Below, piece after piece: positions 1-64,000 of a stretch of DNA of 64,000 nucleotides. The stretch comes from Halobellus sp. MBLA0158. Lineage in GTDB: Archaea; Halobacteriota; Halobacteria; Halobacteriales; Haloferacaceae. The translations under genes were made by a program, and so were the position numbers. The DNA lies in NCBI RefSeq assembly GCF_041477585.1, contig NZ_JBGNYA010000001.1, positions 1-64,000 on the forward strand, written 5' to 3'. A model generated the notes under the pieces. It was not told where the DNA came from, made no database searches, and saw only the letters and a program-made list of their open reading frames with translations. Every line of letters begins with the position of its first letter. Position 1 is the first letter of the stretch.

Positions 1-1755
1 ATGTTCAGAGCCTTCCGTTCGGAGGTGGAGGCGGCGGTCGAATCGGCGCTGTCCGCCCTCGACCTCCCGACCGACGACCTCGGGGTCGAAGAGCCCCCGG
101 AGGATATGCCGGCGACGCTGGCGTCGAGCGTCGCGTTCCGCCTGGCCGGCGAGGTCGGCGCGCCCCCGCCGGCCGTCGCCGAGGACGTCGCCAGCGAGAT
201 CGACCCCGACGGCTACGAGTACGTCGACCGCGTCGACACGCAGGGCCCGTACGTGAACTTCTACGTCTCCGAGGCCTACTACGCCGACGCCCTCGACGCC
301 GGCCGGGACGCCGGCTACGGCGAACTCCCCGCGACGGGCAAGTCCGTCGTCGTCGAGCACACGAGCGCAAACCCGACCGGCCCGGTCCACGTCGGCCGCG
401 CGCGGAACCCCATCTTCGGCGACGCCGTCGCCCGCCTCCTCGAATACGCCGGCAACGACGTCGAGACGCACTACTACGTCAACGACGCGGGCCGACAGGT
501 CGCGGTGTTCACCTGGGCCTACGAGACCTTCGACGAGTCGGATCTGCCCGACCCCGAGCGCGACCGCGCGGACTACGATCTGGTGCGCTACTACCGGAAG
601 GGCAACGACTTCCTCGAATCCGCCGACGACGAGGCGGTCGCCGAGGCCGAAGCGGAGATCGCCGAGATTATGCAGGGCCTCGAAGCGGGCGACGAGGCGA
701 CCTTCGAGCGCGTCGCGACCGTCGTCGATCAGGTGCTCTCGGGGATGCGGACCTCCCTGGAGCGCCTCCCCGCGGAGTTCGACCGGTTCGTCAAGGAGAC
801 GGAGTTCATCCGGAACGGCGACGCCGACGAGGTCGTCACGCGGCTGAAAGACTCCGATGCGGCCGTCTACGAGGAGGACGCCTGGCAGTTGGACCTCTCG
901 GAGTACGGCATCGAGAAGAACCTCGTCTTCCTCCGCTCGGACGACACCACCCTCTACACCACCCGCGACCTCGCCCACCACGAGTGGAAGTTCGACAACT
1001 ACGACGAGGCCGTGACGGTCCTGGGCGAGGACCACAAGCTCCAGGCCGAACAGCTGGAGGCCGCCCTCGACGTGCTGGGCAACGAGACGGACAAGCTCAG
1101 ACAGACGTTCTACTCGTGGGTGAACCTCCCGGAGGGCGGGATGTCGACCCGCGAGGGCACGGGCGTCGACCTCGACGACCTGCTCGACGAGTCGGTCCGC
1201 CGCGCCCGCGAGGAGGTCGAAGACCGCCTCGACACCCGGATCCGCAACGACGACCTGAGCGAGGACGACATCGACCGCATCGCCCGCCAGGTCGGGATCG
1301 GCGCGGTCCGCTACGACATCGTCTCCAAGCAGCCAACGAAGGGGATCACCTTCGAGTGGGAGCGCGCGCTGGACTTCGAGGCGCAGTCGGCGCCGTACGT
1401 CCAGTACGTCCACGCGCGGTGCTGCGGGATCGAGAGCGAGGCGGCCGAGGCCGGGATCGAGCCCGCCGCCGACGTCTCGGTCCTCACGACCGACGCCGAG
1501 CGCGCGCTCATCGAAGAGATCGCGCGCTTCCCCGCGGTGATCGAGCGCGCGGCCGACGACCTCGAACCGCACGTCGTCGCGACGTTCGCCCGCGATTTCG
1601 CGGAGACGTTCAACACCTTCTACCGCGAGTGCTCGGTGCTCAACGCCGACGACGAGGCGGTCTCGGCCGCGCGGCTCGGACTCGTCGAGGCGGCGCGCCA
1701 CACCGTCGCGAACGCCCTCGACGTCCTCGGAATCGAAGCGCCCGAGTCGATGTGA
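1..1755 (+). CDS. argS: Arginyl-tRNA synthetase
   Basis: Class Ia synthetase that charges tRNA-Arg with arginine using ATP in the cytoplasm. The 584 residues are full length for the family. An N-terminal tRNA-recognition domain covers about residues 1-90. The catalytic Rossmann fold carries [15 protein letters not shown] at 119-133 (HVGR replacing the HIGH signature) and GMSTREG at about 380-386 in the KMSKS position. A helical DALR-type anticodon domain fills the C-terminus. The ATG is the first base of the window; the N-terminal sequence begins where haloarchaeal ArgS normally begins, so I take the gene as complete, but its promoter lies outside. It converges on a tiny membrane-protein gene. 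Confidence 0.96.
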
Positions 1756-1804
1756 GTCGGTCGGCCCTCCGCTGAGGCCGAGCGGCTCGGATCCGGGACG
1801 GCGC

Positions 1805-1951
1805 TTACAGGAACGGGAGCGCGATCGGGCCGACGGTCCCCGCCACCAGCGAGCCGCCGACGACGAACACCGCCGCGGCCCCGGCGCCCAGCGCCAGCAG
1901 TAGGAACAGGACGAGCCACCAGAAGGGAACGCGCGAATCTTTCTCTGCCAT
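1805..1951 (-). CDS. Small single-span membrane protein (48 aa)
   Basis: A 48-codon frame reading MAEKDSRVPFWWLVLFLLLA and onwards: a short charged N-terminus, an aromatic WW pair at a membrane interface, then about 35 hydrophobic Leu/Ala/Val/Gly residues ending ALPFL. It would form one or two transmembrane helices. ATG start and TAA stop are clean, and it fills most of the space between argS and the minD terminator hairpin. I do not recognise a family; tiny hydrophobic proteins of this kind are frequent in haloarchaea. Function unknown, and a chance frame cannot be excluded. Confidence 0.6.
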   Translation of the reverse strand: MAEKDSRVPFWWLVLFLLLALGAGAAAVFVVGGSLVAGTVGPIALPFL

Positions 1952-2040
1952 ACCGACGACTCACCGCACCCGAATAAAAGAAGGTCCCGCTTCGGGCCGC
2001 ACAGCGGGCGCCCGGGGAAGGGGCACGCCCGACCGCCTCA

Positions 2041-2120
2041 TAGTGATTACTCTCACTGTTTCCCGCCGAACGCCACCCCCGGTGACGGCGTTCAGTGGGA
2101 AGAGACGAGAGTAATCACTA
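2041..2120. repeat. 80-bp near-perfect inverted repeat abutting the minD stop
   Basis: Arms of 14 bp match perfectly: TAGTGATTACTCTC at 2041-2054 and its reverse complement at 2107-2120. A second inner stem pairs TCCCGCCGAACGCC with GGCGTTCAGTGGGA, allowing one mismatch and one G-T pair. The outer right arm ends on the base before the minD stop codon. It may be a transcription terminator hairpin for minD or a small MITE-like insertion; the AT-rich termini differ from the local GC-rich sequence. No flanking direct repeat is obvious. Confidence 0.7.
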
Positions 2121-3614
2121 TCAGCCGAAGAAGCGACCGAAGAGCCCTCGTCCGTTCTCGTCGTCTTCCTCGCTCTCGTCGCTCTCGTCGCCGTTCTCGC
2201 CGTCTCCGGTATCGGCGGTGTCGCCGTTCGCGGCCGATCGGGTCGACGACGCGGCCGAGTCGCTCGTCGAGGCGACTTCGTCCGCATCTCCCTCGGAATC
2301 GGTGCCGTCGGCGTCCGCGTCACCCTCGGAGTCCTCGTCCGCCAGCGACGTCGTGTACACGCCGCTGTCCGGGTCGTCTGCGACGGCGCCCTCGCGGCCA
2401 GCGTCGAGTTCGTCGGGGTCCGCGGGCTCGACCAGCGGCTCGTCCGACGGGGGCGCTTCGGCGTCGTCGACCGCCGCGGGCGACTCGGCCGCGTCGGGAG
2501 CGGCGTCCGATGCTGATTCCGAGTCCGGCTCGGAGTCGGCCGCGGCGGCCGTCTCCTCCTCGTCGGGGTCGACCGCGTCAGGATCGAGATCGGCCTCGTG
2601 GGAGCCGGCAACGACGATGTCGTCACCGTCCTCGGAGACGTACTCCGCCAGCGCGTCCTCGGGGGAGTCCTCGTCGGTCTCGCCATCGGTCTCGCTGTCG
2701 AGATCGATGTCGACGTCGGGGCTGGGGGCGTCGACCGAGACGTCCTCGTCCGGCGCGTCGGATTCCGGCTCCGCGGCGTCCGATTCCGCGGCGTCTGACG
2801 CGACGGCGTCCGACTCAGCGACGGTGCCGGCGCCGGCGCCGGCGTCGGCGTCGGCGTCGATCTCCTCGTCCGTGACAGTCGCCGCGAGCGTGCGGAACGC
2901 CGCCGCGGCGTCGCTGCCGGGCGCGAAGGTGGTCAGCGGCTCGCCGGCCGCCGCGGCCTGCCCGATCTCGGCGGCGTCGGGGACCGTCCCGAGGATGTCG
3001 GCGTCGAGGTGTGCGGCCACCACCTCCGAGTCCGCGTCCGCCGGCGCGGCGCGGGTGAGGACCGCGCCCGCGACGGGGATGTCGAGGCGGTCGGCCACCT
3101 GGCGCGTCTTGTCGGTGTCGCCGAGGGCGTCCCGGGTCGGCGTCGACACCAGGATCGCCTCGTCGACGTGGGTGAGCGGGACGACGGTGTCGTTGCTCAG
3201 CCCCGCTCCCGTGTCGAGGATGACGTACTCGTAGCGCTCGCGAAGCGCCGCCAGGACCGACTCCATCCCCTCGGGATCGGCGCGGGAGAAGGCGTCGAGG
3301 TCCGGCGAGCCGGGGACGACGGCCATCCCGTGCGGCCCCTCGTGGATCGCCTCTTCGACGTCTGCGCCGGCGGATTCCGACCCGCCCGCGCCGTCCGAAT
3401 CGCCCGGCGCTCCGCCGTCGTCCGCCAGGACGTCGTGGAGCGTCACGTCGCCGAGGGAGACGCCGAGCGCGCTCGCGAGGTTCGCCATTCCGAGGTCCCC
3501 GTCGACGACGGCCACGTCCGACCCCGCGGCGGCGAGCACCGCCGCGAGGTTCGCCGCCGTCGTCGTCTTGCCGACCCCCCCTTTCGCGCTGACGACTGCG
3601 TATACACGGCCCAT
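2121..3614 (-). CDS. minD: MinD/ParA-family ATPase with long acidic tail and C-terminal amphipathic end (MinD4-like)
   Basis: Membrane-cycling P-loop ATPase of the MinD/ParA family. MGRVYAVVSAKGGVGKTTT gives the deviant Walker A motif at residues 11-18, with VVDGDLGMANL (A') and YVILDTGAGLSNDT (Walker B region) following. The ATPase domain ends near residue 245. About 240 residues of Asp/Glu/Ser/Ala-rich disordered linker follow, and the protein closes with NGRGLFGRFFG, which resembles the short amphipathic membrane-targeting helix of bacterial MinD. I chose the ATG at 3614 because a TATA box (3643-3649) lies about 30 bases upstream. Long-tailed MinD4 of Haloferax volcanii, which positions archaella and chemotaxis arrays, is the closest group I know; assignment to it is inference. 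Confidence 0.88.
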   Translation of the reverse strand: MGRVYAVVSAKGGVGKTTTAANLAAVLAAAGSDVAVVDGDLGMANLASALGVSLGDVTLHDVLADDGGAPGDSDGAGGSESAGADVEEAIHEGPHGMAVVPGSPDLDAFSRADPEGMESVLAALRERYEYVILDTGAGLSNDTVVPLTHVDEAILVSTPTRDALGDTDKTRQVADRLDIPVAGAVLTRAAPADADSEVVAAHLDADILGTVPDAAEIGQAAAAGEPLTTFAPGSDAAAAFRTLAATVTDEEIDADADAGAGAGTVAESDAVASDAAESDAAEPESDAPDEDVSVDAPSPDVDIDLDSETDGETDEDSPEDALAEYVSEDGDDIVVAGSHEADLDPDAVDPDEEETAAAADSEPDSESASDAAPDAAESPAAVDDAEAPPSDEPLVEPADPDELDAGREGAVADDPDSGVYTTSLADEDSEGDADADGTDSEGDADEVASTSDSAASSTRSAANGDTADTGDGENGDESDESEEDDENGRGLFGRFFG

Positions 3615-3642
3615 AGTCCTGTCTGAGACTCCCACGTCGGGG

Positions 3643-3649
3643 ATATAAA
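3643..3649 (-). promoter_or_regulatory. TATA box for the minD-like gene
   Basis: On the minus strand this reads TTTATAT, 29-35 bases before the ATG at 3614. That spacing predicts transcription starting at or within a few bases of the start codon, the leaderless arrangement common in haloarchaea. Confidence 0.65.
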
Positions 3650-3742
3650 TCTGTCCGGGGAATGCGCCGCCGCGGCGGGGGCCGACGCCGCGACGGTCCG
3701 GCCGCGAGGGGGTCGCCGCCGGACACGCCCGTAGTCGCAGGT

Positions 3743-3748
3743 TACTTA
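3743..3748 (+). promoter_or_regulatory. Probable TATA element for prf1
   Basis: TACTTA lies 26-31 bases upstream of the prf1 ATG in otherwise GC-rich sequence, consistent with leaderless transcription. The minD and prf1 promoters are divergent within about 160 bases. Confidence 0.5.
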
Positions 3749-3773
3749 CCCGCCGGCCGGGCTAGTACTGGTA

Positions 3774-5024
3774 ATGAGTACCGACGCCGAAGAAGTAAAC
3801 GAAGACCGCCGGAAGTACGAATTTCGGAAGGTCATCGAGGAACTCAAAGACTACGAGGGTTCCGGCACGCAGCTCGTCACGATCTATATCCCCGAGGACA
3901 AGCAGATCTCCGACGTCGTCGCCCACGTCACCCAGGAGCACTCCGAGGCCTCCAACATCAAGTCCAAGCAGACCAGAACGAACGTCCAGGACGCGCTCAC
4001 GTCGATCAAGGACCGCCTGCGCTACTACGACACCTACCCGCCGGAGAACGGCACCGTCATCTTCTCCGGCGCGGTCGACGCCGGCGGCGGCCAGACCGAC
4101 ATGGTGACCCGGGTGCTCGACAGCCCGCCCGAGCCGATCCAGTCGTTCCGCTACCACTGCGACTCGAACTTCCTCACAGAGCCCCTAGAGGAGATGCTGA
4201 CCGACAAGGGCCTCTTCGGCCTGATCGTCCTCGACCGCCGCGAGGCCAACGTCGGCTGGCTGAAGGGCAAGCGCGTTGAGCCCGTCAAGTCCGCGTCGTC
4301 GCTGGTCCCCGGCAAGCAGCGGAAGGGCGGTCAGTCCGCCCAGCGGTTCGCCCGCCTGCGCCTGGAGGCCATCGACAACTTCTACCAGGAGGTCGCGGGG
4401 ATGGCCAACGACCTGATGGTCGCCAAGCGCCACGAGATCGACGGCATCCTGGTCGGCGGCCCCTCGCCGACGAAAGACGAGTTCCTCGACGGCGACTACC
4501 TCCACCACGAGCTCCAGGACCTCGTCGCCGGGAAGTTCGACGTCTCCTACACCGACGAGTCCGGCCTCTACGACCTCGTCGACGCCGCCCAGGACGTCCT
4601 CGCCGACCAGGAGGTGATGAAGGACAAGGCCCAGATGGAGGAGTTCTTCAAACAGCTCCACAACGGCGAGAAGGCCACCTACGGGTTCGGGCCGACGCGC
4701 AAGAACCTGATGATGGGCGCGGTCGATCGCCTCCTCCTCTCGGAGGACCTCCGCTCCGACGTCGTCGTCTACGAGTGTCCGAACGGCCACGAGCAGTACG
4801 AGGTGGTCGATCAGCGTCACGACGATCCCGGCCACGTCTGTACCGAGTGCGGCGAGGAGGCCGAGAAGACCGACCGTGACGACGTGATCGAGCACCTGAT
4901 GGAGATCGCCGAGCAGCGCGGCACCGAGACCAAGTTCATCTCCACGGACTTCGAGAAGGGCGAGCAGCTGTACGACGCCTTCGGCGGCGTCGCCGGGATC
5001 CTGCGGTACTCGACCGGCGTCTAG
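3774..5024 (+). CDS. prf1: Peptide chain release factor aRF1
   Basis: Archaeal class-1 release factor that recognises all three stop codons and triggers peptide release on the ribosome. The 416 residues show the three eRF1 domains: the stop-codon-reading N domain with NIKS at 61-64, the M domain with the GGQ hydrolysis motif in KQRKGGQSAQRF at about residue 185, and a C domain carrying a Cys4-type mini-domain (CPNGHEQYE, then CTECGEE), as in other archaeal aRF1. Length and motifs are standard. It is divergent from minD and is followed by a nested hairpin at 5034-5074. Confidence 0.97.
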   Translation: MSTDAEEVNEDRRKYEFRKVIEELKDYEGSGTQLVTIYIPEDKQISDVVAHVTQEHSEASNIKSKQTRTNVQDALTSIKDRLRYYDTYPPENGTVIFSGAVDAGGGQTDMVTRVLDSPPEPIQSFRYHCDSNFLTEPLEEMLTDKGLFGLIVLDRREANVGWLKGKRVEPVKSASSLVPGKQRKGGQSAQRFARLRLEAIDNFYQEVAGMANDLMVAKRHEIDGILVGGPSPTKDEFLDGDYLHHELQDLVAGKFDVSYTDESGLYDLVDAAQDVLADQEVMKDKAQMEEFFKQLHNGEKATYGFGPTRKNLMMGAVDRLLLSEDLRSDVVVYECPNGHEQYEVVDQRHDDPGHVCTECGEEAEKTDRDDVIEHLMEIAEQRGTETKFISTDFEKGEQLYDAFGGVAGILRYSTGV

Positions 5025-5033
5025 ACACGGCAC

Positions 5034-5074
5034 CTTTTGCGCTGCGGACCGGCGATGCCGGTCCTCGGCAAAAG
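5034..5074 (+). terminator. Nested hairpin downstream of prf1
   Basis: CTTTTGC (5034-5040) pairs with GCAAAAG (5068-5074), and inside it GGACCGGC pairs perfectly with GCCGGTCC around a GAT loop (5046-5064). It begins ten bases after the prf1 stop. It is probably a terminator or 3'-end stabilising structure. The remainder of the gap to 5233 holds only GC-rich intergenic sequence with the GCTCGCTCACTGCGTTCGCT type of repeat often seen between haloarchaeal genes. Confidence 0.5.
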
Positions 5075-5233
5075 CTGCACCAAAAGCACATCGTCACCCC
5101 CTCAGCGCGGCGGAGCCGCGCTTCGAGGGTTCCTCGGCCCGCTCGCTCACTGCGTTCGCTCGCGGTGCAGCGGTGTACCGTACTTCCGGCTTCGGCCCCC
5201 TCGCCACCGACAGTCTCCAGTCGATCCCACCGC

Positions 5234-5680
5234 TCAGTACCCGAGCAGCGACTCCAACTGCTGGCGGCGACGCCCCAGATCGGCGTGCGGGTCGACGTCG
5301 CTGTCGGCGGCGAGTCGGTCCAGCGTCAGGAACACGTCGGCGCCGCCGCGCTCGGCGTGGTCGACGAGCGCCTGAATCGCCGCCCGGTTCGTCGCGAGCG
5401 CGTCGAGCAGGCCGAGGAGGAGCACGACCGCGACGCTGCCGTCGCCGTCGGGGATGGCGTCCGGGAGGTCGGCGGCGTCGTGGTGGATCTCGGGGGCCGG
5501 ATCTGTATCGGCATTCACGTCGGCGTCCGCATCCACGTCGGCGTCGCCAAGCGCGACCGTCCGGAGACAGCGCGGGCAACTCCCGACGACGGCGGCGTCC
5601 TCGGGGGCGAACTCCCGCAGGGCCGGCGGGACCTCGACGGAGACGAGCGTGCGGTCGCAGTCGGGGCAGCGAGCGGCCAT
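5234..5680 (-). CDS. DUF6276-like zinc-ribbon protein
   Basis: A 148-residue acidic protein. The N-terminus has two CxxC pairs (CPDC at about 5-8 and CPRC at about 35-38), a classic zinc ribbon. A short Asp/Ala repeat linker (DADVDADADV) follows, then a helical C-terminal half with a hydrophobic stretch (VAVVLLLGLLDAL) and a charged end LGRRRQQLESLLGY. It resembles a haloarchaea-restricted family I recall as DUF6276; the number is from memory. Function unknown. It converges on prf1. Confidence 0.75.
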   Translation of the reverse strand: MAARCPDCDRTLVSVEVPPALREFAPEDAAVVGSCPRCLRTVALGDADVDADADVNADTDPAPEIHHDAADLPDAIPDGDGSVAVVLLLGLLDALATNRAAIQALVDHAERGGADVFLTLDRLAADSDVDPHADLGRRRQQLESLLGY

Positions 5681-5812
5681 ACTGTGGCTACGCCGCCGGG
5701 GAGAAATACGCTGTCGGTCGGCGAGCGGAGCGCGTCCGGGCGACGACAGCGACGGCGAGCCGGCCCCGGATCGGTATCCCTATTCGCGGGGCGGTCGTAG
5801 CCGCGGTCGAGA

Positions 5813-6559
5813 ATGGCATCTGACGCCCGCTCGCTTGAGGACCCGCGGACGCACCTCCGCGCGCTCGGGGGCGCACTCGTCGTCGTCGTGCTCGTGGTGC
5901 TGCTGGCGTCGGTCGCGGTGTCGCTCGGCTACCCGCTCATCGACGCGGCCGGTATCGCCCGCGACGGCGCCCTGGGGCTGGCGCTCCGCAGCGCGTTCCA
6001 GTTCGTCGGCTTCGGCGTCGCCGGCGTCGGCTACCTCGTCGTCACCGACCAGACGGACCTGGTCACGGTGCGGTTCCCGACCCGCGCGGACGCGAAGTGG
6101 CTCGCGGGCGGCTTCGTCGCGCTGCTCGGACTCTACCTCGCGGTCTCGGGCGTCCTCACGGCGCTCGGGATCGAGGGCGCCGAGAGCACCATCGTGATGC
6201 AGGGCAGCGACCAGCCGGTCTACTTCCTCTATCTGATCCCGGTGACGATCCTGCTGGTCGGGCCGATGGAGGAGCTGATCTTCCGGGGGATCGTCCAGGG
6301 GCTGTTCCGACGGGCCTACGGCCCCGCCGTCGCCGTCGCGGCCGCGAGCGCGGTGTTCGCGGCGGTCCACCTGACGTCCTACTCGGGGGAGGGCCTCCTG
6401 GCGACGCTCGCGACGGTCCTCGTGCTCGGGGGCGTCCTCGGGATCGTCTACGAGAAGTGCCGGAACCTCGTGGTGCCCGCGGTGGTCCACGGGCTCTTCA
6501 ACACGGTGCAGTTCCTCGCCGTCTACGCGACGACCACCGGAGTCGTCAGCGGCTGGTGA
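5813..6559 (+). CDS. CPBP-family intramembrane metalloprotease (CAAX protease-like)
   Basis: Multi-span membrane protein of 248 residues with the three conserved motifs of the CPBP/Rce1 (Abi) family: EELIFRG (EExxxR), FAAVHL (FxxxH) and HGLFNTV (HxxxN), which together form the zinc site. About six to seven hydrophobic segments are visible, starting at residues 20-45. Family members cleave prenylated or other membrane substrates; in archaea the substrate is unknown. The gene stands alone and converges on nob1, so context does not identify a partner. Confidence 0.9.
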   Translation: MASDARSLEDPRTHLRALGGALVVVVLVVLLASVAVSLGYPLIDAAGIARDGALGLALRSAFQFVGFGVAGVGYLVVTDQTDLVTVRFPTRADAKWLAGGFVALLGLYLAVSGVLTALGIEGAESTIVMQGSDQPVYFLYLIPVTILLVGPMEELIFRGIVQGLFRRAYGPAVAVAAASAVFAAVHLTSYSGEGLLATLATVLVLGGVLGIVYEKCRNLVVPAVVHGLFNTVQFLAVYATTTGVVSGW

Positions 6560-6587
6560 GCGGTCGCGGAAGCGACGTTCGGTCGCC

Positions 6588-7046
6588 TCAGGCCGGGTTC
6601 TTCCGCGCCAGTTCGGTGCCGCAGATGGGACAGCGGTCGCGGTTCTCCTCGAACTCGCGGCCACACCCCTGACACTGGAAGGTCCACTCGCGCTTCTCGG
6701 AGATGCCCTCGCGGGCGATGATCTTCACCGCGACGTCGACGTGGTCGGCGACGTTCTGCATCGCGTAGTCGTCGGTGACGAGCGTGGCGTCGAGCTCGAA
6801 CGCGGCCGCGAGCAGGCGGACGTCGGTCTCCGAGAGCGTATCGGAGTCTCCGGTCTCGCGGGCCGCGCGCTGGATCTTCTCGACGGTCCCTGCCGCGGGG
6901 ATGTGGACGTGCATTCCGGACCCCTCGTCGGCGTCGTAGCGGTAGGAGGCCTCGCCTTCCAGTTCCTCCCGGACCATCGGAATGGACGCGATGTCGTCTG
7001 TGGTGTGGTACTCGTGGATGAACGCCGAAGAATCGAGAACCTGCAT
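6588..7046 (-). CDS. nob1: Nob1 endoribonuclease (PIN domain plus zinc ribbon)
   Basis: Endonuclease that matures the 3' end of 16S rRNA in the small ribosomal subunit. The 152 residues hold a PIN domain starting MQVLDSSAFIHEY, with acidic residues expected at the active site (D5, then ETDVRLLAAA and VTDDYAMQN), followed by a four-Cys zinc ribbon CQGCGREF...CPICGTEL near the C-terminus. This is the usual compact archaeal Nob1 layout. It lies 25 bases downstream of the PRC-barrel gene on the same strand and is probably co-transcribed with it. Confidence 0.94.
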   Translation of the reverse strand: MQVLDSSAFIHEYHTTDDIASIPMVREELEGEASYRYDADEGSGMHVHIPAAGTVEKIQRAARETGDSDTLSETDVRLLAAAFELDATLVTDDYAMQNVADHVDVAVKIIAREGISEKREWTFQCQGCGREFEENRDRCPICGTELARKNPA

Positions 7047-7071
7047 CTGAGCTGATCTCCGTTCGCCTGCG

Positions 7072-7326
7072 TTACTGTTGGACCACGACGCAGTCGTCGA
7101 CGCTCTTGACGCGCGAGACTGGGATGCTGAACTTCTCTTCGCCGTCGTCTTGGGTCGTCTCGAAGCGGTGCTGGTCGATGCTGACGTCGTCGAACGGCGA
7201 CACGAAGAGGTCGCCGATCGCGCCCGTCTTGAGATCCATCTGGATGTTGTGGAGGACGCCGATGTACGTCCCGTTCGAGGTCATCACTTCCTTCCCGGAG
7301 AGGTTCTCCGCGAGTTCGTCCGGCAT
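7072..7326 (-). CDS. Small PRC-barrel protein (CdpB-like)
   Basis: An 84-residue single-domain PRC-barrel protein: GKEVMTSNGTYIGVLHNIQM, DLKTGAIGDLFV and FSIPVSRVKSVDDCVVVQQ are the typical beta-barrel strands. In Haloferax volcanii, small PRC-barrel proteins CdpB1 and CdpB2 act with SepF and FtsZ in cell division. My recollection that CdpB2 lies beside infB matches the arrangement here, so a CdpB2 role is likely but inferred. The ATG is supported by a TATA box about 28 bases upstream. Leads an operon with nob1 and is divergent from infB. Confidence 0.85.
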   Translation of the reverse strand: MPDELAENLSGKEVMTSNGTYIGVLHNIQMDLKTGAIGDLFVSPFDDVSIDQHRFETTQDDGEEKFSIPVSRVKSVDDCVVVQQ

Positions 7327-7350
7327 ACCCCAGGATACTGCGCACGCCTA

Positions 7351-7357
7351 CATAAAC
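7351..7357 (-). promoter_or_regulatory. TATA box for the PRC-barrel/nob1 operon
   Basis: Minus strand GTTTATG, 25-31 bases before the ATG at 7326, fits a leaderless start. The infB promoter faces the other way within the same 180-base gap. Confidence 0.6.
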
Positions 7358-7509
7358 TCCACGGGGGCGTCTGACGGAATCTCCGGGCACATCGGCATCT
7401 ACGCGTCGAAACCGCCCGCGCGTTCGGTCGCCGACGTCCCGGACACGATGGACTTAACTACAGTCCAGCAGTCACCTATAGGCAAGGAACTTCTCCGGGG
7501 TGATTCTCT

Positions 7510-9327
7510 ATGTCTGACACCGACGCCGTCGAGGGGGCCGAAGCCGACGAAGCGGACGGACTGCGGACGCCGATCGTCGCCGTGCTCGGTCACGTCGACC
7601 ACGGCAAGACGACGCTCTTGGATACGATCCGCGGCTCCGCCGTGAGCGAGGGTGAAGCCGGCGCGATCACCCAGCACATCGGCGCGACCGCCGTTCCGTT
7701 GGAGACGGTCTCGGAGATGGCGGGCGACCTAGTCGATCCGACCGACTTCGACCTTCCCGGGCTCCTCTTCATCGACACGCCCGGCCACCACTCGTTCACG
7801 ACGCTGCGCTCCCGCGGCGGGGCGCTCGCCGACATCGCGGTCGTCGTCGTCGACGTCAACGACGGCTTCCAGCCGCAGACGATCGAGGCGCTGGAGATCC
7901 TCCAGCGCACCGGCACGCCGTTCGTCGTCGCCGCCAACAAGATCGACACCACCCCGGGCTGGAACCCCAACGACGGCGCGCCCATCCAGGCCACCTACGA
8001 ACAGCAGTCCGAGGGCGCCCGGGGCCGCCTCGACGAGAACCTCTATGAGATCATCGGCGATCTCTCCGACGAGGGCTTTTCGGCCGACCTCTACTGGCGC
8101 GTCCAGAACTTCACGAAGAACGTCGGCGTCGTGCCCCTCTCGGCGATCACGAGCGAGGGCGTCCCGGACCTGCTTGCGGTCCTGATGGGCCTCTCCCAGC
8201 GGTACATGAAAGAGCAGATGGCCATCGACGTCACCGGCCCCGGCGCGGGGACGGTCCTGGAGGTGAAAGACGAGCGGGGGTTCGGCGCGACCGTCGACGT
8301 CGTCCTCTACGACGGGAGCATCCGCGCGGACGACGAGATCGTCGTCGGCGGCGTCGACGGCCCGATCGTCACCGAGGTCCGGGCCCTCCTCCAGCCCCGA
8401 CCGAACGCCGAGATCCGCGTCGAAAAGCGGTTCGACAAGGTCGACGAGGTGCGCGCGGCGGCGGGGATCAAGGTCGCCGCGCCCGAACTCGACGACGCGA
8501 TGGCGGGCGCCCCGATCCGGGTGATCCGCGACCGCGACAGAGCGGACGTGATCGAGGAGGTCGAGGCCGAACTCGCGGAGATCCAGGTCTCGACCGAGGA
8601 GGAGGGCGTCGTCGTCAAGGCCGACACGCTCGGCAGCCTGGAGGCGATGGCGAACGCCCTGCGCGAGGTCGAGATCCCCATCCTCCGCGCGGAGGTGGGC
8701 GACATCGCGCCCCGCGACGTCGCGGTCGCCTCGACCGCCAACGAGACGAAGCACAAGGCGATCCTCGGCTTCAACGTCGACGTCCTCTCGAACGCCGAGG
8801 ACGAACTCGACGAGAGCGACGTGACGCTGTTCGCCGACGACGTCATCTACCAGCTCGTCGAGGAGTACGAGGAGTTCGTCGACGAACTCGAACGCGCCCA
8901 ACAGGAGACCGTCCTCGACAAGATCGTCCGGCCGTGTCGCTTCCGCATCCTCGAAGACCACGTCTTCCGACAGTCGGACCCCGCGGTCGTCGGCGTCGAG
9001 GTGCTCTCGGGCACGCTGAAGAACAACCAACGGGTCGTGAAGTGGGAGGGCAACGAACCCACCCGCGTCGGCCAGCTCTCGGGGATCCAAGAGCAGGGCG
9101 AGGACGTCTCGGAGGCGCGCTCGGGGACGCGCGTGTCGGTCGCCATCGACGGGCCCACCGTGGGCCGCCAGATCGAGGAGGGCGACGAGCTGTGGATCGA
9201 GCTCCCCGAGAAGCACGCGAAGATCCTCGAACAGGAGCTGTCGGACGACATCCCCGCCGACGAGCTGGAGGCGCTGACGGGCTACCTCGACAAACACCGA
9301 AAGCGCGACCCGTTCTGGGGCAAATAG
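7510..9327 (+). CDS. infB: Translation initiation factor aIF5B (IF-2 homologue)
   Basis: GTPase that promotes ribosomal subunit joining and initiator tRNA placement. It has 605 residues, normal for archaeal aIF5B. G1 GHVDHGKTT sits near residues 27-35, the switch region QHIGAT follows, G3 is DTPGHH and G4 is NKID. Domains II, III and IV follow, with the archaeal ending GYLDKHRKRDPFWGK. There is a short acidic N-terminal tail. The ATG follows a weak AT-rich element (CACCTATAGG) about 30 bases upstream. Divergent from PRC-barrel/nob1, so the intergenic region could coordinate ribosome assembly and initiation genes. Confidence 0.97.
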   Translation: MSDTDAVEGAEADEADGLRTPIVAVLGHVDHGKTTLLDTIRGSAVSEGEAGAITQHIGATAVPLETVSEMAGDLVDPTDFDLPGLLFIDTPGHHSFTTLRSRGGALADIAVVVVDVNDGFQPQTIEALEILQRTGTPFVVAANKIDTTPGWNPNDGAPIQATYEQQSEGARGRLDENLYEIIGDLSDEGFSADLYWRVQNFTKNVGVVPLSAITSEGVPDLLAVLMGLSQRYMKEQMAIDVTGPGAGTVLEVKDERGFGATVDVVLYDGSIRADDEIVVGGVDGPIVTEVRALLQPRPNAEIRVEKRFDKVDEVRAAAGIKVAAPELDDAMAGAPIRVIRDRDRADVIEEVEAELAEIQVSTEEEGVVVKADTLGSLEAMANALREVEIPILRAEVGDIAPRDVAVASTANETKHKAILGFNVDVLSNAEDELDESDVTLFADDVIYQLVEEYEEFVDELERAQQETVLDKIVRPCRFRILEDHVFRQSDPAVVGVEVLSGTLKNNQRVVKWEGNEPTRVGQLSGIQEQGEDVSEARSGTRVSVAIDGPTVGRQIEEGDELWIELPEKHAKILEQELSDDIPADELEALTGYLDKHRKRDPFWGK

Positions 9328-9348
9328 CGACTCTGACCGCGGGCGAAG

Positions 9349-9729
9349 CTACCGCGCCGTCGGCGTGAGGCCGTCGCCGACGGTATTCATCACCTGGAAG
9401 GCGGCGGAGGCGGCGAGGCCGCGGGCCACCTCGTCGCGGTCCTCGTCTGTGAGCCCCGATTCGAGGTCTTCCTCGTCGGGGGTAAAGCCCGCGCTGACCG
9501 GGCGACCCGCGGGGGGACGGACGGCGACGGTCGCCTGCGGGCCGTTGGCGCCGTAGGTGAGCTCGGAACCGACCGCGTAGCCCTCGGGCAGATACGCCTC
9601 CGTCCGCGAGACGATGCCGGCGACGGCGCTGCGGAGCCGGCGTACCTGCGCTGACGAGAGGTCGACGTCCTCGGGCTTGCCCGCGTCCACGACGCCGGGC
9701 GCGCCCGCGTACGGATTGTTTCCGTTCAT
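9349..9729 (-). CDS. Haloarchaeal DUF5811-like protein
   Basis: A 126-residue protein beginning MNGNNPYAGAPG, conserved in haloarchaea in a family I recall as DUF5811 (number from memory). It has a helix with SSAQVRRLRSAVAGIVSRTE, a beta segment GYAVGSELTYGANGPQATVA, and a C-terminal helix DEVARGLAASAAFQVMNTVG. No catalytic motif is visible. A TATA box (9763-9769) gives it its own promoter, but it also follows pdaD and pan on the same strand. Function unknown. Confidence 0.75.
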   Translation of the reverse strand: MNGNNPYAGAPGVVDAGKPEDVDLSSAQVRRLRSAVAGIVSRTEAYLPEGYAVGSELTYGANGPQATVAVRPPAGRPVSAGFTPDEEDLESGLTDEDRDEVARGLAASAAFQVMNTVGDGLTPTAR

Positions 9730-9762
9730 CGGATGAATAGTCCCGGGTAGGGGGACACGCCG

Positions 9763-9769
9763 TATAAAA
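9763..9769 (-). promoter_or_regulatory. TATA box for the DUF5811-like gene
   Basis: TATAAAA as written on the plus strand (TTTTATA on the minus strand), 34-40 bases before the ATG at 9729. Predicts a leader of roughly 8-12 bases. Confidence 0.55.
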
Positions 9770-9823
9770 GCGTCGCAACCCCCAATACGTTCGTCGTCCG
9801 ATCCCGCGGGCGTCGGTCGACCC

Positions 9824-10294
9824 TCAGAAGATCGGCTCGCTGTCGCCGTACACCGCGAGGGTGACCGCCGTGGTGTAGCCCTCCCCGTCGGCGTCGGCGG
9901 TCGTCACCGTCACCTGCTCGTCGACGAACTCCCACTCGCGGAGGTCGCGCCCGGATGCGAGCCCGACGACGACGCTCCGGCGGACGGCCGCGGGGTCCTC
10001 GCCGGCGGCCTCGTAGAAGAGCCCCGGACCGGGACCGGTCGCCCAGCCGAGCGCCGCCGAGACGGTGCCGACGCCGCCGGTCGTCGCGCGGGCCTCGACG
10101 ACGGTGAGCCGCTCGCCGGCGGGGCCGAGGTCGGGCGCGGTGCCGACCTCCTCGACGGTGGCGTCGGCGGGGACGACAGAGGAGACGGGGACCAGATTGT
10201 AGTTGTGGACGTTCGCGTCCGCGAGGGCGGCGTCGTAGGAGGCCATCTTCGTGGCCGCATCGCCCACGCCGCGGACGACTCGGATGGTGTTCAT
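9824..10294 (-). CDS. pdaD: Pyruvoyl-dependent arginine decarboxylase
   Basis: Converts arginine to agmatine using a pyruvoyl group made by self-cleavage. NVHNYNLVPVSSVVPA holds the Ser-Ser cleavage site (VSSV), where the second Ser becomes the pyruvoyl. TTGGVGTVSAALGWA and GPGLFYEAAGED match the rest of the family. It has 156 residues from the ATG at 10294; an ATG four codons upstream is less likely because a TATA-like element sits about 25 bases before 10294. In Haloferax, agmatine is linked to deoxyhypusine modification of aIF5A. It lies downstream of PAN on the same strand. Confidence 0.93.
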   Translation of the reverse strand: MNTIRVVRGVGDAATKMASYDAALADANVHNYNLVPVSSVVPADATVEEVGTAPDLGPAGERLTVVEARATTGGVGTVSAALGWATGPGPGLFYEAAGEDPAAVRRSVVVGLASGRDLREWEFVDEQVTVTTADADGEGYTTAVTLAVYGDSEPIF

Positions 10295-10316
10295 ACCCGA
10301 AGGCAACGCCGCGGAG

Positions 10317-10323
10317 AATAAGC
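10317..10323 (-). promoter_or_regulatory. TATA-like element for pdaD
   Basis: Minus strand CTTATTC, 23-29 bases before the chosen ATG. It supports that start over the one four codons upstream and suggests transcription independent of pan. Confidence 0.4.
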
Positions 10324-10394
10324 GGTTACGATCCGGACTCCCGGAGATCGGCGAGAGCGGGCCCGGGACCGATGGGCCGGCGAGCCGGCAGAGC

Positions 10395-11624
10395 TCAGTA
10401 CTGGTAGGTCGTCGGACCCGGAATGGTCGTCTGCTCGTCGGCGTCCTCGATCTTCTCGTAGGCGTCGTCGAAGTCCTCGCGGCGGATCTCGGTGCGGCCG
10501 TCGCGGATGGCGAACATCCCCGCCTCGGTCGCCAGCGCGGCGATGTCGGCGCCGGAGTAGTCCTCCAGCGACGCCGCGATCTCGCCGAAGTCGACGTCGT
10601 CGGCGACGTTCATCTCGCGGGTGTGGATCCGGAGGATGTGCTCGCGGCCCTCGACGTCGGGCTTGGGGACCTCGATGAGGCGGTCGAAGCGCCCCGGCCG
10701 GAGGATCGCCTCGTCGAGCATATCGAAGCGGTTCGTCGCGGCCATAATCCGGACCTCACCGCGCTCCTCGAAGCCGTCCATCTCCGAGAGCAGCTGCATC
10801 ATCGTCCGCTGGACCTCCGCGTCGCCGGAGGTCTTCGAGTCCGTCCGCTTCGAGGCGACGGCGTCGATCTCGTCGATGAAGATCACCGCGGGCTCGCGCT
10901 CGGCCGCGAGGTCGAAGAGGTCCCGGACCAGCCGCGAGCCCTCGCCGATGAACTTCCGGACGAGCTCGGAGCCAGCCATCTTGATGAACGTCGCGTCGGT
11001 CTCGTTGGCGACGGCCTTCGCAAGCATCGTCTTGCCCGTGCCCGGAGGGCCGTACAGCAGGACGCCGGAGGGCGGGTCGACGCCGACTTCCTCGAACATC
11101 TCGGGGCTCTTCAGCGGGTCCTCGACGGCCTCGCGGACCTCCCGCACCTGGTCGTCGATGCCGCCGATGTCCTCGTAGGCCACCTCGGGCGAGTCGTCGA
11201 TCTCCATCGCCTGCGCGCGGGAGTCGGTCTCGTCGTCGAGGATCTGCTGGATGGCGAAGGAGTCGTTGATCGCGACGCGGTCGCCGGCCTCCAGTTCGGA
11301 GTCCAGGTGCGGCGACGCCTCAGTGAGGACCTCCTGATTGTTGCCGTGCTGTTTGATCACGACGCCGTCGTCTGTCAGTTCCTCGACGGTCGCGAGGTAC
11401 AGCGAGGAGGTCTTCAGCGTCTCGTTGCGGCGCTTGAGCTTCTCGACTTCCTCCCGCAGTTCCTCCTGGCGGTCGGTCGCCTCCGAGAGGCGTTCGTCGA
11501 GCTCGTCGTTGACCGAGACGAGGCGCTCGTAGTGCTGGCGGATGGCCGCGAGGCGTTCGGCTTCCGACATCTCTGGATCCAGGTCCAGACGCGGCCGGTC
11601 TGGGAGCGACGGACTCCGGGACAT
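10395..11624 (-). CDS. pan: Proteasome-activating nucleotidase (PAN, AAA+ ATPase)
   Basis: Hexameric ATPase that unfolds substrates for the 20S proteasome. The 409 residues show an N-terminal coiled coil (about 20-75), an OB domain, then the AAA+ module with Walker A GPPGTGKT at 192-199, Walker B FIDEID at 249-254 and the second region of homology TNRFDMLDEAILRPGRFDR. The C-terminus is TTYQY: a tyrosine lies at the last and third-last positions, not the second-last as in a strict HbYX gate-opening motif. TATA-like CATTTACG lies about 30 bases before the ATG. Position beside pdaD recalls Haloferax panB, from memory. Confidence 0.95.
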   Translation of the reverse strand: MSRSPSLPDRPRLDLDPEMSEAERLAAIRQHYERLVSVNDELDERLSEATDRQEELREEVEKLKRRNETLKTSSLYLATVEELTDDGVVIKQHGNNQEVLTEASPHLDSELEAGDRVAINDSFAIQQILDDETDSRAQAMEIDDSPEVAYEDIGGIDDQVREVREAVEDPLKSPEMFEEVGVDPPSGVLLYGPPGTGKTMLAKAVANETDATFIKMAGSELVRKFIGEGSRLVRDLFDLAAEREPAVIFIDEIDAVASKRTDSKTSGDAEVQRTMMQLLSEMDGFEERGEVRIMAATNRFDMLDEAILRPGRFDRLIEVPKPDVEGREHILRIHTREMNVADDVDFGEIAASLEDYSGADIAALATEAGMFAIRDGRTEIRREDFDDAYEKIEDADEQTTIPGPTTYQY

Positions 11625-11769
11625 CAGTTAGCCGCACTTGGAGGTGGGCGTAAATGTGCTTTTGGGTACGCCCGGTTCCTGTCGGTTCTTAAGTGCTCCC
11701 ACCGTTCGTCCCCCGATTTTCGCGGACCCGCCTGCGGGAGGAACCGCGCAGATCCGCGGTGCTCGCACC

Positions 11770-12279
11770 CTACTCTTCGAGCCGCTCGCGCTGGTAATCG
11801 CCGTCGTAGACGCCCGCGTGGTCCGCCTCCGCGAGGACGAGCTGGGCCACGCGCGCGCCGCGTTCGAGCCGGACCGGGTGGTGGACCTGCAACAGCCCCT
11901 CGCCACGGCCCTCGTAGCCCGCGTCCCAGACGGCCGTGTTGAGCATACACGAATTCCGCATCAGCGTCGAGCGCGGGTAGAGGAAGCCGACGTGACCGTC
12001 GGGGATCGCGATCGTCTCCGCGTACTGGAGGATGTAGCCGCCGGGGTCGAGCGCGAAGACGTCCGCGCCCGAGACGACGTCGTCGTCCGCGTCGACGTCG
12101 CCGGCGTCGACGGGCGAGATCGACTCGCGCGCGCCGACGGTCTTGCCCTCCCGACCGACGTAGCCGGGAGCGGCGGGTTCGAGGACGTCGCCGAGGGTGA
12201 GGTCGACGCCGTTCGGCTGTACCTGGTCGTCGGTGACGGGGTCGATGTGCTCGGCGACGAAAGAGCCGGAGCGGAACAT
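11770..12279 (-). CDS. dUTPase / dCTP deaminase-family nucleotide hydrolase
   Basis: Trimeric pyrimidine-nucleotide enzyme that limits dUTP. Residues NGVDLTLGDV, FLYPRSTLMRNSCMLNTAVWDAGYEG and the C-terminal QLVLAEADHAGVYDGDYQ are motifs of the dUTPase/dCTP deaminase fold. The longer motif here is given in part only to show the PRST and DAGYEG blocks. The haloarchaeal branch starting MFRSGSFVAEHIDP is usually annotated as deoxyuridine triphosphatase; I cannot decide between dUTPase, dCTP deaminase or bifunctional activity. I start at 12279 (MFRSGS) since nine more codons upstream look unlike family members. 169 residues, divergent from aconitase. Confidence 0.85.
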   Translation of the reverse strand: MFRSGSFVAEHIDPVTDDQVQPNGVDLTLGDVLEPAAPGYVGREGKTVGARESISPVDAGDVDADDDVVSGADVFALDPGGYILQYAETIAIPDGHVGFLYPRSTLMRNSCMLNTAVWDAGYEGRGEGLLQVHHPVRLERGARVAQLVLAEADHAGVYDGDYQRERLEE

Positions 12280-12475
12280 ACCGGTGTGGGTGCGACCCGT
12301 CCGCAAAACCGTTCCGTCTCGTGATGTGGAACGAATCCCGGTCCCGCCCGTCGGCGACTCCGTCGAATCCCGGAGGGCGGAACCGAAACCCCACCACTGC
12401 GGTACTGTCTGTTCGTATCGAATTAGGACCAGCTATGTGTATAAGGATCATATCTCCGACCTCAAACACGCGGGA

Positions 12476-12481
12476 TTTATA
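12476..12481 (+). promoter_or_regulatory. TATA box for aconitase
   Basis: TTTATA 28-33 bases before the ATG at 12509 predicts a leaderless mRNA and fixes the start. Another AT-rich stretch (GTGTATAAGG, near 12437-12446) lies further upstream and could be a second promoter. Confidence 0.65.
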
Positions 12482-12508
12482 GTTGTAGACGGTCGACTGC
12501 CGGCTGTT

Positions 12509-14485
12509 ATGGGACAGACGCTCACGGAAAAGATTCTCGACGACCACCTCGTCGAGGGCGACCTCGAACCCGGAGAGGAGATCGGGATCGAGATCGATCA
12601 GGTTCTCGCACAGGACACCACCGGAACGATGGTCTGGCTCCAGTTCGAGGCGCTCGAACTGGACGAGGTACAGACGGAACTGGCCGCGCAGTACTGCGAC
12701 CACCAGACGTACCAGTTCGACTTCAAGAACACCGACGACCACCGCTTCCTGCGGTCGGCCGCGGGCACCTACGGCGCGTACTTCTCCCGTCCGGGCAACG
12801 GCATCTGCCACAACGTCCACAAGGAGAACTTCGCCGCGCCCGGGAAGACGCTGCTCGGTTCGGACTCCCACACGCCGACCCCCGGCGGCCTCGGCCAGCT
12901 CGCGATCGGCGCCGGCGGCCTCGACATCTCCGTCGCGATGGGCGGCGGCGCCTACTACGTCGAGATGCCGGAAGTCGTCAACGTCCGCCTCGAAGGCGAG
13001 CTCCCCGAGTGGTCCAGCGCGAAGGACGTCATCCTCGAGATGCTGCGCCGGCTCTCGGTGAAGGGCGGCGTCGGCAAGGTCTTCGAGTACACCGGTCCGG
13101 GCGTCGAGACGCTCTCGGTCCCCGAGCGGACGACGATCACCAACATGGGCACCGAGCTCGGCGCGACCTCGTCGATCTTCCCGACCGACGAGAAGACGAA
13201 GGACTACCTGGCGCGCCAGGGCCGCGAAGACGAGTACGTCGAGCTCTCGCCCGACGAGGACGCCGAGTACGCCGACGAGATCGTCATCGACCTCTCGGAG
13301 ATCGAGCCGCTCGTGGCGAAGCCGTCGATGCCCGACAACGTCGTGCCCGTCCGCGAGGTCGCGGGCGAGTCCGTCGAGCAGGTCATCGTCGGCTCCTGTA
13401 CGAACGGCGGCTACGAGGACATCCTCCCGGCCGCGAAGATGCTCGAGGGTCGTCAGGTCGACATGAAGACCGAGATGATCGTCGCACCCGGCTCGAAGCA
13501 GGCCTCGGAGATCCTCGCCCGCGAGGGCTGGACTGCCGAGATGATGGCGGCCGGCGTCAACTTCTCGGAGGCGACGTGTGGTGCCTGTATCGGCATCGGC
13601 CACGTGCCCGCCTCCGATTCGGTCTCGGTGCGGACGTTCAACCGCAACTTCGAGGGCCGCTCGGGCATCGAGGACGACTCGGTCTTCCTCGCCTCGCCGG
13701 AGGTCGCCGCCGCCGCGGCGATCAAGGGCGAACTGGTCGACCCCCGCGACCTCGCGGAGGAGCTCGGCGACCTCGAAGCGCCCGGCGTCGAACTCCCCGA
13801 CGAGTACGACGGCTCGAAGACGGACATCATCGAGCCCGAGGAGGCCGTCGACGACGAACTCGTCAAGGGCCCCAACATCGGGAGCGCACCGATCGGCGAG
13901 CCGCTCGAAGCCGACATCGAGGGTGAGGTCCTCCTGAAGATGGAGGACAACATCACGACCGACCACATCATCCCCGCGACGTCGGACATCCTCAAGTACC
14001 GCTCGAACATCGAGAAGCTCTCGGAGTTCACGCTCTCGCGCGTCGACGACACGTTCGCACAGCGCGCGCTCGACGCCGACGGCGGCGTCCTCGTCGCCGG
14101 CGAGAACTACGGCCAGGGCTCCTCGCGCGAGCACGCGGCGATGTGCCCGCAGTTCCTCGGCATCGAGGCCGTCCTCGCGCAGTCGTTCGCCCGCATCCAC
14201 AAGGCGAACCTCTTCAACTTCGGGATCGTCCCGCTGGCGATCGACGAGGAGACCTACGCGGACATCGACCAGGGCGACGACGTCGAGATCGTCACCGACG
14301 TCGCCGAGGCCGTCGCCTCCGGCGAGACCGAGTTCACGATCCGCGTGAACGACGACTGGGAGGCCACCGCCGAACTCGACGCCTCCGAGCGCGAGCGCCG
14401 CATCCTCGAAGCCGGCGGCAAGCTCCGCCTCACCAAGGAACAGTACAGCGAGGACAGCGGCGGCGCGGCGCCCGCCGACGACTGA
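12509..14485 (+). CDS. acn: Aconitate hydratase
   Basis: Fe-S enzyme of the citric acid cycle interconverting citrate and isocitrate. The 658-residue protein starts MGQTLTEKILDDHLVEGDL. Cluster ligands are visible in GSCTNGG and in TCGACIGIGH, with the substrate motif GSDSHTPTPGGLG near residue 115. The swivel domain with GQGSSREHAAMCP lies near the C-terminus. The start was chosen at 12509 from the TATA spacing and family length; an in-frame upstream extension of 104 codons lacks family similarity. A T-rich run follows 30 bases after the stop. Confidence 0.96.
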   Translation: MGQTLTEKILDDHLVEGDLEPGEEIGIEIDQVLAQDTTGTMVWLQFEALELDEVQTELAAQYCDHQTYQFDFKNTDDHRFLRSAAGTYGAYFSRPGNGICHNVHKENFAAPGKTLLGSDSHTPTPGGLGQLAIGAGGLDISVAMGGGAYYVEMPEVVNVRLEGELPEWSSAKDVILEMLRRLSVKGGVGKVFEYTGPGVETLSVPERTTITNMGTELGATSSIFPTDEKTKDYLARQGREDEYVELSPDEDAEYADEIVIDLSEIEPLVAKPSMPDNVVPVREVAGESVEQVIVGSCTNGGYEDILPAAKMLEGRQVDMKTEMIVAPGSKQASEILAREGWTAEMMAAGVNFSEATCGACIGIGHVPASDSVSVRTFNRNFEGRSGIEDDSVFLASPEVAAAAAIKGELVDPRDLAEELGDLEAPGVELPDEYDGSKTDIIEPEEAVDDELVKGPNIGSAPIGEPLEADIEGEVLLKMEDNITTDHIIPATSDILKYRSNIEKLSEFTLSRVDDTFAQRALDADGGVLVAGENYGQGSSREHAAMCPQFLGIEAVLAQSFARIHKANLFNFGIVPLAIDEETYADIDQGDDVEIVTDVAEAVASGETEFTIRVNDDWEATAELDASERERRILEAGGKLRLTKEQYSEDSGGAAPADD

Positions 14486-14507
14486 TCGGCACTCGCTGAG
14501 CCGCTAT

Positions 14508-14520
14508 TCTTCCGTTTTTT
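14508..14520 (+). terminator. T-rich terminator after aconitase
   Basis: TTCTTCCGTTTTTT ends with six T bases, 23-35 bases after the acn stop. Archaeal intrinsic termination uses such T tracts; no strong hairpin is needed. Confidence 0.55.
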
Positions 14521-14604
14521 CAGCTCCGAGAGCCGCGGGACCGCGAGTCGCGGTCGGCGGGGCGAGCCAGCGGACTTTTGCCGTTCAGCGCCGAACCGAG
14601 ACGC

Positions 14605-15144
14605 GTGAGCGATCGGGATTCCGAGCGACGGCGGGCGGGCCGCGAGGACGCGGCCGGTGACGATCCGGCCCAGAGCCGGGGGGACGCGACGCTCCGCCCG
14701 GTCGACCGCGCGGACCTGCTGGACGTGCTCGCGATCGAGCGGGCGTCGTTCTCGGATCCCTGGCCCTACGCGGCCTTCGAGTCCGTCCTCGACGCGCCCG
14801 CGTTCCTTGTCGCGGTCCGAACGACGAGCGACGGGACCGAGGAGATCCTCGGCTACGTCGTCGGCGACGTGATGCCGAACCACGGCCGCGACATCGGGCA
14901 CATCAAGGACCTCGCCGTCAGGCCCGACGCCCGCGGCGAGGGCCTCGGACGCCGACTGCTGCGCGAGGCGCTCCTCTCGCTGTCGCTGTCGGGCGCCGTC
15001 GTCGTGAAGCTCGAAGTCCGGGAGGGGAACGACCCCGCGCGGTCGCTGTACCGCGAGGAGGGGTTCGAGCCGACGCGGCGCGTGCCGAACTACTACAACG
15101 ACGGCGAGGACGCCCTCATCCTCGTCACCGAGGTCGGCGAGTAG
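14605..15144 (+). CDS. rimI: RimI-like GNAT N-acetyltransferase
   Basis: GNAT enzyme likely acetylating protein N-termini, as the single archaeal Ard1/RimI-type Nat does. The acetyl-CoA motif A is clear: LAVRPDARGEGLGRRLL (Q/RxxGxG/A form). LEVREGNDPARSLYREEGF and RVPNYYNDGEDALILV are typical of RimI. I place the start at a GTG (14605), giving 179 residues with a charged, disordered N-terminal tail of about 30; a TTG nine codons earlier is possible, and the true start may be later. Solitary gene after acn. Confidence 0.88.
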   Translation: MSDRDSERRRAGREDAAGDDPAQSRGDATLRPVDRADLLDVLAIERASFSDPWPYAAFESVLDAPAFLVAVRTTSDGTEEILGYVVGDVMPNHGRDIGHIKDLAVRPDARGEGLGRRLLREALLSLSLSGAVVVKLEVREGNDPARSLYREEGFEPTRRVPNYYNDGEDALILVTEVGE

Positions 15145-15210
15145 CCGCGTGACCGCGGCTCGCCGAGGGATCCACAGGCCCTTGTACGCCGCCGCCCTAG
15201 CGCCGACGAG

Positions 15211-15639
15211 ATGGGATACGCCTGTCCGGTCTGCGAGACGCCCCAGCAGGACGCCCGGCACCTCGCGAACCACCTCGCCTTCACCGCGATGGTCCACGGC
15301 GACGAGCACGAGGCGTGGCTCGACGAGCACGTCCCCGACTGGTCCGAGCTGGGCGAGGCCGACCTCGGGCCCGAGGTCGCGGAACTCGCTCCCGAGGCCG
15401 ACTACGACCAGGTGTTCGAGGACACGGCGCACGCGCACGGACACGAGCACGACCACGGGCACGATCACCGGCACGGCGGCGTCGATCCCGCGTCCGCGGC
15501 CGCGGCTGGCCAGGGATCGCTGGACGAGGAGACCCAGCGGATACTCGCCGAGGCGCGGGAGCTGACCGCGGAGATGCTCGACGACGAGGATGACGGAGCC
15601 GATACGGTCGAGACGGACGAGTCCGACACCGAGGAGTAA
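15211..15639 (+). CDS. DUF5810-like protein with C2H2 finger and His-rich stretch
   Basis: A 142-residue haloarchaeal protein. The N-terminus has C5-x2-C8-x8-H17-x3-H21 (CPVC, then HLANH), a short zinc-finger-like arrangement. Mid-protein is a histidine cluster HAHGHEHDHGHDHRHGG at about 75-91, a likely metal-binding segment. The C-terminus is acidic (DDEDDGAD...SDTEE). The family is one I recall as DUF5810 (number from memory). It lies upstream of the DUF5809-like and NUDIX genes on the same strand. Role unknown; metal handling or zinc-dependent nucleic-acid binding are both possible. Confidence 0.78.
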   Translation: MGYACPVCETPQQDARHLANHLAFTAMVHGDEHEAWLDEHVPDWSELGEADLGPEVAELAPEADYDQVFEDTAHAHGHEHDHGHDHRHGGVDPASAAAAGQGSLDEETQRILAEARELTAEMLDDEDDGADTVETDESDTEE

Positions 15640-15688
15640 CGAGCGGGACGCTCTCGGAGGCAGTAGCGAACAGCCGGCAGTCGACGAG

Positions 15689-15727
15689 CCCGCGCGGCGT
15701 CGCCGGGCAACCGCAGAGCCGCGCGGG
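15689..15727. repeat. Perfect 10-bp inverted repeat between the DUF5810- and DUF5809-like genes
   Basis: CCCGCGCGGC at 15689-15698 and GCCGCGCGGG at 15718-15727 form a stable GC stem around a 19-base loop, about 50 bases after the upstream stop. Possible terminator or 3'-end structure. A TATA-like GGATATAAACG at about 15764-15774 follows and could drive the DUF5809-like gene with a roughly 50-base leader. Confidence 0.45.
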
Positions 15728-15846
15728 GCGGGCGTCAGATCACGGCGGTGCTGGCCGCGCGTTCGGATATAAACGCTCGCGCCGCAGGGATCGGTCCGGC
15801 CGCGAGAGACCGAAAACGTTTGTGCGCGAGTCGCCGACGAGGGCGT

Positions 15847-16317
15847 ATGGAATCGCAGGGAACGCTGTCGCCGGCGTCGATCGAGGAGGCACGGGCCGCG
15901 TTCGAGGCCGCGGGCCCGACCGCCCAGCGAGTCGTCCGAGAGACGGCGAAGGCGATGGAGTTCGACCGCGAGGAGTACCGCGAGCGCGTGACGAGCGACG
16001 TCGTCGAGCGGGTGCGGAACGCCCTCTTCGCCGATCGGCTGGCCGTCCGCACGGGCTCGCGCGCGGAGTTCGAGTCGTGGGTCGAGGACCACCCGGACTA
16101 CGACGTCGAGACGATCGGCAGCGACGACGTCGACCGAATCGCCTGGCACGCCGCGCCGTTCGCCGAGACGGCGCTGGCGGCCACGTTCCAGAACGAGCCC
16201 GAGGCCGCGGTGGAGACGCTCCGCCGGCAGGCGTTCGGCCGGCTCTACCGACCGCGGTTCGAAGGCGACGGAGACGAGAACGACGGCGCCGACGCCGCGG
16301 GAGGACCGGACCGATGA
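15847..16317 (+). CDS. DUF5809-like haloarchaeal protein
   Basis: A 156-residue mostly helical acidic protein starting MESQGTLSPASIEEARAAFE. Conserved-looking blocks are AKAMEFDREEYRERV, VRNALFADRLAVRTG and WHAAPFAETALAATFQ. The C-terminal 20 residues are a disordered Asp/Gly tail. I recall the family as DUF5809, commonly near DUF5810. Its stop overlaps the NUDIX start (ATGA), showing translational coupling. Function unknown. An in-frame upstream extension to 15748 is Arg-rich and rejected. Confidence 0.78.
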   Translation: MESQGTLSPASIEEARAAFEAAGPTAQRVVRETAKAMEFDREEYRERVTSDVVERVRNALFADRLAVRTGSRAEFESWVEDHPDYDVETIGSDDVDRIAWHAAPFAETALAATFQNEPEAAVETLRRQAFGRLYRPRFEGDGDENDGADAAGGPDR

Positions 16318-16883
16318 GCGACGACGGCCGGCGGCACGAGTCCCTCCCCGATCCGGACCCCGAGTGGTCCGTCCGGGAGTCCGCGACCGAGTACGAGACC
16401 GGGTGGTACACCGGCGGCTACGACCTCGTCGAGCAGCCGAACGGCACGACGAAGCGGTACTACTGGGCCGAGCTCGCCACGGCGGTCGTCGTCGTCGCGG
16501 TCGAGGACGGCTCGCTCGTCTGCGTCGAGCAGTACCGGCCGACGATCCGCACGCGGCAACTGGAGCTGCCGGCCGGCATCGTCGAGGCCGGCGAGTCGTA
16601 CACCGCGGCGGCGGCCCGCGAACTCCGCGAGGAGACCGGATTCGCCGCCGACAGCACGGCGCTCTTGGAGACGGTCTGGTGTGCGACCGGCGTCCTCAGA
16701 CACCAGCGGGGCTACGTCTTCGCGACGGACCTCAGGCCCGTCGAGCAGGACCTCGACGACAACGAGTTCCTCTCGGTCCGCTCTCTCCCCGTCGAGGAGG
16801 CGCTCGACGCCGTGCGGTCGGGGACGCCGAACGACGCGACCCTGGAGGGGCTCCTCCTGGCCCGCGAGGAGGGGCTCATCTGA
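16314..16883 (+). CDS. NUDIX hydrolase (ADP-ribose pyrophosphatase-like)
   Basis: Mg-dependent hydrolase of a nucleoside diphosphate linked to another moiety. The NUDIX box is complete: GIVEAGE followed by seven residues and RELREETGF (Gx5Ex7REUxEExGU). The N-terminal beta region (YETGWYTGGYDLVEQPNGT) and the position VVAVEDGSLVCVEQYRPTIR resemble ADP-ribose pyrophosphatases, whose Arg in the QYRP motif is typical. 189 residues; ATG overlaps the preceding stop by four bases, so it is in an operon with the DUF5809-like gene. Substrate is inferred, not proven. Confidence 0.92.
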   Translation: MSDDGRRHESLPDPDPEWSVRESATEYETGWYTGGYDLVEQPNGTTKRYYWAELATAVVVVAVEDGSLVCVEQYRPTIRTRQLELPAGIVEAGESYTAAAARELREETGFAADSTALLETVWCATGVLRHQRGYVFATDLRPVEQDLDDNEFLSVRSLPVEEALDAVRSGTPNDATLEGLLLAREEGLI

Positions 16884-16924
16884 GACGGGGACAACGTGAA
16901 ATACCGCCCCGCCGACTGCCTCCT

Positions 16925-17422
16925 ATGGTCGACATCGGCGACGAAGCCCCCGACTTCACGCTGCCGCTCGCGGGCGGCGAGGCGTACAACGACATAGAAC
17001 CGTTCACGCTCTCGGAGGCGATCCCGGACGGCCCGACCGTCCTGGCGTTCTATCCGGCCGCCTTCACCAGCGGCTGTACCGAGGAGATGTGCTCCTTCCG
17101 GGACTCGATGGGCCTCTTCGACGACCTCGACGCGCAGGTGTACGGCGTGAGCGTCGATCTCCCGTTCTCCCAGAACATCTGGATCCGCCAGGAGGAACTG
17201 AACTTCCCGCTGCTTTCGGACTGGGACCACGAGGTGATCTACGACTACGACGTCGTCCTCGAAGACATGTACGGGATGCTCGAAGTCGCAGAGCGCAGCG
17301 TCTTCGTCGTCGACACCGACGGAGTCGTGACCTACAAGTGGGTCAAAGAGGGGGACAACCCCGACTTCGACGAGCTCGTCGGCGAGGTCGCCGACGCGGT
17401 CGCCGAAGTGGCGGAGGCGTAG
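16925..17422 (+). CDS. Peroxiredoxin (AhpC/TSA, BCP-like)
   Basis: Thiol peroxidase reducing peroxides. FYPAAFTSGCTEEMCSFRD carries the peroxidatic Cys in the P-x3-T/S-x2-C context, with a second Cys five residues later as in BCP/PrxQ-like proteins. The N-terminus VDIGDEAPDFTLPL and the late VFVVDTDGVVTYKWV are typical. 165 residues, complete. An AT-rich GAAATACC lies 21-28 bases before the ATG, so it can be transcribed separately from the NUDIX gene 40 bases upstream. Confidence 0.93.
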   Translation: MVDIGDEAPDFTLPLAGGEAYNDIEPFTLSEAIPDGPTVLAFYPAAFTSGCTEEMCSFRDSMGLFDDLDAQVYGVSVDLPFSQNIWIRQEELNFPLLSDWDHEVIYDYDVVLEDMYGMLEVAERSVFVVDTDGVVTYKWVKEGDNPDFDELVGEVADAVAEVAEA

Positions 17423-17451
17423 CCGACGGACACGGGCGGGTGAACGTCACC

Positions 17452-17458
17452 GTTAACC
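17452..17458 (+). promoter_or_regulatory. TATA-like element for engB
   Basis: GTTAACC 23-29 bases before the ATG, suitable for a leaderless start. Confidence 0.4.
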
Positions 17459-17480
17459 CCGGCGACGGCCTTCCGCACGT

Positions 17481-18101
17481 ATGTTCGAAGATCGCCCGGA
17501 CTGCGAGGAGGTCGTCCTCGTCGGCCGGTCGAACGTGGGGAAGTCGACGCTGATGCGGGAGCTGACGGGCCACTCGAAGATCACCGTGGGCCAAAAGCCC
17601 GGCGTCACCCGGTCGCCGAACCACTTCGACTGGGCCTCGGAGGGATTCATGTTCACGGACCTCCCCGGCTTCGGCTTCATGTCCGGCGTCGACGAGAGCC
17701 GCCGCGAGCAGATCAAGACCGACGTCGTGCGGTACATCGAGTCGAACGCCGACGAGATCCTCACGGCGGTCCTCGTCGTCGACGGCAAGAGCGTCATCGA
17801 CATCATCGACCGCCACTCCGGCCCCGACGAGATCCCCCACGACGTCGAGCTGTTCCACTTCCTGTGGGAGCTCGACGTGCCGACGGTCGTCGCCGTCAAC
17901 AAGATGGACAAGGTCGACGACCGCGACGAGCGGCTGGACGACCTCTGTGATCGCCTGGGACTGCACCCGCCGTGGAAGCAGTGGCGGGAGACGATCGCGC
18001 CGATCAGCGCCAAGCGCGGCGACATCGACGCCCTGGAGGAGGCGCTCCGGACGAACTTCCACGAGCAGAAGCGCGACGACCTGCTGAAGTTCGTGAGTTA
18101 G
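17481..18101 (+). CDS. engB: EngB/YihA GTP-binding protein
   Basis: TRAFAC-class GTPase associated with ribosome assembly. G1 GRSNVGKST is at about 15-23, the switch [10 protein letters not shown] follows, G3 is DLPGFGF, G4 is NKMDK and G5 is SAKRGD. The 206 residues match EngB length. Immediately follows the peroxiredoxin gene but with its own TATA-like element. In archaea the exact role in ribosome biogenesis is inferred from bacterial EngB. Confidence 0.95.
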
Positions 18102-18248
18102 CGCGGCGATCTACGGTCGAAAGGTGGCTCGGCGAGAAGGTGTCATCACAAGGGGCTGAGTGGGGGTAACCCTCGTCATCGCCACCGGTCGCACATCGAC
18201 GTGCCCGACGCAAGAATCCCTCGTTTGGCGCCGAGGCGGGCCCGACGT

Positions 18249-19535
18249 TCACGTCCACCCTGCGTTTTCGGCGTGTTCTTCGGCGACGGCTCGAACGTCC
18301 GCGCCCGATAGCAGTCCGGCCTCGGTCGCGATCCCGTCGATCAATTCTCCCGGAGTGACCTCGAACGTCGGCGCGTGGACCGAGACGTCGCGGTCGCCGT
18401 CGTAGACGAGATCGGCGGGCGAGCGCTCGTCTGGGGCCTCCCGATCAGACACCTCAGCGCCAGACGGCCGGACTTTGTCCCGCGAGGCGACGACGTAGAC
18501 CGGAGCGCCGAGCGAGCGGGCCGCGAGCGCCAGGACTCTGGTTCCGGTCTTGTTCACGACGCCCCCGTCCGGAAACACGGAGTCGGCGCCGACGAGCGCC
18601 GCGTCGACGTCGTATCGGTCCAGCGCCGTCGGGAGCGCCGCCTCCGTCGTCAGCGTCACCGCCGCGTCGGTCGCGTCGACGGCCCGCTCAGCGACGTCGA
18701 CGCCCTCGCGCTCGGGACGCGACTCGGCGACGAGCAGGCGAGCCGGACCCAATCGATCGATGGCCTCGCGGACCGTCCCCGAGCGCGAGAGCGTCGCGAT
18801 CGCCGTCGCGTCGGCGTCGCGGAGGCGCCTCACCGCCGTCGCGGCGGCTTCCTCGTCGGCCGCGAGCGCCGCGCCGAGGGCGTCGATGGCGCGGTCGACG
18901 ACCGCATCGGGATCAGGTGCGGCGCCGTCGCTCGCGCGGATCGCGTCGGCGACGACGCGGTCGATCCGGTTCGCGATCGCCGCCATCCCCGGACGGGCCG
19001 TGCGGAGGTCGCGCGCGGTCGCGGCGACCGCGTCCCAGTCGTCGGCGTCGGCCTCCGCGGCGGCGTCGCGGAGGGCTTCCAGCGCGCGGGCGGAGATCCA
19101 CGCCGACCCGTGGGTGCGGTCGCTCTCGACGTCGTCGACCGTCGGCCCGACGCGGCGCCACGTCTCCCAGAGCCGCGGGACCGTCTCTCTGTCCCGGATC
19201 GCGGTCGGATCGGTCCACTCGACGGCGGCGAGCTCCTCGTTGGGCGTCACCTCGCGCGTGTCGCTCTCGAAGAGGAACGGATGGACGGTGAACGAGCCCG
19301 CCTCGTCGTCGACCGCCAGGGGCTCGCCCGCGCGCACGAGGTCGATGCGGTCGTCGGTCAGGCCGGTCTCCTCGCGGAGTTCGCGCCGCGCGTCCGCCTC
19401 GGCGTCGTCGGGGTCGCCCTCGACGTAGCCCGAGACGCCCGCCCAGCGTCCCCGGTACGTCCCGACCGCGTCGCTCCGGCGGGTGAGGAGGACCTCCCCG
19501 CGCTCCCGCACGAAACACGTGACCACGTGTGCCAT
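18249..19535 (-). CDS. NUDIX domain fused to an eIF2B/R15P-isomerase-like domain
   Basis: A 428-residue two-domain protein. Residues 1-150 are a NUDIX hydrolase: GVSGYVEGD then RRELREETGL. Residues about 165-428 match the eIF2B-alpha/ribose-1,5-bisphosphate isomerase fold: ARPGMAAIANRIDRVV, IATLSRSGTV, GADSVFPDGGVVNKTGT and FEVTPGELIDGIATEAG. Against archaeal R15P isomerase the position of the catalytic Cys (THCHS) reads Ser (TLSRS), while the GAD aspartate stays. ATG at 19535 begins MAHVVTCFVRERGEVL; the upstream Arg-rich extension is rejected. A nucleotide-salvage or sugar-phosphate role is possible, but function is unknown. Confidence 0.88.
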   Translation of the reverse strand: MAHVVTCFVRERGEVLLTRRSDAVGTYRGRWAGVSGYVEGDPDDAEADARRELREETGLTDDRIDLVRAGEPLAVDDEAGSFTVHPFLFESDTREVTPNEELAAVEWTDPTAIRDRETVPRLWETWRRVGPTVDDVESDRTHGSAWISARALEALRDAAAEADADDWDAVAATARDLRTARPGMAAIANRIDRVVADAIRASDGAAPDPDAVVDRAIDALGAALAADEEAAATAVRRLRDADATAIATLSRSGTVREAIDRLGPARLLVAESRPEREGVDVAERAVDATDAAVTLTTEAALPTALDRYDVDAALVGADSVFPDGGVVNKTGTRVLALAARSLGAPVYVVASRDKVRPSGAEVSDREAPDERSPADLVYDGDRDVSVHAPTFEVTPGELIDGIATEAGLLSGADVRAVAEEHAENAGWT

Positions 19536-19678
19536 CACGCCGTGATTCGGGTCGAGGGGTAACGGCCTTTTCCCGTTCCGGAGCGCGTCCGGGAGCAGGC
19601 GGGGACTCGAACGCGGGGCATACCGGAGACGCCCGCCACCACCTGTTCGCTTTTCACCGGGGCGCGCCCTCGGCCTGT

Positions 19679-20431
19679 ATGGAGCTGTTCGCAGTCCCCG
19701 ACCTCCCCGAGATCCGGGCGGGCCACGATCTCGCGGCGCTGATCCGCGACGCCGTCGATCTCCGCGAGGACGACGTCGTCTGCGTCGCCTCGACGGTCGT
19801 CTCGAAGGCCGAGGGCCGGTCCGCCGACCTCGACGACTTCCCGGCGGGGCCTCGGGCCCGCGAGATCGCCGCACGGCTGGCGGATCACACCGGCGAGGAG
19901 AAGGACCCGCGGTTCGCCCAGGCCGTCCTCGAAGAGAGCGTCGAGGTGCTGATGGAGGCGCCGTTCCTCCTGACGGAGACCCGCTTCGGCCACGTCGGCG
20001 TCAACGCCGGTATCGACCGCTCGAACACGGCCGGCGGCGACCTCCTGCTCCTCCCGAAACGGCCGAGCGAGAGCGCAGCGCGCATCCGCTCCGGGCTCTC
20101 GGCCGACCGCGTGGTCGTCACCGACACCTGCGGCCGGCCCTTCCGACACGGCCAGCGGGGCGTCGCGATCGGCTGGGCCGGCCTCGCGCCGGGGCGAGAC
20201 TGGCGCGGCGAGCGGGACAGAGACGGCCGCGAACTCGACGTCACCGTCGAGAACGTCGCCGACGAGCTCGCCGCGGCCGCGAACCTCGTGGCGGGCGAGG
20301 GCGACGGCGGGACCCCGGTGGTGGTCGTCCGCGACTTCGAGTGGGGCGACCACGGCGAGAGCGACGCCCACTTCCGGGAGGTCGAGACCGACTTCGTCCG
20401 GCAGGCGATCCGGGAGTGGTCGTATGAGTGA
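19679..20431 (+). CDS. cofE: Coenzyme F420-0:L-glutamate ligase
   Basis: Adds gamma-linked glutamates to F420-0 using GTP. The 250-residue protein shows the CofE features: VVCVASTVVSKAEGR, FLLTETRFGHVGVNAGIDRSN and VVVTDTCGRPFRHGQRGVAIG. GHVGVNAGID is diagnostic. ATG at 19679 is downstream of a GCTTTT element by about 25-30 bases. Its stop overlaps the start of mer by eight bases, so the enzyme that builds the F420 tail and an F420-dependent enzyme are co-expressed. Confidence 0.96.
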   Translation: MELFAVPDLPEIRAGHDLAALIRDAVDLREDDVVCVASTVVSKAEGRSADLDDFPAGPRAREIAARLADHTGEEKDPRFAQAVLEESVEVLMEAPFLLTETRFGHVGVNAGIDRSNTAGGDLLLLPKRPSESAARIRSGLSADRVVVTDTCGRPFRHGQRGVAIGWAGLAPGRDWRGERDRDGRELDVTVENVADELAAAANLVAGEGDGGTPVVVVRDFEWGDHGESDAHFREVETDFVRQAIREWSYE

Positions 20432-21446
20432 CGACGCGGGCCGTGGGGGGCGCGGCGGACCGACGCTCGGGATCGAACTCGTCCCCGACGAGCCGATTCC
20501 GGACGTCGTCGCCGAGGGCGTCGCGGCCGAGCGCGCGGGCTACGACCTCGCGTTCGTCACCTGCCACTACAACAACCGCAGCCCGTTCGCGACGCTCGCG
20601 CGGCTCGCCGCCGAGACCGGTGAATTGGAGATCGGTCCGGGGATCGCGAACCCCTACGAGCGCCACCCCGTGACCCTCGCCGCGGAGACGGCGACCGTCG
20701 CTGACCAGGCGCCGGACCGGACGGTGTTCGGCATCGGCCCGGGCGATCCCTCGACGCTCCGGAACCTCGGCCTCGACGAGGAGCGGGGGCTCCGATCCGT
20801 CCTGGAGGCGTTCGAGGTCGCCCGCGACCTCTGGGCGGGCGAGCGCGTCACCCACGACGGGACGTTCGAGGCGGCGAACGCCGGGCTGAACTTCGCGGTC
20901 CCCGGCGAGATCCCCGTCTACGTCGGCGGCGAGGGGCCGCATATGTGCCGGATGGCCGGCAAGCGCGCCGACGGCCTGCTGTTCAACGGCTCGCACCCCG
21001 ACGACCTCGCGTGGGCGCACGAGCGGGTCGAGGAGGGGCGCGCGGAGCGCGACGGCGACGCGGAGGATTTCGAGTTGCTCGCCTACGCGAGCGTCAGCGT
21101 CGGACCGGACGCCGAGGCCGCCCGCGAGGCCGCCCGGCCGCCGGTCGCGTTCGTCGTCGCCGGAGCGGCGCCGCCGGTGCTGGAGCGCCACGGGATCGAC
21201 GCCGACCGCGCCGAGACGATCGGCGAGCACATCAGCGCCGGAGAGTTCGGCGAGGCGTTCGAGCGCGTGACGCCGGCGATGATCGAGGCGTTCTCGGCCG
21301 CCGGGACGCCCGAGACGGTCACAGAACGGATGGCCGCGCTGTTGGACCACGCCGACGGGATCGTCGTCGGCTCGCCGCTGGGCCCGGAGCCCGAAACGGC
21401 GATCGGGCTGGCGAGCGAGGCGTTCGAGCGAGCCAGCGAGGAGTAG
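20424..21446 (+). CDS. mer: F420-dependent methylenetetrahydromethanopterin reductase-like protein
   Basis: Luciferase-like TIM-barrel oxidoreductase using F420. LGIELVPDEPIPDVVAEG, the ATLARLAAETGELEIGPGI block, NPYERHPVTLAAETATV and FGIGPGDPSTLRNLG resemble Mer, with VYVGGEGPHMCRMAGKRAD next to the cofactor site. 340 residues. In non-methanogenic haloarchaea, Mer is thought to work in folate/pterin C1 metabolism as a MetF replacement. Overlap with cofE supports F420 use. A different luciferase-like F420 enzyme is the main alternative. Confidence 0.9.
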   Translation: MSDDAGRGGRGGPTLGIELVPDEPIPDVVAEGVAAERAGYDLAFVTCHYNNRSPFATLARLAAETGELEIGPGIANPYERHPVTLAAETATVADQAPDRTVFGIGPGDPSTLRNLGLDEERGLRSVLEAFEVARDLWAGERVTHDGTFEAANAGLNFAVPGEIPVYVGGEGPHMCRMAGKRADGLLFNGSHPDDLAWAHERVEEGRAERDGDAEDFELLAYASVSVGPDAEAAREAARPPVAFVVAGAAPPVLERHGIDADRAETIGEHISAGEFGEAFERVTPAMIEAFSAAGTPETVTERMAALLDHADGIVVGSPLGPEPETAIGLASEAFERASEE

Positions 21447-21461
21447 GCGCCGAAAAGGCAG

Positions 21462-21707
21462 TCAGCGGGCCGTGCGGTCGGCGGGCGCCTCGCGGGCGCT
21501 CGACCCGAGACCCGTGAGGAGATTCACGAGCGCGCCCGCGGCGAGGTACGCGAAGTACGCGACCGTCGCGGTCGTCAGCGCCGCGCCGACGACGAACGAC
21601 AGGGCGGTGATCGGATCCACGCCGAGCAGCACCTCGAAGACGAAGATCCGGACGAGATCGACGACGCTCGTGAGCAACTGTACGACGAAGCCGAGTACCG
21701 AGACCAT
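21462..21707 (-). CDS. Small two-span membrane protein (81 aa)
   Basis: Two hydrophobic segments: MVSVLGFVVQLLTSVVDLVR with the following FVFEVLLG, and ALTTATVAYFAYLAAGALVNL. The last fifteen residues are charged and disordered. I do not recognise the family; similar small proteins of unknown function are found next to core genes in haloarchaea. It converges on mer and is divergent from the zinc-ribbon gene. Confidence 0.68.
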   Translation of the reverse strand: MVSVLGFVVQLLTSVVDLVRIFVFEVLLGVDPITALSFVVGAALTTATVAYFAYLAAGALVNLLTGLGSSAREAPADRTAR

Positions 21708-21796
21708 ACCAGCGGGTTCGGACTCATCGTATATGTGTGTGCGGAATCGCGCAGCGAGTCGCCACCGCTAAGCCGACGCCGCCGCAGGGGTCTCGT

Positions 21797-22186
21797 ATGG
21801 GCCGGGACCGGTCGCTCGACGAGTTCGTCGGCGGCGGAAGCGACGGCGCCGAGACCGACTCGGACGGCGACGATCACGACGCGGGCGTCGACGTCGACGC
21901 GGATTCCGATTCTGACCCCGATGTCGACGAAAGTGCCGATTCTGATCCCGGTATCGACACGGATGCCGAGTCCAATTCTGTCCCCGACGTCGACGCCGAT
22001 ATCGAATCTGACGCCGATTCCGACGAATCCGGCCACCCCGATCCGCAAGACGTCGAGCCGGCGGCGGCGACCTACCGGTGGGAGCCCGACGGCGCGGAGT
22101 GTCCGGCCTGCGGCGCGACCGTCGAGCGGCTCTGGTCGGGCGAGGACGGGAAGGGCCAGGTCTGTGCGGACTGCAAGGACTGGTGA
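21797..22186 (+). CDS. Acidic Asp/Ser-repeat protein with C-terminal zinc ribbon
   Basis: A 129-residue protein starting MGRDRSLDEFVGGG, an N-terminal signature I recall from a haloarchaeal DUF (DUF7573, from memory). Residues about 20-85 are a low-complexity tract of imperfect 10-12-residue Asp/Ser/Val repeats (such as ADSDPGIDTD, AESNSVPDVD). The C-terminus is a four-Cys ribbon: ECPACGATVERLW then VCADCKDW. The repeat DNA is less GC-rich than its neighbours (GATTCTGAT codons). Possibly a nucleic-acid-binding regulator; function unknown. Confidence 0.75.
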   Translation: MGRDRSLDEFVGGGSDGAETDSDGDDHDAGVDVDADSDSDPDVDESADSDPGIDTDAESNSVPDVDADIESDADSDESGHPDPQDVEPAAATYRWEPDGAECPACGATVERLWSGEDGKGQVCADCKDW

Positions 22187-22210
22187 CGAGAGAGACCGAA
22201 AAGAAGCGGG

Positions 22211-23428
22211 CTATTGCTCCCCGTCGCCGTCGGCGATCCGGAGCGTGAGGACGATCACGACGAGGATCACGCCGCCGATGAGCCAGTAGCCCTCGTCGAA
22301 GTAGCCGCGATCGGCGAGCGTCCCGAAGAGCACGGGCCCGGCCGCGCCCAGCGTCGCGGTCGCGGTGCGGACGACCCCCAGACCCGTCCCGCGGACCGAA
22401 TCCGAGAACGCGTCCGAGAAGTACGACTGCGTGATCGCCCCCGAACCGAGCATCGGGCTCACGAGCGCCGTGACGGCGACGAGCGCGGGGAGCCCCTCCA
22501 CGAGCGGCAGGATCGCGAAGCCGACGACCGGACCGGCGAGCACCGCGACCAGCGACCAGCGGAGGCCGACCCGGTCGTAGGTCGCGCCGGCGACGGGCTT
22601 CACCACGACGCCGACGGCGAAAAAGAGGCTGAAGAGCAGCGACGCCGTCGCCGAGGCGAGGCCCTTCTCCTCGACGAGGTAGGTGGGGTACAGCCCCGTG
22701 AACGCCTGCCAGATCAGGATGTAGAGAAAGAGGATGAACGCGATGAGGACGACGTTCTGCCGGCGGAGTTCGGCGAGGACTCGCCGGGCGGTGTCCGTCG
22801 AGAGCTCGTCGACGCCGCCCGCGTCGGCGTCGGCGCTGCGGGGCAGCGCGGCCCACAGCGCGACCGCCGCGACGACGAGCAGGGGCGCGATGAACCCGAG
22901 GCCGGCCTGCCAGGCGACCGCGGCCGCAATCGCCGCGGCGATCGGCGGGAGGACGGTCTGGCCGAGGTCGCCGGTCGCCATCGTGGCGCCGAGCGCGCTC
23001 CCGATCCGATCGGGGTAGAGGTCCGCGAGCATCGTGATCCGCGCGATCGGGTACAGCGACTGGCCGACGCCGACGAGCGCGGTCGCAGCGAAGAGAAAGA
23101 GCGCGCTCGGGGCCGAGACGACCGCCGCGATCGCGACCGCGACGACGACCGTGCCGGCGGTCATCACCGAGCGCTCGCTGTATCGGTCCGCCAGGATCCC
23201 GCCGGGCAGCTGGCCGAGCGCGGACCCGAGCCACAGGACCGTGACCAGGAGCCCCGCGACCGAGAGGCTCAGGCCGTAGGTCTCCCGGAAGTACGGGAGC
23301 AGTACGGGGTAGATCATCCGCGCGCCGAGGAGCGTCCCCCACGTGCCGGCGATGGCGACGAACGGGCGGGCCTTCCCGTCGCCGAGGAGCGCCCGCGCTT
23401 CGCGACCGATCGAGGCGACGACGCTCAT
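22211..23428 (-). CDS. MFS transporter
   Basis: A 405-residue major facilitator superfamily protein with about twelve hydrophobic helices. The MFS signature between helices 2 and 3 is visible as GILADRYSERSV, and the second half repeats it as GATYDRVGLRWS. Substrate cannot be told from sequence; general drug/sugar MFS exporters look similar. ATG at 23428 begins MSVVASIGREARALL; the upstream in-frame stretch lacks membrane character. It follows mutL by 100 bases with a GC hairpin (23438-23456) just before the start. Confidence 0.9.
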   Translation of the reverse strand: MSVVASIGREARALLGDGKARPFVAIAGTWGTLLGARMIYPVLLPYFRETYGLSLSVAGLLVTVLWLGSALGQLPGGILADRYSERSVMTAGTVVVAVAIAAVVSAPSALFLFAATALVGVGQSLYPIARITMLADLYPDRIGSALGATMATGDLGQTVLPPIAAAIAAAVAWQAGLGFIAPLLVVAAVALWAALPRSADADAGGVDELSTDTARRVLAELRRQNVVLIAFILFLYILIWQAFTGLYPTYLVEEKGLASATASLLFSLFFAVGVVVKPVAGATYDRVGLRWSLVAVLAGPVVGFAILPLVEGLPALVAVTALVSPMLGSGAITQSYFSDAFSDSVRGTGLGVVRTATATLGAAGPVLFGTLADRGYFDEGYWLIGGVILVVIVLTLRIADGDGEQ

Positions 23429-23437
23429 CGACGCGTC

Positions 23438-23456
23438 GCGGGGGCGTCGCCCCCGC
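23438..23456. repeat. GC-rich hairpin between mutL and the MFS gene
   Basis: GCGGGGGC and GCCCCCGC form a perfect 8-bp stem with a GTC loop, ten bases before the MFS start. It could be a terminator for mutS-mutL or a leader structure. Confidence 0.4.
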
Positions 23457-23532
23457 GGGAGGGAATCGATAGACGGCGACTCATCGGGCGGAACTGGTCG
23501 CGACGGCGGTAAATCGGTGTCGAATCGGGTCT

Positions 23533-25233
23533 TCAGTCCATCCGCGTCCCGCGGCGGCCGAAGCCGCGGACGAGCGTCGCCTCGTCGATCGAGAGCACCG
23601 TCGGGCGGCCGTGCGGGCACGCGTACGGATTCTCGCAGGCGCCGAGGCGCTCGATCAGCGCCGCGGCCTCCTCGGCCCCCAGGTCGTCGCCCGCCTTCAG
23701 CGACGGGTGGCACGCGAGGTCCGTCAGGAGCGCGTCGCGGCCGTCGTCGGGCGACTCGCCGCGCCGGAGGGCGTCGACGGCGTCCGCGACGCTCGCGGGG
23801 TCGGCGGCGCGGCCCATCGGGGCGGGGACCGCGCGCACCCGGACGGTCGATTCTCCGAACGGCTCGATCTCGTACCCCAGCGCCGCGAGGTCGTCGCGGT
23901 GGGCGTCGACGGCGGCGCGCTGGGCGGGCGTCAGCTCCACCGTCGCGGCCGGATCGACCGGCGCGCGCGGCGTCTCGCCGTCGACGGCGGCGCGGAGCCG
24001 CTCGTAGTTCACGCGCTCGTGGGCCGCGTGCTGGTCGACGACGAGGAGGTCGTCGTCGGCCTCACAGAGCAGATAGAGCTCGCGGAACTGCCCGATGACG
24101 TCGACGTCCTCGAACGCCGACTCCGCCTCCGAGAGCGGTTCGAGCGCGTCGTCGAGGTCCATCGAGAGGTCCTCGGCGCGGCGCCTGTCGCTCGTCGAGA
24201 GCGCGTCGCGGACGGCGGCCTCGACGCCCGCCGCGACGGCGTCGGGGTCGCGGAGCCTGACCTCGCGCTTCCGCGGGTGGACGTTGTGGTCGGTCCACGA
24301 GTCGGGCAGCGACACCGACACGACCGCGATCGGCGCGCGATCGTCCGGCAGGAGGTCGCCGTAGCCCTCGACCACCGCGCGTCGGAGGCGGGCGTTCCGC
24401 ACGGGGCGGCCGTCGACCGCGACGTAGACGTGTTCGCGCCGAGCGCGCGTGATCGAAGGCTGAACGAGAGCGCCCCGGAGCGTCAGGTCGCCGGCCGAGT
24501 CGCCGTCGGCGTCGAGCCCCCGCTCGGCGTCGACCGCGACCGTTCTCGACGCGACCTCGCGGTCGTAGACGCCGAGCAGCGCGTCGTCGAAGGCGCCGGT
24601 CCCGGGCGTCGAGAACACCTCGCTGCCGTCGTGTGCGAGGGAGAACGAGACGTCGGGATTGACGAGCGCGTACCGCGAGGCGGCGTCGCTCACGCGCGCG
24701 AACTCCGTCGCCGCGGCCGACAGCGACTCGCGACGGGCGGGCGCGTCGGCGAACAGCTCCCGGACGGTGACGGTCGTCCCGCGCCCGCGCCCAGTCGGCT
24801 CGACCAGATCGGCCCCCGGGCCGCCGCTCGCGACCACCCGGGTACCGCGGGGGCCGCCGTCGTTCGTCAGGAGTTCGAGAGTCGCGACGGTCGCGACGCT
24901 CGGGAGCGCCTCGCCGCGGAAGCCGAGGGTGTCGACCGCCGCGAGCGACACCCCGCGCCGGAGCTTGCTCGTCGTGTGCCGCTCGACGGCGAGTTCGGCG
25001 TCCTGCGGGCTCATCCCGCGGCCGTCGTCCCGGACGCGGATCCGCTCTCTGCCGTCGCCCGCGACGTCGACGTCGATCCGGGAGGCGCCCGCGTCGAGGG
25101 CGTTTTCGAGCAGTTCGACGACGACGTCCGCGGGCCGGGTGATCACCTCGCCGGCGGCGACGCTGGCGACCGTCTCGTCGTCGAGCCGGCGGACGGCGGC
25201 GTCGGCCTGCGCGTCCGGGCGCTCCTCACTCAT
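23533..25233 (-). CDS. mutL: DNA mismatch repair protein MutL
   Basis: GHKL ATPase of methyl-independent mismatch repair. The 566 residues contain N-terminal motifs [18 protein letters not shown] and [10 protein letters not shown]. The C-terminal domain has [12 protein letters not shown], matching the endonuclease metal motif DQHA-x2-E-x4-E, plus ACHPSLK and [12 protein letters not shown], which complete the nicking site in MutLalpha-type proteins. So it is predicted to be a nicking MutL. Starts eight bases inside the end of mutS, giving tight coupling. About 120 central residues between the domains are acidic. Confidence 0.97.
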
Positions 25234-28138
25234 TCAGTTCGCGCTGTAGGCGTTCCAGGGTGTTGAGGGCTTCGAGCGGCGTGGTCCGCGCCACGTCGAG
25301 GTCGCGGAGCTCGGCTAAGACCTCCCGTTCGGCCTCGCCGAGGTCGTCGAAGTCGCCGTCGATCGCCAGTCCCTCGGGGTGCCCGTTCGAGCCGGCGTCG
25401 AGGCCGTCGACGTAGGCCGCCAGCGTGTCTCTCGGGTCGTCAGAATCGTCATCGGCGGGATCGCCGGTCGAGACCGACGCGTCGGCTCCGGTATCGGACG
25501 AGTCCGCGTCGCCGCCGTCTCTCTCGGTCGCGGCGTCGGACGTGCTCGCGTCGGCCCCCGGCGCCGACGACTCCCGGAGGTGCTCGCGGGCGCGTGCGAC
25601 CACGCGGTCCGGCACGCCGGCGAGTCTGGCAACCTCGACGCCGTAGGACGACGACGCGGCGCCCTCGGCGACGCGGTGGAGGAACGTCACGTCCGGCGCG
25701 TCCGTGTCGGCGTCCGGCGAGTCGGCACCGTCGCCGTCCTTGCCCTCGCCTTTGCTCACCGTGAAGTGGAGATTGAACGCGTTCGGGAGCTCTTCGGCGA
25801 GCGCGGTCAGGTCGTGGTAGTGAGTCGCAAAGAGCGTCGTGGCGCCGACCTCGTCGTGGACGAACTCCGTCGTCGCGCGGGCGATCGCGAGGCCGTCGGC
25901 CGTCGAGGTCCCTCTCCCCACCTCGTCGAGGAGGACCAGCGAGTCCTCGGTGGCGTCGTGGAGGATCTCGGTGAGTTCGGCCATCTCCCGCATAAACGTC
26001 GACTGGCCGCCGGCGATGTCGTCGGAGGCGCCGACTCGGGTGAAGAGCCGGTCCAGCACGGGCAGTTCGGCCGCGTCCGCCGGGACGAAACTGCCGGCCT
26101 GCGCGAGCAGGCAGATCAGCGCGACCTGGCGCATGTACGTCGACTTCCCGCTCATGTTCGGCCCGGTGATGACGGCGACGTGACCGTCGGCGAAGTCGAT
26201 CCCGTTGGGGACGAACTCGGCCTGGGTCCGCTCGACGACCGGGTGCCGACCGGCGTCGATCGCGATCTCCTCGGCGCCCATCTCCGGGCGGACGTAGTCC
26301 GCGCTCGCGGCGACGGTCGCGAACGTGGCGAGGACGTCGAGCCGCGCGAGCGCGTCAGCCAGCGACTGGAGCCGCTCGGTCTCGGCGGCGACTTCGGCAC
26401 GGACGTCCCGGAAGACCTCGTACTCCAGGGCGTCCGCCCGCTCTGCGGCCGAGAGGATCTCGTCCTCCCGGCGCTTGAGTTCGGGCGTGTAGAACCGCTC
26501 GGCGTTCTTCAGCGTCTGCCGGCGGGTGTAGTCGTCGGGGACGCGATCGAGGTTGGGGTTCGTCACCTCGATGTAGTAGCCGTGGACCTGATTGTACCCG
26601 ACTTCGAGGGAGTCGATGCCGGTGCGCTCGCGCTCGCGCTCTTCGAGAGACGAAACCCACTCGCGGCCCTCGCGCTCGGTCGCGCGGATCTCGTCGAGTT
26701 CGTCGTCGAAGCCCTCGCTGATGACGCCGCCCTCGGTGATCTCCTGGGGCGGGTCGTCGACGATCGCCTCGCCGATCAGGTCGCGGACGTCCGCCAGTTC
26801 GTCCAGCGACTCCCGGAGGTCCGCGAGGGCCTCGGACTCGGCGTCGGCGAGGGCGTCTTTCACCCCGGGGACGACGTCGAGCGTCGTCTTCAGCGCCCGG
26901 AGGTCGCGGGCGTTCGCGCGCTCGCGGGAGACGCGGGCGGCGAGGCGTTCGAGGTCGTACACCCGATCGAGGTGGTCGCGGATCGTCTCCCGCGTGAGCG
27001 GCCGCGAGAGCAACTCCGCGACGGCGTCGTGGCGGCGTTCGATCTCGGCCTCGTCGATGAGGGGCCGTCGGAGCCACGCTTCCAGTTTCCGGCGGCCGAG
27101 GGCGCAGGCGGTCCGGTCGACGGTATCCAAGAGCGTCTCGCCGCGGCCGGGATGCCGCGAGTCGAACAGTTCCAGGCTGCGCATCGCCGTCGCGTCGATC
27201 CGGAGCGACTCCCGGAGGTCGTACCGGCGGATCCGCGAGACGTACGAGAGCGCGCCGTCGTCGCCCTGGGTGTACTCGGCGTAGTCGAGCAGCGCGCCGA
27301 CCGCGCGGCGCTCGACCGGCGAATCGAGGACCGCCGTCGGCTCCGCGACGTACCGCGAGAGCGTCTCGTCGGCCCGGTCGAGCGCGAACGCCTCGGGGCC
27401 GCGGTCGGTCAGCATCGTCTCGAAGCCGAGCGCCGACGGGTCGAACCCGAGCCCCGCGGGCGCGAGCACCTCCGGGGGCGCGAGCCGTTCGAGTTCGGTG
27501 CTGATTCGGTCGGAGTCGGCGCTCGTCACCTGGCACTCGCCCGTGGAGACGTCGAGGGTCGCGAGCGCGGTCCGGGAGTCGTCGCCATCGCCTCCGGGAT
27601 TTTGCCTTCCTTCCGCCTCGACGACGGCGGCCAGGTACGTCGCGCTCGCGCGGTCCAGCAGTTCGTCGTCGACGACGGTCCCGGGGCTGACGACGTTCGT
27701 GACCGCGCGGTCGACGAGGCCGGAGGCCTCCTCGGCGTCTTCGACCTGGTCGGCGACGGCGACGCGGTACTCCGCGTCCAGCAGGGGTTCGAGGTACGAG
27801 GCGGCGTTGTCGATGGGGATGCCCGCCATCGCGTAGGTGCCCGTCGAGTCCTCGCGCTTGGTCAGCGTCACCTCGCAGATCCGGGCGACGACCTCGGCGG
27901 CCTCGCAGAAGGCCTCGTAGAAGTCCCCGACCTGAAAGAGCACGATCGCGTCGGGGTGGGCCTCACAGAGGTCGAGGTACTGCGAGAGCATCGGCGTGAG
28001 CTCCTCGCGGCGGTCGAGCAGTTTCTGCGGGGGGCCCTCCGGCTGGCGGTCGCGCTCGCCGTCGGCGTCGGTCCGGGTGCCGGATTCGCCCGGCTCCGGG
28101 GCTGGCTCCTCGCTTGCGTCGGACCCTGCGCCGTTCAC
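25226..28138 (-). CDS. mutS: DNA mismatch repair protein MutS (MutS1)
   Basis: Mismatch sensor with 970 residues from a GTG at 28138. The mismatch-wedge motif [10 protein letters not shown] (Phe-x-Glu) is near the N-terminus, clamp and core domains follow, then the ATPase with [27 protein letters not shown] and [10 protein letters not shown]. The C-terminus holds a long Asp/Ser-rich haloarchaeal insert of about 80 residues followed by a short helical tail. The start is uncertain: the first 45 residues (acidic, Pro/Glu) are disordered, and no ATG lies between 28138 and the conserved [10 protein letters not shown]. Confidence 0.95.
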
Positions 28139-28202
28139 ACCTACCGGACGGCGGCCGAAGACCAAAAGCGGACGGGAAGCCGATGGGCGGCGCGCGGCGC
28201 GG

Positions 28203-28931
28203 TCAGGGCTCGCCGCGGAAGCGACCGACGAGCCGGTCGCGGTAGAGATAGCCGACCGCGGACAGGGTGAGGACGACGGCGGCGACCGCGGCGGCGGCGC
28301 CGAACCGATCGGCACCGAGGAACTCGCCGACGACGTTCGCGAGGAAGAACGCCGGCGTGCGGCCGACCACCGCGAGCGCGACGAGCTGCCACAGCGGGAG
28401 CCGGGTGAGCCCGCCCGCGAAACAGATGACGTCGTCGGGGAGCCCCGGGACGAGAAAGCAGACGAACAGTCCGACGCGGGCGTAGTCGTCGCTGACGGAG
28501 TCGAAGGTCGCGAGCGCGTCGTCGTGGACGATCCGCTCGACGTACGCCCGGCCGAACCGCCGCGAGAGCCAGAAGGCGGCCGCGCTCCCGACAGTGATGC
28601 CGATCATATTGTAGAGCGTCCCCCACCACGCGCCGAAGAGGTAGCCGGCGACGACCGCCAGGATCTGTCCCGGGACCGGGGCGGCGACGACCTGCACCGC
28701 CTGGAGCGCGATCAACACGAGCGGCGCCCAGACGCCGTACTGGCCGATGAACGCCCGGAGCGCGGGGGCGTCGGTCAGGAGCGCGAGGTGCCGGCGGGCG
28801 AGGAACGAGAGCCCGGCGACGACGACCGCGACCGCGACGAGGTGGACGAGGAAGCGGCGCTTGTCCTCCGGGGAGGCGAAGATCCGCACCGAGTCGAGCC
28901 GCGTCCGGAGCCGCGCCAGGCGTTCGCGCAC
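28203..28931 (-). CDS. TVP38/TMEM64 (VTT/DedA-like) membrane protein
   Basis: A 242-residue membrane protein with the VTT (SNARE-associated Golgi) domain. [20 protein letters not shown] and [18 protein letters not shown] are the conserved re-entrant loop and helix, and [18 protein letters not shown] is the second signature. Six hydrophobic segments are apparent. DedA/VTT proteins act in lipid scrambling or membrane homeostasis in other organisms; here the role is inferred. Divergent from the MoxR operon and just upstream of mutS on the same strand, 64 bases apart. Confidence 0.9.
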
Positions 28932-29075
28932 GCTCTGTCGGACGCCGCCGCGCTACTTGAACGGTACCCCGCCGGCGCCAGCAAAGTTACGTGGTCGCGG
29001 GGGCTATGTCGTCCCAACAGCGCGGGCCGACGCGTCGCTGTCGGCGCGGTCGGTGCCGCGCTCGCTGCCCCCACA

Positions 29076-30050
29076 ATGACCGACGTAGACGCCCTATCAG
29101 ACCCGGAGACGGAGTCGAGTTCGGTCTCCCCGCTTCCCGTCGACGAAGCGGCCGACCTGACCACGCGCATCGCCGACAACGTCGAGCGCGTCATCGTCGG
29201 CCACCGCGACGCGATCGAGCACATCCTCGTCGCCCTCTTCGCCCGCGGCCACCTCCTCTTGGAGGACGTCCCGGGCGTCGGCAAGACGATGCTCGCGCGC
29301 GCGGTGGCGACCTCGCTGGACGGCTCGTTCAAGCGGGTGCAGTTCACGCCCGACCTCCTGCCCTCCGACGTGACCGGCGTGAACGTCTTCAACGAGAAGA
29401 CCCGCGAGTTCGAGTTCCGGCCCGGCCCGGTGTTCGCGAACGTCCTGCTGGGCGACGAGATCAACCGCGCGCCGCCGAAGACCCAGGCCGCCCTCCTTGA
29501 GGTGATGGCCGAAGAGCAGGTGACCGTCGACGGCGAGACCCACCGCGTCCCGGACCCCTTCACCGTCATCGCGACGCAGAACGACGTCGAGCCCGGCCGG
29601 ACCTACGAGCTCCCGGTCGCCGAGGTCGACCGCTTCACGAAGAAGATCCGGCTGGGCTACCCCAGCGAGGACGAAGAGACCGAACTCCTGGGCCGGCTCA
29701 CCGGCGAGCACCCCATCGAGTCCTTAGAGCCGGTGGCCGACGTCGGCGACGTCAGGCGCGCGCGGTCGACCGTCTCCGAGGTCACCGTCCGCGAGCCGGT
29801 CCGCGCGTACGTCTCGCGGCTGGCGAAGTACACCCGCGAGCACGCCCGCCTGGGCGCGAGTCCGCGCGGCGCCATCGCGCTCGTCCGGGCCTCACAGGTG
29901 CGCGCGGTCTTCGAGGGCCGGGGCTACGTCACGCCCGACGACGTACAGACCGAGGCGCCGACGGTGTGGAGCCACCGCGTCCGGACCGACACGGAGGTCG
30001 ACGGCGCGACGGTCGTCGAGCGCGCCCTCGAAGAGGTCCCCGTCGAGTGA
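29076..30050 (+). CDS. MoxR-family AAA+ ATPase
   Basis: AAA+ chaperone-like ATPase of 324 residues. Walker A GVGKT at 67-71, Walker B LLGDEINRAPPKTQAALLE, sensor ATQNDVE and the MoxR-typical GRTYELPVAEVDRF are present. The lid domain holds SPRGAIALVRAS. Start: ATG at 29076 (MTDVDALSD), since the in-frame upstream sequence is Arg/Ala-rich. MoxR, DUF58 and transglutaminase genes form a widespread operon thought to assemble or activate secreted or metal-loaded protein complexes. Confidence 0.95.
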   Translation: MTDVDALSDPETESSSVSPLPVDEAADLTTRIADNVERVIVGHRDAIEHILVALFARGHLLLEDVPGVGKTMLARAVATSLDGSFKRVQFTPDLLPSDVTGVNVFNEKTREFEFRPGPVFANVLLGDEINRAPPKTQAALLEVMAEEQVTVDGETHRVPDPFTVIATQNDVEPGRTYELPVAEVDRFTKKIRLGYPSEDEETELLGRLTGEHPIESLEPVADVGDVRRARSTVSEVTVREPVRAYVSRLAKYTREHARLGASPRGAIALVRASQVRAVFEGRGYVTPDDVQTEAPTVWSHRVRTDTEVDGATVVERALEEVPVE

Positions 30051-30068
30051 GTGGTGAGTAGCGAGCCG

Positions 30069-31277
30069 ATGCGACCGACACGACGCGGATACGCCGTCGC
30101 GGCCGTCGTCGCCGCCGCCGTGGCCGTCGGCGCGGCGTTCGGGGCGCGCTCGCTGGACGCCGTCGTCCTCCCCGGAATCGTCGCGCTCGTCGCCGCCGCC
30201 GTGCAGGTCTGGCGCGCGCCGGCGCCGGGCGTCGAGCGCGCGCTCCCGCCGGCCGACGAGCCCGGAACGACGGGAACGGTCGAACTCCGGCTCGACGCGC
30301 CGCGGACCTACCCCGCGACGGTCCGCGATCGGCTACCGGCGGGCGTCGCCGTCGCGGGGAGCGGCGCCGACGGTGAGAGCGCTTCGGGCGAGTCGAACGA
30401 GTCGAGCGAGGCCGTCGTCGACGCCGCCATCGGCGGAGCCGTCAGCTACGAAATCGCCCGGCTGCGACGCGGGAGACACGAGATCGGTCCACTCACGGTC
30501 GTCGTGACCGACGTGCTCGGGCTCTTCGAGCGCACGATCGCGCTCGACGTCCGCAAGGACCTGCTCGTCTTCCCGCGGGTCCGGCGGCTCTCGGGGTCGG
30601 CGGAGGCGAACCTCCGGGCGCTCACCCAGTCGCGGCGGGCGACCCGCCGCGACGAGTTCGACGACCTCCGCGAGTACGTGCGCGGCGACGCGCTCCGGGA
30701 CGTCCACTGGAAGTCCTCGGCCAAGCGCGGCGAGCTGATGATCCGGGAGTTCACCGCCGAGACCGACCCCGACCGCGTCACCGTCGTCGCGGGCGTCGCC
30801 GGCGCGGAGCGGCCGCGCGGCGAGGCCGAAAATGAGGACGAAACCGACTCGGGCGCGGATCCGCTGGCCGACGCGATGGCCGAGGCCGCGGCGACGGTCT
30901 GTCTCGCGCTGATCCGCGAGGGCGCGAGCGTGCGGCTCTCGACGCCCGCCGGGGAGGTCGACGCCGGCGTCGACGACACCCGCGCGGTGCTCGATCACCT
31001 CGCGGTCGTCGGCCGCGGGCCGGTGCCCGCACTCGACGGCGAGCCCGACGTCGCCGTCGTCGTCGACGACGAGCGGACCGTCGTCCGGTTCGACGGGCGC
31101 GGGCACCGCTTCGAGTCGATGATCGGAGAAGCCGACGGGGGCCTTCCGAACGGCCGATCCGCAGTCGGTGCCGACGTCGCAGCCGACGGCGACGCGGACC
31201 GTCCGGATGCGTCGAGCGGAGCGGGGCGAGTCGCACCCGCCTCCGGGAACCGCCGCGGCGGGGGGTCGTCCGGATGA
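30069..31277 (+). CDS. DUF58 domain protein (MoxR partner)
   Basis: 402 residues from the ATG at 30069 (MRPTRRGYAVA); GTG starts at 30051 and 30054, directly after the moxR stop, are possible alternatives. Two N-terminal membrane helices (about 8-28 and 32-46), then a beta-rich domain and the DUF58 signature REYVRGD...HWKSSAKRG with ELMIREF. DUF58 folds like a von Willebrand A domain and commonly partners with MoxR ATPases. The C-terminus is a disordered Gly/Asp tail. Its stop overlaps the transglutaminase start by four bases. Confidence 0.92.
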   Translation: MRPTRRGYAVAAVVAAAVAVGAAFGARSLDAVVLPGIVALVAAAVQVWRAPAPGVERALPPADEPGTTGTVELRLDAPRTYPATVRDRLPAGVAVAGSGADGESASGESNESSEAVVDAAIGGAVSYEIARLRRGRHEIGPLTVVVTDVLGLFERTIALDVRKDLLVFPRVRRLSGSAEANLRALTQSRRATRRDEFDDLREYVRGDALRDVHWKSSAKRGELMIREFTAETDPDRVTVVAGVAGAERPRGEAENEDETDSGADPLADAMAEAAATVCLALIREGASVRLSTPAGEVDAGVDDTRAVLDHLAVVGRGPVPALDGEPDVAVVVDDERTVVRFDGRGHRFESMIGEADGGLPNGRSAVGADVAADGDADRPDASSGAGRVAPASGNRRGGGSSG

Positions 31278-33496
31278 GCGCCGTCGAGCGGCGGACGGGC
31301 TGGGTCGGGCGCCTGCTCCGCGGGCGAACGCTCGCCGTCGCGGGGCTGGCCGCGCTGACGTGGGCCTACGCGAGCGTCCTCTGGCGCGTGACCGACGTCG
31401 TTGGCGGGGGCCAGCAGTTCCTCGGCGTCCTCGTGGCGTCGTTCGGCCTGGCGCTCCTCGTGGGGCGGTTCGTCGGCGTCCGGGTCGCCGTCGGTCTCGC
31501 CTCGGCGCTCTTCGGGCTGGGGCTGGCGGGGTACCTGCTCGCGCTCCCGCAGAGCCAGCTCCAGCTGTTGACGCCGCAGCGCGCGCTCGCCGACACGGTG
31601 GCGCTCCTGACCGGGCTCTCGATCCTCCGGCTCGTCGGTGCGGGCGTGTGGGCGACTGCGGTCCTCCCCGGCCCTGTCTTCCTCTCGTGGTACCTCGCGG
31701 TCCGGCGGCGGTACGTCGCCGCGGCCGTCGCCGGCGGGCTCGCGCTCGGGCTCGTCGTGCTCACCGGTGACGCCGACGGCGTGACGACGCTCGTGGGCGT
31801 CCTCGGCGCGACGGCGACCGTGGCCGCGGCGACGTTCGAGCGCCACGGCGTCGACGTCGGCGGGCTCGACGCGCTGACAGTCGTGCTCGCGGCGATGGTC
31901 GTCGCCTCGGCGACGCTGACGGTCGTACCCGGAGCGGCCGGATCGCCCATTCTCCCGGACCGCGGCTCGCCCACGGTGGAGGCGAACCTCGTCGAGTCGC
32001 GGGACCGGGTCGAGATCGTCGGGAGCATCCGCCTCTCTCCCGAAATCCGGTTCACCGTCGAGAGCCCCCGTCCGCAGTACTGGCAGACCGGCGCCTACGA
32101 CCGCTACACCGGCGACGGCTGGGTGCGGACCGGGACGGCGAACCGCTACGATGGCCCGCTGCGCGGACCGCCGGGGCCCACCGATCCGCTGGAACAGACC
32201 GTCACGGCGCGGGACTCGATGTCGGTCCTCCCGGCGGCGTGGCGGCCGATCTCGCTCGACGGCGCGGTGAGCGAACGCGCGGTCGTGACGCCGCAGGGGA
32301 CGCTCCGACCCGGCGGGACGCTCCAGTCCGGCGAGCGCTACACCGTCCGCAGCCGGGTCCCGCAGGCGAGCCCCGAGCGCCTCCGGGCGGCCGGAACCGA
32401 CTACCCCGACCGCGTCACCGACTCGTACCTCCAGCTGCCGTCGAGCACGACCCAGCGGGTCCGCGAGCGGGCCGCGAGCGTCACCGCGGACGCCGAGACG
32501 CCCTACGCCGAGGCGGTCGCGATCGAGCGGTACCTGGAGTCGAACAAGGAGTACTCGCTCAGCGTGCCGCCGTCGAGCGGCGACGTCGTCGACACCTTCC
32601 TCTTCGAGCGCGACGCCGGCTACTGCACCTACTACGCGACCGCGATGGTCGTGATGCTGCGCTCGGAGGGCGTGCCCGCGCGATTCGTCACGGGCTACAC
32701 CGCGGGCGAGCGGACGGGCGACGGCGAGTACGCCGTCCGCGGGCTCAACTCCCACGCCTGGGTGGAGGTCTACTTCCCCGATGTGGGGTGGGTCCGCTTC
32801 GATCCGACGCCCGGGGGACCTCGGGAGACCGCCGAGGAGGCGCGGCTCACGGAGGCCCGACAGAGCGGCGAGACGAACGTCGACCTCCCGGGGCCGAACG
32901 AGACCGTGACGCCGCCGCCGGTCGGAGCGCCCGCGGGTGCGACCACGCCGCAGCTCCCCGCGGGAGCGACGCCGGGGGCGTCGAACACGACGCCGGGGAC
33001 GACGAACGCGACGCCGACGCCGACACAGGCCGGAAGTTCCCCGGCGAGCGATAGTGGGTCGGGCCCGCTGCCGGTGCCGCTCCCGTCGCTGCCCTCGCGC
33101 CGGACGCTCCTGATCGGCGCGGTCGCGCTCGTCGGCCTCACGGCGGGCGCGAGACGGACGGGGACGGCCGGGCGGATGCGGCGGCTGCTCGCGGTCCAGT
33201 ACCAGCGGCGCCGCGATCCCGAGACCGACGTCGCACGCGCGTACCGGCGGGTCGCGACCGTCCTCGAACGGAGGCACCGGCCGCGGCGGCCCGGCGAGAC
33301 GCCGCGGGCGTACCTCCGATCGCTCCCCGACGGGCACGGCGGGGCGGCCGAGGCGTGCCGCGTCGGCGACCTGTACGAGCGCGCCAGATACGGGGACGGC
33401 GTCGACCGCGACGACGCCGACGAGGCCGTCGCGCTCGCGGACGACCTCGTGCGGTCGGCGACGCCGGTGCTTCGGTGGTTCCGGTCCCGCCCCTGA
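31274..33496 (+). CDS. Membrane-anchored transglutaminase-like protein (DUF3488/DUF4129 type)
   Basis: 740 residues. About seven transmembrane helices occupy residues 20-215. An extracellular domain follows with a transglutaminase-like core whose catalytic triad is visible: C451 in GYCTYYAT, H494 in NSHAWVEVYF and D510 in RFDPTPGG. A Thr/Pro/Ser-rich linker (about 540-600) leads to one more helix near 607-625 and a cytoplasmic DUF4129-like end. Such proteins in MoxR-DUF58 operons may be proteases or cross-linkers at the cell surface; the activity here is inferred. Confidence 0.92.
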   Translation: MSAVERRTGWVGRLLRGRTLAVAGLAALTWAYASVLWRVTDVVGGGQQFLGVLVASFGLALLVGRFVGVRVAVGLASALFGLGLAGYLLALPQSQLQLLTPQRALADTVALLTGLSILRLVGAGVWATAVLPGPVFLSWYLAVRRRYVAAAVAGGLALGLVVLTGDADGVTTLVGVLGATATVAAATFERHGVDVGGLDALTVVLAAMVVASATLTVVPGAAGSPILPDRGSPTVEANLVESRDRVEIVGSIRLSPEIRFTVESPRPQYWQTGAYDRYTGDGWVRTGTANRYDGPLRGPPGPTDPLEQTVTARDSMSVLPAAWRPISLDGAVSERAVVTPQGTLRPGGTLQSGERYTVRSRVPQASPERLRAAGTDYPDRVTDSYLQLPSSTTQRVRERAASVTADAETPYAEAVAIERYLESNKEYSLSVPPSSGDVVDTFLFERDAGYCTYYATAMVVMLRSEGVPARFVTGYTAGERTGDGEYAVRGLNSHAWVEVYFPDVGWVRFDPTPGGPRETAEEARLTEARQSGETNVDLPGPNETVTPPPVGAPAGATTPQLPAGATPGASNTTPGTTNATPTPTQAGSSPASDSGSGPLPVPLPSLPSRRTLLIGAVALVGLTAGARRTGTAGRMRRLLAVQYQRRRDPETDVARAYRRVATVLERRHRPRRPGETPRAYLRSLPDGHGGAAEACRVGDLYERARYGDGVDRDDADEAVALADDLVRSATPVLRWFRSRP

Positions 33497-33621
33497 TGCC
33501 GCGCGCGGTTCGGTGCCCGGTGAGCGTCGAGGGTCGGCGGCGCCACGGAGCCGCGACGGGCGGTCAGCGAGCGGGCCAAGCGACCGGGCGGCTGTGCGCT
33601 CGACGCGGGGTCCCGATACTG

Positions 33622-33629
33622 TTTAATAT
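33622..33629 (+). promoter_or_regulatory. TATA box for aIF1
   Basis: TTTAATAT lies 26-33 bases before the ATG at 33655, predicting a leaderless or nearly leaderless mRNA. Confidence 0.65.
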
Positions 33630-33642
33630 CCCCATCTTGTAG

Positions 33643-33948
<306 letters not shown>

Positions 33949-33980
33949 TCGGTACCGCCTGAGCGTCCCGCGTCGAGCGG

Positions 33981-33992
33981 CTTTTTCGTTCT
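33981..33992 (+). terminator. T-rich terminator after aIF1
   Basis: CTTTTTCGTTCT about 32 bases after the aIF1 stop, preceded by GTCGAGCGG. Archaeal T-run type terminator. Confidence 0.5.
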
Positions 33993-34070
33993 TCACGTCG
34001 GGAGCCGCGGCGCTGTCGTGACAGCGCCCCGAACCGAAAGACCTCTGCGGGTGGACCGCGCCCATCGGAT

Positions 34071-34907
34071 ATGGTCGACTCGGATTGGTGGGTCGGCGTC
34101 GCCCTCCCCCCGCTGCTCGAAGTGGTCGGGCTGCTCGCGCTGTCCCTGTCGGACACCGTCGACGGGCCCCCGACCGCGCTGGATGTCCTCCCCGCGGCGT
34201 TCGTCCTGCTGAGCCTCGTACTGATTCCCGTGTTCGCGATCGCGCTGTATGTCGACGCGCGAGCGGTCGCGCGGAGCGCGGAGACCTGGACGCCGGATCC
34301 CCGCCTGTGGGGCGTCGCGGGCGTGGTCGCGCCCGCGGTCGGGCTCGCGCTCGTCGACTCTCCACTGCTCCTGTTCGTCGGGAGCGCGTACCTCCTCCGT
34401 CGGTTCCGACCGCGGGATCCGAGCCCCGCCGGCATCGGCCCGGACGCCCACGAGGCGGTCGGGGAGGCCGACGACCGGGGCGCGTCGGCGGCGAGCGGCC
34501 GGTCCCGAGAGCGTGTCTCCCGGTGGTACTACGGCGTCGCGCTCACGGTCGCGGCGTTCGCCGTCCTCGCGGTGGCGGTGCCGCTGCTCGGCGCCGTACT
34601 CGGCGTGTCGGCGAACGCGGAGTTCGTCTACGAGACGATCCCGACCGTGGGCGTCTTCCTCCCGCTCGTGGTGCTTTTGGCCCTCGTCGCGGCGCTCGTC
34701 CTGATCCCGGTGTTCAGCGTCTCGCTGTACCTCGACGTCCGGGCGGTCCGCGAGAGCGCGGTCGGCTGGACGCCCGACCGCCGGATCTGGGGCGTCGTCG
34801 CGGGCGTCCACCTCCTCAACGTACTCGTGCCGATGACGTGGCTGCTGTCGGTGCCCGCGGGCGGGTACTACCTCTGGCTCCGCCACCGGCGGGTCGGGCG
34901 GCCGTAG
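34071..34907 (+). CDS. Internally duplicated membrane protein (two repeats, 278 aa)
   Basis: Two homologous halves joined by a linker. Half one (about 5-130) contains LVLIPVFAIALYVDARAVAR and WTPDPRLWGV. Half two (about 150-278) contains LVLIPVFSVSLYLDVRAVRE and WTPDRRIWGV. Both halves open with a W-x2-GVAL stretch, so the duplication spans the entire unit of three to four helices. I do not recognise the family. It might be a transporter or sensor arising by gene fusion. Stands alone between aIF1 and the XRE gene; its stop is at 34907. Confidence 0.85.
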   Translation: MVDSDWWVGVALPPLLEVVGLLALSLSDTVDGPPTALDVLPAAFVLLSLVLIPVFAIALYVDARAVARSAETWTPDPRLWGVAGVVAPAVGLALVDSPLLLFVGSAYLLRRFRPRDPSPAGIGPDAHEAVGEADDRGASAASGRSRERVSRWYYGVALTVAAFAVLAVAVPLLGAVLGVSANAEFVYETIPTVGVFLPLVVLLALVAALVLIPVFSVSLYLDVRAVRESAVGWTPDRRIWGVVAGVHLLNVLVPMTWLLSVPAGGYYLWLRHRRVGRP

Positions 34908-35028
34908 ATGAGCGCCGCCGCCGCTCGAAGGCCGGGATGGCAGCCGTTCGACACCCAAGAGGAGAGCGGCGAGACCGACACACTCCAGGGTACCCTCGCG
35001 CGTGACCCCGGCGGGTCCGGAACGAATA

Positions 35029-35050
35029 CTTATATGAACCTGTTTAATAT
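35029..35050 (+). promoter_or_regulatory. Tandem TATA-like elements before the XRE gene
   Basis: CTTATAT at 35029-35035 is 32-38 bases before the ATG, and TTTAATAT at 35043-35050 is only 17-24 bases before it. The first suits a short leader. The second could instead be a binding site that overlaps the transcription start. Confidence 0.5.
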
Positions 35051-35066
35051 TGGTGATCGATAAGCG

Positions 35067-35318
35067 ATGGGACGCGGCGGGGGCGACGAAGTCGACGTCG
35101 GCGACATCTCACCAGACGCCTGGCGGCTCCTTCGGGTCGCGGCCGGCTTCGAGCAGCGGACCATCGAACGAAAACTCGACGACATCATGCAGGCTCACGT
35201 CTCGATGCTCGAAAACGACACCCGCAGCCTCTCTCGGGACCGCCTGGATCAGCTGTTCGAGCTGTATCGGACCAATTTGACCGACGAGCAGATCCGCGTG
35301 CTAGTGGAGCACTTCTGA
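35067..35318 (+). CDS. XRE-type helix-turn-helix protein
   Basis: 83 residues. DAWRLLRVAAGFEQRTIERK, then MQAHVSMLENDTRSLSRDRL, fits the five-helix Cro/C1 domain; the recognition region is AHVSMLENDTR. The C-terminal LFELYRTNLTDEQIRVLVEHF is typical of a haloarchaeal subgroup. Its stop overlaps the anion-transporter ATG by one base (TGATG), so it is probably co-translated and may regulate that operon or itself. Target unknown. Confidence 0.85.
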   Translation: MGRGGGDEVDVGDISPDAWRLLRVAAGFEQRTIERKLDDIMQAHVSMLENDTRSLSRDRLDQLFELYRTNLTDEQIRVLVEHF

Positions 35319-36868
35319 TGACACGGACGCTACGACTACCGGCGAACCGAACGGCCCTGGCACTCCTCGTCGCGCTCGTCGCGACCGCCGCGATCGCCGG
35401 CGCGCCGACGCCGCCCGGCCTCGACAGGGCGGGCCAGCTGGCGCTGGCCACGATGGCGCTGGCGGCGATCCTGTGGGTGACGAAGGCGCTGCCGCTGGCG
35501 TTGACGGGCCTTCTCATCCCGGTCGTCCTGACGATCTTCGGCGTCTACCAGCGGATGGAGGCCGCGCTGTCCGGCTTCGCCGACCCCCTCATCTTCCTGT
35601 TCGTGGCCGGGTTCATGCTGGCGGAGGCGCTCCAGACGCACAACATCGACCGGCGGCTGGCGCTGCATCTCATCAACGCGCTGGGGCGGTCGCCGCGGCT
35701 GCTCATCCTGGCGATCATGCTCTCGACGGCGTTCCTCTCGATGTGGGTGTCGAACACGGCCACGACGGCGATGATGATGCCGGTCGCGCTGGGCGTGCTG
35801 GCGGGCGTCGTCGGCCGCGACGCCCCGGGCGAGGGAGCCTCCTCGAACATGCGCGTCTCGACGCTGCTCGGGACGGCCTACGCCGCCAGCGTCGGGGGCG
35901 TCGGGACGCTCATCGGGACGCCGCCGAACGTCGTCGCCGTGGCCTTCCTCGACCGGCTGGTCGGGATCGAGATCTCGTTCGTTCAGTGGCTCGCAGTCGG
36001 GCTGCCGATCGTCGCGGTGACGCTGCCGCTGACGTGGTATCTCCTGACGTTCTGGCTGTATCCGCCGGAGATCGACGACGTGAACGAAGCCCAGTCTCAG
36101 GCCGGGGAGTTCCTCTCCGAAGAGGGGCCGATGTCGACGCACGCCCGCCGCGCGACGTACATCTTCGCGGCGACCGCCGCGCTGTGGGTGCTCGGCGGCC
36201 TCGGGTTCCTGTTCGAGGGCGTGCTCCCGTCGGCGTGGCAGGTGACGCTGTTCGGCGGGGAGGGCGCGAGCGTCTTCGGGCTGGAGGGCCACCGCGGGAT
36301 CCTCTACTTCGTCGTGGTCGGCCTGCTGGCGATCCCCGCGCTCGTGGTGAGCGGCGCCGACGACTGGGAGAACCTCATCGACATCGACTGGGGGACGATC
36401 CTGCTGTTCGGCGGCGGCATCTCGCTGGCCGACGCGCTGGGGGAGACCGACGCCACCGCGTGGCTCGCGCGGTCGCTCTTCGATACCGTCGTCGGCGCGC
36501 CGCTCCCGCTCGTGGTCCTCACCGTCGTCGTATTCGCGGTGCTGGCGACGGAGCTCACCTCGAACACGGCCACGACGACCATCCTGGCGCCGATCCTCAT
36601 CGGGCTGGGGAGCATCCTCGCCGGGACGCTCGGCGTCGACCCGATCCCGGCCGCCATCTTCCTGACCGTCACCGGGGCGATCGCCGCGAGCTTCGCCTTC
36701 GCGCTCCCGGTGGCGACGCCGCCGAACGCGATCGTCTTCGGGAGCGGCCACCTCGAACAGCGCGACATGATCCGCGCGGGCGTGATCCTGAACGCGGTGA
36801 TGACGCTCGTGCTGACTGTGATGGCCATCCTCCTCTTCGAGTTCGTCTGGCCGCGGGTCCTCTGGTAG
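35318..36868 (+). CDS. DASS/SLC13-family anion transporter
   Basis: 516 residues with about 11-12 transmembrane helices. The two DASS SNT motifs are clear: SNTATTAMMMPVALGVLAG near residue 144 and TSNTATTTILAPILIG near 412, each at a pore-lining hairpin tip. GTLIGTPPNVVAVAF and FALPVATPPNAIVFGSG are the paired conserved loops. Members carry dicarboxylates, citrate or sulfate with sodium; the exact anion is not visible. Coupled to the XRE gene by a one-base overlap. Confidence 0.93.
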   Translation: MTRTLRLPANRTALALLVALVATAAIAGAPTPPGLDRAGQLALATMALAAILWVTKALPLALTGLLIPVVLTIFGVYQRMEAALSGFADPLIFLFVAGFMLAEALQTHNIDRRLALHLINALGRSPRLLILAIMLSTAFLSMWVSNTATTAMMMPVALGVLAGVVGRDAPGEGASSNMRVSTLLGTAYAASVGGVGTLIGTPPNVVAVAFLDRLVGIEISFVQWLAVGLPIVAVTLPLTWYLLTFWLYPPEIDDVNEAQSQAGEFLSEEGPMSTHARRATYIFAATAALWVLGGLGFLFEGVLPSAWQVTLFGGEGASVFGLEGHRGILYFVVVGLLAIPALVVSGADDWENLIDIDWGTILLFGGGISLADALGETDATAWLARSLFDTVVGAPLPLVVLTVVVFAVLATELTSNTATTTILAPILIGLGSILAGTLGVDPIPAAIFLTVTGAIAASFAFALPVATPPNAIVFGSGHLEQRDMIRAGVILNAVMTLVLTVMAILLFEFVWPRVLW

Positions 36869-37046
36869 CCCGAGTACGGGGCGCATCCACCGTCGCGTCC
36901 GCGAGTCTCCTTTCGAACCCCGACGCGTAGCCGGACGAGCACGGTTACGTGCAGTCGGCGAGCGGGCGACCAATCCGGCCGTCCGCGCTCCCGAGCGGTC
37001 CGGACGACTACGTAGCCACCAGGACGTCACATATCGATCATTAACA

Positions 37047-37052
37047 TTTATA
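37047..37052 (+). promoter_or_regulatory. TATA box for the liv operon
   Basis: TTTATA in a locally AT-rich stretch (ATTAACATTTATAG). It predicts a transcript start near 37074-37080, so the upstream in-frame ATG at 37066 would not be translated and 37114 is the start of livJ. Confidence 0.6.
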
Positions 37053-37080
37053 GCGGTGACATTCAATGAAACGCACAGGT

Positions 37081-37099
37081 CGTGTATCATCGATACACG
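37081..37099. promoter_or_regulatory. Perfect palindrome in the liv leader (likely operator)
   Basis: CGTGTATC-ATC-GATACACG: 8-bp arms around a 3-base spacer, lying just after the predicted transcription start and 14 bases before livJ. The position suits a repressor site that blocks RNA polymerase, or an RNA hairpin in the leader. No cognate regulator gene is next to it. Confidence 0.55.
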
Positions 37100-37113
37100 C
37101 CGGTCTAGCACCT

Positions 37114-38436
37114 ATGACGGACAAACAGAACCGACGGACGTTCCTCAAGGTTGCAGGGAGCACAGGCGCAATCGGAATCACCGGACTCGCAGGCTGTTCC
37201 GGCGGCGGGGGCTCGGACTCCGGCGGCGACTCCTCGGGCGACGGCGGCGGCTCGACGGACAGCAGCGGCGGGACGACCGGAAGCTCCGACAGCGGACCGG
37301 AGACCATCACCCTCGGAGGGTCGATGAGTCTGACCGGCGACAACGCCGACCTGGGGCAGCTGTACAAGGACGCCTACGAGCTGACGATCCAGCGCATCAA
37401 CGACAACGGCGGCGTCGAGGCCGGCGACGGCAACACCTACGAGCTGGAGATGATCCTCCGGGACGACGGGACCGACGCCTCGACCTCCAAGAGCATCTAC
37501 CAGGAGCTCATCGACCGCGAGGGGGTCGACTACCTGCTCGGGCCCTACTCCAGCACGGTCACGCTCCCGGCCAGCGCGGTCGCGGCGCAGAACCAAAAGC
37601 CGATGGTCGAGGGCGGCGGCGCGAGCCCCGAGATCTTCGCGCAGGGCAACGAGTGGATCTTCGGCCTCCTGCCGACGGCGAACAAGTACGCGAAGAGCTA
37701 CATCGACATGTGCCTCGCGCAGGACCCCACGCCGGAGTCGATCGCCATCCTCGCCGAGGACGGCACCTTCAGCCAGTCCACCGCCGACGGCGCGCGGAAC
37801 AAGATCGAAAACACCGACCTCGAACTGGTCGTCGACCAGACGTTCCCGTCGAGCACCTCGGACCTCTCGACGAACCTGGGTCGCGTGCGCGACGCCGGCG
37901 CCGACATCCTGCTGCTGTGTGCCCACCAAAAGCACAACATCATCCTGGCGAACCAGATGGAGAGCCAGAGCGTCAACGTCGACGCCGCGATGGGGACCGT
38001 CGGCAGCCTCAACGAGTCGTTCAAGGACGAGGTCGGCGCGAACGGCGACTACATGTACGGCCCCTCCTCGTGGGCGGTCAACGCCGACTTCGAGGACCCG
38101 GTGTACGGCTCGACCGGCGAGTTCGTCTCCGCGATCGAGGAGAACTACGACTACACGCCGGACTACCACAGCGCGGCGGGCGAGGCCGTCATTATGACGT
38201 TCGTCAACGCGTTCGAGAACGTCAGCGAGATCACGCCCACCAACGTCCGCAACCACATCCGTGACGCGGAGTTCTCGACGGTCTACGGGACGGTCTCCTT
38301 CGACGACAGCGGCGTCATCAACAAGAACATGCTCGTCTACCAGTGGCAGCCCGAGCCGGGGCTCCAGATCACCTACCCGGACAACGTCGCGCAGTCGGAC
38401 CCCATCTACCCGATGCCCGACTGGAGTGAGCGCTGA
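37114..38436 (+). CDS. livJ: Branched-chain amino-acid ABC transporter substrate-binding lipoprotein
   Basis: Type I periplasmic-binding-fold protein exported by Tat: RRTFLKVAG with R7-R8, then lipobox GLAGC with C28 as the lipidated residue, followed by a Gly/Ser/Asp-rich spacer. 440 residues from the ATG at 37114. The fold motifs ITLGGSMSLTGDNADLG and DYLLGPYSSTVTLPAS resemble Leu/Ile/Val-binding proteins. Substrate may be amino acids, amides or urea. First gene of livJHMGF; the TATA and a perfect palindrome precede it. Confidence 0.92.
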   Translation: MTDKQNRRTFLKVAGSTGAIGITGLAGCSGGGGSDSGGDSSGDGGGSTDSSGGTTGSSDSGPETITLGGSMSLTGDNADLGQLYKDAYELTIQRINDNGGVEAGDGNTYELEMILRDDGTDASTSKSIYQELIDREGVDYLLGPYSSTVTLPASAVAAQNQKPMVEGGGASPEIFAQGNEWIFGLLPTANKYAKSYIDMCLAQDPTPESIAILAEDGTFSQSTADGARNKIENTDLELVVDQTFPSSTSDLSTNLGRVRDAGADILLLCAHQKHNIILANQMESQSVNVDAAMGTVGSLNESFKDEVGANGDYMYGPSSWAVNADFEDPVYGSTGEFVSAIEENYDYTPDYHSAAGEAVIMTFVNAFENVSEITPTNVRNHIRDAEFSTVYGTVSFDDSGVINKNMLVYQWQPEPGLQITYPDNVAQSDPIYPMPDWSER

Positions 38437-38441
38437 GACAG

Positions 38442-39329
38442 ATGGCGTTCACGCAGTTCGTCGTCAACGGCCTGCTCATCGGGGCGATCTTCGCGGGGGT
38501 CGCCGTCGGCTTCGCGCTCATCTGGGGCGTCGTCGACATCATCAACCTCGCCCACGGCGATATGGTGATGCTCGGCGGCTACACCTCCTACTGGGCGCTG
38601 AGCCTCATCACCGGCAACGCGGAGGGCTCGCCGCTGTTGTTCCTGGCGACGATCCCGGCCGCGATCGCGGTGCTGTACGTCGTCGGGTACGTGCTCCAGC
38701 GGACGCTGGTGTCGCGGGTGATCGGAACCGACATCTTCCTCACGCTGCTCGTCACCTTCGGCATCAGCATCGCGATCCAGCAGCTGGCGATCCAGGCGTG
38801 GTCGGCGAACCCCCGGTCGATCCAGGTCGGCTTCGCCGATCCGTCGATCAACGCCGCGGGGCTCGTGATCCCGAAGATGAAGCTCGTCGCCTTCGTCGGC
38901 GCGCTCGTGCTGACCGCCGCGCTCTACCTGTTCCTGCAGAAGACGCGGACGGGGCGGGCGATCCGGGCGGTCTCGCAGAACCCCGAGGCCGCCGCGCTCG
39001 TCGGCATCGACGTCGAGCACACCCGAGCGGTCACGTTCGGCATCTCCTCGGCGATCGCCGGCGGCGTCGGGGCGTTCATCGCGACGATCCTCAACATCCA
39101 GCCGCAGATGGGCCTCATCTACACGCTCAAGAGCTTCGTCATCGTGGTGTTCGGCGGCGTCGGCTCCATCCCGGGGGCGCTCGCGGGCGGGCTCCTCCTC
39201 GGGACGGTCGAGGAACTGACCGCGGGCTTCGTCTCCTCGCAGTGGACGCTCGCGGTGAGCTTCACGCTGCTCATCGTCCTGCTCGTGGTCAAACCGAACG
39301 GCCTGTTCGGCCAGGAGGCTGAACGATGA
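38442..39329 (+). CDS. livH: Branched-chain amino-acid ABC transporter permease LivH
   Basis: 295-residue membrane permease with about eight helices. It starts MAFTQFVVNGLLIGAIFAGV and has the LivH sequences WGVVDIINLAHGDMVMLGGY and GIDVEHTRAVTFGISSAIAG, the EAA-like coupling loop. TLKSFVIVVFGGVGSIPGAL is characteristic. Begins five bases after livJ and its end overlaps livM by four bases (ATGA). Confidence 0.94.
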   Translation: MAFTQFVVNGLLIGAIFAGVAVGFALIWGVVDIINLAHGDMVMLGGYTSYWALSLITGNAEGSPLLFLATIPAAIAVLYVVGYVLQRTLVSRVIGTDIFLTLLVTFGISIAIQQLAIQAWSANPRSIQVGFADPSINAAGLVIPKMKLVAFVGALVLTAALYLFLQKTRTGRAIRAVSQNPEAAALVGIDVEHTRAVTFGISSAIAGGVGAFIATILNIQPQMGLIYTLKSFVIVVFGGVGSIPGALAGGLLLGTVEELTAGFVSSQWTLAVSFTLLIVLLVVKPNGLFGQEAER

Positions 39330-40384
39330 GCACCGGCGAGTCCGACAGCGGCGAAGGACTGCTCCGGTCGATCGTCCCGCCCACGCAGGTCGAACGGGTG
39401 TTCGACTTCTGCGACGCCCACGCGTGGAAGCTGCTCCTCGCGATGGTGGTCGTCGGCGCCCTGCCGCCCCTCTTGGGGCTCCAGCAGGGCTACTACATGA
39501 CCGTCATCTCGGAGATGTACCTCTTCGCCATCCTGGCGCTGTCGTGGGACATCGTCGGCGGCCAGACGGGCTATCCGAGCTTCGGAAATATGGCCTTCTT
39601 CGGGATCGGCGGCTACACCACCGCGATCTTGGTGAAGGACTTCGCCGTCGCGTTCCCGGTGGCGATGATCGCCGCCGGACTGCTCGCCGTCGCGTTCGCG
39701 GCGGTCATCGGCGCCGCCGTGCTCAGGCTGCGCGGGCACTACTTCGCGATCGCGACGCTCGGCGTCCTGCTCGCGGCCCAGCAGGTCTCGCGGATCATCG
39801 ACATCACCGGCGGCGCGAGCGGGAAGATCCTGCTCGACGTCCCGCCGGGGACCGTGTTCTACTACCTCTTCTTCGGCGTGCTCGTCGCCGAGATGGCGGT
39901 CGTCTACTACCTCTCGAACACGCGGTTCGGGTTCATCCTGAACGCGATCCGCGACGACGAGGAGAAGGCGACCGCGATGGGATTCAACACGGCCTACCAC
40001 AAGACGGCCGCCTGGATGCTGGCGGCGCTCTTCACCGGCCTCGCGGGCGGGGGGTACAGCCTGTTCAACACCTTCATCGACCCGCAGACGGCGTACAACG
40101 GCGCCTGGAACGTCGAGCTGATCGCGATGGCGCTGCTCGGCGGCTCCGGCACCGTCGCCGGCCCGGTCATCGGCGCCTTCGGCCTCCACACCGTCATCGA
40201 GTACGTCGAGACCGCCTTCGTCGGCTGGCAGCTCGTGATGCTGGGGCTCGTCGTGATCGTCACCGTGATCGAGTTCCCCGAGGGCTTCGTCGGGACGCTC
40301 AGGGAGTACGCCGGCGAGATGGAGTACTACAAGCGCGGCGGGATGGCCGCCGTCGAGGACGAGGAGGTGTCGAGCGATGAGTAA
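39326..40384 (+). CDS. livM: Branched-chain amino-acid ABC transporter permease LivM
   Basis: 352-residue partner permease with a 40-residue N-terminal soluble tail. SWDIVGGQTGYPSFGNMAFF and LRLRGHYFAIATLGVLLA are LivM hallmarks; the coupling region is DDEEKATAMGFNTAYHKTAA. GSGTVAGPVIGAFGLH closes the domain. Acidic C-terminal tail. Overlaps livH by four and livG by eight bases. Confidence 0.94.
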   Translation: MSTGESDSGEGLLRSIVPPTQVERVFDFCDAHAWKLLLAMVVVGALPPLLGLQQGYYMTVISEMYLFAILALSWDIVGGQTGYPSFGNMAFFGIGGYTTAILVKDFAVAFPVAMIAAGLLAVAFAAVIGAAVLRLRGHYFAIATLGVLLAAQQVSRIIDITGGASGKILLDVPPGTVFYYLFFGVLVAEMAVVYYLSNTRFGFILNAIRDDEEKATAMGFNTAYHKTAAWMLAALFTGLAGGGYSLFNTFIDPQTAYNGAWNVELIAMALLGGSGTVAGPVIGAFGLHTVIEYVETAFVGWQLVMLGLVVIVTVIEFPEGFVGTLREYAGEMEYYKRGGMAAVEDEEVSSDE

Positions 40385-41180
40385 GGCGACTGACCCGACC
40401 GACGCGGCGGAGACAGAAGCGACCGCGAGAAGCGACGACCGGGCCGTGCTCCGGACCGACGGCGTCACGAAGCGCTTCGGCGGCCTGACCGCCGTCGACG
40501 ACGTCAACGTCACGGTGAACGAAGGCGAGATCGTGGGGCTCATCGGCCCCAACGGCGCCGGGAAGTCGACGCTGTTCAACTGCATCACGGGGACGCTCCA
40601 GGCCGACGAGGGGTCGGTCTACCTCCAGGGACAGGACGTCACCGGCTGGCCCGAGTACAAGATCGCGCGGGCCGGCCTCGGGCGGATGTTCCAGGAGACC
40701 CGGATCTTCGGCGATATGACCGTCGAGAAGAACCTCCTCTTGGCCGCTCAGGAGGGCGGATCCGAGGTGAGCAGTCTGCTCCGCCGGCCGGACGAGTCGC
40801 TCCAGGCGCGGGCCCAGGAGCTGCTCGAATACGTCGACCTCGGCGGGCTCGCGAAGACGCGGGCCGGGCGACTGAGCTTCGGCCAACAGAAGCTCATCGA
40901 GTTCGCGATGGAGCTGATGGCCGAGCCGGACGTCCTCCTGATGGACGAGCCGGCCGGCGGCATCAACCCCTCGATGCTGGAGAACCTCATCGAGTACATC
41001 CGGACCGCCAACGAAGACGAGGAAGCGACGATCTTCCTCATCGAACACAACATGGACTTCGTGATGGAAATCGCCGACCGCATCTACGTCCTCGCCCACG
41101 GCGAGCGGATCGCCGAGGGCACGCCCGAAGAGATACAGAACGACCAGCGCGTCCTCGACGCGTACCTGGGGAGGGAGTGA
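40377..41180 (+). CDS. livG: Branched-chain amino-acid ABC transporter ATPase LivG
   Basis: 267-residue ABC ATPase with a 25-residue acidic lead. Walker A GPNGAGKSTLFN near 58-69, Q-loop MFQETRIF, signature LSFGQQKLIEFA, Walker B DVLLMDEPAGG and H-loop IEHNMDFVMEIAD. Energises the LivHM permease from the cytoplasm. Its stop overlaps the GTG of livF. Confidence 0.95.
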   Translation: MSKATDPTDAAETEATARSDDRAVLRTDGVTKRFGGLTAVDDVNVTVNEGEIVGLIGPNGAGKSTLFNCITGTLQADEGSVYLQGQDVTGWPEYKIARAGLGRMFQETRIFGDMTVEKNLLLAAQEGGSEVSSLLRRPDESLQARAQELLEYVDLGGLAKTRAGRLSFGQQKLIEFAMELMAEPDVLLMDEPAGGINPSMLENLIEYIRTANEDEEATIFLIEHNMDFVMEIADRIYVLAHGERIAEGTPEEIQNDQRVLDAYLGRE

Positions 41181-41965
41181 TCGTGGCGACGACTTCCGAC
41201 TCTGAGACCGAAACCGATTCGGACTCGGAACCCGACCCCGAGACCGACCACGGGGACGCGCTCTTGGAGATGCACGACGTCGTGGCCGGCTACGGCAACA
41301 CGACCGTGCTCCACGACGTCAACATCGCCGTCGACGACGGCCAGATCGCCTGCCTGATCGGCCCGAACGGGTCGGGGAAGTCGACGCTGATGAAGAGCAT
41401 CTACGGCTTCGCCGACGTCAAGGCGGGGACGGTCACGCTCCGGGGCGAGGACATCACCGGCCGCTCGCCCCAGGAGAACCTCGCCAACGGGATGAGCTAC
41501 GTCCTGCAGGAAGCGAGCGTCTTCCCGGGGATGAGCGTCCACGAGAACATGCTGATGGGCGGGTACGTCTTCGAGGACGACGAGCGCGCCAACCGCCGCG
41601 CCGAGGAGCTCTACGACGAGTTCCCGATCCTCGGAGACATCCGCGACCAGCGCGCCGGGACCCTTTCGGGCGGCCAGCGCCGGCTGCTCGAACTCGCCCG
41701 CGCGCTGATGGTCGACCCGGAGGTGATGATGCTCGACGAGCCGTCGATCGGCCTCGAACCGCGCTTCATCGACGACGTCTTCGAGCGGATCAAGCAGCTC
41801 AACGACCTAGGGACGACCATCCTGCTCGTCGAACAGAACGCCGAGAAGGGGCTCTCGGTCGCCGATCGCGGGTTCGTGCTCGCGAGCGGCGAGATCAAGT
41901 TCACCGGCACCGGCACCGAACTCCTCAACGACGACGAGGTCGGCCGGCTCTACCTGGGGGGATAA
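41177..41965 (+). CDS. livF: Branched-chain amino-acid ABC transporter ATPase LivF
   Basis: 262-residue second ATPase. It begins with GTG inside a GTGA overlap with livG, preceded by a GGGAGG Shine-Dalgarno-like run, so the GTG start is well supported. A 25-residue acidic Glu/Asp/Thr tail leads to Walker A GPNGSGKSTLMKS, signature LSGGQRRLLELARAL, Walker B MMLDEPSIGLEP and H-loop LVEQNAEKGLSVAD. Completes the transporter. Confidence 0.95.
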   Translation: MIVATTSDSETETDSDSEPDPETDHGDALLEMHDVVAGYGNTTVLHDVNIAVDDGQIACLIGPNGSGKSTLMKSIYGFADVKAGTVTLRGEDITGRSPQENLANGMSYVLQEASVFPGMSVHENMLMGGYVFEDDERANRRAEELYDEFPILGDIRDQRAGTLSGGQRRLLELARALMVDPEVMMLDEPSIGLEPRFIDDVFERIKQLNDLGTTILLVEQNAEKGLSVADRGFVLASGEIKFTGTGTELLNDDEVGRLYLGG

Positions 41966-41968
41966 CCG

Positions 41969-42379
41969 ATGTATCGGATCCTCCTCCCCGTGGACGACGA
42001 CGCGAAGCGCGCCCGCGCGCAGGCGGACTTCGTCGCCGACCTCCCCGGCATCGACGACATCGAAGTCGTGGTGACCCACACCCTGACCGACGAGGAGGTC
42101 GGGGCACCCGACGAACTGCGGAACGTCGACCGTGTCGATACGGTCCGGCTCGTCCGCGACCGCCTCGAAGACCGCGGGCTCGACGTCGAACTCGCCGAGG
42201 CCCGACACCCGCCGGCCGACGGCATCCTCGAGATCGCCGCGGAGTTCGACATCGACCACATCGCGATGAGCACCCAGCGGCGCTCGCCGGCGGGGAAGGC
42301 CCTGTTCGGAAGCGTCGCTCAGACGGTGTTGCTCGACGCCGACGTGCCGGTCACGATCGTCACGACCGACGACGAATAG
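41969..42379 (+). CDS. Universal stress protein (UspA family)
   Basis: 136-residue single Usp domain. It starts MYRILLPVDDDAKRARAQAD and ends GKALFGSVAQTVLLDADVPV with TIVTTDDE; the nucleotide-binding glycine motif (G-2x-G-9x-G/S) is only partly matched, so ATP binding is uncertain. Only three bases separate it from livF, indicating operon membership. It may modulate transport or nitrogen status, which is inference. Followed by a T run and a hairpin. Confidence 0.92.
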   Translation: MYRILLPVDDDAKRARAQADFVADLPGIDDIEVVVTHTLTDEEVGAPDELRNVDRVDTVRLVRDRLEDRGLDVELAEARHPPADGILEIAAEFDIDHIAMSTQRRSPAGKALFGSVAQTVLLDADVPVTIVTTDDE

Positions 42380-42396
42380 ACCGGCGAGTCGCGCGG

Positions 42397-42429
42397 TTTT
42401 TCAAGCGGAAATTCGGGATTCTTTCCGCT
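42397..42429 (+). terminator. Terminator region after the liv-usp operon
   Basis: TTTTT (42397-42401) then a perfect 8-bp inverted repeat AGCGGAAA (42404-42411) / TTTCCGCT (42422-42429). Sits 18-50 bases after the usp stop and shields the convergent tRNA gene. Confidence 0.55.
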
Positions 42430-42498
42430 CGGGAGTGATATCGAATCGGAGACGTTTCGCAGACGAATCCGTTCCTTCGGAAGAACGCGTAAGGGGAG

Positions 42499-42570
42499 TG
42501 GACTCGCTGGGATTTGAACCCAGGGCCTCTTCCTTGCGAAGGAAGCGATCTACCACTGATCTACGAGCCC
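42499..42570 (-). tRNA. tRNA-Ala (anticodon CGC)
   Basis: On the minus strand a 72-base cloverleaf starting GGGCTCGTAGATCAGTGG. The acceptor stem pairs GGGCTCG with CGAGTCC (one G-T pair), the D arm includes the AGTGGT loop, the anticodon arm is CTTCC-TTCGCAA-GGAAG with anticodon CGC, and the T arm is CTGGG-TTCAAAT-CCCAG. The CCA end is not encoded after A73. It reads GCG codons, which are frequent in this GC-rich genome. An AT-rich element (TACAAATG on the minus strand) lies about 30 bases upstream. Confidence 0.95.
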
Positions 42571-42732
42571 GCACTCGATTCGAGGATGGCGCGTCATTTG
42601 TACCTTCTGTTTCGTCCCCTGCGCGTGAGGCGATCACACGCGAAGAGGTGCGCGTGACGCTGACGCCTTAGCGCCGTGAGCCGACGTGTCGCGAGATCGC
42701 GGCGTCGGTCGGGGCGTCAGTCTCGGACCTGC

Positions 42733-43041
42733 TCAGTCCTCGAGGACGATCTCGATGCTGACGTCGTTCGGCACCTGGATCCGCATCAGCTGCCGGAGGG
42801 CGCGTTCGTCGGCGTCGATGTCGATGAGACGCTTGTGAACGCGCATCTCCCAGTGTTCCCACGTGGCGGTCCCCTCGCCGTCGGGGGACTTCCGCGCGGG
42901 CACTTCGAGCGTCTTCGTCGGCAGCGGGATCGGACCGCTGAGGTTGACCCCCGTCTTGTTCGCGATCTCGCGAACGTCGTCGCAGATGTCGTCGAGGTCG
43001 TCCGGGCTGGTCCCGGCCAGACGGACGCGTGCCTGCTGCAT
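42733..43041 (-). CDS. rpsJ: Small ribosomal subunit protein uS10
   Basis: 102-residue S10. It begins [20 protein letters not shown] and has [20 protein letters not shown], the tRNA-site loop, with [16 protein letters not shown] near the end. Its ATG directly follows the stop of tuf with no spacer, so the two are co-translated as in the classical archaeal str arrangement. Confidence 0.97.
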
Positions 43042-44307
43042 CTATCGCTCGTTGACGTCGAGGACCTTCCCGGCCGCGATGGTCTGACCCATGTCGCGGA
43101 CCGCGAAGGACCCGAGCTCCGGAATCTCGCCCGACGGCTCGATGCTGAGCGGCTTCTGCGGTCGGACCGTGACGACCGCGGCGTCGCCGGACTGGATGAA
43201 GTCGGGGTTCTCCTCGGCGACCTCGCCCGAGGAGGGGTCGAGCTTCTGATCGATGGACTCGATCGTACAGGCGACCTGCGCCGTGTGGGCGTGGAAGACC
43301 GGCGTGTAGCCGGCGGTGATGACCGAGGGGTGCTGCATCACGACGATCTGGGCCTGGAACGTCTCGGCGACCGTCGGCGGGTCGTCGGCGGGGCCGCAGA
43401 CGTCGCCGCGGCGGATGTCGTCCTTGCCGATGCCGCGGACGTTGAACCCGACGTTGTCACCGGGGCCGGCCTGCGGCACTTCCTCGTGGTGCATCTCGAC
43501 GGTCTTGACCTCGCCGCCGACGTCCGACGGCTGGAAGGAGACGTTGTCGCCGGGGCTGATGGTACCGGTCTCGACGCGTCCGACCGGGACCGTCCCGATG
43601 CCCGAGATGGTGTAGACGTCCTGAATCGGCAGGCGGAGCGGCGCGTCCGTCGGCGGCTCCGGCTCCGGGAGGTCGTTGAGCGACTCCAGGAGCGTCGGGC
43701 CGTCGTACCAGGACGTGTTCTCGGACCGCTCGGCGACGTTGTCGCCCTCGAAGGCCGAGATCGGGACGTAGGTGGCGTCGTCGGAGTTGAACTGGACCTG
43801 CTTGAGGAGCTTGTTGACCTCGTCTTTGACCTGCTTGTAGGAGTCCTCGCTGTAGTCGACGAGGTCCATCTTGTTGATGCCGATGATGAGCTCGTTGATG
43901 CCCAGGGTGCGGGCCAGGAAGACGTGCTCGCGGGTCTGCGGCGCGACGCCGTCGTCGGCGGCGACGACGAGCACCGCGTTGTCGGCCTGCGAGGCGCCCG
44001 TGATCATATTCTTGACGAAGTCACGGTGGCCCGGACAGTCGACGATGGTGAAGTAGTACTCGTCGGTGTCGAACTCCTGGTGGGCGATGTCGATGGTGAC
44101 CCCGCGCTCGCGCTCCTCGGCGAGGTTGTCCATCACATAGGCGAACTCGAATCCGCCCTTGCCCTTCTCTTCGGCTTCCTCGCGGTGCTGCTCGATTACG
44201 TGCTCGGGGACGGATCCTGTCTCGAACAGGAGTCGCCCGACCAGCGTACTCTTTCCGTGGTCGACGTGGCCGATGATGGCCAGGTTCTGGTGCGGTTTGT
44301 CACTCAT
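43042..44307 (-). CDS. tuf: Elongation factor 1-alpha
   Basis: GTPase that delivers aminoacyl-tRNA to the ribosome. 421 residues with G1 GHVDHGKST (14-22), switch [10 protein letters not shown]3 DCPGH, G4 NKMD and domain II-III motifs ([27 protein letters not shown]). ATG at 44307. Upstream, on the minus strand, GGTTTTAGGGC about 50 bases away may be the promoter. The stop abuts rpsJ. Confidence 0.98.
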
Positions 44308-44613
44308 AGGTGGGTCACGCGCTAAGGCGCTCTGTACCGCCTTCTTTGGCCAGAAAGCCCTAAAACCATTTCGATACGTAGACGGCCGAAACGCCGCAGT
44401 ATCGCGGTTTGTGGGACCATCTACCACGGGTCGCTGCCGCACTTTTCGACCGGATCGACGCGGAACCGAGTCACCGAAGCGCCGGCAGCGACGCGCGGCG
44501 AGCGCGAAAGCGGCCGAAAGGAGCGAAAACGAGCCGATCGCAGGACTGCGGAGGGACCGTGTCGGTATCAGGTAAGATCGACGACGCGATTCCAGCGGCG
44601 GCGGTGCCGCAGG
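44308..44613. other. 306-base gap between tuf and hom: no gene seen
   Basis: GC-rich sequence with the tuf promoter region near 44355-44370 (AT-rich on the minus strand) and scattered A-runs further right. I found no convincing reading frame, tRNA or hairpin. The part beside hom is probably its 3' region. Confidence 0.6.
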
Positions 44614-45576
44614 CTATCGGTCTTCCAGCCGACCGACGTCGCCCAGCACGGCCGAGGCGGTCTCCGGGCCGCCGGCGCCGCGGCCGCTGAGGTTCAGTTG
44701 GCCGGCGTGGTCGGTCTCCAACTGGACGATGTTCCGCGTCCCGGTCACGGCGAGGGCGGCGTTCTGCGGGACGAGCCGCGGCCCGACGCGGATGCCGTCC
44801 CGGGTCGCCTCCCCGACGAGCCGGATCGTCCGGCCGTCCTCGGCGGCCAACTCCAGGGCGCTGCCGGGGACGTTCGTGATCCCCTCGACGTCGGCGTCGT
44901 CGAGGGTGTACTCCGTCTCGCCCTCGGCGAGCACGTTCGCGAGGATGACGCACTTCAGCGCCGCGTCCGTGCCCTCGACGTCGAAGGTCGGGTCCGCCTC
45001 GGCGACGCCGAGGTCCTGGGCCTCCGCGAGGACGTGTTCGTAGTCGATCCCCTCGGCGGCCATCCGCGAGAGGATGAAGTTCGCCGTCCCGTTGAGGACG
45101 CCCCGGGCCGCCTCGACGTGCGACGGCGAGAGGTCCTCGACCGTCGAGACGATCGGGATCGCGCCGCCGACGGTGGCCTCGAAGCGGACGTTCCCGGCGC
45201 TCTCGCGCTCTAAGTCCCGGACGTCGCCGTAGCGCTCGGCGACCGGCCCCTTGTTCGCGAGGACGACGTGGCGGTCGCGCTCCAGCGCCGTGCGAAGGTG
45301 CGAGAAGCCGGGCTCGGCGTCGCCGAGCGTCGTCGGCGTCGCCTCGACGAGGACGTCGTAGTCGGCCTCCAGCGCCGCCTCGGGGTCGGCGTCGCCGACG
45401 CGGCCCTCATCGGACTTCCGGTCTAAGGCCGCCTCGGTGTCGATGCCCCCGGCGTCGACGGCGGCCGACGACGAGTCCGCGAAGGCGACGATCCGGTGGC
45501 CGTAGTCGGCCGCGAGGTCGACGACTGAGCCGCCGACCGCGCCGGCGCCGACGACCGCGAGTCGCTTGCCGCTCAT
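44614..45576 (-). CDS. hom: Homoserine dehydrogenase
   Basis: NAD(P)-dependent enzyme reducing aspartate semialdehyde to homoserine, for threonine and methionine. 320 residues. N-terminal Rossmann motif GAGAVGGS at 10-17, then EATPTTLGD, ANKGPVAERYG (catalytic-site Lys) and the substrate region GGAIPIVSTV, GVLNGTANFILSRM. It has no C-terminal ACT domain; the ACT function lies in the separate upstream gene, which overlaps it by four bases. Confidence 0.95.
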   Translation of the reverse strand: MSGKRLAVVGAGAVGGSVVDLAADYGHRIVAFADSSSAAVDAGGIDTEAALDRKSDEGRVGDADPEAALEADYDVLVEATPTTLGDAEPGFSHLRTALERDRHVVLANKGPVAERYGDVRDLERESAGNVRFEATVGGAIPIVSTVEDLSPSHVEAARGVLNGTANFILSRMAAEGIDYEHVLAEAQDLGVAEADPTFDVEGTDAALKCVILANVLAEGETEYTLDDADVEGITNVPGSALELAAEDGRTIRLVGEATRDGIRVGPRLVPQNAALAVTGTRNIVQLETDHAGQLNLSGRGAGGPETASAVLGDVGRLEDR

Positions 45577-46205
45577 ACGGCTCCCCCCGCGAGGGGTTCG
45601 ACCACGTGGAGGTCCTTCTCCTCGGCGATCTCGCGGACGAGCGAGATCGCTTCGGCGGTCTCGCCGGCGCGGGTCGCCATCCGGAGCCGGGCGCTGGAGG
45701 TGTCGCTGCGCCCCTCCGGCGCGTTGAGCGAGAAGTCCGCGATCGACGTCGAGGGGTACTGTTCGATCCGACGGAGCGTATCGGAGAGGTCCGTGTCGAC
45801 GAGGTGGCCCACGAGGACGACGACGACCTCCTCGGCGTAGTGTTCGGCGCCCGCCTGGACGACGTTGACGCCCTCGTCGCGCAGCGCGGCGACGATGGCC
45901 TCGAAGCGGTCCGGGGTCGCCTCGACGTCGACCTCCACGGGGATGCGGCCACGCGGGGTGACGTTCCCCCGCTCGTGGAAGATCGACAGGAGGTTCCCGC
46001 CGTTCGCTGAGATGGGTTCCAGCGCCGCGAGCAGTTGCCCCGGCTGGTCGGCGAGTTCGAGCCGGATCGTGTGGGGCTGGGGCTCGCCGTCGGCGTCGGT
46101 GTCGGCGGCGTCGGCGTGGGACGTACGCGAGCGGGTCGCGCCGCCGGAATCGCCGGAGTCCGGTTCCTCGTCGGCGTCCGCGTCGGAATCGAGCGCGGAC
46201 GTCAC
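45573..46205 (-). CDS. ACT-domain regulatory protein upstream of hom
   Basis: 210 residues. A disordered acidic N-terminal tail of about 45, then two tandem ACT-like domains: HTIRLELADQPGQLLAAL with NGGNLLSIFHERGN in the first, and the VVVVLVGHLVDTDLSDTL block in the second. It starts with GTG, the first possible start in its frame because a TGA lies eleven codons upstream. Overlap with hom (four bases) suggests it binds amino acids such as Thr or Met to control homoserine dehydrogenase, as ACT domains do when fused to the enzyme in other organisms. Confidence 0.85.
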   Translation of the reverse strand: MTSALDSDADADEEPDSGDSGGATRSRTSHADAADTDADGEPQPHTIRLELADQPGQLLAALEPISANGGNLLSIFHERGNVTPRGRIPVEVDVEATPDRFEAIVAALRDEGVNVVQAGAEHYAEEVVVVLVGHLVDTDLSDTLRRIEQYPSTSIADFSLNAPEGRSDTSSARLRMATRAGETAEAISLVREIAEEKDLHVVEPLAGGAV

Positions 46206-46321
46206 TGGCGGATCACTCCCTGGCGGGAGGGGGCCTCACGAGCCACGGTTCGGTGAGAGACGACGACTCGACGGTCCGTCCGGGCGACGGGTCGAGGTCG
46301 TGAGGTCGAAGCCGTACACAT
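46202..46321 (-). CDS. Putative 39-residue leaderless upstream ORF of the ACT-hom operon
   Basis: ATG at 46321 lies 25-30 bases after a good TATA box, exactly where a leaderless transcript should start. It runs 39 codons (MCTASTSRPRPVARTDRR...) and ends GVIRQ with a TGA that overlaps the GTG of the ACT gene (GTGA), so ribosomes could pass directly to it. It holds nine Arg and four Thr residues, unusual for the acidic haloarchaeal proteome, so it could be a regulatory leader peptide for threonine/methionine synthesis. It may instead be a chance frame. Confidence 0.5.
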   Translation of the reverse strand: MCTASTSRPRPVARTDRRVVVSHRTVAREAPSRQGVIRQ

Positions 46322-46345
46322 ACCCGAACGTCAACCCCCGGACCG

Positions 46346-46351
46346 ATATAA
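46346..46351 (-). promoter_or_regulatory. TATA box for the ACT-hom operon
   Basis: Minus strand TTATAT inside CTTATATCGG, 25-30 bases before the 46321 ATG. It is about 140 bases before the ACT gene itself, so the transcript has a long leader containing the short reading frame. Confidence 0.65.
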
Positions 46352-46409
46352 GCCTTCGTCGATGCACGCGTTGCCGGCGGCGAAAACTGCCGGCGTCCCG
46401 CCCGGCGCG

Positions 46410-47534
46410 CTAGATGCGCGGCAGCGAGATCGTCACCGTGGTCGCGTCGTCGTGTTCGGTGAACGAGATCTCGCCGCCGTGGGTGTCGGCGACGGTCTTT
46501 GCGACCCACAGCCCCAGTCCGCTCCCGTGGGTCAGCTGTGTGATGTCGGCCTCGCCGACGACGACGTCCCGCTCGTGGGACGGAATGCCGTCGCCCCGGT
46601 CGGAGACCGAGAGCTCGACCGCGTCGGGGAGGACCCGGACCGACGCCTCGACCGGCGGGTCGCCGTGCTCGGCGGCGTTCTCCAGGAGCTCGTCCAGGGC
46701 CGTCCGGAGGCCGTCGCTCGCGCGGACCCGCGCGTCGATGTCGTCGGGCGCGTCCACCGAGAACGCCGCGTCGGGGAACCGATCCCGCGCGTGTGCGACC
46801 GCGCCCTCGAGTACCGCGACCGGGTCGGTCTCGCGGTACTCCTCGGGGCTCCGGTCCCGCTCGCGGGTGATCGTCTTCGCGCCGTCGGCGAGGCTCCCGA
46901 CCGTCTCGGCGCTGCGTTTCAGCACGTCCGCGGACTTCTTGAGCCGCTCCTCGCTCGGGACGGTCGCGACGATGTCGGCGTGGCCCGCCAGCACCTGCGC
47001 CTCGTTGCGGAGGTTGTGCCGCAGGACGCGGTTCAGCACGGCCGTCCGGCGGCGCTCCCGGGCGAGCTGTTCGGCGCGCACCCGGCGGGCGTCGTAGACG
47101 CCGATGATGACGTGGGCCGCCGCGCCGATTGCCAGGAGGTTGCCGACGGTGAACATCGACGGCGCGATCCCGCCCGACAGTCGGTTCTGGGCGTACGCGT
47201 GCGCGAGCATCACGCTCCCGAGGACGACGATTCCCAGGAGGTTCCAGATCGCGATCCGGAGCGCGTTGCGGTCGCTGAAGCCGCTGTAATACAGCAGGCC
47301 GCCGACGGCGACGAGGCCGAGCGAGACGACGCCCCCGACCGCGCCGAGTACGACCGACAGCGGGCCGCCGCCCGAAAGCAGCGGAAAGAGGTTCGGTACG
47401 AGCAAGACGAGACCGGTGGCCGAGATGATGGCGCTCGCGAGGAGCCGGACGGCGGAGGGCCTCGCAGGAGCGACAGACTCCGGCGGCGAGCCGAACCCGA
47501 CCCGATCGAGGAGCGTGAGGAGTTGTGTGCGCAT
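46410..47534 (-). CDS. Membrane sensor histidine kinase
   Basis: 374 residues. About four hydrophobic helices in residues 28-148 form the membrane sensor. The H-box is NRVLRHNLRNEAQVL with H173 as the likely phosphorylation site, followed by ELLENAAEHG (N box), SDRGDGIPSHE (G1) and HGSGLGLWVAKTV (G2). It lacks PAS or receiver domains. No response regulator gene is beside it, so it belongs to the orphan kinases common in haloarchaea. Signal unknown. Between the ACT gene and fusA on the same strand with its own AT-rich promoter near 47566-47574. Confidence 0.92.
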   Translation of the reverse strand: MRTQLLTLLDRVGFGSPPESVAPARPSAVRLLASAIISATGLVLLVPNLFPLLSGGGPLSVVLGAVGGVVSLGLVAVGGLLYYSGFSDRNALRIAIWNLLGIVVLGSVMLAHAYAQNRLSGGIAPSMFTVGNLLAIGAAAHVIIGVYDARRVRAEQLARERRRTAVLNRVLRHNLRNEAQVLAGHADIVATVPSEERLKKSADVLKRSAETVGSLADGAKTITRERDRSPEEYRETDPVAVLEGAVAHARDRFPDAAFSVDAPDDIDARVRASDGLRTALDELLENAAEHGDPPVEASVRVLPDAVELSVSDRGDGIPSHERDVVVGEADITQLTHGSGLGLWVAKTVADTHGGEISFTEHDDATTVTISLPRI

Positions 47535-47676
47535 CTGCTGTTGGCTACTGGTCGGACACCCGCTTGAAATTATGGGGCCGAGTATCGGTGTCGATAGCGG
47601 ACGGGAAAAACGGAACCGCGTCGAACCGCGGGCCGACGGCGCGCGTGACGCGCGGGGTCACGCGGGCGTCAGATCG

Positions 47677-49866
47677 TCAGAACTGGTCGACCGACTGCGG
47701 GAGTTCGAGCTTCATTCCCTTGCGCTCGCGGATCTCCATGATCTTCTCGCGCTGGAGGTTGTCCGAGAGCACGCGGAAGCCGGCGTTCTCGGTGTTCCAC
47801 GAGGCGCGGCCCTCCGTCGCCGAGCGGATGTCCGAGGAGAACCCGATCATCTCTTCGACGGGCGCGATGCCCTCGATGACCATCAGGTCGCCCTCCTGGA
47901 ACATGTCGTCGACGCGGCCGCGACGGCCCTGGATCTCGCCGGACGCCGAGCCCATGTGCTCGGAGGGAACGTCGATGCGGACGTTCTGGATCGGCTCTAA
48001 GAGCTTGATGTCGGCGTCGATCAGCGCGCGGTGGACCGCGTCGCGGACGGCCGGGATGACCTGTGCGGGACCGCGGTGGATCGTGTCCTCGTGGAGCTTC
48101 GCGTCGTGGAGCCGGAGCAGCGCGCCCTGGACCGGCTCGTTGGCGAGCGGGCCGTCGTCGAGCGCCTCTTCGAGGCCCTCGATCACGAGCTCCATCGTCT
48201 CGTTGAGGTGCTGGATCCCCTTCGTGTCGTCGATGAGGATGTTCGTCCCGTGGATGTGCTCGACGTTCTGGGAGGTGTCCTTGTCCATCCCGGCCTCCTG
48301 CAGCGCCTCGCGGCGCTCCAGTTCGGGCATATCCATCGAGGCCTCGCCGAGCTTGATCGCGTCGACGACGTCCTCCGGGAGGGGCTCGACCGTGATGTAG
48401 AACTTGTTGTGGCGGTTCGGCGAGACGCCCTCGACCTCGCGGGAGGCGTCCTGCGGCGACTCGCGGTAGACGACGATCGGTTCGCCGGTCTGGACCGGGA
48501 TGCCCTGGTTCTTTTGGATGCGCTGGGTGATCACTTCGAGGTGGAGCTCGCCCTGGCCGCTGATCAGGTGCTCGCCGGTGTCCTCGTTGATCTCCACCCG
48601 GATGGTCGGGTCCTCCTTGGCGACCTGCTGGAGCGTCTCGATGAGCTTCGGCAGGTCGTCCATATTCTTCGCCTCCACGCTTTTCGTGATGACCGGCTCG
48701 GAGATGTGCTCGATCGACTCGAACGGCGTCATCTCCACCGACGAGACGGTGGAGCCGGCGATGGCGTCACGCAGGCCCGTGACGGCCGCGATGTTCCCCG
48801 CGGGGACGCCGCGGTCGAGCTCCTCGCGCTCGCCGCCCATAAAGATCCCCACGGACTGGACACGGTTCTTGCCCGCCGTCCCGGAGACGTACAGCTCCTG
48901 GCCCTGCTTGATGGTCCCGCTGAACAGCCGGCCGGTCGCGATCTCGCCGGCGTGGGGGTCCATCGAGATGTCGGTCACCATAAAGACGACCTCGCCGTCG
49001 TCGTCGACCTCGCGCATCTGCCGAGCGAGGTCGGTGTCGTCGTCGCCGCGCCAGACGCGCGGGATGCGGCGGGGCTGGGCGTCGAGCGGGTCCGGGAAGT
49101 GCTCGGCGACCATATCGAGGACGACGTCCGAAAGCGGCGTCTTCTCGTGGAGCTCGCGGCGCTGGTCGTTGCGCTCCATCTCGATGATCTCGGGGAAGCC
49201 GATGCCGGTCTCGGCCATCGACGGCGCGGAGACGCCCCACTTGTAGAGGGCCGACCCGAAGGCGACGGTCCCGTCTTCGACGGAAACCGTCCAGTCGTCG
49301 ACGTTGTCCATATCCTCGGTCATCCCGCGGATGAGCTCGTTGACGTCGCCGATGACGTCCATCAGCCGCTCTTGCATCTCCTGGGGCCCCTCCTGGAGCT
49401 CGGAGATGAGGCGGTCGACCTTGTTGATGAACAGCGCGGGCTTGACGCCCTCGCGCAGCGCCTGCCGGACGACCGTCTCGGTCTGCGGCATCGCGCCCTC
49501 GACGGCGTCGACGACGACGAGCGCCCCGTCGACCGCGCGCATCGCGCGGGTCACGTCGCCGCCGAAGTCGACGTGGCCCGGCGTGTCGATGAGGTTGATG
49601 AGGTGGTTTTCGTCCTCGTACTCGTGGGTCATCGACACGTTCGCCGCGTCGATGGTGATCCCGCGTTCCTGTTCGTCCTCCTCTGTGTCCATCATCAGCC
49701 GGGTGGCCTCGCCCTCGTCGGCGATCATTCCCGCCCCCGCGAGGAGGTTGTCCGTCAGCGTGGTCTTCCCGTGGTCGACGTGAGCGGCGATGGCGATGTT
49801 CCGGATCTGCTCCGGTTTGTCCATCAGTTGCTCACACTCTTGTACGATCTTCTTTCGTCGGCCCAT
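47677..49866 (-). CDS. fusA: Elongation factor 2
   Basis: 729-residue translocation GTPase. It begins [18 protein letters not shown], with G1 [10 protein letters not shown], switch [12 protein letters not shown]3 [10 protein letters not shown] and G4 NKVDR. Domains III-V follow. H597 in [10 protein letters not shown] is the expected diphthamide site; the diphthamide loop is intact. The ATG at 49866 is at the normal archaeal position. It is divergent from the DUF5781-like gene and separated from rpsG by it. Confidence 0.97.
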
Positions 49867-50034
49867 TATGTGACCCTGTACCGGCAGGAGGGTCAAAAGG
49901 GTAGTGTTTTGCCGCCCGCGGAATCGCCGGATACGGCGGCCGCTGAGCGGGGTATGCACCCTTTTGACACAGTTCGGCGGTTCCGTTCGGCGACTCGGTC
50001 GAGCGCCCGCGTCCGGGCCGATCCGGAGTAAGAG

Positions 50035-50041
50035 TCTTATC
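50035..50041 (+). promoter_or_regulatory. TATA-like element for the DUF5781-like gene
   Basis: TCTTATC, 26-32 bases before the ATG at 50067. Supports the second of two in-frame starts. Confidence 0.5.
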
Positions 50042-50066
50042 GGGCCACCCCGTGAGAACGATACGC

Positions 50067-50834
50067 ATGGACCTACGAGTGCGCGGCGACGTCCCGGCGG
50101 ACCCGTTCCTCGGCGCGGCGGACCTCCTCGAAACCGAGTGCGACCTCGACCGGCCTGTGTACGTCGACGTCCGGACCGACCCCGACGAGCGGACCTGGGC
50201 GGCCCACTACGAGGACCGCCACGTGCTGAACATCTCCCGGCAGGCGGCGACGAGCGCGATGGCGCGCGAACTCGCCGTCCACGAGCTCGCACATATGGCC
50301 CGCAACGAGGAGGGGCACGTCTCGCATCACCTCCAGACCGAAGAGGCGCTCTTTCTCGCGCTCTCCGGCGAGTCCGTCGAACGCCGGAAGGTCGCCCACT
50401 GCTATCAGATCGCGAACCACATGAAGGACATCTACGCCGACGACATCACGCTCTCGGTGACGCCGCCCGAGAAGCTGGTCTCGTTCCTGGAGTCCGAGCT
50501 GGCGCGGGCGGTCGCGACCCGCGAGTCTCCCTCGCCGTGGCCGGACTCCCGACGGGTGACGGCGGGGTCGGACCCCGAGATCACCGCCGTCAACGCGGCG
50601 TTCGCGCTCGGCCTCGTCGAGCGCCACGGCGTCGTCGACCGCGACCACCGGCTCTACGACCTCGCGCACGCGGCCGCCGACGACGCCCCCGGCATCAACC
50701 TCCAGGCCTTCAAGCGGCGCTTCCGCTCGCTCGGCGAGGACCCCTCCGACAGCGAGTACCGGAAAGCGCTCGTGGACGCGACCCGGGCGTACGCCGTCGG
50801 CGAGCCCGGCGGCGGCGACGTCGCCGCCGACTGA
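50067..50834 (+). CDS. DUF5781-like protein with HExxH motif
   Basis: 255 residues. HELAH within [19 protein letters not shown] is an HExxH zinc-metalloprotease-type motif, with later His residues that could supply a third ligand. No signal peptide or membrane segment. I recall the family as DUF5781 in haloarchaea. The ATG at 50067 ([13 protein letters not shown]) is preferred over one five codons earlier since a TATA-like element sits 26-32 bases upstream. It lies convergent to rpsG, divergent from fusA, inside the str locus. Proteolytic activity is untested inference. Confidence 0.82.
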
Positions 50835-50925
50835 CCGAACGGGCGCGGAGCCGTCGCTGATCGAGCGTCGAAACGGAGAAGATCGCAGAACCGCGAACCG
50901 AACGCCGAACGAGAGGGCGAACGGC

Positions 50926-51540
50926 CTACCGGGCCGCTTCCGCGACGCGCTCGGACTCTTCCTTCTGGCCGATGGCGTACGACTGGACGTCGTAGTCGGC
51001 GGCGCCGACGAGCACCTGCGCGAGCGCCTCGGAGGCGTCCTGGGACGTCTTGTAGGAGCCGCGCTGGGTCCCCTCGGCGATGAACTTCAGCGCCTGGTCG
51101 ACGCGGCGCTGGGGCGCGACGTCGACGGCCTGCGGGACCGAGATGCCGCCGTACTTGAGGCGGACGGTCTCCTCGCGGGGCGCCGCGTTCTCGACCGCGC
51201 GCACGAGCACCTGCACCGGGTTCTCCTCGGTGCGCTCGTGGACCTCCTCGAAGGCCTCCTTGACGATCTTCATCGTCTTCTGCTTGTGGCCCGTGTTGTC
51301 CTCGGTCTGCATCAGGCGGTTGACGAGCCGCTCGACGATGCTGATCTCGGACTTCTTGAACTGCTTGGATGCGTGGCGGCCCATCGTGTGGGCGATGGGC
51401 GTGACGTTGATGTAGCGCTCGGTCGAGGGGTCCGAGTACTCGATCTCGGTGACGTCCCAGACGCCGAACAGCTGGGCGTTCGTCTCCGCTTCCTCGCTGT
51501 CGGCGGGGGCGTCGGGTTCGGGGGATTCGCTCTCGGACAT
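50926..51540 (-). CDS. rpsG: Small ribosomal subunit protein uS7
   Basis: 204 residues. An acidic 25-residue N-terminal tail precedes LFGVWDVTEIEYSDPSTERY, then the uS7 core: PIAHTMGRHASKQFKKSE and KYGGISVPQAVDVAPQRRVD. Begins one base after the rpsL stop, so co-translated. It ends at TAG; the gene is complete. Confidence 0.97.
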   Translation of the reverse strand: MSESESPEPDAPADSEEAETNAQLFGVWDVTEIEYSDPSTERYINVTPIAHTMGRHASKQFKKSEISIVERLVNRLMQTEDNTGHKQKTMKIVKEAFEEVHERTEENPVQVLVRAVENAAPREETVRLKYGGISVPQAVDVAPQRRVDQALKFIAEGTQRGSYKTSQDASEALAQVLVGAADYDVQSYAIGQKEESERVAEAAR

Positions 51541-51541
51541 C

Positions 51542-51970
51542 TTAGCGCACCGGCTTTTCGGCGTTGCCGCGGACCAGTTCGATGAGCGAGACGCCGTTGA
51601 CCTTCTCGACCTTGTAGTTCACGCCCGAGAGGTCGCCCATCGCGCGACCCTTCGCGCCGCCGATCCCGGCGATCGTGACCTCGTCGTGCTCGTCGATGAA
51701 CGAGATCGCGCCGTCGCCCGGACAGAAGGCGGTGACCTGCTTGCCGTTCTTGATCAGCTGGACCCGGACGCACTTTCGGATCGCCGAGTTGGGCTGCTTC
51801 GCTTCGATCCCGACCTTCTCCAGGACGATCCCGCGTCCCTGCGGGGCCCCTTCGAGGGGATCGGACTTCGCACCGAGACCGCGCTCGCGGCGCGCGTACT
51901 CCGAGTCGGACCAGCGTCGCTTCTGCCGGTCCTGCTTGAGTTTGCGCGCGGCGTACTTGCCGTTCGCCAT
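51542..51970 (-). CDS. rpsL: Small ribosomal subunit protein uS12
   Basis: 142 residues starting [20 protein letters not shown]. The decoding-centre sequence [18 protein letters not shown] is intact, including the Lys that pairs with streptomycin-type sites in other organisms. The end is [14 protein letters not shown] (51996-52003) lies 26-33 bases before the ATG, so rpsL-rpsG is transcribed as a leaderless unit separate from the RNA polymerase operon. Confidence 0.97.
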
Positions 51971-51995
51971 AGTGACCCGGAGTTCCCGGCGGAGC

Positions 51996-52003
51996 TACTT
52001 AAG
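51996..52003 (-). promoter_or_regulatory. TATA box for rpsL-rpsG
   Basis: Minus strand CTTAAGTA, 26-33 bases before the rpsL ATG. Leaderless spacing. Confidence 0.55.
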
Positions 52004-52149
52004 CCTCCCTTTTCGAGCCCGACGAGACGGACGCAGGGCCGATTAGCGACCCCTAAGGAGGATTCTGCGGCCGTCGTTCGGATTCGAGACACCGCCGCTC
52101 CGGAGGGGAAAGCGACTGTCCGGCGTAGAGAGCGTGTCGTTGCCGGCGC

Positions 52150-53121
52150 TCACCGATCGTCGGGATCGATCGCGTCGCCGTCGGCGCCGTCGGCTGAGCC
52201 CCGCCCGCCCGCGGCCGACGCGTCGTCCTCGACGTCGACGGACAGCTCGCCGCTGAGTTCGTGGCCCGACGGCGGCCCGAGCGTCAGGCCGACCTCGTCG
52301 AAGCGGGACTTCACGCGCCGCCGGAAGTCCGATTTGAGCGTCACCAGATCGACGTCCATCGGGTCGCCGACCCAGAACTCCGCCCGCAGGCGCACCGAGC
52401 TCCCCTCGAAGGAGACCAGCCGCGCGGTCGGGTCGGGCTCTTCGAGGATCCGGTCGTCGCCGCGGGCGACCTCGACCAGCTCCCGGAGCGCGAGCTCCGC
52501 GTCGTCGCCGTACGCGACGTCGACGACCTCGTCGACGCGGTAGCGCTGGCGCCCGTACGGCCGGGTGAGCGTGTTCGCGGTCAGCTCCGTGTTGGGGACG
52601 GTGACCGTCTCGTTGTTCGGCGTCCGGACGCGGGTCACCCGGAAGTCGACCGCCTCGACGACGCCCTCGCCGCCGGGCCAGGCGATCCAGTCGCCGACGT
52701 TGAAGTCGGGGTCGGCGACGAGGAAGAGCCCGCTGACGAGCGAGCCGACGACCTGCTGGCTCGATGCGCCGACGACGAGCGTGAGCGCGGCGGCGACGAT
52801 CGAGAGATCCGTCAGGAGCCGGCCGAAGCCCGCGCCCGCGATCCCGGCGACGAGCGCGAGGAGGATCACGAACGCGTGGAAGTACGTCTGGACGGCCGTC
52901 TCGATGGTAGGGTTGTTCCGGTTCCGCGCGACGACCACCCGGACGACCGCCGGGAGGACGAGCAGCCGCCCGACCGCGTACGTCGCGATCGCGGCGATCG
53001 CGAAGCCCGAGACCGCGCGCACGATCTCGGCGTAGGGCTCGCCCGCGATCCCGTCGACCGCGCCCGGAGGGACGAGCTGCGCCGGCGGCGCGCTCGCGAG
53101 GGAGAGCAGTCCCTGATACAC
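52150..53121 (-). CDS. MscS-family mechanosensitive channel
   Basis: 323 residues from a GTG at 53121, chosen because an AT-rich CCTTTTTGTAC sits about 30 bases upstream. Three transmembrane helices (about 25-120); the pore helix region is LSIVAAALTLVVGASSQQVV and the beta domain begins FNVGDWIAWPGGEGVVEAVD, which matches MscS. The C-terminal cytoplasmic vestibule follows and ends in an acidic tail. Provides pressure relief on osmotic downshock, important for halophiles. Inserted between nusA and rpsL. Confidence 0.9.
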   Translation of the reverse strand: MYQGLLSLASAPPAQLVPPGAVDGIAGEPYAEIVRAVSGFAIAAIATYAVGRLLVLPAVVRVVVARNRNNPTIETAVQTYFHAFVILLALVAGIAGAGFGRLLTDLSIVAAALTLVVGASSQQVVGSLVSGLFLVADPDFNVGDWIAWPGGEGVVEAVDFRVTRVRTPNNETVTVPNTELTANTLTRPYGRQRYRVDEVVDVAYGDDAELALRELVEVARGDDRILEEPDPTARLVSFEGSSVRLRAEFWVGDPMDVDLVTLKSDFRRRVKSRFDEVGLTLGPPSGHELSGELSVDVEDDASAAGGRGSADGADGDAIDPDDR

Positions 53122-53196
53122 GTCTCCGACAGCGGGACACGAGTACAAAAAGGTGTAGTCGGCGGCGGGGGCCGATCCACTCGGCCCGCGGCCCGG

Positions 53197-53619
53197 CTAC
53201 GTCAGTTGGATGTCGTCGATGTCATAGTGCCGCTCGGCGAGCGTCCGCGCGGTCTCGATGTGCTTTCCCTCGGCGCCGATCGCGACGCCGCGGTCGTCCT
53301 CGGGCACCTCGACGTAGGCGACGGTCTCGCCGCCCTGCTCGGAGAGGGTGACGTGCCGGACCGCGGCGGGCGCGAGCGCGCTCTCGACGAACGCGGCGGG
53401 CGTGTCGGCGTCCTCGACAAGCTCGACGTCGCGGCCGATCGAGTCCTCGACGGTCCGGACGTGTGCGCCGCCCGGGCCGATCGCCGCGCCCATCTCGCCG
53501 GCGGCGACCAGGATGACGACCCGCTCGTCGTAGCAGAGACAATCGCGGGCCGTCGCGCCCGTCTCGTCCTCGAAGAGGGCGATGTATCGCCGCGCCTCGT
53601 CGGAGAGCGTGATGCGCAT
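53197..53619 (-). CDS. nusA: NusA-like KH-domain transcription factor
   Basis: 140-residue archaeal NusA, which has only the two KH domains. GPGGAHVRTVEDSIGRDVEL and GAEGKHIETARTLAERHYD are the KH GxxG cores. It starts MRITLSDEARRYIALFEDE and lies five bases after rpoA2, closing the RNA polymerase operon. It probably links RNA polymerase with nascent RNA or rRNA synthesis; its precise archaeal function is less clear than in bacteria. Confidence 0.93.
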   Translation of the reverse strand: MRITLSDEARRYIALFEDETGATARDCLCYDERVVILVAAGEMGAAIGPGGAHVRTVEDSIGRDVELVEDADTPAAFVESALAPAAVRHVTLSEQGGETVAYVEVPEDDRGVAIGAEGKHIETARTLAERHYDIDDIQLT

Positions 53620-53624
53620 CGGGG

Positions 53625-54872
53625 TCAGTCGTCCGCGCGGTCCGGGGCCGACGCCGAGGAGCCGCCACCGTCCGCCTTGAGCGAGCCCATCCGTAGGTCG
53701 ACGTCGCCGGTGCCGATCGAGACGGGCTTGCCGACGATGACGTTCTCGATGACGCCGTCGAGGTCGTCCTCCTCGCCGTGGACCGCGGCGTCGAGCAGGT
53801 GATTGACCGTCACCTCGAAGGCCGCCCGCGCGAGCACGGAGTCCTTCGAGCCCGAGATGCCGTGGCGCCCGATCGATTCGATCTCGCCGCGGTTCGTCAT
53901 AATGTCCGCGACGAGCATCAGGTGCCGGACGTTCACGTCGTCGAGACCCTGCTCGCGCAGCGTCTCCATCGTCTCGTCGATGATCGCCTCGCGGGCCGCC
54001 TCGATCCCGAGGTTGCGGTAGATCTCGTGGATGTTGTTGCTCGTGGTGCGGGAGGCGTCGACGCCCTCGATCGAGAGCACGTCGCCGAAGGCCGACCCCT
54101 CGGTGTAGAGGACGAACTCCTCGCCGTCGGTCCGCTCGTTGTCCTCCTTGCGGATGACGACGCGGGAGATGTCCTCCAGCCCCTTGAACACGATGTCGCG
54201 GAGCTCTTCGACCAACTGGAGGAGCCGCCGGTAGCTCGGCTCGTCGGGGCCGAACTCGATGAGCGTCTCCGACCGACGGGTGTCGACGCCGAGGGCGTCC
54301 TCGATCGTCTCGGCGATCTCCTGGGCGACGGTGTCGACGTCGTCGACGGTCGGCCACCGCTCGTCCAGCGTGTCCTCGTTGAGGTCGACCTGGACGATCA
54401 TGTCCGCGACGTTCGTCGAGATGTCGCCGAGCGCGAGGATCTTCGTCGCCTCCATCTGCCAGACGACCTCGTGGGCGCGCTCGCGGTTCTCGGCGTACTC
54501 GTCTTCGAGGTGGACCGTCATCATCGGCGTGTCCGGGGTCTTCCGGGCGTCCACGAGCTCGATGAGCCGCGGGAGGCCCTGCGTGACGTCGATCTCGGCG
54601 ACGCCCGCGTAGTGGAACGTGTTCATCGTCATCTGCGTCCCGGGCTCGCCGATCGACTGCGCGGAGACGGTCCCGACGGGGTCGTGGGCGTCGACGCGGG
54701 AGTCCTCGTACCGCGAGTGGATCGCCTGGGCGATCTCGTCGGCCTGCTCGGTGGTGACGCCCTCCCGGTCTTCGATCGTCTCGTAGATGCGGTGCCGGAG
54801 GCTCTCGGGCAGGCCGTAGTCCCGCACGATCGCCTCGATGTCGTCTGTGACGTGTTCGTACTCCTCAGTCAT
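53625..54872 (-). CDS. rpoA2: RNA polymerase subunit A''
   Basis: 415-residue C-terminal half of the largest subunit. [20 protein letters not shown] is the bridge-helix/trigger-loop area, and [20 protein letters not shown] is the rim helix region. The archaeal split of the beta-prime homologue falls here as usual. Starts inside the end of rpoA1 (eight-base overlap). Last 25 residues are a disordered Ser/Asp tail. Confidence 0.96.
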
Positions 54873-57795
54873 CGGACTCCACCTCCAGGCTCTGGGCCTT
54901 GTCGAGGCCCGGCCCGGCGTACTCGGAGATGTTCGTCGGCCGCTCCTGCCGGCCGAGGAACTGCTCCTTTTCGGCCTCGGAGTCGAACTCCGCGTCGAGG
55001 ATGCGGTCGGCGATGTTCTCGACGTCGATCGGGTTCTCCTCGGAGGAGGAGACCTTCACGGGCGAGGTGCCGTCCTCGCCGAACTCGAACTGGACGACCG
55101 TCCCCGAGGTGTCGCGGACGGTGCCGTCGTACTGCGCTTCCAGCTCGGAGAGGGCGTTGATCAGCCGGCGCTGGAGGTACCCGGACTTGGAGGTCCGGAC
55201 GGCCGTGTCGACCAGCCCCTCGCGGCCGCCCATCGCGTGGAAGAAGAACTCCCGCGGGGTCAGCCCGCCGCGGTAGCTGTTCTCGACGAAGCCGTGGGCC
55301 TCCGCCGAGAGGTCGTCCGGCTTGTAGTGGCTGAGGGTCCGCCCCTCGTAGCCGCGGTTGATCCGCTCGCCGCGGACGGCCTGCTGGCCGACGCAGCCGG
55401 CCATCTGCGTGAGGTTCAGCATCGAGCCACGCGCGCCGGAGCGGGCCATCACCACGGCGGGGTTGTCGTCGCTGAAGTGGTCCTCGGCGATCTCGCCCGC
55501 GGAGTCGCGGGCCTTGCCGAGCTGCTGCATAATCTTCATCTCCAGGGTCTCGTCGACCGTCCGGCCGGGGAGCGATTCGAGCTCGCCGGCCTCGTAGATC
55601 TCGATGAGCTCCTCGACGCGGTCGTAGGCGCTGCCGATCGCCTCGTCGACCTGCGCTGTGGCCTCGTCCGGGATGGACTCGTCGTCGATCCCGATCGAGA
55701 AGCCGAAGTGCATGATCGCGCGCATCGCCAGCGAGGCGACCTCGTTGACGAACACGCGGGCGCGGGTCTTCGAGTGGAGCTTCGCCAGGGTGTCGACGAC
55801 CTCGCCGCCGAAGGCGCCGACGGCGTCCTCGTCGATCGTCCCCGAGACGAGCCGCCCGTCCTCGATGACGACCTCGTCGCCGGCCGAGGAGGTGAACTCG
55901 AGGTTCAGGTCGTCCGGCAGGAGCTCGCTGAAGAGCTGGCGGCCGGTCCAGTAGGGCTCGCCGGTCTCGTCCTCGCCGACCGGCTCGGGGAGCGTGTCGA
56001 TGCTCGTCGCCCGGAGCAGGTCGAGCGCCTGCGTCTCGGTGAACTCGGGGTTGCCGTTCGTGAGGAGGTAGGTGCCCGAGATGTGGTCCTGGATCGCGCC
56101 GATGATGTTCTCGCCGAAGCGCGGGCTGAGCATCTGCTCTTGGACGCGCATCAGGACGCGGGCCTCCGCGCGCGACTCCTCGGTCTGGAGCGCGTGCATG
56201 TTCATCTCGTCGCCGTCGAAGTCGGCGTTGTACGGCGGGCAGACGACGGTGTTGAGCCGGAAGGTCTTGTACGGCATCACGACGACCTCGTGGGCCATAA
56301 TCGACATCCGGTGGAGTGACGGCTGGCGGTTGAAGATCACGATGTCGCCGTCGATCAGGTGGCGGTTGACCTCCCAGCCGGCGTCGATCTTCTCGGCGAG
56401 CTCCTCGCAGTTCTTCTCTGTCACCTTCAGCCGGCGGCCGTCGGGGCGTTTGACGTAGTTGGCGCCGGGGTGGCCCTCGGGGCCGTTGCGGACGTACTGC
56501 TTGGCCCGGTCGAGGTTCCGCTCGGAGACGTTCATCGTCTGGGTCATCTCGCGGGCGACGCGCTCGGGGACGCCGACCTCGTTGAGCGAGAGGGTGGGGT
56601 CCGGCGAGATGACGGTCCGCGCGGAGAAGTTCACGCGCTTGCCCGACAGCGACCCGCGGAAGCGACCCTCCTTGCCCTTCAGGCGCTGACTGAGCGTCTT
56701 GAGCGGCCGGCCGGAGCGGTGTCGCGCCGGCGGCGTGCCCGAGATCTCGTTGTCGATGAAGGTCGTGACGTGGTACTGGAGCAGCTCCCAGAGGTCCTCG
56801 ATGATCAGCTGGGGCGCGCCGGCCTCGCGGTTCTCCATGAACCGCTGATTGATCCGGATGATGTCGACGAGCTTGTGGGTGAGGTCGTCCTCGGAGCGCT
56901 GGCCGTTGTCGAGGGTAATCGACGGCCGCGCGGTGACCGGCGGGACCGGCAGGACGGTCAGGATCATCCACTCGGGCCGCGAGCGGCTCGGGTCGATCCC
57001 GAGGGTCTCGATGTCCTCGTCGGGGATGTCCTCGAACCAGTCGCGGATGTCCGAGGGCATGAGCTTGTTCATGTCCTCCTCGGTGAGGTCGACGTCGAGC
57101 GCCTTCTCGATCTTCTTTCTGTCGTCGCCGACGGGGCGGAACTCCCCGGAGAGGATGTCGTTCACGCGGCTGACGTCGAGGCCGCTCTCCTCGGCGAGCT
57201 CCGACGGGGAGACGCCGCCGTCGCCGTCGTCGTCGGGCTGCATCGCCGAGGCGATGCGCTCGGAGTAGTCGCCCGCGAGGACGTCCTGGACCTCGTAGTA
57301 GGTGGTTGGCTTCTCGTGTTTGATGTCGTGCTGGGGCGCGCCGCAGTGCGGGCAGCGGCCCGCCTTCCGCGCCTGGCGCACGGCCGACTTCAACACGTCG
57401 GTCCAGTCCTCGCCGAGCTCCTCGTTGCGCTGGAGCGCGTCGCGGTACTCGTCCTGCTCGTCGGCCGTCAGCGAGAGGCGACCGCACTCCCGACAGGTCG
57501 AGCGGAGCAGGCGGCGGATGAGCTTGGTGAAGCCGACGTGGATGACGGGCGCGGCGAGCTCGATGTGGCCGAAGTGGCCGTTACACGAGCCCGAGTGCGA
57601 CCCGCAGGTGCGGCACTCCAGGCCGGGATCGATGACGCCCAGCCGGGGGTCCATCAGGCCCATATCGATGGGGTAGCCGTCGTCGTCGTAGGTGTCCGCG
57701 GTGATGATCTTCGTCGCGGACATGTCGCGGTACGTCTCGGGGTCCATCAGCCCGAACTGGATGGCGCCGATCTCTTTGGGTGTCTGCATTGACAT
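54865..57795 (-). CDS. rpoA1: RNA polymerase subunit A'
   Basis: 976-residue N-terminal half of the largest subunit. Zinc sites [17 protein letters not shown] (about 62-78) and [10 protein letters not shown]; active-site [12 protein letters not shown] at about 523-534; bridge-side [19 protein letters not shown]. Relative to other archaea there is an extra segment at about 180-240 ([20 protein letters not shown] and following) that resembles an XRE-type helix-turn-helix. Two starts, 57795 and 57789, are possible; the first ATG is given. Overlaps rpoA2 by eight bases. Confidence 0.96.
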
Positions 57796-57799
57796 TGTG

Positions 57800-59629
57800 T
57801 TAGACTGCGTCTTCGAGGTCCAGTCGCGGTCGGATGCCGAGCGCGATCATCTCATCGAGGAGGAGCTTGAACGCGTAGCTGATCTCGATCTCGTGGATGT
57901 CGTCCTCGTCGCCGGTGACGGGGTCGTAGATGCGGCGCTGGCCGCGGTCCTCGACGGCGACCATCCCCGTGTCCGCGGAGATGTACACCGTCTCCTTGTC
58001 CGAGGAGTCGAGCAGGCGCTCCTGCAACACCATCGCGGCCCCGTGGCCGATGACGGTGTCGCGCTCCATCTCGCCCAGCCGGAGGCCGCCCTCGCGGGCG
58101 CGCCCCTCGGTGGGCTGGCGGGTGAGCACCTGCACCGGCCCGCGCGAGCGGGCGTGCAGCTTGTTGCTCACCATGTGGTACAGCTTGTGGTAGAAGATGG
58201 TCCCGACGAAGATCTCGGCCTCGATCTTCTCGCCGGTGACGCCGGAGTACATCACCTCTTTGCCGGAGGACTTGAAGCCGTGGTCTTCGAGCGCCCCCCG
58301 GAGTTCCTCTTCGTCTTCGCCCTGGAAGGCGGTGCCGTCGACGCGGCGGCCCTCGAGCGCGCCGACCTTGCCGCCGAGCATCTCCAGGACGTGGCCGACC
58401 GTCATCCGCGACGGCAGCGCGTGGGGGTTCAACACGAGGTCGGGCACGACGCCCTCCTCGGTGAACGGCATGTCCTCCTGGGGCGCGAGGTGGCCGACGA
58501 CGCCCTTCTGGCCGTGGCGGGACGCGAACTTGTCCCCGAGTTCGGGGATCCGCTGGTCGCGGACGGAGACCTTCGCCAGTTTGGAGCCGTCCTCGCCCTC
58601 CATCAGCGTGACCGTGTCGACGACGCCCGACTCGCCCGAGCGCATCGTCACGGAGGTCTCCCGTCGCTTCTGCGGCGAGAGCCCGCCCATGTCGTCGGGC
58701 TCTTCGAGGAACCTGGGAGGAGATGTCTTCCCGAGGAGGACGGAGTTCTCGTCGACCCGGGTTTCGGGGTTGACGAGGCCGTCCTCGTCGAGGTGGGTGT
58801 AGGCGTCCTCGCCGCGGGCGCCGCGGACGTCCTGGCTCGGGATCTCGAAGCGGTCCTCCTGACCGCCGGGGTAGCGGCGCTCCTCGCCCTCGTAGGTCCG
58901 GAAGAAGTGCGAGCGCGCCATCGCGCGGTCTACCGAGCCCTGGTTCATCACCAGCGCGTCCTCGATGTTGAAACCTTCATACGACATCACGGCGACGACG
59001 AAGTTCTGGGCCGCCGGCCGCTCGTCGAACCCGATCTGCTCTGTGGTCTGGGTCTTGACCATCGACAGCTGCGGGTAGTGGAGGAGGTGCTGGCGCGTGT
59101 CGGGCCGGATGCGGTAGTTCGCCGCGGGCAGTCCGAGGGACTGCTTCATCATCCCCGCGCCCATCGTAATCCGGGGCGAGGCGTTGTGCTCGGGGTAGGG
59201 GATCATCCCCGCGCCGATGCCGAAGATGAGCTGCGGGTCGATTTCGAGGTGCGTGTGATCCTCTGTGACCTCGTCTTCGTCGACGGCGACGTAGATGTCC
59301 TCTTCCTCCTCGGCGTCGATGAACTCGACGTAGCCGCGGTCGACGAGGTCCTCGAACTCCAGGGCGCCCTCCTTGACCGCCTGGATCTCGTCGTCGCCGA
59401 GCAGCGGTTCGCCGTTCTCGACGACGATCAGCGGGCGCCGCGCCCGCCCGGCGTCGGCGTTGACGATGACCTCGCGGGTCCGCTCTTTCACCGAGACGTT
59501 GACCATCTCGCTGACGTCGCCGCGACGCCGCGCTTCTCGGATCTGTTCTGCGAGCTGTTCGGGGTCGGGATGGGTCCCGACCAGACTGCCGTTGACGTAG
59601 ACTTTCGCCTCGCGTTGTGCCTGAGCCAT
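57800..59629 (-). CDS. rpoB1: RNA polymerase subunit B'
   Basis: 609 residues, the C-terminal half of the second-largest subunit. [20 protein letters not shown] and [20 protein letters not shown] are active-site motifs; [16 protein letters not shown] and [15 protein letters not shown] are the C-terminal clamp parts. The zinc ribbon that other archaea have before the C-terminus reads VYISADTG and YDPVTGD, so all four Cys positions are Ser, Thr, Asp and Thr. Split B subunits are normal in haloarchaea and methanogens. Confidence 0.96.
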
Positions 59630-59630
59630 G

Positions 59631-61199
59631 TTAGTCGTCCGCGGGTGTTCCGGTTGCCGGCCCCTCGATGCCGGGGATTCCTTCGACGCCCATCGACGCC
59701 AGTTCGCGCTTGAGGGCCTGTTCGTCCTCGATGTTCTGCGAGAGCTCCATCGCCTGTGCGAAGTTCTTCACCAGTCCGCAGTTCGGCCCCTCGGGGGTCT
59801 CGGAGGGGCAGATGCGACCCCACTGGGTCGCGTGCAGGTCGCGCGCCTCGAAGTGCGGCTGACTCCGCGACAGCGGGCTCCGGAGCCGCCGGAGGTGCGA
59901 GAGCACGCCCATGTAGTCCGTCCGGTCGACGAGCTGGGAGACGCCGGAGCGGCCGCCCACCCAGTTGCCCGTCGCGATCGGGTGTTCGAGCCGCTCTGTG
60001 AGCACGTCCGAACGGACGACGGTGTTGACCGTGAGCTGCCGATTCCGCATATTCGCCCGTTCGAGCTGGTACTTCACGTCGCGGGCGAGCTTGTTCAGCG
60101 CCGTCCGGAAGAGATCCTTCATCAGGTCGCCGGAGACCTTCAGGCGCTTGTTGGCGTAGTGGTCCTTGTCGTCGGACTCGCGGCGACCGAGCGCGAGCTC
60201 GAAGCAGGCCTCGGCCATCCGGCAGAGGTAGTACGCCTTGTTGATGCGGACGTCCTCGTCGTCGACGCCGTCCTCGTGGAGGTGCGGGAGGAGGTAGCGG
60301 TCGATGACGTAGTTCGCCCGCTTGAGCTGGTAGTTCTTGCCCTGGCCGCCGGCGACGCGCTTGCCGAGCGTCTCGATGGCCTCCTCTTCGGTCTGGACGT
60401 CGGCCTCCTCCAGATTTTCGAGCATGAACTTCACGATCTCGGGGTCGTCGGAGACGCGGTGGACGATCTCCTCGTCGGATTCGAGCCCGAGCGCGCGGAC
60501 GAGCGTCACGAAGTTCACCGAGCCGGAGACCGAGGGGAAGGAGACTTCGAGCAACCCTTCGCGGTTGCGCTCACACAGCACCAGCGCGCGGTACCCGCGG
60601 CGCTGGGAGAACGTCTTCGCGACCTGGATCTCGTCGCCGTACTTGGAGTCGTACTCCGCGAGGATCTTGTTGGGCGCGAGGTCCTCGCTCGTCATCAGCA
60701 CCCGCTCGGAGCCGTTGACGATGAAGTAGCCGCCGGGGTCGACGGGGTCCTCGCCGATCTCGATCAGGTCCTCGTCGGACAGGCCGGCGATGTTGCACTT
60801 CGTCGAGCCGACCATGATCGGCATCCGGCCGACCTTCGTCTCGGTGGTGTCGACGACGACCTCCTCTTCTTCCTCGCCGCCGCGCACGATGGACATCTCC
60901 ATAAACACCGGCGCGGCGTAGGTGATGTTCCGGAGGCGGGCCTCCTGCGGGAACAGCAGCTCCTCGGAGCCGTCGGCCTCGCGGACGCGCGGGGTCTCGA
61001 CGCGGACGTCGCCGAGCTCGACGAAGACGGGCTCTTCGCCCTCCTTGTCGCCGATGTCGGTCTCGATCCGTTCCTTCTCGGTGACGACGTCCTGCATCCC
61101 CCGCTCGAGGAAGTTGTTGAACGAGCGGAAGTGGTGTTCTGCGAGCCGTTCCTCGGAGAAGTACTCGCGCGAGACGACGCGTCGGTCCTGTCGGTTCAT
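59631..61199 (-). CDS. rpoB2: RNA polymerase subunit B''
   Basis: 522 residues, the N-terminal half of the second-largest subunit. It starts [40 protein letters not shown] is the lobe motif and [20 protein letters not shown] the fork-loop region near the C-terminus. One base separates it from rpoB1, and its start overlaps rpoH by four bases. Confidence 0.96.
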
Positions 61200-61423
61200 T
61201 CGATCACCAGTCGGTAGGATACCGCTTTGTCTGTGGTTCGGGAGTCGCGGACGATCTTGACGACGTCGCCGGGCTCGGCCTCGTCGGGGAGCGCCGGGTC
61301 GCGCCGCTTGATCTTCGGGAGATCGGTGCGCTTGACGTCGTACTGCGTCAGCATCGACTCGACCTCCTCCTCATCGATGAGCGTGTGCTCTGGGACGAGC
61401 TCGTGTTGGCTTACGTCTACCAT
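61196..61423 (-). CDS. rpoH: RNA polymerase subunit H
   Basis: 75-residue Rpb5 C-terminal homologue. [20 protein letters not shown] then [20 protein letters not shown] and [20 protein letters not shown] are diagnostic. First gene of rpoH-B''-B'-A'-A''-nusA. I use the ATG at 61423, the family start; an in-frame extension of 50 codons upstream has no similarity. Confidence 0.96.
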
Positions 61424-61764
61424 GTCTTGTGATGGGGTGTGGGTGGTGAAGAAGTTCTCACGGGATACTACAGCCCGGTTCGGATGGGAGCCATTTAACG
61501 CTTGCCAACTCCGAGTCGGAGAAGCGCGGCTCACCGCCACGGGGGACCAAACACCCGTGTTGGGTCGACACACGGACGTGGTGAATATAGATGTTGCGGC
61601 GATCGCAACGCGGTCGCGACGCGATTTTATATACCATCACGCCGCCAGCAGCCCCGTGACCTGAGAGCGGTCCCGCGGCGGGCTGCGGGTGTCCGGCACG
61701 TCGGCGCGGGCGTGGTAGTGCCGGCTGTTCGCCCTTCGTTCGAGCCGAGCCCCGCGTCCGGCCG
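61424..61764. promoter_or_regulatory. Promoter region of the RNA polymerase operon (341 bases)
   Basis: Two candidate TATA boxes on the minus strand: a strong TATATAAAA at 61625-61633, giving a leader near 180 bases, and GTTAAAT at 61493-61499, giving a leader near 45 bases. Between them AACACGGGTGTTTGG forms an imperfect palindrome near 61547-61562. No tRNA or protein gene is convincing here. Confidence 0.5.
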
Positions 61765-63057
61765 CTACTCGACGACGAGGCTCGTCCGGTCGTCGACCGC
61801 TTCGGCCTCCTCGAAGTCACCGCCGCCGAGCAGGCCGCGAGCGGCGCGTTTGCCCCACTCCACAGCCGGCTGGGAGAACGTCGACACCGACGCCAGCTCG
61901 CCGTAGAGCACGCAGGCGGCCTCCATCTCGTAGAGCAGCGAGCCGAGGCTCCGCTCGTCGACCGCGTCGATCTCGATCCGGATCGCCGGCACGCCCGACG
62001 CCGCGAGGCTCGCCTCCGTCGCCTCGAACTCGGCGTCGAGCAGGTCGCCGAGCGAGGAGCCGCCGAGGTACGAGAGGCCCGACAGGTCGGTCTCGGGGAT
62101 GTCGCGGTCGACGCGCTCCTGCGGCCGGACGAGCGTGACGAGCTTGTCCCGCGGCCCGGCGCGGTAGAGCTGGAGCTGGGAGTGCTGGTCGGTCGCGCCG
62201 AGCGCCCGCGCCGGCGTCTGTCCGAGCCCGTCCTTGCCCAGGCTCTCGGCCCACAGCTGCGCGAACCACTCGGCGAACGTCTCCAGGCGCTCGGCGTAGG
62301 GCATCATCGCGTTCGTGAGCGCGCCGCGCCCGGCGAGCGCGTACGTGGTCGCGCCGTACGCGTAGGCGGACGTCTCGAACAGCGACCCGGAGAGCCCGTC
62401 CGCCGCCTCGGCCGCGCCGTCCCTGATCGCGTCGAGGTCGTGGCCCTGGATCGCCGCGACGGCGAGCCCGACCGTCGAGAGCGCCGAGAACCGCCCGGGG
62501 ACGCCGTCGGGGACCGGAAGCGACGGGAGGTCGTGTTCGGCCGCCAGCCCGCGGAGGTTCCCCTCCTCGCCGGTGGTGACGAACGTCCGTTCGGTCCAGT
62601 CGACGCCCGCGTCCGCCATCGCGTCGCGGACGACGAGGAAGTTCGCGAGCGTCTCCGCCGTCGTCCCCGATTTGGAAACCACGTTCACGACCGTCCGGTC
62701 GAGCGGCAGCGACGCCAGCAGTTCGGAGACGTGCTCGGGGTCGACGTTGTCGAGGAAGTACGCGTCCGGGTCCGACGGGGCCGAGAGCGCATCGGCGAAA
62801 GTGGCCGCGCCCAGGGCGCTCCCGCCGATGCCGACCGTCAGCACGGCGGCCGGATCGTCGAAGGGCGCGACGGCGCTCCTGATCGCGTCGAGGTCGACGG
62901 TGTCGGGGAGATTCAGCGCCGCGTAGCCGTGTTCGGCGTTCCGGCGACCGGCCTCGATCCGCTCGTGGGCCGTCGCCACCTGTTCGTCGAGCCGTTCGAG
63001 CGACGCCCGCGAGACGCCCGGGGTCGCATCGAGCGCGCTGCCGAGATCGACGTGCAT
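61765..63057 (-). CDS. pgi: Glucose-6-phosphate isomerase
   Basis: 430 residues of the classical SIS-fold phosphoglucose isomerase, interconverting glucose-6- and fructose-6-phosphate, mainly for gluconeogenesis in haloarchaea. VGIGGSALGAATFADAL, VVSKSGTTAETLANF (the SKSGTT phosphate loop) and LGATDQHSQLQLY are diagnostic. Near the C-terminus FSQPAVEWGKRAARGLL is the catalytic Lys region. Compact archaeal length. Starts MHVDLGSALDATPG. Next to the RNA polymerase operon but with its own GCTTTTTC element upstream. Confidence 0.95.
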   Translation of the reverse strand: MHVDLGSALDATPGVSRASLERLDEQVATAHERIEAGRRNAEHGYAALNLPDTVDLDAIRSAVAPFDDPAAVLTVGIGGSALGAATFADALSAPSDPDAYFLDNVDPEHVSELLASLPLDRTVVNVVSKSGTTAETLANFLVVRDAMADAGVDWTERTFVTTGEEGNLRGLAAEHDLPSLPVPDGVPGRFSALSTVGLAVAAIQGHDLDAIRDGAAEAADGLSGSLFETSAYAYGATTYALAGRGALTNAMMPYAERLETFAEWFAQLWAESLGKDGLGQTPARALGATDQHSQLQLYRAGPRDKLVTLVRPQERVDRDIPETDLSGLSYLGGSSLGDLLDAEFEATEASLAASGVPAIRIEIDAVDERSLGSLLYEMEAACVLYGELASVSTFSQPAVEWGKRAARGLLGGGDFEEAEAVDDRTSLVVE

Positions 63058-63169
63058 ACGCGTCCACTACCGCGCCGGGCGAAAAAGCGGTCGGTTGGGA
63101 GCGCGCCGGGCGAGGTCGCGAGCGCGCCGGACCGGTCCGTTGAAACGCCCGCGCGCCCTACGGCGACCG

Positions 63170-63703
63170 ATGGCATCCGACTACGGCGGCGTCTTCGGGG
63201 CGTATCCCTACGCCTTCCGGGCCAGCGAGTCGCGGCTGTTCAAGCTCTACGTCGTCGCGAGCGCGCTCGCCGTCGCCCTCATCGGCCTCTTCGTCGGCAT
63301 CGCGCTGGTCGTCCTCATCGGCCAGACTGCGGCGGTCCAAGGCGGGTCGCTCACGCTCTCGCGGGCGTTCTACGTCGTGATCGGCCTGCTCGTCGTCCTC
63401 CCCGCCGTCGCGCCGACGCTCGTCGTCGCGCGTCGGCGGCGGAAGAACGTCGGGGCGTCGGCGCGCCACGAGGCCGCGCTCGCGATCGCGGGGTTCGTCT
63501 TCCTGCTGTCGCTGTACCTCGGCCTGGTCGCGTCGATGCCGGAGACGTTCACGCTGGACGGCGAGACGGTGGCCCGGCCGGCGCCGTCGGGGCTCTTCGC
63601 CCCGGTGATCGCCGCGCTGTACGCGATCCCGCCCGTCCTCTCGTGGATCGTCCCGCTCTCGGGTGCGTCGCTCGTCGGGATCGCCCACTGGCTCTTCCGC
63701 TGA
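63170..63703 (+). CDS. Four-span membrane protein of unknown function
   Basis: 177 residues from the ATG at 63170, starting MASDYGGVFGAYPYAFRASE. About four hydrophobic helices: VASALAVALIGLFVGIALVV, the AFYVVIGLLVVLPAVAPTLV region, AALAIAGFVFLLSLYLGLVA and APVIAALYAIPPVLSW. An Arg/Lys cluster (RRRRKN) lies on the cytoplasmic loop. Probably a conserved haloarchaeal hypothetical; I cannot name it. The upstream Arg-rich extension is rejected. Divergent from pgi. Confidence 0.8.
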   Translation: MASDYGGVFGAYPYAFRASESRLFKLYVVASALAVALIGLFVGIALVVLIGQTAAVQGGSLTLSRAFYVVIGLLVVLPAVAPTLVVARRRRKNVGASARHEAALAIAGFVFLLSLYLGLVASMPETFTLDGETVARPAPSGLFAPVIAALYAIPPVLSWIVPLSGASLVGIAHWLFR

Positions 63704-63772
63704 CGTGAGCCGGCGCTCATCGTCGAGTCCGCGACGAAACCCGCAAGTGCGCCGGCCGTCTACCGGCGGGCG

Positions 63773-64000
63773 ATGACTGACGCCGATCCCACGAGCGAAG
63801 AGCGGATCGAGGGCACCTTCCTCGTGACCGCCGCGGACGACGCCTCGGCGGTCCTGAAGAACGTCGAGAGCGGACAGGTCCACACGCTGTCGTCGAACCC
63901 CGGCGTCGAGCGCAACGACGTCGTCGAGGGCGCCGTCTCGCCGGACCCGCCGATGAACGTCTCTTACCGGCTCATCGAGACGGTCTCGCGGCGGTCGCTG
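63773..64000 (+). CDS. DUF5812-like protein, truncated by the window end
   Basis: The first 76 codons are visible, starting MTDADPTSEERIEGTFLVTA; the frame is open to the last base. Following residues VLKNVESGQVHTLSSNPGVE, then DVVEGAVSPDPPMNVSYRLI, resemble a haloarchaeal family I recall as DUF5812. No motif of known function appears in the visible part. It lies 69 bases after the membrane-protein gene on the same strand. Confidence 0.75.
   Translation, partial: MTDADPTSEERIEGTFLVTAADDASAVLKNVESGQVHTLSSNPGVERNDVVEGAVSPDPPMNVSYRLIETVSRRSL

Follow-up and report, generated by a model that had tools for sequence, protein, structure and literature searches.

In haloarchaea, most genes start without leaders, and Shine-Dalgarno motifs in 5'-UTRs reportedly do not serve to initiate translation anew. 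The ACT-hom operon holds genes at the start of threonine and methionine synthesis, and in enterobacteria, genes of the homoserine pathway are preceded by the leader peptide of the thr operon, which is rich in Thr and Ile. Two components of the arrangement described here are already known, namely, coupling through overlaps in haloarchaea and attenuation by leaderless short open reading frames (ORFs) in mycobacteria. Translation from ACT to hom has been shown experimentally to be strictly coupled in Haloferax volcanii, where ACT-hom was among the pairs tested and an early stop in ACT abolishes hom translation, and where Shine-Dalgarno motifs function in re-initiation without supporting de novo starts (Huber et al. 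2019, PMC6728339); upstream ORFs (uORFs) are not mentioned in the text of that paper. Separately, a list of H. volcanii uORFs contains frames of 15 to 31 aa in 5'-UTRs of 150 to 250 nt, and neither hom nor any ACT gene is on it (Babski et al. 2016, PMC4983044). In mycobacteria, polycysteine leaderless short ORFs are reported to be cysteine responsive (Canestrari et al. 2020, according to the passages citing it in PMC9031893 and PMC9094748). Literature searches, in which subscription papers mostly fell outside reach, returned no description of an ACT-hom leader.

The locus analyzed here, a mini-ORF preceding the ACT-hom operon of Halobellus sp. MBLA0158, resembles each of these systems in part. 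As in the H. volcanii termination-reinitiation pairs (PMC6728339), there is an NTGA overlap with a Shine-Dalgarno motif inside the upstream frame, and the mini-ORF and ACT gene have the touching stop and start of such gene pairs; those pairs, however, join two ordinary genes, whereas the upstream member of the present pair is a mini-ORF that is leaderless, not conserved, and located at the predicted 5' end of the message. It is also, like the listed H. volcanii uORFs (PMC4983044), a small upstream frame in a haloarchaeal leader. What it shares with the mycobacterial polycysteine ORFs, as far as the citing passages describe them, is a short leaderless frame that lies ahead of the operon genes and is proposed to act through its translation; in those ORFs, however, the cognate codons form runs, and here they are scattered or absent. 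The resemblance to the enterobacterial thr leader (Thr/Ile richness) is confined to the long forms found within the family; unlike that leader, the haloarchaeal one has a leaderless start and a coupling overlap, has no identified terminator/antiterminator pair, and is Thr poor in Halobellus.

Features of the locus in the window (the whole 64,000-nt stretch of DNA that was analyzed) are collected in Table 1, and the positions given by the initial annotation are all correct. A BRE-like CGAAGG precedes the TTATAT box, and the mini-ORF ATG follows about 26 nt downstream on the minus strand; from TATA spacing, we infer that transcription would start at or next to this ATG. The ACT stop and the hom start share an ATGA overlap (45576-45573). 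In a Pfam/NCBIfam search, the hom product matches homoserine dehydrogenase (NF004976) above the cut-off, and residues 45 to 110 of the window ACT protein give a subthreshold match to an ACT domain. Halobellus species are the nearest named relatives. The ACT-hom pair sits between the genes for the elongation factors EF-2 and EF-1A (window 43042-50292), and EF-2 and/or EF-1A falls inside the fetched flank at many haloarchaeal ACT-hom loci. The mini-ORF peptide is MCTASTSRPRPVARTDRRVVVSHRTVAREAPSRQGVIRQ, whose 39 residues include 9 Arg and 4 Thr; its earlier description as Arg/Thr rich therefore stands for Arg and applies only mildly to Thr, which occurs singly at positions 3, 6, 15, and 25, and a run of consecutive cognate codons is absent from this peptide.

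Table 1. Coordinates of the mini-ORF, its promoter, the downstream genes, candidate RNA helices, and the aspartokinase mini-ORF (window positions unless a locus is given)
Feature	Position	Strand	Basis
TATA box TTATAT, predicted leaderless promoter	46346..46351	-	Sequence; TATA spacing in relatives
Leaderless 39-codon mini-ORF (putative coupler uORF), ATG 46321-46319 to TGA 46204-46202	46202..46321	-	Sequence; architecture conserved
GTGA overlap, uORF stop/ACT start (GTG at 46205)	46202..46205	-	Sequence
Shine-Dalgarno-like GGAGTGAT within uORF end, 6 nt 5' of ACT GTG	46212..46219	-	Sequence
ACT-domain protein gene, 210 aa	45573..46205	-	ORF and domain search
hom, homoserine dehydrogenase, 320 aa	44614..45576	-	ORF and domain search
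Candidate hairpin 5' arm CCTCACGA, common to other Halobellus leaders	46298..46305	-	Structure-blind helix scan, pair count
Candidate hairpin 3' arm TCGTGAGG	46234..46241	-	Structure-blind helix scan, pair count; absent from MFE fold of window leader
Possible hairpin CTCCC-GCCA-GGGAG covering Shine-Dalgarno	46216..46229	-	Window locus and L004 only
Leaderless 19-codon aspartokinase mini-ORF, MTTHHSQFQGRAGEDRPCA	L255:1450-1509 (G000:C1, upstream of aspartokinase at 402105)		Sequence

ACT loci were gathered from genomes of the same genus, family, and order, together with named GTDB records. Under a loose definition (an ATG after a TATA-like box, with its frame ending at the ACT start), a mini-ORF is present at 82 of 96 ACT loci, and the strict architecture is present at 71 of the 96. 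A wider, scripted search recovered the mini-ORF at 171 of 204 nonredundant ACT loci in the class Halobacteria; at 18 of the 33 others, the stop abuts the ACT start directly or the start codon is a variant, which brings the total to 189/204 (93%). Several of the last 15 loci show a mini-ORF by eye, and one (L042) seems to be a true exception, with ACT itself apparently near the promoter and no uORF. As background, we applied the strict search to 464 kb of the Halobellus genome (20 stretches plus the window; 362 genes), where five genes match, two of them the genome's own ACT genes, leaving 3 of 360 others. The leaderless, translated-leader geometry coupled to ACT that had been proposed for the window locus is thus borne out and conserved class-wide (189/204 versus 3/360), with the uORF staying open and its stop kept on the ACT start.

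The geometry is tightest at its two ends. In 165 of the 171 loci, the TATA hexamer begins between -33 and -28 relative to the ATG of the uORF. This spacing is fixed even though the uORF itself is anywhere between 9 and 67 codons long in this set and reaches 69 codons in the abutting set (9 to 69 overall). Stop and start overlap by 4 nt in 149 of the 171 loci, by 8 nt in 21, and by 1 nt in 1, and in most of the remaining mini-ORF loci they abut. Ahead of the ACT start, 100 of 102 nonredundant loci show a Shine-Dalgarno motif, defined as a match to GGAGGTGAT of 4 nt or more.

Other copies of this arrangement occur. A second Halobellus ACT gene, not followed by hom (G000:C1:1247797-1248306; L002, L118), carries its own short leaderless mini-ORF, MTRTTGWDADE, and the overlap is ATGAGTGA in many relatives of this second type. 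Some Haloferax species apparently have two ACT-hom operons (L095-L101, L292-L295), the leader of one being a 12-codon MNDTxVRCCxDE and that of the other a 35-codon, Thr-containing form. Leaderless mini-ORFs ending on a start codon also precede a few further genes of the Halobellus genome (L113:6039-7595, L113:7757-8803, L116:18618-19109, and L119:10914-11420), one of which resembles a sodium/solute transporter. A quick scan of this genome found no clear coupled leaderless mini-ORF at threonine synthase and its paralogues, trpC, the HMGL-like and chorismate-binding enzymes, or asd. At aspartokinase, the GTG start lies inside the mini-ORF MTTHHSQFQGRAGEDRPCA, with an overlap of 10 nt; candidates are found at 30 of 30 loci (our own and 29 relatives) under permissive criteria, and by count of this permissive output, 24 of the 30 combine a TATA box at -29/-30 with a real overlap. 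The leaderless mini-ORF design would therefore span two entry steps of the aspartate family.

We consider the mini-ORF to be, most probably, a cis-acting leaderless coupler that feeds termination-reinitiation into ACT and then hom. Transcription would start at or next to the uORF ATG, and a ribosome initiating on the 5'-terminal AUG would translate the mini-ORF, terminate at the TGA overlapping the start of ACT, and re-initiate there, aided by the Shine-Dalgarno motif embedded in the mini-ORF; it would pass from ACT to hom in the same way. Placed ahead of ACT, the leaderless mini-ORF would make ACT the second gene of a coupled chain, and its peptide would be a by-product, uORF translation probably serving to bring ribosomes to the enzyme genes. 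Selection appears to maintain a start placed at the promoter, a frame that is open but free in length between 9 and 69 codons, termination at the ACT start, a Shine-Dalgarno motif, and, for Haloferacaceae, a hairpin in the RNA. This reading is favored by the class-wide architecture, the promoter spacing that stays fixed as uORF length varies, the overlapping or abutting stop and start, the coupling known from H. volcanii, the near-universal Shine-Dalgarno match (100/102), the unconstrained peptide (see below), and the aspartokinase analogue, and from the architecture we infer that the uORF may regulate the operon. Counting against it is L042, whose apparent lack of a uORF suggests that the uORF is not absolutely required, and coupling alone leaves unexplained the long, folded, Thr-rich leaders of Haloferacaceae. 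Attenuation and an RNA element, the two readings considered next, are not exclusive of the coupler and could be layered on it.

The initial annotation suggested that the rate of translation of the peptide could sense charged tRNA. An attenuator sensing Thr (and Ile) in the manner of the bacterial thr leader but with a leaderless start, in which ribosome speed on these codons would alter leader folding and thereby ACT-hom expression, is possible but doubtful. In 80 nonredundant long leaders from Haloferacaceae, compared in frame and in the other two frames, Thr makes up 33% of codons 2 to 7, 13.7% of codons 8 to 27, and 15.4% thereafter, versus 2 to 8% in the other frames, where it stands at 5 to 8% past codon 7; Ile from codon 8 on reaches 3.7%, versus 1.1% in the other frames; and the rare codon ACA accounts for 23% of Thr codons, versus 3.8% in the genome sample. 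These enrichments favor attenuation, as do the position of hom on the route to Thr and Ile and the conserved hairpin of Halorubrum leaders, and since Thr is only 4.8% in the similarly built aspartokinase leaders, Thr richness is no general property of such frames. However, the leaders of Halobellus, the genus of the window, are Thr enriched at codons 2 to 7 only (past codon 7, 6.3% and 3.2%), and codons 2 to 7 are conserved as nucleotides, so that their Thr content may be incidental. Thr codons past codon 7 are retained no better than those for Ala, Pro, Gly, Ser, or Arg, and Ala is as enriched as Thr after codon 27. Thr is missing from 12 of 30 short leaders, and leaders of 9 to 16 codons outside Haloferacaceae often lack it. 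Moreover, plain coupling predicts less hom, not more, upon Thr depletion, and no antiterminator-like switch, alternative fold, or U-run terminator was identified in the leaders. Support for the threonine-sensing proposal is partial and ambiguous. Its fullest version, that the Haloferacaceae leader is a leaderless, translated, folded sensor of charged threonyl/isoleucyl-tRNA that tunes ACT-hom, evolved from the class-wide coupler mini-ORF, has a sister device at aspartokinase, and is the first archaeal amino acid leader-peptide attenuator, is one that we would advance only as a conjecture of low probability.

Rather unlikely is that conservation centers on an RNA element, i.e., a hairpin that binds a ligand or a protein (the ACT protein itself may be the partner) and on which the frame rides along. 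In 43 unique Halorubrum leaders, conservation over the first 27 codons is equal at codon positions 1, 2, and 3 (entropy, 0.49/0.47/0.49), and variability at 4-fold sites is below that in ACT (0.26 versus 0.76 bits), as such an element would have it. For 14 diverse Halorubrum-type leaders, RNAalifold predicts a hairpin of 21 pairs, 3 of them compensated, at -23.9 kcal/mol, and 20 pairs named beforehand are paired in 92% of cells, versus 30 to 48% when slid. A structure-blind scan of Halobellus leaders likewise recovers CCTCACGA/TCGTGAGG as the best of all helices, a score reached by 0 of 60 column shuffles, with pairs in 92% of cells (30 to 53% when slid) and 1 compensated pair; this helix differs from the Halorubrum hairpin. 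Against an RNA element, covariation is not clearly above shuffles in the tests of either hairpin, folding of the window leader by itself does not surpass that of shuffles (z = 0.29), and the leaders of 9 to 16 codons in other families are too short for the hairpin, yet the frame is kept everywhere. The leader also matches no Rfam family, a tRNA being the only hit above the gathering score in the 64-kb window. RNAalifold found no structure in a mixed-genus MAFFT alignment because of indels (the Halorubrum-type-only set worked). A fixed hairpin template fits only some of the genera, and the mean z of 5'-to-3' duplex scores relative to codon shuffles is only -0.6; therefore, we do not claim a single family-wide fold. 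A family-specific leader hairpin is likely in Halorubrum and plausible in Halobellus.

Codon-level (Ka/Ks) conservation of the leader peptide, for which the initial annotation proposed a test, did not emerge. Across 25 close pairs, with the ACT genes of the same pairs as a control, uORF differences at codon positions 1/2/3 are flat (129/125/149) and those in ACT are not (35/10/346), and therefore, there is no sign of purifying selection on the peptide; nor is there an excess of synonymous change in the uORF (208 nonsynonymous versus 84 synonymous codons). We accordingly rejected a conserved peptide. That the mini-ORF encodes a functional microprotein is highly improbable: although the first residues, M-x-T-G-T, are conserved in many genera, its length runs anywhere from 9 to 69 codons, the three codon positions change to similar extents, and 71% of changed codons are nonsynonymous. 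On these comparisons, selection would act on frame and position, the peptide itself not being conserved. Stop codons are scarce in GC-rich DNA, but a chance ORF within an untranslated leader is hardly credible and is refuted by conservation, with 93% of ACT loci against about 1 to 2% of other genes carrying the frame and promoter spacing fixed while length varies.

The presence of a mini-ORF before ACT-hom nearly throughout the class, together with the aspartokinase analogue, points to a route of translational control that would consist of leaderless entry followed by re-initiation, and uORF control in archaea becomes directly testable in Haloferax volcanii. It also carries a caution, in that an unconserved peptide does not make a small ORF junk. 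In Haloferacaceae, the coupler may have grown into a folded, Thr-rich leader that could sense amino acid supply.
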